Part shown: positions 1-36,549 of the stretch, one piece after another
How positions within the stretch are numbered: position 1 is the first letter of the stretch
Layout: every line of letters begins with the position of its first letter
Assembly (NCBI GenBank): GCA_023666125.1
Contig: JAMPCN010000018.1
Span: 1-36,549 of the forward strand
Direction: 5' to 3'
From: Bacillus sp. (in: firmicutes)
GTDB lineage: Bacteria > Bacillota > Clostridia > Lachnospirales > Lachnospiraceae
Length of the DNA stretch: 36,549 bases
The notes under the pieces: generated by a model
Told to the model about the DNA's origin: nothing
The model's input: the letters and a program-made list of their open reading frames with translations, nothing else
Database searches by the model: none
Made by a program: the position numbers and the translations under genes

Positions 1-119
1 GAATTGCGCCCGGCAATCTTGGAACGAGGGATACTTTTGCGGATATCGGCGCTACGGTGCTTGATTATTTTGGAATAAAACCGGAGTTTTCCGGAACATC
101 GATGCTTTATGGAGGATAA
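1..119 (+). CDS. deoB: Phosphopentomutase, C-terminal fragment (cut by window edge)
   Basis: An open frame entering from the left edge (first full codon at base 3) gives 38 residues ending at TAA 117-119. The stretch NLGTRDTFADIGATVLDYFG is the characteristic C-terminal motif of DeoB, which interconverts ribose-1-phosphate and ribose-5-phosphate (and the deoxy forms) in nucleoside salvage; it belongs to the alkaline phosphatase-like metalloenzyme fold. Only the tail is visible, so completeness of the gene cannot be judged. Its last codons carry the Shine-Dalgarno sequence (GGAGG, 111-115) of the next gene, so deoB and prfC are probably cotranscribed and translationally close. Confidence 0.85.
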   Translation, partial: IAPGNLGTRDTFADIGATVLDYFGIKPEFSGTSMLYGG

Positions 120-123
120 GAAC

Positions 124-1716
124 GTGGGCAATTATGCAGACGAAATTAACAAAAGAAGGACATTCGCGATTATTTCACATCCGGATGCGGGAAAAACAAC
201 ATTGACGGAGAAATTTCTCTTATATGGCGGCGCGATTAATCTGGCGGGCAGCGTCAAGGGAAAGGCAACAGCGAGGCATGCGGTTTCCGACTGGATGGAA
301 ATTGAAAAAGAGAGAGGTATTTCCGTTACTTCCTCTGTTTTACAGTTCCAGTATGGCGGTTTCTGCATCAATATACTGGATACGCCGGGGCATCAGGACT
401 TTTCGGAAGATACGTACCGTACGTTGATGGCGGCTGATTCAGCGGTTATGGTAATCGACGCCTCAAAGGGCGTTGAGGCGCAGACAAGAAAGCTGTTTAA
501 GGTCTGTGTGATGCGAAAGATTCCGATTTTTACGTTTATCAATAAAATGGACAGGGATGCCAACGATACGTTTGAACTTCTGGATGAAATTGAGAAAGAA
601 CTGGGAATTGCGACGTGTCCGATTAACTGGCCGATTGGCTCCGGTAAAGATTTTAAGGGTGTCTATGACAGGGAAAATCAATGTGTTGTCACATATTCCG
701 ATACGGAAAAGGGAACAAAGGAAGGACATGCAACACAGATTCCGCTCGCCAATAAGGACGAGCTGATTACCCATATCGGGGAAGCTTTTCATACGCAGCT
801 TACGGATGAGATTGATTTATTGGACGGCGCCAGCGCGGAATATAACTTAGACAGGATTCGCGCCGGTGAATTGACGCCGGTTTTTTTCGGTTCCGCTCTG
901 ACGAATTTTGGTGTGGAGATTTTTTTGCAGCATTTTTTAAAAATGACAACGACGCCGCTGCCGCGTAAAGCGGATATCGGCCTGATTGACCCCGTGGAAA
1001 ATGAATTTTCGGCGTTTGTCTTTAAGATTCAGGCCAATATGAATAAGGCGCATCGAGACAGGGTAGCCTTTATGCGTATCTGCTCCGGTAAATATGAGGC
1101 GAGCATGGAGGTAAAACATGTGCAGGGCGGCAAGGTGATGAGGCTTTCCCAGCCGCAGCAGATTATGGCGGATGAGCGTAAAATATTAAGCGAGGCCTAT
1201 GCTGGTGATATTATCGGCGTATTTGACCCGGGGATTTTTTCTATTGGCGATACTTTGTGTATGCCGAAGGAGCAGTTCTGCTATGAGGGAATCCCGACAT
1301 TTGCGCCGGAGCATTTTGCAAGGGTGCGCCAGCTTGACACCATGAAAAGAAAGCAGTTTGTCAAGGGCATTACGCAGATTGCGCAGGAGGGCGCCATTCA
1401 GATATTCCAGGAATTTAATACGGGAATGGAAGAGATTATTGTCGGCGTTGTCGGTGTTTTGCAGTTTGATGTGTTAAAGTATCGGCTGGAAAATGAATAT
1501 AACGTAGAAATCCGTTTGGATAATCTTCCTTATGAACATATCCGCTGGATAGAGAATAAGGAGATTGACTTAGACGCCTTGACAGGAACGTCGGATATGA
1601 AAAAAATCAAGGATTTAAAAGGAAATCCACTGTTACTATTTGTGAATCAATGGAGTATTAAGATGACAGAGGACAGAAACAGCGGTTTAGTGCTTTCCGA
1701 GTTTGGCAGAAATTAG
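124..1716 (+). CDS. prfC: Peptide chain release factor 3 (GTPase)
   Basis: RF3 is a translational GTPase that removes RF1/RF2 from the ribosome after peptide release. The GTPase motifs are clear: G1 in SHPDAGKTTLTEKF, G3 DTPGHQDF and G4 NKMDRD. Elongation-factor-like domains II and III follow. The length of about 530 residues is normal for the family. An ATG at 109 is also in frame, but it overlaps deoB and has no ribosome binding site. GTG at 124 sits 8 nt after GGAGG (111-115), so I prefer 124. It is followed after 41 bp by the transglutaminase-like gene, so the two may share a transcript although they look functionally unrelated. A TetM-like ribosome protection protein is less likely, because the overall pattern is that of RF3. 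Confidence 0.95.
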   Translation: MGNYADEINKRRTFAIISHPDAGKTTLTEKFLLYGGAINLAGSVKGKATARHAVSDWMEIEKERGISVTSSVLQFQYGGFCINILDTPGHQDFSEDTYRTLMAADSAVMVIDASKGVEAQTRKLFKVCVMRKIPIFTFINKMDRDANDTFELLDEIEKELGIATCPINWPIGSGKDFKGVYDRENQCVVTYSDTEKGTKEGHATQIPLANKDELITHIGEAFHTQLTDEIDLLDGASAEYNLDRIRAGELTPVFFGSALTNFGVEIFLQHFLKMTTTPLPRKADIGLIDPVENEFSAFVFKIQANMNKAHRDRVAFMRICSGKYEASMEVKHVQGGKVMRLSQPQQIMADERKILSEAYAGDIIGVFDPGIFSIGDTLCMPKEQFCYEGIPTFAPEHFARVRQLDTMKRKQFVKGITQIAQEGAIQIFQEFNTGMEEIIVGVVGVLQFDVLKYRLENEYNVEIRLDNLPYEHIRWIENKEIDLDALTGTSDMKKIKDLKGNPLLLFVNQWSIKMTEDRNSGLVLSEFGRN

Positions 1717-1757
1717 ACGGCAGCCGGAGCTGGAACGCTCTGTCAGAGGGAGACGGT

Positions 1758-3020
1758 ATGAAAAAAACAGTTCTTTTAGTGAAAGTTATTTTCATAGGTA
1801 TTCTGACAGCGGCTCTCATAAATCTGCCGGCGGTGACGGACTATGTGAAAGACAAGGCAGAAGCCGAAAGCGGACAGGTGAAAAAGCCGGAAATAGAAGA
1901 GCAGGCCGTAGAAGTGCAGGCTGTAGAAGAGCAGATGGTGATTCTAAACGAAGAACCGGACGCTGTTTCCGAGCAGCAAATAGACAAGAAGCTCCTTTTG
2001 CAGGAGGAACAAAAGGATTCCTATGCATATCAGCAGTTATCCGAGAGGGAGCAGACGGTTTATATCGAGATATTATGGGCGCTTTCGGAATTTCAGGATA
2101 ATGTGACGCTTTCGAGCATGGACGAAGAGGAAATCACCCATATGTTTCAGTGTGTTCTAAACGACCATCCGGAGATATTCTATGTGGACGGCTATACTTA
2201 TACCCGTTACACATTGGGAGAGATGTTAAGAAAAATTACCTTTACCGGCAATTATAAGTTAAGCAGGGAAGAAATCGTCAAAAGACAGGCGCAGATAGAT
2301 GGGTATGTGGATGTTTGTCTGGCCGGGCTTGCACCGGATGCGGATGAATATGAGACCGTAAAATATATCTATGAATATATTATCAATCATACGGAATATG
2401 ACGCGTCGGCACAGGATAGCCAGAATATCTGCTCCGTATTTCTGGACGGTAAGTCGGTCTGCCAGGGGTATGCGAAAGCAACGCAGTATTTGTTAAAGCA
2501 GGCCGGGATTAGTTCTACACTGGTATTGGGAGATGTGTCGGACGGGGAAGGACATGCCTGGAATCTGGTACAAATAGACGGAGAATGGTACTATGTGGAT
2601 ACGACATGGGGAGACGCATCCTATCAGGCGATAGGAGCCGGAGATTCCTATCCGAAAAAAGCAATGCCGACCATCAATTATGATTATTTATGTGTGACGA
2701 CAAATCAGCTATGCACGACGCATACGATAGATAATGTGGTAGAGCTTCCGGAATGCACTTCCATGGATGCCAATTATTATGTCAGGGAGGGGCTTTATTT
2801 TACAACGCTTGACAAAGAACAGCTTGCGTGTATTTTCAAACAGGGATATGAGAAAGGCAGCGCCTACGTTACTTTAAAATGCGCTTCCGCGCAGCTTTAT
2901 GAACAGATGCAGGAAATGCTTATTACACAGCAGAATATTTTCTATTATCTGGACTGCCCGGACGGAGTCGTTTCCTATACGGACAGCGAGGAACAGTACA
3001 GCATGAGTTTCTGGCTGTAA
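1758..3020 (+). CDS. Transglutaminase-like (cysteine protease fold) exported protein
   Basis: The 420-residue product starts with KK and a hydrophobic segment at about residues 4-24, a signal peptide or N-terminal anchor. An acidic, Gln/Glu-rich linker follows (about 35-90). The core at about 195-290 is a transglutaminase-like domain with an intact Cys-His-Asp triad: Cys235 in SVCQGYA, His266 in GHAWN and Asp281 in VDTTWGD. Proteins of this kind in clostridia act outside the membrane, as proteases, transglutaminases or peptide-binding cell-wall proteins. The substrate here is unknown. The C-terminal 100 residues match no domain I can name. ATG 1758 has GGGAG seven nt upstream. It probably follows prfC in one transcript. 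Confidence 0.8.
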   Translation: MKKTVLLVKVIFIGILTAALINLPAVTDYVKDKAEAESGQVKKPEIEEQAVEVQAVEEQMVILNEEPDAVSEQQIDKKLLLQEEQKDSYAYQQLSEREQTVYIEILWALSEFQDNVTLSSMDEEEITHMFQCVLNDHPEIFYVDGYTYTRYTLGEMLRKITFTGNYKLSREEIVKRQAQIDGYVDVCLAGLAPDADEYETVKYIYEYIINHTEYDASAQDSQNICSVFLDGKSVCQGYAKATQYLLKQAGISSTLVLGDVSDGEGHAWNLVQIDGEWYYVDTTWGDASYQAIGAGDSYPKKAMPTINYDYLCVTTNQLCTTHTIDNVVELPECTSMDANYYVREGLYFTTLDKEQLACIFKQGYEKGSAYVTLKCASAQLYEQMQEMLITQQNIFYYLDCPDGVVSYTDSEEQYSMSFWL

Positions 3021-3064
3021 AAGAATCTTAATTGATTTCGGTACTAGGCAAAAATCATAAATTT

Positions 3065-3073
3065 TGGTATACT
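3065..3073 (+). promoter_or_regulatory. Extended -10 promoter candidate for yqhY-nusB
   Basis: TGG followed by TATACT forms an extended -10 element, 50 bp before the yqhY start codon. No good -35 hexamer lies 16-18 bp upstream, which is tolerated by extended -10 promoters. It is placed correctly to start the long yqhY-to-recN cluster. Confidence 0.45.
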
Positions 3074-3123
3074 TAATCAGAATCGGAGAAAGATAGAGTA
3101 AGATGTAAGAATGGAGGCTTTAT

Positions 3124-3510
3124 ATGGCACAGGAATTAGATAAAAACAGTTATGTATTGCAGGAAGATGAAAATCTTGGTACGGTGAAAATAGCGGATGA
3201 TGTCGTAGCGATGATTGCTGCGCTTGCGGCAACGGAAGTAGAGGGCGTTGCCGCAATGTCCGGCAATATGACAAATGAATTGTTAAGCCGCGTAGGCGTT
3301 AAGAATATGACAAAGGGAACACGGGTGGAAGTGTTACAGAAGAAAGTAAAAGTCGATTTGGCGATTACGATAGAATATGGTTTCAATATTCCCGCAACCT
3401 GCCAGAGAGTCCAGACGAAAGTAAAAAATGCGGTGGAAAATATGACGGGATTGGAAGTAAACGATGTCAATATCCGTATTGCAGGCATTAATGTCGCAAA
3501 GGAAAGATAG
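3124..3510 (+). CDS. yqhY: Asp23/Gls24 family envelope-stress protein (YqhY-like)
   Basis: The 128-residue protein has the Asp23/Gls24 (DUF322) signature: a segment with IAALAATEVEGVAAMSG, then the alternating strands of KVDLAITIEYGFNIP and the C-terminal VQTKVKNAVENMTGLEV..VNIRIAGI. Members are small cytoplasmic proteins linked to envelope or lipid homeostasis; YqhY of Bacillus affects acetyl-CoA carboxylase activity. Position immediately before nusB matches the Bacillus yqhY-nusB arrangement, which supports YqhY over other paralogues. GGAGG lies 6 nt before ATG 3124. The accBC genes that precede yqhY in Bacillus are not here. Confidence 0.88.
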   Translation: MAQELDKNSYVLQEDENLGTVKIADDVVAMIAALAATEVEGVAAMSGNMTNELLSRVGVKNMTKGTRVEVLQKKVKVDLAITIEYGFNIPATCQRVQTKVKNAVENMTGLEVNDVNIRIAGINVAKER

Positions 3511-3528
3511 GGCAAAATAGGAGTTTAC

Positions 3529-3924
3529 ATGAGCAGAAGAGAGTTGAGAGAACAAATATTTAAACTGCTGTTTCGTGTAGAATTTAACAGTCCGGAAGAG
3601 ATGGACGAGCAGGAAAAGTTCTTTTTTGAAGATACCTGTGAGGCGGATACTGCGGATGCCGCTTATATTTCCGGAAAATACCGTAATATCGTGGAAAAAT
3701 TGGACACGATAGATGGTATGTTAAACGAAAGGGCGGAAAATTGGAATACTGCGAGAATGGGGAAGGTGGATTTAACAATCCTCAGACTGGCGGTATATGA
3801 GATTACTTTTGATGAAGAGATTCCTACGGGTGTAGCAATCAATGAGGCGGTGGAACTGGCGAAGAAATTCGGGCAGGACGCGTCTTCGGGCTTTATTAAC
3901 GGTATTTTAGCGAAGTTTGCATAA
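3529..3924 (+). CDS. nusB: Transcription antitermination factor NusB
   Basis: 131 residues, normal NusB length. It opens with SRRELREQIFKLLFRVEF, the typical first helix, and ends with the conserved block ILRLAVYEI, PTGVAINEAVELAKKFG and SGFINGILAKF. NusB binds boxA RNA with NusE (ribosomal protein S10) to stop premature termination in rRNA operons. It starts 18 nt after yqhY; the next gene, xseA, begins 25 nt after its stop with its own Shine-Dalgarno sequence, so the genes form one operon. In Bacillus, folD lies between nusB and xseA; here it is absent. Confidence 0.96.
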   Translation: MSRRELREQIFKLLFRVEFNSPEEMDEQEKFFFEDTCEADTADAAYISGKYRNIVEKLDTIDGMLNERAENWNTARMGKVDLTILRLAVYEITFDEEIPTGVAINEAVELAKKFGQDASSGFINGILAKFA

Positions 3925-3949
3925 ATGCGTGCATTTCCCGGAGGTTGTT

Positions 3950-5158
3950 ATGCAGAATGTTTATACGGTAGCGCAAGTGAATTCCTATATTAAAAATATG
4001 TTCACACAGGATTTTATGCTGCAATCTATTTCGGTAAAAGGCGAAGTAAGTAATTGTAAGTATCACTCCTCGGGGCATATTTATTTTACGTTAAAAGATG
4101 AAAAGGGAACAATATCATGTGTTATGTTTGCCGGGAACAGAGCCGGGCTTACATTTACCATGGCGCAGGGGCAGCAGGTTGTCGTAAGCGGAACGATAGA
4201 TGTCTATGAACGGGATGGAAAGTATCAGTTGTATGCCAGGCAAATCAAACAGGACGGTGCGGGCGCACTGTATGAGCGGTTTGCGCTTTTAAAAGCACAG
4301 TTGGAGGAGCGGGGGATGTTCGCCGCGGAATATAAACAGCCTATTCCCAGGTATATCAGCAGGCTGGGGGTTGTTACGGCGCAGACGGGCGCAGCGGTGC
4401 GGGATATTATACAAATTGCGTCACGCAGGAATCCCTATGTACAGATTATCCTATATCCGGCCATTGTGCAGGGAGAAGCGGCTCCGGCAAGTATAGTAAA
4501 CGGTATCCATGCAATGGAGCATTACCGGGTCGATACGATTATTGTCGGCAGAGGCGGCGGTTCCATTGAGGACTTATGGGCGTTTAATGAGGAGGTTGTC
4601 GCACAGGCCATTTTTGACTGTCCGATTCCGATTATTTCTGCGGTAGGACATGAGACGGACGTCACGATAGCGGATTTTGTGGCGGATTTACGGGCGCCGA
4701 CGCCATCAGCAGCGGCGGAACTGGCCGTATATGATATTGAGCAGTTACAGGAGAAACTAAGCGAGTACGCTTATACAATGCAGCATCTGTGCAGAAACCG
4801 TATCAGGCAGTACAGAAACCGGATTGAGAATTATCAAATGAGGATTAAATATTTGAGTCCGCTCAATCAAATCCGGGAAAAACGGACTTATATGCTGAAT
4901 CTGGAAGAATCCTTACAGGAATGCATGACGCAGAAAATTGTGCAAAAACGGCATAAACTGGCGATTTATATTGAAAAGATGAAAGGGTTATCGCCGTTAG
5001 AGAAATTAAATCAGGGATATGCCTATGTGTCGGATGCGCATCACAAGACCGTGTGCAGCATAGGACAGGTACAAGCGGACGAGGATTTGCATATATATGT
5101 CAAAGACGGCGTGATTCAAGCCAGAGTGGTGGACAAGCAGGAATTATCTTTCGGTTAG
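3950..5158 (+). CDS. xseA: Exodeoxyribonuclease VII large subunit
   Basis: XseA forms the catalytic subunit of exonuclease VII, which degrades single-stranded DNA to oligonucleotides with XseB. Visible parts are an N-terminal OB-fold (about 1-100, with VKGEVSNCKYHSSGHIYFTLKD), the central nuclease domain (RLGVVTAQTGAAVRDI, IIVGRGGGSIEDLWAFNEE, SAVGHETDVTIADFVADLRAPTPSAAAE) and a coiled-coil C-terminus. A TTG at 3917 also opens this frame but overlaps nusB without a binding site. ATG 3950 has GGAGG five nt upstream and gives the usual 402-residue product beginning MQNVYTVAQVNSYIK, so I use it. Confidence 0.96.
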   Translation: MQNVYTVAQVNSYIKNMFTQDFMLQSISVKGEVSNCKYHSSGHIYFTLKDEKGTISCVMFAGNRAGLTFTMAQGQQVVVSGTIDVYERDGKYQLYARQIKQDGAGALYERFALLKAQLEERGMFAAEYKQPIPRYISRLGVVTAQTGAAVRDIIQIASRRNPYVQIILYPAIVQGEAAPASIVNGIHAMEHYRVDTIIVGRGGGSIEDLWAFNEEVVAQAIFDCPIPIISAVGHETDVTIADFVADLRAPTPSAAAELAVYDIEQLQEKLSEYAYTMQHLCRNRIRQYRNRIENYQMRIKYLSPLNQIREKRTYMLNLEESLQECMTQKIVQKRHKLAIYIEKMKGLSPLEKLNQGYAYVSDAHHKTVCSIGQVQADEDLHIYVKDGVIQARVVDKQELSFG

Positions 5159-5185
5159 AACAAGGCGGGAAAGGAAAACAAAGGC

Positions 5186-5407
5186 ATGGGAAATAAGAAA
5201 ATAGAAGAAGAACTTTCTTTGGAAGAGGCTTTTGAGCAGATAGAGGAGACAATCACCAATCTGGAAGCGGAAGAGACGACGTTAGAGGAATCTTTTGCAG
5301 CATATCAGCAGGGAATGAAGCTTTTACAATATTGTAATGAGAAGATTGACAAAGTTGAAAAACAAGTGTTATTAATTAATGAAGATGGTGAGTTAGATGA
5401 ATTTTGA
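5186..5407 (+). CDS. xseB: Exodeoxyribonuclease VII small subunit
   Basis: This 73-residue acidic helical protein has the XseB signature: LSLEEAFEQIEETITNLE, then TTLEESFAAYQQGMKLLQYCNEKI. It binds the coiled-coil region of XseA. It lies 27 bp behind xseA. Its last 11 bp overlap the start of ispA (ATGAATTTTGA), so translation of ispA is probably coupled to it. Confidence 0.95.
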   Translation: MGNKKIEEELSLEEAFEQIEETITNLEAEETTLEESFAAYQQGMKLLQYCNEKIDKVEKQVLLINEDGELDEF

Positions 5408-6308
5408 GCAGCGGTTACAAGAAAAAACAATGCAGATGGAGGAAGTCTTGAAAGCATTCCTGCCGAAAGAAGAAGGGTTTCAGAAAACTGTTATTGAGGC
5501 GATGAATTATTCGGTATTGGCAGGAGGAAAGAGACTGCGCCCGATGCTGATGGCGGAGGTATGGAAGATGTTTGGAGGCAGCGAAGCGTCCGAAGGGCTT
5601 GTTGTACCTTTTATGGCGGCAATAGAAATGGTACATAACTATTCTCTTGTACATGACGATTTACCTGCCATGGATAATGATGAATACAGAAGAGGCCGAA
5701 AAACTACACATGTCGTATATGGTGAGGGCATGGCGGTGTTGGCGGGTGACGGACTGCTCAATTATGCTTTTGAAACGGCATGTACTGCTTTTGAAAAGGC
5801 TAAAACGCCGGAAGAATACAAAAAAGTGGCTTCTGCACTTACCATATTTGCTAAGAAAGCCGGCATTTATGGCATGATTGGCGGACAGTGTGCGGATATT
5901 GAGGCGGAAGAGAAAAAAGAGGGATTAACGCAGGAATTGCTTTTATTTATTCATGAACATAAGACCGCAGCCTTAATACAAGCGGCCATGATGATAGGAG
6001 CCATTCTGGCGGGTGCGGATAAAACGCAGACGGCTGCAATGGAAAAATGTGCCTATAATATCGGCATCGCTTTTCAGATTCAGGACGATATTTTAGATGT
6101 TACGGGAAGTCAGGAAGTGCTTGGGAAACCAATAGGAAGCGATGAAAAGAACAATAAGATAACATATGTTACACTACACGGATTGCAACAGTCGGCGGAT
6201 ATGGTTGCCGCTTTGTCCAAAGAAGCGGTTCAGATTCTGGATTCTTTTCCAAAGAGAAATCTGTTTTTGGAGAAATTGGTGGAGCAGTTGATTTACAGGG
6301 AAAAATAA
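5397..6308 (+). CDS. ispA: Geranyl/farnesyl diphosphate synthase (polyprenyl synthetase)
   Basis: The enzyme condenses isopentenyl diphosphate with allylic diphosphates, feeding undecaprenyl phosphate and other isoprenoids. The first Asp-rich motif is VHDDLPAMDND (Asp87, Asp88, Asp93; the DDxxxxD form usual in bacterial short-chain enzymes). The second is FQIQDDILD (Asp230, Asp231, Asp234). GGKRLRP near residue 43-49 binds the diphosphate. Its length of 303 residues fits. The start lies inside xseB with an 11-bp overlap and no strong Shine-Dalgarno sequence, suggesting coupling. Dxs, the entry enzyme of the same pathway, is encoded next, so the pair is functionally linked. Confidence 0.94.
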   Translation: MNFEQRLQEKTMQMEEVLKAFLPKEEGFQKTVIEAMNYSVLAGGKRLRPMLMAEVWKMFGGSEASEGLVVPFMAAIEMVHNYSLVHDDLPAMDNDEYRRGRKTTHVVYGEGMAVLAGDGLLNYAFETACTAFEKAKTPEEYKKVASALTIFAKKAGIYGMIGGQCADIEAEEKKEGLTQELLLFIHEHKTAALIQAAMMIGAILAGADKTQTAAMEKCAYNIGIAFQIQDDILDVTGSQEVLGKPIGSDEKNNKITYVTLHGLQQSADMVAALSKEAVQILDSFPKRNLFLEKLVEQLIYREK

Positions 6309-6318
6309 GAGGTATACG

Positions 6319-8190
6319 ATGTTTCTGGAAAAAATAGAAAAGACGAACGATATCAAGAAAATCGGGGCGGAAAATTATAATGCGCTGGCACAGGAAATCA
6401 GGGAGTTTTTGATTCAATCCATCAGCGTGACAGGCGGGCATCTGGGTTCCAATCTGGGAGCGGTGGAGTTGACGATGGCGCTGCATCTTTCGCTCAATCT
6501 GCCGGAGGATAAGATTATATGGGATGTAGGGCATCAGTCCTATACACACAAAATCCTGACGGGAAGAAGAGATGGTTTTGTCAATCTGCGCAAATATGGC
6601 GGTATCAGCGGGTTTCCCAAGAGAAAGGAAAGCGACTGCGACAGTTTTGATACGGGTCATAGTTCGACCTCTATTTCAGCCGGGCTTGGCATGGTGAAAG
6701 CAAGGGATTTGGCGGGAGAAAAGAATATGATTGTTTCCGTTATCGGCGACGGCTCTTTAACGGGCGGCATGGCATACGAAGCCTTAAATAACGCTTCCCG
6801 GCTAGAGACGAATTTCATCATCGTTCTGAATGATAACAATATGTCCATTTCTGAAAATGTTGGTGGTGTCTCCAAGTATCTTAACAATATCAGAACGGCT
6901 GATATGTATTTGGATTTAAAGGAGGGCGTTTATAATTCCCTGCATGGAAAATCGAAGTACGGCGATAAGGTAGTGTCGCAGATACGGCGAGCAAAGAGCA
7001 GTTTTAAGCATTTGGTTGTGCCGGGAATGTTCTTTGAGGATATGGGAATTACTTACTTAGGTCCTGTGGACGGACATGATATAACGGCATTGATGCGTAT
7101 GCTGCGGGAAGCGAGGAAAATCAAAGGAGCCGTATTGATACATGCCATTACGCAAAAAGGCAGAGGGTATGCGCCTGCGGAAAGGCATCCGGCGAGATTT
7201 CACGGTGCGGAACCGTTTGATATTGAGACGGGTATTCCGAGTAAACCGAGGACAAAGGCAAACTATACGGATATTTTTTCCACGGTCATGTGTAAGTTAG
7301 GACAGCGGGATGATAAAGTCGTTGCGATTACGGCTGCAATGCCGGACGGAACCGGATTAAAGCGTTTCCGGAATATGTATCCGGACAGGTTTTTTGACGT
7401 AGGTATAGCGGAAGAACATGCAGTTACATTTGCGGCAGGTCTGGCGGCAGGAGGGCTTAAACCGATTGTGGCGGTTTATTCTTCTTTTTTGCAAAGGGCG
7501 TATGACCAGATACTGCATGATGTCTGTATTCAAAACCTGCCCGTTATTTTTGCCATTGACAGGGCGGGGTTAGTGGGGAGCGACGGAGAGACGCATCAGG
7601 GCATCTTTGATTTGTCGTACTTATCCTCTATTCCGAACATGCACATTATGGCGCCTAAGAATAAATGGGAACTGTCCGATATGATTAAGTTTGCGGTTTC
7701 TTTCGTGGCGCCGGTTGCGATACGTTATCCCCGCGGAGAGGCGTTTGACGGCCTTAAGGATAACAGAGAGCCGATTGTTTACGGTAAAAGTGAAAAAATA
7801 TACGAAGAGGAAGATATTGTCCTATTTGCGGTGGGCAGTATGGTAAAAGTGGCTCTGGAAGTACGGACGCAGTTAAAAAAGATGGGATATTCCTGCTCTT
7901 TGACGAACGCGAGGTTTGTCAAGCCGATTGATGAAGAAGCGGTGAAAGAAGCTTGTCTGGAACATAAACTGATTGTGACTATGGAGGAAAACGTTGCCAG
8001 CGGCGGTTTCGGGGAAAAGGTAAGGGCTTGTGTGGACAGCCTGCATAACGAAACCAAAGTCTTGTGTATCGCCATTCCGGATGAATATGTGGAGCATGGC
8101 AATGTAGAGTTATTAAAAAAAGAAGTTGGCATTGATGCCGGCTCCATTGTAAAAAGAGTGGCGGCGGAATATATCGGGTTGATGAAATGA
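6319..8190 (+). CDS. dxs: 1-deoxy-D-xylulose-5-phosphate synthase
   Basis: Dxs joins pyruvate and glyceraldehyde-3-phosphate using thiamine diphosphate, the first step of the MEP isoprenoid pathway. The protein has 623 residues, normal size. It shows the N-terminal GHQSYTHKILTGR, the thiamine diphosphate/Mg motif GDGSLTGGMAYEALNN (about 143-158), the transketolase pyrimidine domain with EEHAVTFAAGLA and DRAGLVGSDGETHQG, and a C-terminal transketolase domain. Its presence indicates that this organism makes isoprenoids by the MEP route. GAGG precedes ATG 6319 and the gene overlaps tlyA by 4 bp (ATGA). Confidence 0.97.
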   Translation: MFLEKIEKTNDIKKIGAENYNALAQEIREFLIQSISVTGGHLGSNLGAVELTMALHLSLNLPEDKIIWDVGHQSYTHKILTGRRDGFVNLRKYGGISGFPKRKESDCDSFDTGHSSTSISAGLGMVKARDLAGEKNMIVSVIGDGSLTGGMAYEALNNASRLETNFIIVLNDNNMSISENVGGVSKYLNNIRTADMYLDLKEGVYNSLHGKSKYGDKVVSQIRRAKSSFKHLVVPGMFFEDMGITYLGPVDGHDITALMRMLREARKIKGAVLIHAITQKGRGYAPAERHPARFHGAEPFDIETGIPSKPRTKANYTDIFSTVMCKLGQRDDKVVAITAAMPDGTGLKRFRNMYPDRFFDVGIAEEHAVTFAAGLAAGGLKPIVAVYSSFLQRAYDQILHDVCIQNLPVIFAIDRAGLVGSDGETHQGIFDLSYLSSIPNMHIMAPKNKWELSDMIKFAVSFVAPVAIRYPRGEAFDGLKDNREPIVYGKSEKIYEEEDIVLFAVGSMVKVALEVRTQLKKMGYSCSLTNARFVKPIDEEAVKEACLEHKLIVTMEENVASGGFGEKVRACVDSLHNETKVLCIAIPDEYVEHGNVELLKKEVGIDAGSIVKRVAAEYIGLMK

Positions 8191-9074
8191 AAGAAAGATT
8201 GGATGTACTGCTTGTCAAACAGGGGCTTGCACCGTCCAGGGAAAAGGCGAAGGCAGTCATTATGACAGGCAGCGTATACGTGGATGGGCAGCGGGAGGAC
8301 AAGGCCGGCGCTGCTTTTGATGAAGAGAAAGTGCATATAGAAGTAAGGGGAGTCTCTCAAAAGTATGTCAGCAGGGGCGGTTTGAAACTGGAAAAGGCGA
8401 TGGAGGTATTCCCAATCAGCCTGCTGGATACCGTTTGTATGGATATCGGAGCATCCACCGGCGGTTTTACCGACTGTATGCTGCAAAACGGAGCCGATAA
8501 GGTCTATTCCGTAGACGTAGGGCATGGACAGTTGGCGTGGAAACTGCGCCAGGATGAGCGCGTCGTCTGCATGGAAAAGACGAACTTCCGCCATATGAAG
8601 CCTGAAGATATCGACGATAAGCTGGATTTTGCCTCGGTTGACGTTTCTTTTATCTCTTTAACCAAGATACTGATTCCGGCCAGAAATCTGCTAAAAGAAA
8701 AAGGGCAGATGGTATGTCTGATTAAGCCCCAGTTTGAAGCCGGCAGGGATAAAGTCGGCAAAAAGGGAGTTATCAGGGAACCCGGGATTCATGAAGAAGT
8801 GATACAAAAGATTGTCATATACGCGGATATGATAGGATTTTTGGTAAAAGCGCTGACTTTTTCCCCGGTCAAAGGGCCGGAAGGGAATATCGAATATCTG
8901 CTCTTTATAGAAAAAAAGGAAACGCTTTCGGAGGATGTTCTTTTACAGAGGGAGACGGAGGCCGAGAAAATGCTTCAGGAAATTCTATCAGGAAGCGGCG
9001 AAAAGAGAATGCCTGAAACGATGGAGAGGCTGATTGCGGACACGGTAGCGCAGGCGCATCAGGCCTTGGATTAA
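8187..9074 (+). CDS. tlyA: TlyA family rRNA 2'-O-methyltransferase / hemolysin-like protein
   Basis: The N-terminus is an S4 RNA-binding domain (residues about 3-60, with SREKAKAVIMTGSVYVDG). An FtsJ-like Rossmann methyltransferase follows, with the AdoMet motif MDIGASTGGFTDCML at 85-99. In mycobacteria TlyA methylates 16S and 23S rRNA; Firmicute members (YqxC) keep the same fold but are poorly tested, so activity is inferred from the family. The start overlaps the dxs stop (ATGA). The dxs-tlyA-(nadK)-argR-recN order is conserved in clostridia. Confidence 0.92.
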   Translation: MKERLDVLLVKQGLAPSREKAKAVIMTGSVYVDGQREDKAGAAFDEEKVHIEVRGVSQKYVSRGGLKLEKAMEVFPISLLDTVCMDIGASTGGFTDCMLQNGADKVYSVDVGHGQLAWKLRQDERVVCMEKTNFRHMKPEDIDDKLDFASVDVSFISLTKILIPARNLLKEKGQMVCLIKPQFEAGRDKVGKKGVIREPGIHEEVIQKIVIYADMIGFLVKALTFSPVKGPEGNIEYLLFIEKKETLSEDVLLQRETEAEKMLQEILSGSGEKRMPETMERLIADTVAQAHQALD

Positions 9075-9086
9075 GCGGGGATTGAT

Positions 9087-9926
9087 ATGAAACATTTTTT
9101 TCTGATTACAAATGAGGCAAAAGACCGGGAAAACCGTTATACCGGGAAGATTACGGCATATCTTAAGGCGCATGGCGCGGATGTGGCGGGTTCGGTAAGC
9201 GGCGAAATGGCGGAACATGTGAAGCTTCCCGCAGAAATAGACTGCGTTATTGTATTGGGCGGCGACGGCACTTTATTGAAGGCGGCGAGGGATATTGTAG
9301 AGTATGAAATTCCGCTTATCGGCATCAATCTGGGAACGTTAGGGTATCTTGCGGAAGTGGAAATCAGTAATATTGAAGATGCTCTTGATAAATTGATACG
9401 CGGGGAATATACAAAGCAGGAACGGATGATGCTTACCGGAAGCGTATATGATAAAGGAAAAGAGACGGAAAATAATTTTGCCCTTAACGATATCGTCATT
9501 TCCAGATGCGGTTCTTTGCAGATTTTACAGTTTGATATTTATGTGAATGGGAAATTTTTAAACGGTTACAGCGCGGACGGCATGATTGTGGCGACGCCGA
9601 CAGGGTCTACCGGCTATAATTTGTCCGCGGGCGGCCCGATTGTGGAACCGGGAGCGAGACTGCTTCTTTTAACGCCGATTTGCCCGCATACATTAAATAC
9701 CAGAAGCATTGTATTATCGCCGGAGGATGAAGTGACGATAGAGATTCCGGCAGGAAAGGAAAATGCAGTGCAGACGGTGGAGGCGAATTTTGACGGAACG
9801 CACAAGGTCACTTTAAAGACCGGAGATAAAATTGTCATCAAAAAGGCATCGAAAACGGCAGGAATCTTGAAATTAAATACGGAAAGCTTTCTGGAAATTC
9901 TGCATAAGAAAATGAGTGATGCATAA
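9087..9926 (+). CDS. nadK: NAD kinase
   Basis: NadK phosphorylates NAD to NADP. The family motif GGDGTLL is present at about 58-64 in IVLGGDGTLLKAARDI, followed by LIGINLGTLGYLAE and the second conserved block ATPTGSTGYNLSAGGPIVEP. 279 residues is normal. The Bacillus cluster does not carry nadK at this place, but the tlyA-nadK-argR order is common in clostridia. It sits 12 bp behind tlyA, so it is in the same operon. Confidence 0.96.
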   Translation: MKHFFLITNEAKDRENRYTGKITAYLKAHGADVAGSVSGEMAEHVKLPAEIDCVIVLGGDGTLLKAARDIVEYEIPLIGINLGTLGYLAEVEISNIEDALDKLIRGEYTKQERMMLTGSVYDKGKETENNFALNDIVISRCGSLQILQFDIYVNGKFLNGYSADGMIVATPTGSTGYNLSAGGPIVEPGARLLLLTPICPHTLNTRSIVLSPEDEVTIEIPAGKENAVQTVEANFDGTHKVTLKTGDKIVIKKASKTAGILKLNTESFLEILHKKMSDA

Positions 9927-9930
9927 TGTG

Positions 9931-9942
9931 AGAAGTACTTCT
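9931..9942. repeat. 12-bp perfect palindrome before argR
   Basis: AGAAGTACTTCT is a perfect inverted repeat in the 45 bp between nadK and argR. It does not match the known ARG box closely. It could be an operator or a coincidence. Confidence 0.3.
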
Positions 9943-9971
9943 AGCTGCGAAGCGGAATCATGGAGGTTAGC

Positions 9972-10424
9972 GTGAAAAGAAACAGACATGAAAAAATCAT
10001 CGAACTGATAGGAAAATATGAAATCGAGACGCAGGAAGAACTGGCGGATAAGTTGAAAAACGAGGGCTATCAGGTCACGCAGGCGACCGTTTCCAGGGAT
10101 ATCAGACAGCTTAAACTCTCCAAAATAGCGGGAGAGGGCGGCAGACAGAAATATGCACTGTATGATAAAGAAGACGGGCAGCTAGGGGATAAATATATCC
10201 GCGTGCTAAAAGACGGATATATTTCCATGGATATGGCGCAGAATATTTTGGTGATGAAAACGGTATCAGGCATGGCCATGGCGGTTGCGGCTTCGGTTGA
10301 CGCTATGAAAATGCCGGAAATCGTCGGCTGTATCGCCGGGGACGATACGATTATGATGGCAATTAGAACGGTGGAAGACACGATACTTGTGATGGATAAA
10401 ATAAAGAAAATGATAGGTACTTAA
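9972..10424 (+). CDS. argR: Arginine repressor ArgR/AhrC
   Basis: The product has 150 residues, the standard size. It has an N-terminal winged helix (about 1-70: ETQEELADKLKNEGYQVTQA followed by TVSRDIRQLKLSKI) and a C-terminal arginine-binding, oligomerising domain with GTVEDTIL-like sequence (AGDDTIMMAIRTVEDTILVMDKI). ArgR hexamers control arginine biosynthesis and catabolism. An in-frame ATG at 9960 is possible, but GTG at 9972 lies 5 nt after GGAGG (9962-9966) and gives the usual VKRNRHEKIIELI start. Location before recN is the conserved AhrC position. Confidence 0.95.
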   Translation: MKRNRHEKIIELIGKYEIETQEELADKLKNEGYQVTQATVSRDIRQLKLSKIAGEGGRQKYALYDKEDGQLGDKYIRVLKDGYISMDMAQNILVMKTVSGMAMAVAASVDAMKMPEIVGCIAGDDTIMMAIRTVEDTILVMDKIKKMIGT

Positions 10425-10429
10425 AAATT

Positions 10430-12115
10430 ATGTTAGTGAGTTTGTATGTTAAAAATCTTGCATTAATTGATGAAACGGAAGTATATTTCGGGAATGGCCT
10501 GAACATACTGACGGGAGAAACGGGAGCCGGTAAGTCAATCATTATCGGTTCGGTCAATCTTGCACTCGGTGCGAAAGCGGAGAAAGAGATGATTCGTACC
10601 GGAGCGGACTATGCGCTGGTGGAACTGGTCTTTCAGGTGGAAAAAGAAGAACAGCGCCGCGCCATAGAAGCGTTGGAGATGCCGATGGAAGAAGATGGAA
10701 CGGTTATTTTGCAAAGAAGGATTATGCCGGGAAAGTCCGTCTGCAAGGTTGGCGGAGAGACGGTCGGTGTCAGGCAGGTCAGGGAACTGGCGGGAATCTT
10801 AATTGATATTCACGGACAGCATGAACATCAATCCCTGCTAAAAACCGAAAAACAGTTGGAAATTTTGGACGGCTATGCCGGGGCGGAACTGGAGGAGCCT
10901 AAGAAGCGTTTAAAAGACTGCCATGAGCGTTACAGGGAAGTTGTCAGGCAGCTTTCTGAAAACGATATGGATGAGGAAACAAGAAAAAGAGACGCCTCGC
11001 TGGCGGAATTTGAAGTGCAGGAAATTGAAGAGGCGGCGCTTATAGCCGGAGAAGACGAAACGCTGGAAAAATCTTACCAAAAGCTTGTAAATGCACAGAA
11101 AATACAGGAAGCGGTAACGGCTGCCCACCAGATGAGCGGATATGAAAATGGCGGTGCGGGCGATGTTATCGGCAGAGCGTTAAAGGAAATACGGGCGGTA
11201 GCTTCTTATGACGAAACATTGCAGGATTTTGAGAAACAGTTATTGGATATTGACGCATTGCTTAACGATTATAACAGAGCCGCGGCGGATTACCTGTCAG
11301 GATTGGAATTTGACGGGGATTTATTTACACAGGTGGAAAAAAGGCTGGATTTGCTCAATCATTTAAAATCAAAATACGGCGGCACGATTGAGGAGATTTT
11401 GTCCTATCAGGAAAAACAGCAGGAAAAGCTGGAACGATACCGCAATTATGACGAATACCAAAAAAAGCTTTTACAGGAAGAAGGCAGATTAAAAGAAGAA
11501 CTTGTAAAAGCGTGTGAAGAAGTATCACAAATACGCGCCCGTAACGGTGAAACGCTGGCACAGTCCATGAAAAAGGCGTTGATAGATTTAAACTTTATGG
11601 ATGTGCAGTTTGCCATTTACGTAACGCCGGAACCGGATAAAATAACCGCAGGCGGATATGATAATATCGCTTTTATGATATCGACCAATCCGGGAGAGGA
11701 GTTAAAGCCGCTTTCCCAGATTGCAAGCGGCGGAGAGCTATCCCGTATTATGCTTGCGTTAAAAACCGTACTGGCGGATAAAGACGAAATAGAGACCCTT
11801 ATTTTTGATGAAATTGATACGGGAATCAGCGGAAAGACAGCCTGGAAAGTATCGGAAAAAATGGGAATTTTGGGAAAAGACCATCAAATTATCTGCATTA
11901 CGCATCTGCCTCAGATTGCCGCGATGGCGGATACGCATTTTCAAATTGAAAAATCCGTGGCAGGAGAACGGACGGTAACGCAGATTCATAAGCTGCAGGA
12001 AACACAGAGCATAGAGGAACTCGCCAGGATGCTTGGCGGCGCAGGCATTACGGAGACTGTTTTGAATAATGCAAAAGAAATGAAAGATTTGGCAAGAAAA
12101 TCAAAGCAATATTAA
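10430..12115 (+). CDS. recN: DNA repair protein RecN
   Basis: RecN is an SMC-like ATPase that gathers DNA ends in double-strand break repair. Walker A is GETGAGKSIIIG (about 29-40), and the long central region is heptad-rich coiled coil. The C-terminal head shows LSQIASGGELSRIMLALK (ABC signature), LIFDEIDTGISG (Walker B) and ICITHLPQIAAMADTHFQIEK. Its 561 residues agree with the family. It starts 6 bp behind argR and ends the cluster at a clear terminator. No SOS box was seen directly upstream, so any damage control would come from elsewhere. Confidence 0.97.
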   Translation: MLVSLYVKNLALIDETEVYFGNGLNILTGETGAGKSIIIGSVNLALGAKAEKEMIRTGADYALVELVFQVEKEEQRRAIEALEMPMEEDGTVILQRRIMPGKSVCKVGGETVGVRQVRELAGILIDIHGQHEHQSLLKTEKQLEILDGYAGAELEEPKKRLKDCHERYREVVRQLSENDMDEETRKRDASLAEFEVQEIEEAALIAGEDETLEKSYQKLVNAQKIQEAVTAAHQMSGYENGGAGDVIGRALKEIRAVASYDETLQDFEKQLLDIDALLNDYNRAAADYLSGLEFDGDLFTQVEKRLDLLNHLKSKYGGTIEEILSYQEKQQEKLERYRNYDEYQKKLLQEEGRLKEELVKACEEVSQIRARNGETLAQSMKKALIDLNFMDVQFAIYVTPEPDKITAGGYDNIAFMISTNPGEELKPLSQIASGGELSRIMLALKTVLADKDEIETLIFDEIDTGISGKTAWKVSEKMGILGKDHQIICITHLPQIAAMADTHFQIEKSVAGERTVTQIHKLQETQSIEELARMLGGAGITETVLNNAKEMKDLARKSKQY

Positions 12116-12142
12116 ATTAAAATCGAAATTTTTTCACATACT

Positions 12143-12173
12143 AAAAAGGACATACATCTGTATGTTCTTTTTT
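12143..12173 (+). terminator. Rho-independent terminator after recN
   Basis: A 10-bp stem AGGACATACA / TGTATGTTCT (one G-U pair) with a very tight loop is followed by TTTTT. The flanking A-run can extend the stem. It lies 28 bp after the recN stop and separates the housekeeping cluster from spoIVB. Confidence 0.8.
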
Positions 12174-12200
12174 CATGTAATAGGAAATTGCTCAATGAGT

Positions 12201-12250
12201 GGAAGAATGCGAAGCATTCTTCCCAAGAAAATCGCTCCGCGATTATCTTG
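12201..12250. repeat. Back-to-back double palindrome upstream of spoIVB
   Basis: Two hairpins abut without spacing. The first (12201-12223) has a perfect 10-bp stem GGAAGAATGC with loop GAA. The second (12224-12250) is CAAGA, one A-A mismatch, AATCGC, loop TCC, and the matching right arm. There is no T-run after either, so they are not ordinary terminators. The form is that of small dispersed intergenic palindromes. Whether copies exist elsewhere cannot be seen here. Confidence 0.6.
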
Positions 12251-12279
12251 TGTGATAAGAAGAGGAAAGGAACACGGAA

Positions 12280-13551
12280 ATGACAGATTACAGGATAAAA
12301 AGATATCGCAGATTTTTATATATGGTATTGGCTGCCGGTCTGATTGCCTTAATGATAACGGTATATATAGATTATTGGAAAAAAGTGCCTTCCACCATTA
12401 AAATCCGTGCAGGAGTTGAGCAGGAACTTGATTTTCGGGTACCGGCATCCGGTGAAATTTATCAGGAGGAGGCGGTGGAAAGTCTTTCCAGTCAGGTGGA
12501 GAGCATACATGTTAATTTCTCAAAGGGCGTTACTTTACGGGCTAATCAGATAGACCATTATACGATGGATTTAAAACTGTTTGGCATTCTTCCCTATAAA
12601 AGCGTAGATATCCAGGTCATTCAGGATACGACCCTGATTCCGTCGGGCCTGCCCATCGGCATCTATGTAAAAACGGACGGCGTGCTGGTAGTGGGCATTG
12701 GAGAATTTGAAAATCCGGACGGGGAAACAGTGTCTCCGGCCAGATATATTTTGCAAAGCGGAGATTATATTCTGGATATTAACGGGGAAAAGGTGGAAAA
12801 TAAGAAACAGTTTGTGCAGATGATAGCGGACTGTGAGGGAGAGGAACTGATTATGACGCTGCGGCGTCAGGATGAGATTACCGAGGTAAAGATAAAGCCG
12901 GAGTACAATCAAAGTAAAGAGTGGAAACTCGGTATATGGATTCGGGATAACGCGCAGGGCATCGGCACGCTGACTTATGTGGATACGGATGATACGTTCG
13001 GCGCTTTAGGACACGGCATCAATGACGTGGACACGTCAACGCTCATGCGCCTGGAGGAAGGCACTTTATATAAAACAGAAATTGTAGGCATCACAAGAGG
13101 AACGGACGGTTCGCCCGGAGAATTGACGGGATACATTGCGTACGACAGCGAAAACATCATTGGAGAAATTACGGAGAATACGGCGGAGGGCATATTTGGC
13201 GTCTGCAAGGATGAAATCGTACAGCAGACCCCTTATGAGGCAATTCCCATTGCTTTAAAGCAGGAGGTGCAAATCGGTCCTGCGCAGATTATCTGTTCCG
13301 TCACCGGAGAACCCGGATATTATGATATCGAGATTATGGAGCTGCATTTAGAAGACGGCAACGTCAACAGAGGACTTGTCATAAAGATTACGGACGAGGA
13401 GCTTTTACAGCTTACGGGCGGCATTATTCAGGGAATGAGCGGCAGCCCCATTATACAAAACGGCAAGCTGGTCGGCGCGGTCACGCATGTGCTGGTGCAG
13501 GACGCGGCAAGCGGATATGGTATTTTTATAGAAAATATGCTGGTACAGTAG
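12280..13551 (+). CDS. spoIVB: Stage IV sporulation protein B (SpoIVB peptidase)
   Basis: SpoIVB is a serine peptidase secreted from the forespore into the intermembrane space, where it triggers sigma-K activation in Bacillus. The 423-residue protein has an N-terminal membrane anchor (about 12-31), a PDZ region (about 105-205, with ILQSGDYILDINGEKVENKKQF) and the S55 peptidase domain. Catalytic residues appear to be His245 (ALGHG), Asp372 (ITDEELL) and Ser387 (GMSGSP). The His-to-Ser distance of 142 and Asp-to-Ser distance of 15 equal those of the Bacillus enzyme (His236, Asp363, Ser378). It follows recN as in other spore-formers, but the spo0A gene that normally comes next is displaced by about 7.5 kb. 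Confidence 0.95.
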   Translation: MTDYRIKRYRRFLYMVLAAGLIALMITVYIDYWKKVPSTIKIRAGVEQELDFRVPASGEIYQEEAVESLSSQVESIHVNFSKGVTLRANQIDHYTMDLKLFGILPYKSVDIQVIQDTTLIPSGLPIGIYVKTDGVLVVGIGEFENPDGETVSPARYILQSGDYILDINGEKVENKKQFVQMIADCEGEELIMTLRRQDEITEVKIKPEYNQSKEWKLGIWIRDNAQGIGTLTYVDTDDTFGALGHGINDVDTSTLMRLEEGTLYKTEIVGITRGTDGSPGELTGYIAYDSENIIGEITENTAEGIFGVCKDEIVQQTPYEAIPIALKQEVQIGPAQIICSVTGEPGYYDIEIMELHLEDGNVNRGLVIKITDEELLQLTGGIIQGMSGSPIIQNGKLVGAVTHVLVQDAASGYGIFIENMLVQ

Positions 13552-13587
13552 AGATTTTATAATTCTTCCCCGTAAAAGCGGATAATG

Positions 13588-13596
13588 TGTTATACT
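13588..13596 (+). promoter_or_regulatory. Extended -10 promoter candidate for the GHKL/LytTR pair
   Basis: TGT followed by TATACT is an extended -10 element 35 bp before the GTG start of the kinase gene. No clear -35 hexamer is visible. The same TGnTATACT form is found before yqhY. Confidence 0.45.
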
Positions 13597-13630
13597 GAAT
13601 AAATCAGGCGATGAAACGGGGGATAATATT

Positions 13631-14992
13631 GTGTTAGGCGGTTCTGTTTATATAGCGTTTATTCGGTTTGCGATAAGCCTTGCAGGGGTGATTCTGTTAT
13701 TTTCCAGAATGAGTGAATCACGGTTTGATAAAAAAAAGACAATAGCCTGTTACGGCGGGTTCAGTATAGTGCTGCTGATTGCGGCGTGCATCTGGTATGT
13801 GGTTGACTGGGAAAGCTGCGTGCGGATTGTGGCATTTGCCATGTATATGTGTTTTGTCGTCTTTGCCATTTTTATGAGCAGGGACTCTGTTTATTTATCG
13901 GTCTATAAGCTGGCGCTGACTTTCTATCTGCTGGCTGTATTTTTGATTGGCGGCTTGGAGATTGCGATTATTTTCTTTGGCAGAAATGTATGGGCGGATA
14001 TTATTACGCGTATGTTGCTTATTTTGCTGATGACATTTTTGATAGAGACGAAATTAAAAAAATCCATTAGGGATTTTAGCGATTATGTAGAAAAAGAAGT
14101 GGATAAGTTCAGCGTTGCCGTTATGGTTATCAGTATTCTTTTCGGAATCGGATTTATCTTAAATCCGAATCTGCGTGATGCAACCCCATACCGTTTATAT
14201 CAGATTGCAGTGAATTTTGTCCTGACAGGCACACTGCAGCTTCTTATGTTCCGGTTTTACCTGCATATTGGGAAAGAAAAAGAATATGAGAAAGAAAACC
14301 AGTTAATACAGATGAACCACAGGCTTTTAGAGCGGCAGATGGAGATTTTGGAAGAGTCTGTAGAGGCAGGAAAACGCATTCGTCATGATGTAAGACATCA
14401 TAATGCGGTGATAGCGGAATATGCGCGCCGTGGACAGAAGGAAGAACTGCTGCAATATTTAAAAGAGTATGATAAGGAAACGGACCAAGGCGTGGTGGAG
14501 AGCATATGCGCCAATACCGCAGTCAATAATATCCTCTCGGCATATACCAAAAAGGCGGAAAATGAACGGATTAAGGTTAAACTCGACATAGAGATTGGCA
14601 GGAATTTGGGGATACCGAATATCGATTTGGTGGCAATACTGGCAAACGCTTATGAAAACGCGATTTATGCCTGTATGGAAGTGAAGAAATCTTCAGACAG
14701 GAGGGAATGCGCCATTCATGTGATGATGCGAAAAAGAAAAAATAAACTGATTATTTTCTGCAGCAATACATGCAGAGTGGAAACCGAGTTGGAAAACGGG
14801 CAGCCAAAAACAGAATTTACAGGCGGAATCGGGGTTTCCAGCATCATTAAGACGGCGGAAAAATATGACGGGGAATACGATTTTAAAAATGATAACGGCG
14901 TGTTTATCTTTCGGTTGATTATGAACATTCCATCGGATTTAGGGCCGGAGCAAAAGGAGGAAAAGGAGCATGTATCTGATAGCGTTGTGTGA
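13631..14992 (+). CDS. GHKL-type membrane sensor histidine kinase (AgrC/VirS-like)
   Basis: The N-terminal half (about 1-220) has some seven hydrophobic segments, so it is a polytopic sensor. A short coiled coil leads to the phosphoacceptor region KRIRHDVRHH with His252 as the likely phosphorylated residue. A GHKL ATPase domain follows: ILANAYENAIYAC (N box) and GGIGVSSIIKTAEKYDG (G box). Such kinases (AgrC, VirS, ComD) usually detect secreted peptides and pair with LytTR regulators, as here. No AgrB- or AgrD-like gene or obvious peptide precursor is seen nearby, so the ligand is unknown. GTG 13631 has GGGGG upstream. Its 3' end overlaps the regulator gene by 23 bp. Confidence 0.88.
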   Translation: MLGGSVYIAFIRFAISLAGVILLFSRMSESRFDKKKTIACYGGFSIVLLIAACIWYVVDWESCVRIVAFAMYMCFVVFAIFMSRDSVYLSVYKLALTFYLLAVFLIGGLEIAIIFFGRNVWADIITRMLLILLMTFLIETKLKKSIRDFSDYVEKEVDKFSVAVMVISILFGIGFILNPNLRDATPYRLYQIAVNFVLTGTLQLLMFRFYLHIGKEKEYEKENQLIQMNHRLLERQMEILEESVEAGKRIRHDVRHHNAVIAEYARRGQKEELLQYLKEYDKETDQGVVESICANTAVNNILSAYTKKAENERIKVKLDIEIGRNLGIPNIDLVAILANAYENAIYACMEVKKSSDRRECAIHVMMRKRKNKLIIFCSNTCRVETELENGQPKTEFTGGIGVSSIIKTAEKYDGEYDFKNDNGVFIFRLIMNIPSDLGPEQKEEKEHVSDSVV

Positions 14993-15719
14993 TGATGAAC
15001 CGGTAGAATTAGAGAAGATGGAAGAATATTTGCACGGCTATGAGAAGAATCATTCCGGTTTGGATGTTATGATCCGGCGCTTTGAAAATGCGGATGAACT
15101 GCTCTATTTGGTGAAAAAGGAAAGCTATATGCCAGATGTAATCTTTATGGATATTTATATGCCGGATAAAAAAAGCAGTTCGCATCCCGCAGGGTTAGAA
15201 GCGGCAAAAGAGCTTCGCAGGATAGATTATAAAGGAGATATCGTCTTTTTGACTACTTCCAAAGAATATGCGTTAGAGGCTTTTGACGTGAATGCACTGC
15301 AATATATGGTAAAGCCGGTAGCGGAGGATAAATTGTTTTCTCTGCTTGATAACCTGTTAAAAGACAGGCAGGAGGAGCAAAAAAAATATATTCTGTTAAG
15401 AATCGAAGGAAAACTTGTGCGGGTGTCAGTAAACGATATTGTATATTGCGAAGCGCAGAGAAAAACGCAATGCCTTTATTTTGCAGACGGTACGCAGTGT
15501 ACTTTGCGCATGACCATGACGGAGATTTATGAACAGCTTTCGCGTTATCAGGGGTTTGTAAGAATCGGGGTGGCTTTCATTGTCAATCTCGGCTACATAG
15601 GCAGTCTGAACGCAAAAGAGGTCTGTATGGATAACGGCATGAAGATTTATCTGCCGAGAGGCACATACAAAACCTTAAAGGAACAATATTTTAACTATTA
15701 TTGCCGGGAAAGCGAATAG
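14970..15719 (+). CDS. LytTR-family DNA-binding response regulator
   Basis: The 249-residue protein has a receiver domain (about 1-125) with acidic pocket Asp8/Asp9, phosphoacceptor Asp61 in VIFMDIYMPD and the Lys of YMVKPV. A C-terminal LytTR domain (about 140-245) follows with VNDIVYCEAQRKTQCLYF and GFVRIGVAFIVNLGYIGSL. LytTR regulators bind direct repeats about two helical turns apart. It overlaps the GHKL kinase gene, so the two are a cognate pair. Repeats of the expected geometry lie just downstream (15728-15762) and again at 20883-20917, making this protein the natural candidate to bind them. An insertion KKSSSHPAG after the phosphoacceptor loop is slightly long for the family. Confidence 0.92.
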   Translation: MYLIALCDDEPVELEKMEEYLHGYEKNHSGLDVMIRRFENADELLYLVKKESYMPDVIFMDIYMPDKKSSSHPAGLEAAKELRRIDYKGDIVFLTTSKEYALEAFDVNALQYMVKPVAEDKLFSLLDNLLKDRQEEQKKYILLRIEGKLVRVSVNDIVYCEAQRKTQCLYFADGTQCTLRMTMTEIYEQLSRYQGFVRIGVAFIVNLGYIGSLNAKEVCMDNGMKIYLPRGTYKTLKEQYFNYYCRESE

Positions 15720-15727
15720 GACAGATT

Positions 15728-15762
15728 TGCAATCCATACCCTGAAAACTGCAATGTATACCC
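15728..15762. promoter_or_regulatory. Candidate LytTR operator A: two 14-bp direct repeats, 21-bp period
   Basis: TGCAATCCATACCC (15728-15741) and TGCAATGTATACCC (15749-15762) agree at 12 of 14 positions with a start-to-start distance of 21 bp. On the minus strand they read as 9-bp ACATTGCAG / GGATTGCAA separated by 12 bp, the AgrA/ComE-type layout. The right repeat ends 6 bp before a weak -35. Assignment to the LytTR regulator encoded immediately upstream is inferred. Confidence 0.6.
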
Positions 15763-15768
15763 GGTAAC

Positions 15769-15797
15769 TGTTCTTTTTATTTTGATATTGATAAAAT
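15769..15797 (+). promoter_or_regulatory. Weak sigma-A-like promoter candidate for the STAS operon
   Basis: TGTTCT, 17 bp, TAAAAT. The -10 is good and the -35 poor, as expected for a promoter needing an activator; operator A ends 6 bp upstream. It lies 40 bp before the STAS gene. Confidence 0.4.
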
Positions 15798-15837
15798 TTA
15801 ATAAATCTCATACCACAGCAAAGGAAGGGAAGATACG

Positions 15838-16140
15838 ATGAAGATTGAGAAGAAACAAGACGGAAGAGAAATGACGCTGCTGCCGGCAGGACGGCTGGAT
15901 ACCTCTACGGCGCCGCAGCTTGATATGGAGATACAAACGATTTTGGAAGATACCGATAAACTGATACTGGATTTTCAGGATTTGGAATATCTATCCTCGG
16001 CCGGTCTGCGTGTGCTTTTGTCCGCGCATAAGGCGTTTATGAAAAAAGAAAACGGCGGCATGGTAATACGAAACGTCAATGAGACGATTCATGAAGTCTT
16101 TGAGGTAACGGGATTTTTGGATATTCTCAACGTCGAGTAG
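15838..16140 (+). CDS. STAS-domain anti-sigma factor antagonist (SpoIIAA/RsbV type)
   Basis: This 100-residue protein is a single STAS domain. The loop LEYLSSAGLRVLLSAHKAF carries the phosphorylatable serine; by alignment of its GL to SpoIIAA, Ser54 is the likely site. In partner switching, the unphosphorylated antagonist binds the kinase/anti-sigma factor and frees its target. Phosphorylation by the kinase reverses this, and a PP2C phosphatase resets it. All three classes of protein occur in this block (kinase at 16188, phosphatase at 19343 minus). No sigma factor is encoded here, so the controlled target is unknown and could be a non-sigma partner. AAGGAAGGGAAG precedes ATG 15838. Confidence 0.9.
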   Translation: MKIEKKQDGREMTLLPAGRLDTSTAPQLDMEIQTILEDTDKLILDFQDLEYLSSAGLRVLLSAHKAFMKKENGGMVIRNVNETIHEVFEVTGFLDILNVE

Positions 16141-16187
16141 GCTGTAAGAATTGAGAATTTGCATTCGCAGGTAATTGGAGGCTGTAT

Positions 16188-16595
16188 ATGAAAGAATTAA
16201 CGGTTGAAGCAACAATCGAGAGCATTCCGGTCATTACGGAATTTGTGGACGAGCAGTTGGATCAGTTTGACTGTCCGATAAAGGCCAAGGCACAGATAGA
16301 TATCGCCATTGACGAACTGTTCAGCAATATCGTTCATTATGCGTATCATCCGGGTACAGGACCGGCGACGGTGCAGGTGGAAGTGTTAGACGAGCCGCTG
16401 TCCGTTATTATAACCTTTATCGACCAGGGCGTGCCGTACGACCCGCTTTCCAAGGCTGACCCGGATGTGACGCTGTCCGCCGAGGATAGGGAAATAGGCG
16501 GTCTGGGTATCTATATTGTGAAAAAGAATATGAGCGAGATTACATATGAATATAAAGACGGGAAAAATATTTTAAGAATCCGCAAGGATATGTAA
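16188..16595 (+). CDS. RsbW/SpoIIAB-type serine kinase (HATPase, anti-sigma factor-like)
   Basis: The 135 residues form one HATPase_c_2 domain: N box IAIDELFSNIVHYAY (about 43-57), G1 FIDQGVPYDP and G2 GGLGIYIVKKNM. Such proteins phosphorylate the STAS partner and bind a target protein when the antagonist is phosphorylated. The DQGVPYDP form and the GGLGIY lid are typical of the SpoIIE-linked, partner-switch class rather than of two-component kinases. It sits 47 bp behind the STAS gene with GGAGG before ATG 16188. Whether it is a true anti-sigma factor or acts on another regulator cannot be read from the sequence. Confidence 0.88.
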   Translation: MKELTVEATIESIPVITEFVDEQLDQFDCPIKAKAQIDIAIDELFSNIVHYAYHPGTGPATVQVEVLDEPLSVIITFIDQGVPYDPLSKADPDVTLSAEDREIGGLGIYIVKKNMSEITYEYKDGKNILRIRKDM

Positions 16596-16635
16596 GAGAG
16601 CGGTTTATGGCAAAAGATAAAGGGGAAGTTATTAC

Positions 16636-18924
16636 ATGGCAGAGCAGAGTAATCATCAGAATTTATATAGAGAAATCGTTACTAATCTGTTAGAAGGGGT
16701 TATGGTAATCAGCATGAACGGTAAGATTACCATGTTAAATCCCGCAGCGGAACAGATACTTGGTCTGACGCAGGAAGATATTGGCGCTTCCTACGTCAAT
16801 GTTTTTTTGACAAGAGAGGGAACGGACGATTTTAGTCAGGTCATATTGGACACCATTTATGAAAAGGAAAAAGTAAGAAACATGCCCGTGGATTATGCGT
16901 TGGAGGGGAAAATAAGAAATCTGTCCTTAACGACAAGTTATATCCATAATGACGGGGAAAAATCGGTGGTAGTCGTCATAGAGGATGTGACGGAGTTAAA
17001 CGAACTTAGGGATGCACAAACGGCTCTTGATAAAATCAGAAAGCTGAATGTGGAATATGAAAAGGCCAAAGATGAGGCGGTCAGGGCAAACGAGGCGAAA
17101 AGCCTTTTTTTATCCAATATGTCACATGAAATCAGAACGCCGATAAACGCGGTACTTGGCATGAATGAGATGATATTAAGGGAATGTGCGGACGAGCAGC
17201 TTCTTTCCTATGCGGCGAATATCAAAAGCTCCGGTAAGACGCTGTTATTTTTGATTAATGACATACTGGATATGTCCAAGATAGAGTCCGGTAAGATGGA
17301 AATCGTCAAGGTGGAATACGCCATAGGGGAACTGATTATGGATTTGTGGAACGTCATTTTTCTGCGAGCGCAGGAAAAGGGCTTATCGCTTACGGTTTCC
17401 TTAAACGAAACGCTGCCGGGAACACTGTACGGCGATGATGTCAGAATCAAACAGATTGTGACAAACCTGCTTACGAATGCAGTGAAATATACGCCGCAGG
17501 GCGGCATTGAAATGAATGTCACCTATGAAAATGCGGGTGAGGGATATCTGTCGCTTATCATATCCGTAAAAGATACGGGAATGGGCATCAAAAAAGAGGA
17601 CATGGGGAAACTCTTCGAGAGCTTTCAGAGGCTGGATGAAGAGAAAAACCGCAATATCGAGGGAACAGGTCTGGGCATGAATATCACCATGTCATTATTA
17701 AAGCTGATGGACGGCGATATGAAAGTGGAGAGCGAATACGGAAAGGGTTCCGTCTTTACCGTGACGATACCGCAGAGAATCGTAAGTGTAGAGCCTGCGG
17801 GCAGCTTTGAGGATATCCGGAAGAAACATGAAACAGCCACAAAGACAGGGCAGCAGAGTTTCGAGGCTCCCGAGGCCAAGGTGCTGGTGGTGGATGATAA
17901 CGAAATGAACCTGACCGTATTTAAGTCGCTTCTGAAACGTACGAAAATGAATATTGTGACTGCAAATTCCGGTAAACGCTGCTTAGAGCTTGTGCAGAAA
18001 GAACATTATCATATGATATTCATGGACCATATGATGCCGGAAATGGACGGTATTGAGACGCTTCACGCCATGCGAGAGCTTACGGATTACCCCAATAAAG
18101 GAACACCTGTTATTGTTTTAACGGCAAACGCGCTTTCCGGCGCGAGGGAAAGCTACTTGAAGGAGGGGTTTGTGGACTTTTTGACAAAGCCGATAGACGG
18201 GGATTTGCTGGAAGAAACGATTGTATCATATCTGCCCCGGAATCTGATACATAGAAAGACGCAGTCTGATGAGACGACGGAAAAAGAAGCGGACAAGGGA
18301 GGCGTACAGGATAACTATGACAGCTTTTTAGAATATGGCATTTCCATTGAAAAGGGTCTGGCCTATGCCAAGGGCGATAAGGACATTTATCTGGAACTGG
18401 TGGGGATGTTTATAAAAGATGATGGAAAACGCGCTGATATGCAGAACTTTATAAATGAGCAGAATATGAAAGACTATGCGGTCTGGGTGCATGGCTTAAA
18501 AGGCAACGCCAGGACGCTTGGCGCGGAGAAACTGGCGGATATGGCGTATGAACATGAGATGAAAAGCAAAGCCGGAGACGACGGCTATGTAAAGGCGCAT
18601 TGGGAAGAACTGTGCGGCGTCTGGGAAGATACGGTGAACGGTTTTGCAAAGTTTTATGATGCCTGCGGAGGCGTCAATGCTAAATATGCAAGTGTGGACA
18701 GTGACGGCAAAGAAGTGTTACACTTATCACAGGACGATTTGGATAAAGCGGCCGCGTTTTTGGATGATTTTAAGACGGACAAAGCGGTAGAGCAGTTAAA
18801 ATCGTGGCTTCAAAATCCGTTGGAGCCTGCGATATATGAACGTATTAAGAATGCTTTGCTTGCTTTGGAAGATGAATTTGACGAGGACAAGGCGATAGCA
18901 TTGTTAAGAGAAAACGAAAGATGA
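16636..18924 (+). CDS. Hybrid histidine kinase: PAS-HisKA-HATPase-REC-Hpt
   Basis: This 762-residue soluble protein has no membrane segment. Domains in order are: PAS (about 8-125, EGVMVISMNGKITMLNPAAEQILG), coiled-coil linker, HisKA with SNMSHEIRTPINAVLGM (His164), HATPase (about 270-390, QIVTNLLTNAVKYTPQGG, GTGLGMNITMSLLKLM), a receiver (about 411-530, VLVVDDNEMN, Asp464 in MDHMMPEMDG) and an Hpt domain with WVHGLKGNARTLG (His619). It thus contains a full internal His-Asp-His relay that should hand phosphate to a separate receiver. The single-domain receiver 20 bp downstream is the obvious acceptor. The PAS ligand is unknown. The region past about residue 690 is acidic and helical, without a recognised domain. 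GGGGAAG precedes ATG 16636. Confidence 0.92.
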   Translation: MAEQSNHQNLYREIVTNLLEGVMVISMNGKITMLNPAAEQILGLTQEDIGASYVNVFLTREGTDDFSQVILDTIYEKEKVRNMPVDYALEGKIRNLSLTTSYIHNDGEKSVVVVIEDVTELNELRDAQTALDKIRKLNVEYEKAKDEAVRANEAKSLFLSNMSHEIRTPINAVLGMNEMILRECADEQLLSYAANIKSSGKTLLFLINDILDMSKIESGKMEIVKVEYAIGELIMDLWNVIFLRAQEKGLSLTVSLNETLPGTLYGDDVRIKQIVTNLLTNAVKYTPQGGIEMNVTYENAGEGYLSLIISVKDTGMGIKKEDMGKLFESFQRLDEEKNRNIEGTGLGMNITMSLLKLMDGDMKVESEYGKGSVFTVTIPQRIVSVEPAGSFEDIRKKHETATKTGQQSFEAPEAKVLVVDDNEMNLTVFKSLLKRTKMNIVTANSGKRCLELVQKEHYHMIFMDHMMPEMDGIETLHAMRELTDYPNKGTPVIVLTANALSGARESYLKEGFVDFLTKPIDGDLLEETIVSYLPRNLIHRKTQSDETTEKEADKGGVQDNYDSFLEYGISIEKGLAYAKGDKDIYLELVGMFIKDDGKRADMQNFINEQNMKDYAVWVHGLKGNARTLGAEKLADMAYEHEMKSKAGDDGYVKAHWEELCGVWEDTVNGFAKFYDACGGVNAKYASVDSDGKEVLHLSQDDLDKAAAFLDDFKTDKAVEQLKSWLQNPLEPAIYERIKNALLALEDEFDEDKAIALLRENER

Positions 18925-18943
18925 GAAAGGAGTATATAAAAAT

Positions 18944-19342
18944 ATGAATGCAGACGGACAAAAACAGATTGTAGCGGTGGATGACAGCGCGATTATCTTG
19001 AAAATGCTTGAGAAAGTGCTGGGTGGAAAATACGAACTGCGCGCGTTTGTCTCAGGTACGCGTGCGCTCCAGTATTTAAAAGACAGAACGCCGGATTTGA
19101 TTATTTTAGACATCGATATGCCGGAAATCAACGGCTATGAAATGTTGGAAAAAATTAAGGAAAGGGGCCATTTACAGGATGTGCCGGTTATCTTTTTAAC
19201 ATCCAACAATGACAAAAGCCATGTCGTCAAAGCCGTAGCGGGCGGCGCAAGAGATTATGTCGTCAAACCGATTGACGAGGACGTTTTAATGGACAAGGTG
19301 CGCCTGTTATTAGATGATGTTGACGACGCATGGCTTTCTTAA
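18944..19342 (+). CDS. Stand-alone receiver-domain response regulator (CheY-like)
   Basis: 132 residues, only a receiver: acidic pair Asp13/Asp14 (VAVDDSAI), phosphoacceptor Asp56 (IILDIDMPEINGYEML), Thr86 (VIFLTS) and Lys108 (YVVKPID). No output domain is present. It lies 20 bp behind the hybrid kinase and probably receives phosphate from its Hpt domain. Downstream effect must be by protein contact; candidates in this block are the PP2C phosphatase or the receiver-less Spo0A, but both are guesses. Its sequence does not look like a detached Spo0A receiver. Its stop codon directly abuts that of the convergent phosphatase gene (19340-19345). Confidence 0.92.
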   Translation: MNADGQKQIVAVDDSAIILKMLEKVLGGKYELRAFVSGTRALQYLKDRTPDLIILDIDMPEINGYEMLEKIKERGHLQDVPVIFLTSNNDKSHVVKAVAGGARDYVVKPIDEDVLMDKVRLLLDDVDDAWLS

Positions 19343-20809
19343 TTAAGTATTGGACATGGTTTTTAAATATTCCACGCAGAGCATGGTAATGTCATCAAAC
19401 TGCGGCGCGTTTCCGACGAAAGCGTCGATATCCGCTTTGACGATGGGAAGAAGTTCGGCAGGAGACTTATCGGTGTTTTTCGTAAGAACATCGGTAAGTC
19501 TTTTCATGCCGTAGAGTTCATTGGCTGCGTTGGTGGCTTCCGTTACGCCGTCCGTATACTGGAAAATCTTATCTCCGGGTGAAAGCGTGATGCTGCCGCT
19601 TTGGTACTTCATATTCTCCATACCGGCAAGTACAAATCCCGGTTTCAGTTTATAGGCTTCGTATACATTTCCCGACTTGGCGATAAAAGGCATTTCATGT
19701 CCGGCGTTGACAAAGTGAAACTCGCCTGTCACCAGATTCAGAACGCCCTCAAATGCCGTGATGAAAAGCCCCTCGCTGTTGGATTCGCAAAGCAGGTCGT
19801 TTACTTCCGAAAATACTTGACCTAAATCGGTACCCGGTGTCGTATGGTCTTTAATCAGCGTTTTGCCGATAACCATAAAAAGCGCAGCGGGAACGCCTTT
19901 TCCCGAAACGTCAGCCATGACGATGGCAAGGTGTTTATCGTCCACCATAAAGAAATCGTAGAAATCTCCGCCAACCTCTTTGGCGGGGGTCATGGAGGCG
20001 TAGATATCAAATTCCGGACGCTCCGGGAAAGCAGGGAAAATACGCGGCAGCATATTTGCCTGAATATGCGTGGCAACGTCCAGCTCCGTGGAAATGCGTT
20101 GTCTTTCCTCACTGTCTTTAATCTGCTTCTCTAATAGGTTTCTCGTCCGTTTCGCTATCGTGGTAGCGATGGAGGAGAGTCCTAATAGAATCATGGCGCG
20201 TGGAAAGACATAAAAGATGGTCGCGCCATACCACATATCGCCGGTGACAGTCCGTGTGGCGGCGCCGGTGCCGAGATACATATTATAAAGCGTTTCTATG
20301 TTTGATTTAGCAAAATCATAACTTCCAAGAGTCAGATTTAAATCTCCTTCGCCGACATAGAGACTGATATAGATAGAAGCGGAAAACAGCACCCATGACG
20401 AAACAAGCGTCATATGGGTCAGTTTCCTGGAATAATAGTGGCAGCTTAACATAAGCGGCAATGCCCATGCTAAAACGCCGTGTTTCGGCATGGTGACGGA
20501 TAAAAGGAAAATGCCCGTAATGCCGCAGAGTAAAATAACATATTTTAACCAGGCGGATTTGCCGTCTGTTATTTTGCATAGTAAAGTCGGGGCAAGAAAA
20601 CAGAGAATCAGAATCGGCATGGAAGTATTCATGATTGTTTTGGGAATAATAAAAATGCCTATCAGATTGAGAAACCATGACAGCGCGCCGACAAGCGCGC
20701 ATACGGACAGGCATTTTGCCGCATATCGATTAGCCTCTTTTTCGTTTTCTATGAGCGCCTGCAATTCCAGTTCTGTATTTTCCATTTTTCGTTTTCTTCT
20801 GTTTTTCAT
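19343..20809 (-). CDS. Membrane-bound SpoIIE/RsbU-type PP2C serine phosphatase
   Basis: The 488-residue protein has about six hydrophobic segments in residues 30-218, a short coiled linker (about 222-255, with LDVATHIQANMLPRIFP, typical of RsbU-like proteins) and a PP2C domain to the C-terminus. Metal-binding acids are in place: Asp282 (VGGDFYDFF), Asp300 (VMADVSGKG), Asp420 (QYTDGVTE) and Asp472-473 (FDDITMLCV). It should dephosphorylate a STAS antagonist, very likely the one at 15838. The sensor half is unlike SpoIIE, so it is not the cell-division phosphatase itself. It is transcribed opposite to its partners and from the region shared with the Spo0A-like gene. GAGAGG precedes its start. 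Confidence 0.92.
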   Translation of the reverse strand: MKNRRKRKMENTELELQALIENEKEANRYAAKCLSVCALVGALSWFLNLIGIFIIPKTIMNTSMPILILCFLAPTLLCKITDGKSAWLKYVILLCGITGIFLLSVTMPKHGVLAWALPLMLSCHYYSRKLTHMTLVSSWVLFSASIYISLYVGEGDLNLTLGSYDFAKSNIETLYNMYLGTGAATRTVTGDMWYGATIFYVFPRAMILLGLSSIATTIAKRTRNLLEKQIKDSEERQRISTELDVATHIQANMLPRIFPAFPERPEFDIYASMTPAKEVGGDFYDFFMVDDKHLAIVMADVSGKGVPAALFMVIGKTLIKDHTTPGTDLGQVFSEVNDLLCESNSEGLFITAFEGVLNLVTGEFHFVNAGHEMPFIAKSGNVYEAYKLKPGFVLAGMENMKYQSGSITLSPGDKIFQYTDGVTEATNAANELYGMKRLTDVLTKNTDKSPAELLPIVKADIDAFVGNAPQFDDITMLCVEYLKTMSNT

Positions 20810-20842
20810 GATAGTAACCTCTCATTTGCATATATACAACTT

Positions 20843-20871
20843 ATTATAACTGATTCAGCTACGGCTTCCCA
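20843..20871 (-). promoter_or_regulatory. Promoter candidate for the PP2C phosphatase gene
   Basis: On the minus strand TGGGAA, 17 bp, TATAAT, with the -10 about 34 bp before the start codon. The -10 is perfect and the -35 weak. Operator-like repeats (20883-20917) begin 11 bp upstream of the -35. Confidence 0.45.
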
Positions 20872-20882
20872 GCAGATTGTTT

Positions 20883-20917
20883 TACAAAAGATACCTGAAA
20901 AAGTGCAATCTGTTCCC
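20883..20917. promoter_or_regulatory. Candidate LytTR operator B: degenerate 14-bp repeats, 21-bp period
   Basis: TACAAAAGATACCT (20883-20896) and TGCAATCTGTTCCC (20904-20917) repeat the layout of the element at 15728-15762, including an A-rich 7-bp spacer. The two 35-bp elements match at 24 positions. It lies between divergent promoters of the phosphatase and the Spo0A-like gene and could act on either or both. Confidence 0.5.
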
Positions 20918-20945
20918 GTCCGGTTTCCTTTGGCGATGACTAAAT

Positions 20946-20975
20946 ATTCCATAGCATGAAAACATTGTTTATAAT
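20946..20975 (+). promoter_or_regulatory. Promoter candidate for the Spo0A-like gene
   Basis: A perfect TATAAT (20970-20975) lies 38 bp before the start codon. ATTCCA, 18 bp upstream, is a weak -35. No clear 0A box (TTTGTCRAA) was seen nearby. Confidence 0.5.
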
Positions 20976-21013
20976 AGGGATAACGCACAGGTTGAGCAAG
21001 AATGGAGGAGCCT

Positions 21014-21541
21014 ATGGAACAATTAAATTTAACCGTAACAAGAGATAATGAAAAGGTGTATCAGATTTTAAATAATCTGATGAGCGGGGATAAAGAATTT
21101 CAGATTATGATAACAGTACCCTCCGGCAGACAGGAAAGCGTTCTGGCAGAAATGAATGAGGTGGCAAGAGGCGAAAAAGGGCATGATTTGGAAAAAGACG
21201 TCACCAATATGATACATGAAATCGGCGTGCCGGCACATATCAAAGGATATCAATACTTACGTGAGGCGATTATGATGTCCGTGGAGGATGTGGAAATGCT
21301 TGGTTCCATTACAAAGGTTTTATATCCTACCATAGCGGGAAAATACCAGACAACGCCAAGCAGGGTGGAGCGCGCCATCAGACATGCGATTGAGGTGGCA
21401 TGGTCGAGAGGGAAGATGGAAACATTAGACGCTCTGTTCGGATATACGATTAATACAGGCAAAGGAAAGCCGACTAATTCAGAATTTATCGCGCTTATTG
21501 CAGATAAAATCAGGCTGCAATATCGAGGTTATAGCAATTAA
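21014..21541 (+). CDS. Receiver-less Spo0A-type sporulation regulator (Spo0A C-terminal domain only)
   Basis: Residues about 61-170 are a near-canonical Spo0A effector domain: [78 protein letters not shown]. The DNA-contacting helix region is kept. The phosphorylation receiver of about 120 residues that normally precedes it is missing. In its place is a segment of about 60 residues ([31 protein letters not shown]) that I do not recognise and that may form a small beta-alpha unit. Upstream lies a short intergenic region and an oppositely oriented gene, so no receiver could be joined by a frameshift. ATG 21002 is possible, but ATG 21014 has GGAGG 5 nt upstream. It may be constitutively active, regulated by partners, or an antagonist of a full Spo0A encoded elsewhere. 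Confidence 0.9.
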
Positions 21542-21577
21542 TAGAAATTAAGCCTTTTATTACCAGCCAAAATGAGG

Positions 21578-21583
21578 TATAAT
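21578..21583 (+). promoter_or_regulatory. -10 promoter element candidate for glgA
   Basis: A perfect TATAAT lies 50 bp before the glgA start codon. The -35 region is only T-rich (TTTTAT at 17 bp). No terminator is visible after the preceding gene, so readthrough is also possible. Confidence 0.4.
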
Positions 21584-21633
21584 AACAAAAGAAACTTTCT
21601 TGGAAGTCATATCTGAATTTGGAGGGTTATTTC

Positions 21634-23079
21634 ATGAAGAAGATTTTGTTTGTTGCATCAGAGGGGGTACCTTTTATCAAAACAGGCGGTCTGGCGGATG
21701 TTGTCGGTTCCCTGCCCAAATGTATTGATAGAGATTATTTTGATGTAAGGGTCATTCTTCCCAAATATACCTGTATGTCACAGAAGATGAAAGATTTACT
21801 AAAGTATAGAACGCATTTCTATATGGACTTTCATTGGAGAAATGAATATGTAGGTATTCTGGAAGCGGAAGTAGACGGGGTAAAATACTATTTTGTTGAT
21901 AATGAGTCCTTTTTTAACGGATTCAAGCCGTACAGTGATAACGCGCTGTTTGAAATTGAAAAATATGCATACTTCTGTAAGGCGGCGTTATCCATTTTAC
22001 CGGTCATTGATTTCAGACCGGACTTAATTCACTGCCATGACTGGCAGACGGGACTGATTCCCGTTTATTTAAAAGAAAGATTTCAGGGCAGTGAATTTTA
22101 TCGTGGCATTAAGACGGTTATGACGATTCATAACCTGAAATTCCAAGGGAAATGGAGCGTGAAAGAGGTAAGGGAGATTACCGGACTGCCGGATTACTTC
22201 TTTACGGCCGACAAGCTGGAAGCATACAAGGACGCCAATTTATTAAAAGGCGGTCTGGTTTATGCGGACGCGATTACGACGGTCAGCGATACTTATGCAC
22301 AGGAGATTAAGACGGCATTTTACGGCGAGGGACTCAACGGTCTGTTATGCGCAAGAGCCAATGATTTACGAGGCATTGTAAACGGCATTGATTATGATGA
22401 TTTCAATCCCGAGACCGATGAAAATATACCTTATTCCTATAACGCCATGAATTTCCGTAAGGAAAAAGTGAAAAACAAACGTGCATTGCAGGAAGAACTG
22501 GGATTGACGCAGGATGATAAGGCAATGATGATTGGCGTGGTTTCCAGACTGACCGGACAGAAAGGCTTTGATTTGATTTCCTATGTGATGGATGAACTCT
22601 GTCAGGACAACGTCCAGCTTGTAGTGCTGGGAACGGGAGAAGAGCAGTATGAGAATATGTTCCGCCACTTTGACTGGAAATATCATGGGAAAGTTTCGGC
22701 GAATATCTATTATTCGGATGCGCTCTCCCATAAAATATATGCAGCAAGCGATGCTTTCTTAATGCCGTCGTTATTCGAGCCGTGCGGGTTAAGCCAGTTG
22801 ATGTCCTTACGTTACGGAACAGTGCCGATTGTCAGGGAGACAGGCGGATTAAAGGATACGGTGGAGCCGTATAACGAGTATGAAAGCACCGGAACCGGAT
22901 TCAGCTTTGTGAATTACAATGCGCATGAAATGTTGAATACTATCCGTTATGCTGAACGTATCTATTATGATAAGAAAAGGGAATGGAATAAGATTGTGGA
23001 CCGTGCCATGGCGGCGGATTTCTCATGGCATGTATCCGCGAAAAAGTATCAGGAAATGTATGACTGGCTGATAGGCTGA
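21634..23079 (+). CDS. glgA: Glycogen synthase (ADP-glucose, GT5 family)
   Basis: GlgA extends alpha-1,4-glucan chains from ADP-glucose. The protein has 481 residues. The N-terminal substrate motif FIKTGGLADVVGSLP is intact, as are CHDWQTGLIPVYL, TVSDTYAQEI and the C-terminal FEPCGLSQLMSLRYGT with the catalytic Glu. A TTG at 21619 is also in frame, but GGAGGG lies 7 nt before ATG 21634. No glgC, glgB or glgP is nearby, so this is an isolated glg gene. Its place between a Spo0A-type regulator and a SpoVB-like gene fits the storage of polysaccharide before sporulation known in clostridia, but that link is inferred. Confidence 0.95.
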   Translation: MKKILFVASEGVPFIKTGGLADVVGSLPKCIDRDYFDVRVILPKYTCMSQKMKDLLKYRTHFYMDFHWRNEYVGILEAEVDGVKYYFVDNESFFNGFKPYSDNALFEIEKYAYFCKAALSILPVIDFRPDLIHCHDWQTGLIPVYLKERFQGSEFYRGIKTVMTIHNLKFQGKWSVKEVREITGLPDYFFTADKLEAYKDANLLKGGLVYADAITTVSDTYAQEIKTAFYGEGLNGLLCARANDLRGIVNGIDYDDFNPETDENIPYSYNAMNFRKEKVKNKRALQEELGLTQDDKAMMIGVVSRLTGQKGFDLISYVMDELCQDNVQLVVLGTGEEQYENMFRHFDWKYHGKVSANIYYSDALSHKIYAASDAFLMPSLFEPCGLSQLMSLRYGTVPIVRETGGLKDTVEPYNEYESTGTGFSFVNYNAHEMLNTIRYAERIYYDKKREWNKIVDRAMAADFSWHVSAKKYQEMYDWLIG

Positions 23080-23117
23080 CAGGTTTTTGCACCTTAAAGG
23101 ATGGATGGAAGCGAAAT

Positions 23118-24752
23118 ATGGCACAACAAAAGAAGAAAGACAGTTTTGTGCTTCAAGCCGGCATTCTGGTAGCGGCCGGCATCATTGTAAAAATCATTGG
23201 CCTGTTATACCGGAGTCCTCTGATAAGCATTATCGGGTTGGAGGGCAATGGATATTATAACAACGCCATCAATATGTATACCATTATTTTATTGGTTTCT
23301 TCGTATAGTATACCCTCTGCCATTTCAAAAGTCATTGCGCAGCGATTGGCTTATAAGGAATATAGAAATGCCCAGAGGGTATTTCAGTGTGCGTTGATAT
23401 ATGTGCTTGTCGTAGGAGGCATCGCTTCCCTGTTGACTTTTTTTTGCGCCCCATTTTTAACGAAGATAGAAAATGCCGTGCCGGTGCTGCGTGTTTTTGC
23501 GCCCACCATCTTCTTTTCCGGTCTGCTTGGCGTATTGCGCGGATATTTTCAGGCGCATGGAACGATGGTGCATACCTCGCTTTCCCAAATACTGGAGCAG
23601 ATTTTCAATGCGGCGGTCAGTATGATTGCGGCATATCTTTTAAAAGATATGGTATCGGGAGAGGGAGAGACCATTCAGGCAATCTACGGGGCGTCCGGCA
23701 GCGCGCTCGGTACGGGCGCGGGCGTATTGATAGCGCTTTTATTTATGTTCGGTATGTATCGTTTGAATAAGGATGTGATTAAAAAGAGGGTCAAAAGAGA
23801 CCGCACGCCGATACAGGAAAGCTATGGGGATATTTTCAAGGTTATAATAACAACTGTTACACCATTTATCTTAAGTACGTTCATCTATAATTGTTCTACT
23901 GCTGTCAATATGTATATCCATCAGCATATCATGATAGATATCCGTGGTGTGGACGAGGCTTTGGTCGCAATTCAATACGGCATTTTTGGAACGCAGGCGA
24001 TTACGATTATTAATATTCCGATAGCAATCGCATCATCGATGTCCTCGGCGTCCATCCCAAGCATTTCAGCGACATTTGCAACCCACAAGGAGGATGAAAC
24101 GCGTCATAAAGTAAGACAGGCAACACAGATGACGATGATTCTGGCAATTCCGTGCGCCGTCGGCTTATGTGTTCTTTCCAAGCCGATTGTACAGTTTATC
24201 TATCCGCAGAAAGAGGCGCTCGATATGGCGTCGGCGCTTATCCGCGTACTTGGCATTACTGTTATTCTCTACGGGCTTTCTACCTTGACAAATGCCGTTT
24301 TACAGGGAATTGGAAAAGTAAATGTTCCGGTTATTCATGCCGCCGTCGCACTGGCTGCACAGGTTGGGCTGTTGATTGCGCTGCTTTTATATACGGATTT
24401 GGATTTGTATGCGCTGGCGATAGCAAATATCGTCTATTCCCTGATTATGTGCATTTTAAACCATTCCGCAGTGAAGCGGTATCTGGGCTATCGTGAGGAT
24501 GTGATGAAAACGTTTGTCAAACCGGGGATTGCCGCAGCATGTATGGGCGCAGTGGCGTTCGGTATTTATCAAGGACTCTTTTACTTCGTGCCGATAAGCA
24601 GAATTGTACTGCTTGTCGCTATCGCTATCGCCGCGTCGGTGTATTTCATTCTGATTATTAAGCTGGGCGTCGTGAATGAAGCTGAGTTAAAGGCGTTTCC
24701 GAAAGGACATATATTCGTCGCTGTTGCGAAAAAATTACATTTATTAAAATAA
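23118..24752 (+). CDS. SpoVB/MurJ-like polysaccharide or lipid II flippase
   Basis: The 544-residue protein is almost wholly hydrophobic, with about 14 transmembrane segments, and belongs to the MOP superfamily (polysaccharide biosynthesis protein, MurJ-related). The N-terminus LQAGILVAAGIIVKIIGLLYRSPL and the motif GVLRGYFQAHGTMVHTSLSQILEQIFN are typical of SpoVB/YtgP proteins. Bacillus SpoVB is needed for spore cortex formation and YtgP acts as a lipid II flippase; which of these applies cannot be decided from sequence alone. It lies 38 bp behind glgA and may be cotranscribed. The two CotF-like genes after it support a sporulation role. Confidence 0.88.
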   Translation: MAQQKKKDSFVLQAGILVAAGIIVKIIGLLYRSPLISIIGLEGNGYYNNAINMYTIILLVSSYSIPSAISKVIAQRLAYKEYRNAQRVFQCALIYVLVVGGIASLLTFFCAPFLTKIENAVPVLRVFAPTIFFSGLLGVLRGYFQAHGTMVHTSLSQILEQIFNAAVSMIAAYLLKDMVSGEGETIQAIYGASGSALGTGAGVLIALLFMFGMYRLNKDVIKKRVKRDRTPIQESYGDIFKVIITTVTPFILSTFIYNCSTAVNMYIHQHIMIDIRGVDEALVAIQYGIFGTQAITIINIPIAIASSMSSASIPSISATFATHKEDETRHKVRQATQMTMILAIPCAVGLCVLSKPIVQFIYPQKEALDMASALIRVLGITVILYGLSTLTNAVLQGIGKVNVPVIHAAVALAAQVGLLIALLLYTDLDLYALAIANIVYSLIMCILNHSAVKRYLGYREDVMKTFVKPGIAAACMGAVAFGIYQGLFYFVPISRIVLLVAIAIAASVYFILIIKLGVVNEAELKAFPKGHIFVAVAKKLHLLK

Positions 24753-24827
24753 AAATAACACGAATAATTTATTTGCCAATATCAAATACTAAGACTGCAA
24801 TAAATTGAAAGCAGGAGGTAATCGAAA

Positions 24828-25013
24828 TTGGCAAATTTATCAGAACTGGAATTACAAAACCTTCGTCATCTTATGGGCGGCTATGATGTGACACATTGTA
24901 AAATGAAAGAATATGCGGAGTCTGCAACCGATTCCGAGGTGAAGCAGTTCTTTGAAAAAGGCGCAAAGTCCGCAATGCAGAACAAGCAGCAGTTGATGGA
25001 ATTTTTGCAGTAG
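24828..25013 (+). CDS. Small CotF-like / hypothetical spore-associated protein
   Basis: This 61-residue, helical protein starts with TTG at 24828, supported by GGAGGT (24814-24819) 8 nt upstream. Its core is LRHLMGGYDVTHCKMKEYAE, then SATDSEVKQFFEKGAKSAMQ. It contains one Cys and no signal peptide. The size, helical pattern and neighbour suggest a relation to the short spore-coat-F-like proteins of clostridia, with the N-terminal half of a four-helix ferritin-like fold; this is not certain. A 34-bp gap separates it from the next gene, so the two are likely expressed together. Confidence 0.7.
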   Translation: MANLSELELQNLRHLMGGYDVTHCKMKEYAESATDSEVKQFFEKGAKSAMQNKQQLMEFLQ

Positions 25014-25046
25014 AGACAGGCGAATAAGAGAATGGAGGTAGGAAAA

Positions 25047-25307
25047 ATGCAGTTGCAGGAAAAAACAATGGTAGCGGATACGCTGACAGGAATCAACGGA
25101 GAGTTGGTACGCTTCGGGGAAATGATTCCCCAGACGGAGAATAAGGAGTTAAAACAGACGTTAAAGCAGTTCAGAAACGCCTGTGAACAGTCACAGGAGG
25201 AACTGTATCAGATAGCGAGAGAAAAGTCCTATTATGTGCCGGCGGCAAAAGCGACACAGGCGGAAATCGACCATGTGAAGTCCTTATTTACGGAAAAAAC
25301 AATCTAA
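25047..25307 (+). CDS. Spore coat protein F-like (Coat F domain) protein
   Basis: The 86-residue product has LQEKTMVADTLTGINGELVR, then TENKELKQTLKQFRNACEQS and ends SYYVPAAKATQAEIDHVKSLF. The pattern of two helices followed by a Tyr-x-Pro-x-Ala turn resembles the Coat F family, whose members include Bacillus CotF. ATG 25032 is in frame, but GGAGG (25034-25038) lies 8 nt before ATG 25047, so the latter is chosen. It is followed by a strong terminator. Expression in the mother cell is expected from the family but no sporulation promoter could be assigned with confidence. Confidence 0.78.
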   Translation: MQLQEKTMVADTLTGINGELVRFGEMIPQTENKELKQTLKQFRNACEQSQEELYQIAREKSYYVPAAKATQAEIDHVKSLFTEKTI

Positions 25308-25319
25308 ATTTAAAAGTTA

Positions 25320-25376
25320 AATCCTCTGTTAACATTTAACGAATTGTTAAAAGGAAAGGTTGACAGAGGATTTTTT
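25320..25376 (+). terminator. Rho-independent terminator between cotF-like gene and rqcH
   Basis: A 14-bp stem AATCCTCTGTTAAC / GTTGACAGAGGATT (one G-U pair) is followed by TTTTTT. The loop region contains a second small stem TTTAAC / GTTAAA. It serves the plus-strand genes; the minus-strand T-run is weaker, so termination of rqcH here is less certain. Confidence 0.85.
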
Positions 25377-25392
25377 ATCTTCTATCAGAAGA

Positions 25393-27144
25393 TTATGAAA
25401 GCAGCTCTAGTCCGGAAATATCAGAATCAATCGCCATAGAAAAGTTAGTATAATAGATGACAAATCCCGGTTTGGCGCCATTTGGTTTTTTTACGTTTTT
25501 CTTTTGGAGATAGTCAATCTCCACTTTTTCCTGTTCCCGCCCTTTGGAATAATAGGCGGCAAGCCTTGCGGCCTCTTCAAACGTAGCGTCGGGCAGTTCT
25601 TTCCCCTCCGATTTGACGATGACATGGGAGCCGGGCATTCCCTTGGCATGGAACCACCAGTCATTGCCGGTTGCCAGTTTAAAGGTCAACTCGTCGTTTT
25701 GATAATTGTTTTTGCCAACATAGATGTGGAAACCGTCGGAACTGATATAGTGGAACGGTTTGCTTGTTATTTTTACCTTTTTGCCGCCGCCTTTTCTGCG
25801 GATATATCCGCTTTCAATCAGTTCCTCTTTAATCTGGACAAGGTCTTCTTCCTGCAAGGCGATATCCAAAGCCGCGGCAATGGATTCCAGGTGCGTGATC
25901 TCATGTTTGACTTCTATGGTCAATTCAGAGAGCGCCTCATAGGTTCTTTTCAGTTTCCTGTATTTATCAAAATATTTTTTTGCGTTTTCGGAGGGAGAAA
26001 GCGTCTCATCCAGAGGAATGGTAATCATCTCGTTCGTATAATAATTTAACGCTTCCAGCGATTTTGCGCCGGGAGTTACGCCGTATCCGTACGTATTTAA
26101 CAGTTCCCCATAGATACGGTACTTTTCCCGTTTTTGCGTATCTTCCATCTGCTTTAGCTGCAAATCGTACTTTTTGACGTTACGCTCCAGTGCGGTCTGG
26201 ACGATTTTACGCAAATCCGCCGATTTTTGACGGATGCGGGTCAGGGTGTTTTTTTCTTCATAATAATGCTCTAATACCTCGCTGATAGTATCAAAGCGGA
26301 CGCTTTCCTTGTCGGCGTACAGAGTTAAGGGGAAAGCGCAGAATTCTACCGGATTTTTCTTATCATGATCCGTATCATAGATGATATTCGGCTCAAAAAG
26401 ACCACCTGTAATTTTTTCCGTTATCAGGTGGAATGCCTCATAAAGCTTTTCCTGCGAAACTCCCTCTAAAGCGCTGGCGGGCATGTCTGCGTCGATGCCT
26501 GCGCAGTAGCAAATCTCTTGTGCAATGACCGGCGAAAACCCGGTGAAAGTATTATATAACGCTTTATATACGGGCATTGGCAGGACGGATAATTTCTGCG
26601 TAAAATCCTGCATAGCAATGGGCGTAAGGGGGTTATCTTTTTCCTGCGTTTTAGGAATAAAGTATTCCCTGCCGGGTAAAACCTCCCGAACGGAACTGAC
26701 CATGCCGGAAATATGCTTGATACTGTCGATTATCATGTTATCCGCATTGCAGAAAATAATGTTGCTGTGCTTTCCCATAATTTCAATAACAAGTGTTTTT
26801 TGACAGAGGTCGCCCATTTCATTTAAATGCTCCACATGGATTTGAACGATACGTTCCAGACCGGGCTGGGTAATATCCGTAATTCTTGCATTTTGCAGGT
26901 GTTTTCTGAGTAACATGCAGAATCCCGGCGCGGTCATGGGGCTTTGCTTATTTTTATCCGTCAGATAAATAAGCGGAAGCGAAGCGTCCGCAGACAGTAA
27001 CAGTCGGTATTGGGAACTGTTGTTTTTTATGGTTAAAAGCAGTTCATCCGTTTCCGGCTGCGCGATTTTATAGATGCGTCCACCGGTTAAAACATGATTT
27101 AATTCTTTAACAATGCTTGCAATCGTAATGCCGTCAAAAGCCAT
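25393..27144 (-). CDS. rqcH: RqcH ribosome quality control protein (NFACT/FbpA family)
   Basis: The 583-residue protein begins MAFDGITIASIVKELNHVLTGGRI, the NFACT-N start. The motif IEIMGKHSNIIF (about 123-134), a central coiled coil (about 300-420) and the C-terminal NFACT-R domain (HIYVGKNNYQNDELTFKLA, WWFHAKGMPGSHVIVKSEG) follow. In Bacillus, RqcH binds stalled 50S subunits and adds C-terminal alanine tails for degradation; older annotation calls it fibronectin-binding protein. The residue pair Asp97-Arg98 needed for alanine tailing in Bacillus reads Glu97-Arg98 here (QPGLERIV). It is encoded alone on the minus strand with its own promoter. Confidence 0.93.
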   Translation of the reverse strand: MAFDGITIASIVKELNHVLTGGRIYKIAQPETDELLLTIKNNSSQYRLLLSADASLPLIYLTDKNKQSPMTAPGFCMLLRKHLQNARITDITQPGLERIVQIHVEHLNEMGDLCQKTLVIEIMGKHSNIIFCNADNMIIDSIKHISGMVSSVREVLPGREYFIPKTQEKDNPLTPIAMQDFTQKLSVLPMPVYKALYNTFTGFSPVIAQEICYCAGIDADMPASALEGVSQEKLYEAFHLITEKITGGLFEPNIIYDTDHDKKNPVEFCAFPLTLYADKESVRFDTISEVLEHYYEEKNTLTRIRQKSADLRKIVQTALERNVKKYDLQLKQMEDTQKREKYRIYGELLNTYGYGVTPGAKSLEALNYYTNEMITIPLDETLSPSENAKKYFDKYRKLKRTYEALSELTIEVKHEITHLESIAAALDIALQEEDLVQIKEELIESGYIRRKGGGKKVKITSKPFHYISSDGFHIYVGKNNYQNDELTFKLATGNDWWFHAKGMPGSHVIVKSEGKELPDATFEEAARLAAYYSKGREQEKVEIDYLQKKNVKKPNGAKPGFVIYYTNFSMAIDSDISGLELLS

Positions 27145-27198
27145 AGTGGTGCAGTTTCCTTTCTTTTACGCTTATCTTTCACTATCATTATGAAATAG

Positions 27199-27227
27199 AT
27201 TTTACAATATATTGTGACGCATTTCAA
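27199..27227 (-). promoter_or_regulatory. Sigma-A promoter for rqcH
   Basis: On the minus strand TTGAAA, 17 bp, TAAAAT, 55 bp before the rqcH start. A 12-bp perfect palindrome ACAATATATTGT (27204-27215) occupies the part of the spacer next to the -10. Confidence 0.65.
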
Positions 27228-27238
27228 CGTTAGAATGC

Positions 27239-27267
27239 TTGACTAGGGTTTGCGATTATCTTATAAT
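27239..27267 (+). promoter_or_regulatory. Sigma-A promoter for yicC-remA-gmk-rpoZ
   Basis: TTGACT, 17 bp, TATAAT: a near-consensus promoter with the -10 ending 43 bp before yicC ATG 27311. It is divergent from the rqcH promoter 11 bp away and should drive the housekeeping genes that follow. Confidence 0.8.
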
Positions 27268-27310
27268 ATTAACGGTTGTCAATATCACAGGACAGGAATG
27301 GGAGATTCGT

Positions 27311-28189
27311 ATGATAAAGAGCATGACCGGGTTTGGCAGGAGCGAACTTGTCAGAGAAGACCGCAAGATTACAGTGGAAATGAAATCCGTCAACCACAGA
27401 TATCTGGACGTTACGATTAAAATGCCGAAAAAGCTGAATTTTTTTGAGGCGGCTATCCGCAGTGAGTTAAAAAATTACATCCAGAGGGGTAAAGTTGATA
27501 TTTTTATTACCTATGAGGATTATACGGAATCGAATATCTGTGTAAAATACAATAAGGAACTGGCCGGTGAGTATATGAAATATCTGGCGCAGATGGCGGA
27601 GGACTTTTCTCTGGATAATGACGTCAGGGTTTCCGCATTGTCCAGATATCCGGAAGTATTGAGCATGGAAGAGCAGACCATTGACGAGGAGGAACTTTGG
27701 ATTTTATTAAATGAGGCAATCGAAAATGCGGCTAAAGGCTTTGTGGACTCCCGCATCAAAGAGGGCGAGAACTTAAAAGAAGACCTGATTGCCAAGCTGG
27801 ACGGTATGCTTGTCCATGTGGATTATATTACAGAGCGTTCCCCGGAAATCATTACGCAGTACCGTTTAAAACTGGAAGAGAAGGTAAAGGAGTTATTGGG
27901 AGACGCCCAGATAGATGAAGCAAGACTTTTGACGGAAGTTACCATTTTCGCGGATAAGGTCTGCGTTGACGAGGAACTGGTGCGGTTAAGAAGCCATATT
28001 GAGACGATGAAAGAGAATCTGACGGAGGGCGGCAGCATCGGACGGAAACTGGATTTTATTGCGCAGGAGATGAACCGTGAGGCGAATACGATACTTTCCA
28101 AAGCCAACGATTTGGAGATATCCAACCGGGCGATTGAGTTAAAAACAGAGATTGAGAAAGTGCGGGAGCAGATTCAGAATATAGAATAA
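27311..28189 (+). CDS. yicC: YicC family endoribonuclease
   Basis: The start MIKSMTGFGRSE is the diagnostic YicC/YloC N-terminus. Further conserved blocks are VEMKSVNHRYLDVTIKMPK and, near the end, GRKLDFIAQEMNREANTILSKAND. Members are hexameric RNases tied to RNA turnover in E. coli. An upstream TTG-like opening would add 24 residues, but those overlap the promoter, and GGGAG lies 6 nt before ATG 27311, so I use that start (292 residues). The order yicC-remA-gmk-rpoZ is conserved across Firmicutes. Confidence 0.93.
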   Translation: MIKSMTGFGRSELVREDRKITVEMKSVNHRYLDVTIKMPKKLNFFEAAIRSELKNYIQRGKVDIFITYEDYTESNICVKYNKELAGEYMKYLAQMAEDFSLDNDVRVSALSRYPEVLSMEEQTIDEEELWILLNEAIENAAKGFVDSRIKEGENLKEDLIAKLDGMLVHVDYITERSPEIITQYRLKLEEKVKELLGDAQIDEARLLTEVTIFADKVCVDEELVRLRSHIETMKENLTEGGSIGRKLDFIAQEMNREANTILSKANDLEISNRAIELKTEIEKVREQIQNIE

Positions 28190-28220
28190 CAATAGTTATA
28201 TATAAAGGCGGGCGTGGCGA

Positions 28221-28481
28221 TTGAGTAAGCTGATTCATATAGGATTTGGGAATGTTGTCAATATAGGAAAAATCATTGCGATTGTCGCTCCGGATTCCGC
28301 GCCGATTAAGCGTATGATACAGAAAGCAAAGGAAAACGGAACAGTTGTTGACGCGACGCAGGGCAGGAAAACGAAAGCCGTGCTGATTATGGAAAACAGT
28401 CAAATCGTGTTGTCAGCGCTTTTGCCGGAGACCATTACGAGCAGGGCGCAGGCTCAGATTGGAGATACGGATGAAACGTGA
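28221..28481 (+). CDS. remA: RemA-like extracellular matrix regulator (DUF370)
   Basis: The 86-residue protein SKLIHIGFGNVVNIGKIIAI-VAPDSAPIKRMIQKAKE is a standard RemA/DUF370 member, a DNA-binding protein that activates biofilm matrix and osmoprotection genes in Bacillus and forms ring-like oligomers. Its role in anaerobic gut clostridia is not established. The start is TTG at 28221 behind a weak purine-rich site. The last 11 bp overlap gmk. Position before gmk-rpoZ is the conserved one. Confidence 0.93.
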   Translation: MSKLIHIGFGNVVNIGKIIAIVAPDSAPIKRMIQKAKENGTVVDATQGRKTKAVLIMENSQIVLSALLPETITSRAQAQIGDTDET

Positions 28482-29106
28482 GGGAATTTTAATTGTAGTG
28501 TCCGGCTTTTCAGGAGCGGGAAAAGGCACTTTAATGAAAAAACTGATACAGGAATATGACAATTACGCCCTGTCCATATCGGCTACGACCAGAGCGCCCA
28601 GACCGGGCGAAGAGGACGGCAGAGAGTATTTTTTTATCAGCAGGGAAGCGTTTGAAGAAAAAATCGCCGAAGACGGGCTGTTGGAATATGCCTCCTATTG
28701 CGATAATTACTACGGCACGCCGAAAGACTATGTGCAGAAAAATCTAAGCGAGGGGAAAAATGTCATTCTGGAAATTGAGATTCAGGGTGCATTAAAAATA
28801 AAAAAGAAGTATCCGGACGCATTGTTATTGTTTGTAATGCCGCCGGACGCGAAAGAGTTGAAACGCCGCCTGATGATGAGAGGCACGGAGACGCAGGACG
28901 TTATCCAACAACGGATGGAACGCGCCGTGAAAGAGGCGGAGGGCATTGAAGAATATGATTATATCGTCATTAACGACGATTTGGATACCTGCGTAAAAGA
29001 ACTGCATGAAATTATTCTCGCGGCCGCAAATACGCCGCTTCGGAACAAAAAATTTATAGAAAATATCAGAACAGAACTGGAAAGTTTTGCGAAAGGAGAA
29101 AAATAA
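28471..29106 (+). CDS. gmk: Guanylate kinase
   Basis: Gmk phosphorylates GMP to GDP. The P-loop GFSGAGKGTL is at about 11-20; the GMP-binding region SISATTRAPRPGEEDGREYFF and EIEIQGALKIKKKYPDALLLFVMPP are intact. A TTG at 28459 is also in frame; ATG 28471, with GGAG 6 nt upstream, gives 211 residues and is the better start. It overlaps remA by 11 bp and touches rpoZ (TAATG), so translation is coupled through remA-gmk-rpoZ. Confidence 0.96.
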   Translation: MKREGILIVVSGFSGAGKGTLMKKLIQEYDNYALSISATTRAPRPGEEDGREYFFISREAFEEKIAEDGLLEYASYCDNYYGTPKDYVQKNLSEGKNVILEIEIQGALKIKKKYPDALLLFVMPPDAKELKRRLMMRGTETQDVIQQRMERAVKEAEGIEEYDYIVINDDLDTCVKELHEIILAAANTPLRNKKFIENIRTELESFAKGEK

Positions 29107-29342
29107 TGTTACATCCATCTTACACAGATTTAATGAACGTAGTAAACAGCGACGTTGACGAGGGAGAGGCTCCGGTAGTAAGCAGCCGCTATTCTATCGT
29201 GATGGCAACGTCGAAAAGAGCAAGACAGATTATTGCGGGCGATGAGCCGCTTGTGGAAAGTTACCGCGGACAAAAGCCGCTCTCGGTTGCGGTAGAGGAG
29301 CTAAATCAGGCACAGATTAAAATTTTGAATGAAAATGAGTAG
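29106..29342 (+). CDS. rpoZ: RNA polymerase omega subunit
   Basis: 78 residues: MLHPSYTDLMNVVN, SRYSIVMATSKRARQI and KPLSVAVEELNQAQIKI are omega signatures. Omega aids assembly of beta-prime into core polymerase. The start codon shares one base with the gmk stop codon, and the end overlaps rimO by 14 bp. The gmk-rpoZ pairing is very widely conserved. Confidence 0.95.
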   Translation: MLHPSYTDLMNVVNSDVDEGEAPVVSSRYSIVMATSKRARQIIAGDEPLVESYRGQKPLSVAVEELNQAQIKILNENE

Positions 29343-30681
29343 AAAAAAAATACTGTTTATCTCTTTAGGCTGTGATAAAAACCTGGTGGATTCGGAAAAG
29401 ATGCTTGCGCTTTTAGCAGGACGGGGCTATGAATTTACCGATGATGAGGCGCAGTCGGATATTATCGTTATCAATACCTGTTGTTTTATTAACGATGCGA
29501 AGCAGGAAAGCATCGATACGATTCTGGAGATGGCAAAGTTACGGGAAAACGGCGATATTCAGGCGTTAGTCGTAACGGGCTGTCTTGCGCAGCGTTACCG
29601 GGAAGAAATACAAAAAGAGATTCCCGAAGTGGATATGATTATCGGTACGGCGGCGATTGATGAGATTGCGCAGGCGTTGGACGATTATTTTGACGGGAAA
29701 AGAGAAAATTATTATAGGAATCTTGATACAAAACCGTGGGCGGATACAGGCCGCATCGTCACGACGGGCGGGCATTACGCCTATTTAAAGATTGCGGAAG
29801 GCTGTGATAAACACTGCACTTACTGTATTATCCCGAAAGTGCGTGGAAACTACAGAAGCATTCCGATGGAAAACCTCTTAAAAGAGGCAGAGGCGTTAGC
29901 AGAAGGCGGTGTAAAGGAACTGATTCTGGTAGCGCAGGAAACCACGGTTTACGGAGTGGATTTATATGGGAAAAAGACGCTTCCCGAACTGTTGCGAAAC
30001 TTATGCCGCATTGAAAGCCTCCACTGGATTCGGATTTTATACTGCTATCCGGAGGAAATTGACGATGCTTTGATACAGGTAATCAAAGAGGAACCCAAAA
30101 TCTGTCATTATCTGGATTTGCCGATTCAACACGGGTGCGATACTATTTTAAAAAGGATGGGACGCAGGACAAACCGCAAAGAACTGATAGAGATTGTGGA
30201 AAAGCTTCGTGCTAACATACCGGATATCTGCATCAGGACCACGTTGATAACCGGATTCCCCGGAGAGACGGATAAGGAACATGAAGAACTGTTGGATTTC
30301 GTAGAGCAGATGGAATTTGACCGTCTGGGAGTTTTTACTTATTCGCAGGAGGAAGATACACCGGCTGCTTCCATGCCGGAGCAGATTGACGAGGACATAA
30401 AAGAAGAACGCCGCAGACAGCTTATGCAGCTGCAGCAAAAAATTGCTTTTGATATGGCGTCAGCCATGGAAGGAAAAGTTGTGGAAGCCATGATTGAGGG
30501 CAAAGTGGCGGACGAGGACGCCTATGTGGCAAGAACCTATAAAGACGCGCCGAATGTCGATGGTTTTCTTTTTATCAATACGACAAGACAGTTCATGTCC
30601 GGCGATTTTGTGAAATGCCGGATTACCGGCACATATGAATATGATTTGATTGGAGAATTAGAAGATGAACCTGCCCAATAA
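29329..30681 (+). CDS. rimO: Ribosomal protein S12 methylthiotransferase RimO
   Basis: RimO is a radical SAM enzyme that methylthiolates an aspartate of ribosomal protein S12. The N-terminal UPF0004 domain has three Cys for the auxiliary cluster (SLGCDKN, INTCCFIND, VTGCLAQRY). The radical SAM motif is EGCDKHCTYCIIP with Cys159, Cys163 and Cys166, and a C-terminal TRAM domain follows. SLGCDKNLVDSE distinguishes RimO from MiaB. The start overlaps rpoZ and lacks a good Shine-Dalgarno sequence; ATG 29335 is an alternative two codons later. It overlaps pgsA by 17 bp. Confidence 0.95.
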   Translation: MKMSRKKILFISLGCDKNLVDSEKMLALLAGRGYEFTDDEAQSDIIVINTCCFINDAKQESIDTILEMAKLRENGDIQALVVTGCLAQRYREEIQKEIPEVDMIIGTAAIDEIAQALDDYFDGKRENYYRNLDTKPWADTGRIVTTGGHYAYLKIAEGCDKHCTYCIIPKVRGNYRSIPMENLLKEAEALAEGGVKELILVAQETTVYGVDLYGKKTLPELLRNLCRIESLHWIRILYCYPEEIDDALIQVIKEEPKICHYLDLPIQHGCDTILKRMGRRTNRKELIEIVEKLRANIPDICIRTTLITGFPGETDKEHEELLDFVEQMEFDRLGVFTYSQEEDTPAASMPEQIDEDIKEERRRQLMQLQQKIAFDMASAMEGKVVEAMIEGKVADEDAYVARTYKDAPNVDGFLFINTTRQFMSGDFVKCRITGTYEYDLIGELEDEPAQ

Positions 30682-31198
30682 ACTGACTTTATTCCGTGTA
30701 CTGTTAATTCCTTTTTTTGTTCTTTTTATGCTTGTTGATATTACGGATATGGACAAATGGATAGCACTTGTTATTTTTATTGTGGCAAGTCTTACGGATT
30801 TACTGGACGGCAAGATTGCCCGAAAGTATAATCTGGTGACTAATTTTGGAAAATTTATGGACCCGCTGGCGGATAAGCTTTTGGTGTGTTCCGCGTTAAT
30901 CTGTCTGGTGGAGATGGCAAAACTGCCCGCGTGGATAGTTATTATTATCATTGCGAGGGAATTTATCATCAGCGGTTTCCGTTTGATTGCCGCCGATAAC
31001 GGCGTTGTGATTGCGGCAAGTTATTGGGGAAAATTTAAGACAACTTTTCAGATGGTTATGATTTGTCTGCTGATTGCGGATATAGAAGCCATTCAGGATT
31101 TGACGGCGGTCATTGTGTGTATTGCGCTTCTTTTAACGGTTATTTCCCTGATTGATTATCTGGTTAAAAATAAAGCTGTCATGAAAGAGACGAAGTAA
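30665..31198 (+). CDS. pgsA: CDP-diacylglycerol-glycerol-3-phosphate phosphatidyltransferase
   Basis: PgsA makes phosphatidylglycerol phosphate in the membrane. The CDP-alcohol phosphatidyltransferase motif DGKIARKYNLVTNFGKFMDP-LADK is complete (DG-AR-G-D-D). MNLPNKLTLFRVLLIP is the standard N-terminus, and about five transmembrane helices are visible in 177 residues. It overlaps rimO by 17 bp with GGAG ahead of the ATG. The rimO-pgsA-cinA-recA order is common in Firmicutes. Confidence 0.95.
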   Translation: MNLPNKLTLFRVLLIPFFVLFMLVDITDMDKWIALVIFIVASLTDLLDGKIARKYNLVTNFGKFMDPLADKLLVCSALICLVEMAKLPAWIVIIIIAREFIISGFRLIAADNGVVIAASYWGKFKTTFQMVMICLLIADIEAIQDLTAVIVCIALLLTVISLIDYLVKNKAVMKETK

Positions 31199-31217
31199 CG
31201 CGGGAAGGAGCGGCAAC

Positions 31218-32489
31218 ATGGTAGTAGAGATTATTTCGGTCGGAACTGAAATTTTATTAGGCAATATTGTGAATACCAACGCGGCATATCTGTCTGAAAA
31301 ATGTGCGGGAATTGGTCTGTCCTGCTATTATCAGGATGTCGTTGGCGATAATGAGGAGCGTCTGACGAACGTATTGCAGACGGCGCTTTCCAGAGCGGAT
31401 GTTGTGCTGCTATCCGGAGGGCTTGGACCAACGCAGGATGACTTGACAAAGGAAGTGACAGCGAAGACGCTTGGCCGAAATCTGTATCTGCATGAGCCAA
31501 GTAAGGAAGCTCTGATTGCGTTTTTTCAGAGCAGGGGCATGGAAATGACGGATAATAACTGGAAACAGGCGATGGTTCCGGAGGGCTGTATTGTAGTCGA
31601 TAATCCGAACGGTACGGCGCCGGGCATTATTATAGAAGATAACAGTAAGCATATCATTCTGATGCCGGGGCCGCCAAATGAATTGATACCGATGTTTGAA
31701 AATGCGATTATGCCGTATTTGAATGCACTGGAACCGGGAACGATTTATTCCCAGACGGTTAAGATATGCGGTATCGGCGAGAGCAAGGCGGAATCCATGG
31801 TGGAGGATTTGATTGCGGGGCAGTCTAACCCGACGATTGCAACATATGCCAAGACCGGCGAGGTGCATCTGCGCGTAACGGCGAGGGCGGAGGATGAAAA
31901 AGAGGCTAAAAAGCTGATAAAGCCGGTTGTCAAGGAGTTAAAAGGGCGTTTCGGCAATCATATTTATACAACGCAGGAAGACGTTACATTGGAAAAGGCA
32001 GTCGTGGATTTGCTGCTTGCCAATGATTTGACGGTCAGCACGGTGGAATCCTGCACCGGCGGTATGCTGGCGGCAAGGCTGATTAACGTGCCGGGCGTTT
32101 CGGAAGTATTTAAGACGGGATATATTACGTATTCCAATAAATCCAAACGTAAGATTTTGGGAATTAAAAAGTCCGCTTTAGAAAAGCATGGCGCGGTCAG
32201 TGCGGAAATTGCCAAAGAAATGGCGAAAGGTGCAGCCCTTTTTGCAAAAGCGGATGTGACGGTCGGCATTACCGGCGTTGCAGGGCCGGATGGCGGTTCC
32301 GAGACAAAACCGGTAGGGCTTGTCTATATTGCGTGCAGTGTGTGCGGACGCGTGAATGTACGGGAATGCCATTTCAGCGGAAGCCGGATGAAAATTCGGG
32401 AAAACAGCGTTGCTGCGGCGTTATCATTAATGCGGGAATCCATTCTTGCCTATTACAGCGAGGTAACGTTTGGAGCGAAGAAGTCATAG
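31218..32489 (+). CDS. cinA: CinA family protein (competence/damage-inducible; NMN deamidase type)
   Basis: The N-terminal half is a MoCF-binding-like domain (VEIISVGTEILLGNIVNTNA, LLSGGLGPTQDDLTKE, LMPGPPNELIPMF). The C-terminal half is the CinA-C domain (STVESCTGGMLAARLINVPG, ITGVAGPDGGSETKPVGLVY), which has nicotinamide mononucleotide deamidase activity in tested bacteria; the N-terminal domain is an ADP-ribose pyrophosphatase in some. 423 residues is the two-domain form. In Firmicutes cinA often lies before recA; here a large unrelated membrane protein gene intervenes. GGAG precedes ATG 31218. Confidence 0.94.
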   Translation: MVVEIISVGTEILLGNIVNTNAAYLSEKCAGIGLSCYYQDVVGDNEERLTNVLQTALSRADVVLLSGGLGPTQDDLTKEVTAKTLGRNLYLHEPSKEALIAFFQSRGMEMTDNNWKQAMVPEGCIVVDNPNGTAPGIIIEDNSKHIILMPGPPNELIPMFENAIMPYLNALEPGTIYSQTVKICGIGESKAESMVEDLIAGQSNPTIATYAKTGEVHLRVTARAEDEKEAKKLIKPVVKELKGRFGNHIYTTQEDVTLEKAVVDLLLANDLTVSTVESCTGGMLAARLINVPGVSEVFKTGYITYSNKSKRKILGIKKSALEKHGAVSAEIAKEMAKGAALFAKADVTVGITGVAGPDGGSETKPVGLVYIACSVCGRVNVRECHFSGSRMKIRENSVAAALSLMRESILAYYSEVTFGAKKS

Positions 32490-32534
32490 AAACAGGGAAA
32501 CGTAAGAAGAAAAAAGTGCAGGAGGGCTGCCAAA

Positions 32535-33977
32535 ATGAATGAACAGGAGCAAATTCCGGACATTACGGATGCAGTAGACGAGACTAAGGCGCAGCAAGCG
32601 GATAACGGGATTTATACAACGCCGGATGTATACCAGACACAGACCGGTCAGGATGTATATGGCACACCGAATGCGGAAGCCGAAGTCACACGTCACGATA
32701 CGGGCGGGATGTTTTCGGGCGACCAGTCAAAGAACCAGGCTGGCGGACAGCAGTATGGCGGCGGTTCGCAGTATAATGGCGATAATATGCAGTATGGCAG
32801 CGGCTGGTATGCCAACGGGAATAATCCATATAGCGGCGGTCAATACGATAGCAGCCGGTACGCTAACGGGAACAACCCGTATAACGGCGGCCAGTATACT
32901 AATGGGAATAACCAATATTATGGCGGTCAGTACCAGTATGGGAATAACCAGTACCAAAATCCGTACGGCGCCAGTCCATATGGCAATAATCCATACAGCC
33001 CTTATGCCACACCGCCGGCTAAAAAGCATACAGGATTGATTATCGGCGTTATCATTACAGGCGCTATTCTTTTCTTGATTGCTGTTTTTACCCTATTTTA
33101 TCATATATTGGATAGAGCGATAGAGAGAAAAGAAATCAATGATATTATAGATTATTATGATTCCGAGATGAATCATGATGACGAAGATTATCACGGCAAT
33201 AACTATGATAATGATTATAATGATAATAACTATAATGATGATAATTATGGGCATCATAATGATGATTACGACTATCATGACGGACATCACTATGATTATG
33301 ATGATGATTATCATGATAATTATGGCTATTATGATGATTATGATGATGACGAATACTATACGCTGCATGACGATATTAAAGAAAATCTTTCCTATGCCAT
33401 TGAATGGGAATATTATGAATATGAACCGGATGACAGTGATGTGATAATTGTAATAGATTATCCTGTTGTTGTCGGAAACAGGGTGCCGAATCTGGATAGG
33501 ATTAACGAAGTGTTAGCGGATGAAGTGGCTGTTTTTACGGAATATTATGAAGATGAATATGCCAATTACATGTATGGAGAAGACAGTTACTTTTATGCTA
33601 CGGCAACGGGATATGTAACCTATATGAGCGAAGATGTGTTGAGCGTTGTTTTCTCGGAGACGATATATTCGGATTATTATGATTCCATATACTGTTACAG
33701 TATTAATATTGATATGCGGGATGGCATTATTATGGACAATACGGATATTATTACCGTGGATGACGATTTTTCCGTGGATTTCCGTTATAGAAGCGACAGG
33801 CAGAACGGAAACGCCGTTGAGTGGGCATCTGACCAGGAGATTACGGAATTTTTAACCTCTCCGGAAAATCTGATTATCTATTATGTGCCGCAGGGAATGG
33901 AAATCGGGTTTAATTATGATGAGGGCTGGATTACGGTTACTTACCATGATTATGAGGATTTTTTGAAAATTTTCTAA
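32535..33977 (+). CDS. Single-pass membrane protein with Gly/Asn/Tyr repeats, Asp/His-rich linker and DUF3298-like tail
   Basis: 480 residues. Residues about 70-160 are imperfect Gly/Asn/Tyr/Gln repeats of 12-18 residues (YANGNNPYSGGQY type). One transmembrane helix follows (about 167-189, LIIGVIITGAILFLIAVF), then a linker of 63 residues, 212-275, almost wholly Asp, Tyr, Asn and His. The C-terminal part (about 285-480) contains strands such as GYVTYMSEDVLSVVFSE and ends GFNYDEGWITVTYHDYEDFL, resembling DUF3298/RsiV-like extracytoplasmic domains. With the repeats inside and the linker outside, it could be an envelope sensor or metal-binding protein, but I do not recognise it and assign no function. 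AGGAGGG precedes ATG 32535. It sits between cinA and recA. Confidence 0.8.
   Translation: MNEQEQIPDITDAVDETKAQQADNGIYTTPDVYQTQTGQDVYGTPNAEAEVTRHDTGGMFSGDQSKNQAGGQQYGGGSQYNGDNMQYGSGWYANGNNPYSGGQYDSSRYANGNNPYNGGQYTNGNNQYYGGQYQYGNNQYQNPYGASPYGNNPYSPYATPPAKKHTGLIIGVIITGAILFLIAVFTLFYHILDRAIERKEINDIIDYYDSEMNHDDEDYHGNNYDNDYNDNNYNDDNYGHHNDDYDYHDGHHYDYDDDYHDNYGYYDDYDDDEYYTLHDDIKENLSYAIEWEYYEYEPDDSDVIIVIDYPVVVGNRVPNLDRINEVLADEVAVFTEYYEDEYANYMYGEDSYFYATATGYVTYMSEDVLSVVFSETIYSDYYDSIYCYSINIDMRDGIIMDNTDIITVDDDFSVDFRYRSDRQNGNAVEWASDQEITEFLTSPENLIIYYVPQGMEIGFNYDEGWITVTYHDYEDFLKIF
33171..33359 (+). repeat. Degenerate NAY-codon trinucleotide array
   Basis: Of 63 consecutive codons, 57 are NAT or NAC, encoding Asp, Tyr, Asn or His. 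The other six encode Gly or Glu. Only the first base varies freely. It looks like a diverged (GAT/TAT/AAT)n expansion inside the coding sequence. The opposite strand reads as poly-Ile/Met. Confidence 0.85.
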
Positions 33978-33999
33978 AAAGGATTTACAACATCAAAAG

Positions 34000-34028
34000 T
34001 TGACAGGGCATTTTGCATAGGTTATCAT
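34000..34028 (+). promoter_or_regulatory. Upstream promoter of the recA leader, embedded in an inverted repeat
   Basis: TTGACA, 17 bp, TATCAT begins 23 bp after the preceding stop codon. An 11-bp inverted repeat (34003-34013 ACAGGGCATTT with 34040-34050 AAATGCTCTGT, one G-U) surrounds the -10 and starts inside the -35. A transcript from here would carry a leader of about 240 nt before recA, or be a separate RNA. Confidence 0.55.
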
Positions 34029-34059
34029 AAGCGTATGGGAAATGCTCTGTAAAATATTC

Positions 34060-34098
34060 TGCTTTGCATATCCGGCGTCTCGCCAACATTTCAAAGCA
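34060..34098 (+). other. Possible structured leader element upstream of recA
   Basis: TGCTTTG / CAAAGCA (7 bp) encloses a symmetric 7/7 internal loop and GGCG-TCT-CGCC. There is no following T-run. It is the only clear fold in the 296 bp between the membrane protein gene and recA. It matches no riboswitch class I can recall. Confidence 0.35.
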
Positions 34099-34132
34099 AA
34101 AGAAAAAAATATCAGACAGGGGGGATAAAGGG

Positions 34133-34156
34133 ATGTTTATCGGACTTTATGAATGA
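34133..34156 (+). CDS. Possible 7-codon leader ORF before recA
   Basis: ATG TTT ATC GGA CTT TAT GAA TGA (MFIGLYE) is preceded at 8 nt by GGGGGG (34119-34124), one of the more purine-rich sites here. It ends 47 bp before the proximal recA promoter. It could be a translated leader or chance. Confidence 0.2.
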   Translation: MFIGLYE

Positions 34157-34202
34157 TAAAATAGCGGTAACATTTAGAAAAACAGGAAAAGAAAAGTAAA
34201 TG

Positions 34203-34231
34203 TTGACAAAAACGAACATTTGTTTTATTCT
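34203..34231 (+). promoter_or_regulatory. Proximal recA promoter
   Basis: TTGACA, 17 bp, TATTCT; perfect -35 and good -10. Start of transcription would fall near 34238, inside the second SOS box. Confidence 0.8.
34213..34226. promoter_or_regulatory. SOS box 1 (LexA site) in the recA promoter spacer
   Basis: CGAACATTTGTTTT matches the Gram-positive LexA consensus CGAACRNRYGTTYG with a complete GAAC left half and a GTTT right half. It lies between the -35 and -10, so bound LexA would block polymerase. Confidence 0.75.
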
Positions 34232-34237
34232 AAAATA

Positions 34238-34251
34238 AGAACAAATGTTCT
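34238..34251. promoter_or_regulatory. SOS box 2 (LexA site) at the recA transcription start
   Basis: AGAACAAATGTTCT has perfect GAAC-N4-GTTC symmetry. Its start is 25 bp from box 1, so two LexA dimers could bind on one face or nearly so. Confidence 0.8.
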
Positions 34252-34273
34252 GAAACGAAAAGGAGATCAAATC

Positions 34274-35356
34274 ATGGAAAAAGAAGAAAAATTAAAAGCA
34301 TTAGACGCTGCTCTGGGGCAGATAGAGAGACAGTTTGGAAAAGGCGCGGTTATGAAATTGGGAGATCCGTCCGTGCAGATGAATGTAGAGACGATTCCTA
34401 CCGGTTCATTGAGCCTGGATATTGCGTTAGGACTGGGCGGAATCCCGAAGGGAAGAATCGTGGAAATCTACGGACCCGAATCAAGCGGTAAAACAACCGT
34501 AACATTACATATGATAGCGGAAGTGCAAAAAAGAGGCGGTATTGCGGGCTTTATTGATGCGGAACATGCCTTAGACCCTGTCTATGCCAAAAATATCGGC
34601 GTCGATGTAGATAATTTATATATTTCACAGCCGGATAACGGCGAACAGGCATTGGAGATTACGGAGACGATGGTGCGTTCCGGTGCGATTGATATTGTCG
34701 TGGTAGACTCTGTTGCGGCTCTTGTGCCGAAAGCTGAGATTGACGGCGACATGGGTGATTCTCATGTAGGTTTGCAGGCAAGGCTGATGTCGCAGGCGCT
34801 TCGTAAACTGACGGGCGTTATCAGTAAATCGAATTGTACGGTTGTCTTTATCAACCAGTTGCGTGAGAAAGTCGGCATTATGTTCGGCAATCCGGAGACG
34901 ACAACAGGCGGACGCGCGCTGAAATTTTACTCTTCCGTCAGACTGGACGTCAGAAAAATCGAGGCAATCAAGCAGGGCGGCGAGGTGATTGGCAACCGGA
35001 CGAGAGTCAAGGTTGTGAAAAATAAGATTGCGCCGCCTTTTAAAGAAGCAGAGTTTGATATTATGTTCGGCGAGGGTATTTCCACTGCGGGAGATATCTT
35101 AGACCTTGCGGCTGAAAACAATATTATCAATAAAAGCGGCGCATGGTATGCCTATGAGGGAAATAAAATCGGACAGGGCAGGGAGAATGCCAAACAGTAT
35201 TTGAAAGATAACCCGGCGGTATGCGAGGAAGTGGAAAGAAAGGTCAGAGAGTTATTTAATCTGGAAACATCCGAAGAGACGGCAAAAGACAGCGAGGAAA
35301 AAACCGCGAAAGAAAAATCTTCATCCGGAAAGGGTGAAAAAGAGAAAGCGGAGTAA
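34274..35356 (+). CDS. recA: Recombinase RecA
   Basis: RecA forms filaments on single-stranded DNA for homologous recombination and LexA cleavage. Walker [13 protein letters not shown], the adjacent [26 protein letters not shown] (Walker B) and [30 protein letters not shown] (L2) are all intact. The C-terminus is a charged Lys/Glu/Ser tail. The frame opens earlier at 34220, but those codons overlap promoter and SOS boxes; ATG 34274 with AGGAG 8 nt upstream gives a 360-residue protein starting [15 protein letters not shown]. Two SOS boxes indicate LexA control. recX follows, as usual. Confidence 0.97.
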
Positions 35357-35444
35357 TTACCGGTAAAAGCGATGGCGGCGAACAGTGGCAGATAGCGGCC
35401 AAGAAGCAAAGACAGGGATAGTATAAAAAGGCGTGGGTATTGAT

Positions 35445-36068
35445 ATGGTGATAACGGAAGTTGCAGCGGTTACAAAGTCAAGGTATCGTGTGGTCCTGGA
35501 TGGGGAGATTGCATTTGTATTATATAAGGGTGAACTGCGCCGTTTGCATATCGCGCAGGGAGAAGAATTGCAGGAAAACGCCAGACAGAGTATTTTTCAG
35601 GAGATTCTTCCCAAACGGGCGAAACTGCGCTGTATGAATTTGTTAAAGACAAAGGATTATACCAAAAAGCAGTTGGAGGATAAATTACGGCAGGGAGGAT
35701 ATCCGCTGGAAATTATTGAGCAGGCGGTCGCTTATGTAGAGTCCTACGGCTATATTAATGACAAAAATTATGCCAGAAGTTATATTGAATACAATATGCA
35801 GAAAAAGAGCAGAAAACGGATTGAGAACGATTTGTCGCAAAAAGGCATAAGCAGGGAATTAGCCGGGAAAGTGTTTGAGGAACTGAAAGAAGACGGAGTG
35901 GAAATGGACGAGGCGGCCATGATACGGGAGCTTCTTTTGAAAAAAAATTTTCATTTTCAGGAAAGCACTTATGCGGAAAGACAAAAAATGTGCGCATTCC
36001 TCTATAGAAAGGGATTTCACGCCGATACAATCTCCAAGGTACTTCTGCTTGACATAACATCATTTTAG
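35445..36068 (+). CDS. recX: RecA regulatory protein RecX
   Basis: RecX modulates RecA filaments. The protein of about 207 residues shows ALRYLxxRD-like repeats in variant form: MNLLKTKDYTKKQLEDKLRQGGYPLEIIEQAVAYVESYGYINDKNYARSYIE, then KKSRKRIENDLSQKGISRE. The last part has the usual YRKGFHADTISKVL end. Start is uncertain: GTG 35433, ATG 35445 and GTG 35448 are all in frame with poor binding sites; ATG 35445 (MVITEVAAVTKSRYR) matches the family start best. It lies 88 bp behind recA with no terminator seen between, so it is probably co-induced in SOS. Confidence 0.9.
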   Translation: MVITEVAAVTKSRYRVVLDGEIAFVLYKGELRRLHIAQGEELQENARQSIFQEILPKRAKLRCMNLLKTKDYTKKQLEDKLRQGGYPLEIIEQAVAYVESYGYINDKNYARSYIEYNMQKKSRKRIENDLSQKGISRELAGKVFEELKEDGVEMDEAAMIRELLLKKNFHFQESTYAERQKMCAFLYRKGFHADTISKVLLLDITSF

Positions 36069-36137
36069 AGGTAGAATTAAATTGTTGTAATTTTCGATTA
36101 TTAATTCTGATAGATTTGGAATTAGTAATATGTAATT

Positions 36138-36161
36138 AGAATGTTTTGGTATATACATTCT
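36138..36161. repeat. Inverted repeat upstream of rny
   Basis: AGAATGT / ACATTCT (7 bp) with a 10-nt loop in the AT-rich 140 bp between recX and rny. Just after it, TGTTATAGA (36161-36169) could be an extended -10 for rny. Otherwise the gap holds no gene. Role uncertain. Confidence 0.35.
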
Positions 36162-36208
36162 GTTATAGATATGTACAATGAAAATTTAATAAGGAGGTGC
36201 TCCTGTAA

Positions 36209-36549
36209 ATGCTTGATGTTGTGATAGCAGTAGTCATCACTTTAGTCGTGGCGATTCCGATTACAGCCGTAGCAGCGACCAATTACCGTAAAAAAGTAGT
36301 GGAAGCGAAGATTGGCAATGCGGATGAAAAGGCACGGGAAATTATTGATGAAGCTCTCAAAACAGCCGAAACAAAGAAGCGTGAAGCGTTACTTGAAGCG
36401 AAAGAAGAAACCATTCATACCAAAAATGAATTGGACAAGGAAATCAAGGAACGTCGTGCTGAGGCGCAGAGATATGAGCGCAGGGTTCAGCAGAAGGAAG
36501 AGAACATCGATAAAAAAGCCGATGGTATTGAGAAAAAGGAAGCAAGTTT
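36209..36549 (+). CDS. rny: Ribonuclease Y, N-terminal part (cut by window edge)
   Basis: ATG 36209 lies 9 nt after a very strong AAGGAGGTG. The visible 113 residues begin with a transmembrane helix (about 3-24, VVIAVVITLVVAIPITAVAA) and continue as a highly charged coiled coil (KVVEAKIGNADEKAREII, KREALLEAKEETIHTKNEL, RRVQQKEENIDKKADGIEKKE). This is the N-terminal architecture of RNase Y, the membrane-bound endoribonuclease that starts mRNA decay in Firmicutes; KH and HD domains would follow outside the window. The position after recA-recX matches its conserved place. Confidence 0.9.
   Translation, partial: MLDVVIAVVITLVVAIPITAVAATNYRKKVVEAKIGNADEKAREIIDEALKTAETKKREALLEAKEETIHTKNELDKEIKERRAEAQRYERRVQQKEENIDKKADGIEKKEAS

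Follow-up and report, generated by a model that had tools for sequence, protein, structure and literature searches.

A Spo0A lacking most of its receiver domain is conserved in a clade of gut Lachnospiraceae that keeps sporulation genes

The stretch of Lachnospiraceae DNA analyzed here (36,549 nucleotides, henceforth the window) encodes at positions 21,014 to 21,541 of the + strand a protein of 175 amino acids that is an orthologue of Spo0A minus most of the receiver domain, a form that we call class A. We consider it likely that this gene arose by an in-frame receiver deletion in spo0A itself, with a single origin, and that its product is a Spo0A that needs no phosphorylation and still governs sporulation, with control moved elsewhere. 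A wider reading, to which we give even chances, holds that at least 24 gut genera start endospore formation without phosphotransfer to Spo0A, that the receiver, regarded as universal in endospore formers, was lost at least twice among genomes keeping sporulation markers (in class A and in genome G344), and that its conserved remnant took on a new role in dimerisation or as an input module, in place of the phosphate switch. A gut clade that dropped the phosphorylated part yet keeps sporulation genes may control sporulation in a way other than that of the textbooks, and class A offers a direct way to test why a phosphate switch is needed and at which other point the decision can be made.

The mechanically called open reading frame opens at 21,002, 12 bases before the ATG of 21,014, and we took the latter as the start since the alignment of relatives begins there. 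Residues 63 to 166 match the Pfam domain Spo0A_C (E 1.7e-46; DNA-binding effector domain at 21,200 to 21,511), and the solved Spo0A effectors 1FC3 and 1LQ1 in the PDB match with E-values of 2.6e-51 and 9.4e-50. The region at 21,350 to 21,403, which we take to be the recognition helix, aligns with the solved effectors and is identical to them from SRV onward. The protein reaches 208 bits against a cut-off of 200 with the Spo0A equivalog model TIGR02875 of NCBIfam, over model positions 136 to 259 of 262 only, while none of the receiver profiles searched against it matches. The preliminary description had likewise seen a Spo0A effector without a receiver domain at this place, and the profile and structure matches bear it out. 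In place of a complete receiver with its phospho-acceptor aspartate there is a single beta1-alpha1-beta2 segment, and because nothing more of the receiver is left we treat the protein as an orthologue by descent rather than filing it as a response regulator.

This segment, residues 1 to 32 (21,014 to 21,109), is a true receiver remnant, so that the earlier proposal of a receiver replaced by about 60 unrelated residues does not hold. When the N-termini of 71 class A proteins (44 aa each) are made into a profile and compared by hhalign with one of 83 full-length Spo0A receivers, residues 1 to 32 align with receiver positions 2 to 33 (E 5.7e-9); both sets were chosen by motif, with loci L002, L010, L060, L065, L090, L146, and L156 excluded by name. 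None of 300 column shuffles reaches the real score (best 24.4 vs 45.3). Scored without gaps, the mean BLOSUM62 value of remnant against receiver is +51 when the two are aligned start to start and negative at all 10 other registers tried, and 200 column shuffles of this comparison give a mean of -20 (sd 11, maximum 9). The names beta1-alpha1-beta2 presumably apply, given the likeness to known receivers. Regarding the DDN motif, class A keeps the second aspartate (D11, frequency 0.99) and has replaced the first, most commonly by lysine (0.44); one genome, G393, retains an intact DDN. The phospho-acceptor segment, of the VVLLDIIMP type in full-length relatives, is absent from class A. A receiver remnant with a phosphorylatable aspartate had been named beforehand as an observation that would overturn the preliminary description; the remnant exists, and the phospho-acceptor aspartate does not. 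Downstream, positions 21,110 to 21,187 hold the deletion junction, with a conserved ITVPS motif up to residue 37, and a variable linker up to about residue 58, of which residues 38 to 58 or so are unconserved in the window protein. Across class A, by our own cut, the remnant is followed by a conserved stretch of 11 residues and then by a linker of 23 to 50 residues. An AlphaFold model of the class A alignment is confident for the effector and of low confidence for residues 1 to 36, where it places one helix (12 to 24) and no strands.

The short gene is widespread. Among the matches listed for 72 genomes of the genus, the best Spo0A_C match is a short frame (175 to 226 aa stop to stop) in 67, the window genome included, and a weaker match resembling a second copy in the other 5; third copies of five members lie outside those matches. 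In a sample of 396 genomes of the family, 37 fall into an E-value band of 1e-53 to 1e-62, and 34 of them, from 24 genera, carry class A (33 read as sequence and G064 assigned by frame length). G505 of the same band has a different truncation, and 2 genomes that the band had suggested as class A were rejected: G251 is cut by a contig end, and the frame of G221 is broken near one. The one-contig genome G431 likewise carries class A. This recurrence, together with that in the genus, upholds the earlier statement that the short frame is no frameshift artefact.

For the host phylogeny, a RecA tree held too little signal, with 8 of 30 rows removed by a motif filter, and a GlgA tree was used instead (118 rows left of 140 after thinning those more than 95% identical; built by a quick method without bootstrap). 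All 51 class A rows lie on one side of a single branch (SH-aLRT 99), and 0 of 500 shuffles are as low as this grouping, in a tree that is not fully independent of the spo0A locus since the GlgA gene is linked to it. The receiver deletion seems to have happened once, in the common ancestor of a clade that spans no fewer than 24 genera. Two further truncations look independent of it. In G344 (L065), the receiver start is fused to an apparent beta5-alpha5, and the genome groups (support 90) with seven Lacrimispora/Hungatella-like rows that have a full-length Spo0A; SpoIVA, SpoIIGA, and the spoIIGA promoter layout described below are all kept. In G505 (L090, the same as L156), which sits elsewhere in the GlgA tree, more of the receiver is kept, with glutamate at the phospho-acceptor place and the rest lost; SpoIIGA is present and a SpoIVA match absent.

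A Spo0A without receiver could be decaying in bacteria that have given up sporulation or are on the way to doing so, and besides the missing receiver itself this reading can point to an in-frame stop in the effector of one class A copy (G143) out of the 33 read and to a machine-learning survey whose accessible text classes all 24 of its Lachnospirales MAGs, including Acetatifactor, as non-sporulating (PMC12536801). Conservation and gene content speak against it. Mean pairwise identity within class A is 0.92 for the effector, 0.63 for the remnant (0.94 over its residues 28 to 36), and 0.17 for the linker, the latter from equal-length pairs only, and remnant and effector are conserved across 24 genera. 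In six close pairs, dN/dS is 0.028 for the remnant and 0.006 for the effector. Because of this low dN/dS and the sequence conservation, the remnant is probably retained for a reason.

Sporulation markers were searched in 80 genomes, with the Spo0A-less and full-length sets picked by E-value from the 396-genome scan and the 36 class A genomes assigned by sequence except for G018, G064, and G065 (frame length and genus). SpoIVA is present in 35 of the 36 (not in G288) and SpoIIGA also in 35 (not in the window genome, G000, which is 88% complete and gave no SpoIIGA match), similar to the full-length genomes, in which both are found in 20 of 20. Among 22 Spo0A-less genomes, neither marker occurs above the cut-off (0/22 each, with two weak SpoIIGA matches below it), and these genomes without both markers are also devoid of any Spo0A_C domain. 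The co-occurrence of the two markers with class A, compared with Spo0A-less genomes, has a Fisher p of 4e-15. In the family sample, no Spo0A_C of any kind is found in 24 Spo0A-less genomes, which include one each (G179, G436, and G500) from three genera in which class A species occur as well. Taken against the conserved protein and its retained markers, decay seems an unlikely explanation. Two other proteins are less informative: SpoIIE_N is a weak marker since the class A clade has a short SpoIIE, with no match in 7 and a match below cut-off in 6 of 30 genomes, and a Spo0E-like phosphatase (0 of 38 genomes of class A, G344, and G505 vs 3 of 20) is too rare to mean much. SpoIIE of the clade (L288 to L303) mostly has a frame of about 390 to 460 aa, without the N-terminal part that is matched in G132, G336, and G196.

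A slightly less probable alternative is that the short protein still binds DNA but controls a different regulon, or works as repressor or competitor, with sporulation started by another receiver-bearing protein. The presence of a second effector-only gene in the genome, called class B, shows that such proteins are in use, and of 31 class A relatives from other genera, 4 (G435, G300, G197, and G186; L330 to L334) encode proteins that join a receiver to a far diverged Spo0A_C part. These paralogues have frames of 262 to 278 aa, a receiver-like N-terminus, and Spo0A_C scores of 38 to 84 bits, vs 150 and more; receiver-bearing matches at such low scores occur in some full-length genomes too. They are a separate regulator family, though in principle one of them could receive the signal in those 4 genomes. 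Against the alternative, the window genome (88% complete, 138 contigs) yielded no full-length Spo0A, only two Spo0A_C genes, both without receiver; 27 of the 31 relatives have no receiver-bearing Spo0A_C gene with a full-length frame, and none of the 31 yielded another receiver-bearing gene that scores like Spo0A. The earlier idea that the short protein competes with a full Spo0A encoded elsewhere therefore finds no support, given that the two genes of its own genome lack the receiver and 4 of 31 relatives have a far diverged paralogue only.

The conserved promoter layout of spoIIGA also stands against a change of regulon. Upstream of this gene, GACA and TATAAT at a distance of 21 bp (scored as GACA, exactly 21 bp, and TATAAT with one mismatch allowed) are found in 26 of 29 class A regions (10/10 in one set and 16/19 in the other) and 18 of 19 full-length regions, and shuffled regions lead one to expect 0.01 to 0.02 such layouts per region. 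The class A exceptions are G288 and G204, with 22 bp, and G281, with none. The common form, TTTTGACAAAAT, resembles an inverted 0A box overlapping the -35 element, and an inverted 0A box overlaps the -35 of the B. subtilis spoIIG promoter as well. In G018 and G059, sigE was recognised by eye downstream of spoIIGA. The same layout precedes spoIIE in 18 of 23 regions (full-length 7/7, G344, G505, and class A 9/14), counts that rest partly on weak SpoIIE assignments. A genome-wide scan of 8 genomes recovered the spoIIGA sites of G018, G059, and G431 and revealed no regulon beyond spoIIGA, the other matches being chance-like and occurring also in a Spo0A-less genome; in the window genome it found no spoIIGA-type promoter.

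The likely promoter of spo0A itself (20,933 to 20,975, + strand), as read from the sequence, comprises GCGATG (20,933 to 20,938), a -35-like TTCCAT (20,947 to 20,952), and, after 17 bp, TATAAT (20,970 to 20,975). A GCGRTR element 36 to 38 bases before TATAAT is present in 54 of 70 class A upstream regions (70 of 71 were used; 0.6 expected) vs 13 of 83 full-length ones. Seven of these 13 belong to a sister lineage, in which TGTCGAA mostly stands three bases before TGCGRTR. The element is possibly a degenerate second 0A box, and if so, autoregulation would be a candidate for a feature older than the loss of the receiver. Consensus-like 0A boxes upstream of spo0A are rarer in class A (26 of 70 regions, expected 5.4) than in full-length genomes (55 of 83, expected 7.5), and sigma-H-type promoters were not found there above chance.

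Downstream of the short gene lies glgA (21,634 to 23,079, + strand), and upstream lies spoIVB (PDZ and peptidase S55 domains; 12,280 to 13,551, + strand), the conserved neighbours of spo0A. In the window, 7.5 kb with six signalling genes on mixed strands (13,631 to 20,809) separate the end of spoIVB at 13,551 from spo0A, so that the preliminary placement of the gene at the spo0A side of spoIVB is correct for the locus as such, with these extra genes in between in the window. In the near relative L093 (89% identical), spoIVB is directly upstream of spo0A without the signalling set there. We surveyed gene order in 25 class A and 55 other loci, many of which end early at the edge of a contig or stored stretch. 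Some of the loci used in this work come from the same genome or are identical (L030/L093, L070/L111, and L090/L156). The order argR-recN-spoIVB-spo0A-glgA is complete in 5 of the 25 class A loci (L093, L097, L098, L106, and L115) and 20 of the 55 others, glgA follows spo0A in every one of the 25, and spoIVB lies upstream in 6 of them at a distance of 1.4 to 4.7 kb. Because this gene order is common to relatives with normal and with short Spo0A, the window gene is the genome's own spo0A in its ancestral place and not a stray effector domain.

The signalling set consists of a GHKL kinase, a LytTR regulator, an RsbW-type ATPase, a hybrid kinase of PAS-HisKA-HATPase-REC-Hpt architecture (its Hpt match is weak), and a stand-alone receiver (18,944 to 19,342), with a SpoIIE-type phosphatase on the - strand. 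One could imagine that the stand-alone receiver, 1.7 kb from spo0A and fed by the neighbouring hybrid kinase with its REC and weak Hpt domains, controls the truncated Spo0A in trans. This is very improbable: between spoIVB and spo0A in the 6 class A loci just mentioned, no homologue of the signalling genes is reported, in a survey that filtered away kinase and receiver matches below 40% identity, and the stand-alone receiver shares 25% to 33% identity with the Spo0A receivers among the rows displayed, which we take as an ordinary level.

Even less probable is a phage origin of the gene. A receiver-less spo0A has been published for gut phages, and in the accessible part of that study it comes from viromes and aligns to the effector only (PMC10294663), similar to class A in having an effector without a complete receiver; 14 of 50,697 phage records match Spo0A_C. 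Unlike these phage-borne genes, class A is a chromosomal orthologue with an N-terminal receiver remnant, located at the spo0A locus between conserved neighbours rather than in a phage or prophage setting. The 14 records are unannotated metagenomic entries named "Bacteriophage sp." (MT835504, MT835781, MT835715, and others), and some may be bacterial scaffolds. An assembly artefact that dropped a receiver segment, conceivable for a fragmented draft of 138 contigs and named at the outset as a finding that would undo the interpretation, can be dismissed, since dozens of separate assemblies including the one-contig G431 have the same architecture.

An in-frame deletion within spo0A itself remains our preferred explanation. 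Several observations count against it: the survey that predicts Lachnospirales to be non-sporulating, the window genome without a SpoIIGA match, the stop in G143, the missing SpoIVA of G288, the diverged receiver-bearing paralogues, the low-confidence model of the remnant, the rarer 0A boxes upstream of the gene, the spoIIE layout in only 9 of 14 class A loci, and the scan that revealed no wider regulon. Its first step would be an internal deletion that took most of the receiver including the phospho-acceptor aspartate. We infer activity without phosphorylation because this aspartate is missing and the sporulation markers are kept: the short Spo0A would bind 0A boxes unphosphorylated and, by analogy to sad67, turn sporulation on. 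The decision to sporulate might then be set by the amount of the protein, whose own promoter has retained a conserved element next to the -35, or else by a partner of the conserved remnant, and the remnant may keep effector domains together as a dimer; both of these final steps are guesses. The AlphaFold model, in which no part of the remnant is folded with confidence as a monomer, leaves room for a dimer or a partner. Among the three options originally proposed, constitutive activity seems to fit best, given the lost phospho-acceptor and the kept markers. Control by another input bound by the N-terminus may still apply, but this N-terminus is a receiver remnant and not new.

Class A resembles Spo0A of Bacillus, Clostridioides, and full-length Lachnospiraceae in locus, effector, recognition-helix sequence, neighbours, markers, and spoIIGA layout, and differs from them in lacking the receiver beyond beta2 and the phospho-acceptor aspartate and in the mostly replaced first aspartate of the DDN motif. 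The closest laboratory parallel is sad67, a constitutively active B. subtilis spo0A allele with an internal receiver deletion. Similar to sad67, class A is an altered Spo0A that would be expected to be active unphosphorylated; unlike it, class A is natural, fixed in a clade, and endowed with a conserved remnant. In the available portion of one report, sad67 is constitutively active and its induction switched on early sporulation genes, with efficient sporulation requiring a further condition (PMC4689505). A receiver-less Spo0A therefore need not imply uncontrolled sporulation.

A review states, in its accessible text, that every endospore former starts sporulation via Spo0A phosphorylated at a conserved receiver aspartate (PMC11210211). 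No description of a chromosomal receiver-less Spo0A was found in the literature searched, in which subscription journals are little covered. According to the part available of another study, some human-gut Lachnospiraceae with a relatively complete sporulation gene set have lost spo0A, as judged from Prokka gene names (PMC11170972), and we infer that a short Spo0A missed by this naming may explain the report. A survey that searched 1,358 genomes at 30% identity tied the presence of spo0A to a sporulation signature, with agreement in 1,343 of them, as far as its accessible text goes (PMC8340488); we think that such a search would overlook a missing receiver. A short Spo0A would also affect tools that predict spore formation from spo0A.

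The second Spo0A_C gene of the window genome (C61:77440-77748, L002:1474-1974, a 166-aa ORF) represents class B, which shares the lack of a receiver and the Spo0A_C domain with class A (L002 and L261 to L280). Unlike class A, it resides at another locus, has no remnant by eye, and carries an altered recognition helix (QKVERAIRN or similar vs SRVERAIRH). A class B copy is present in 29 of 31 class A genomes (122 to 141 bits), compared with a short-frame copy of at least 120 bits in 2 of 56 full-length genomes, and class B is a possible partner or antagonist of class A. In the window genome, it adjoins an apparent mannose-1-phosphate guanylyltransferase gene (named by eye).

Several other Spo0A_C genes were seen in passing. 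A third short type (L335, L337, L339, and L340, of G117, G204, G380, and G311) has an N-terminus that by eye is somewhat remnant-like in G117, G204, and G311. The class A copy of G143 (L309), with its in-frame stop inside the effector domain, shares its genome with SpoIVA and SpoIIGA. Tandem Spo0A_C genes about 0.8 to 0.9 kb apart occur at L073, L088, and L092 as well as in G146, G225, G271, G482, and G486, and the copies at L073, L088, and L092 have a degenerate receiver DDN motif (NHD, KHD). Of nine Spo0A_C matches in the single-contig genome G184, eight lie in short frames (111 to 167 aa).
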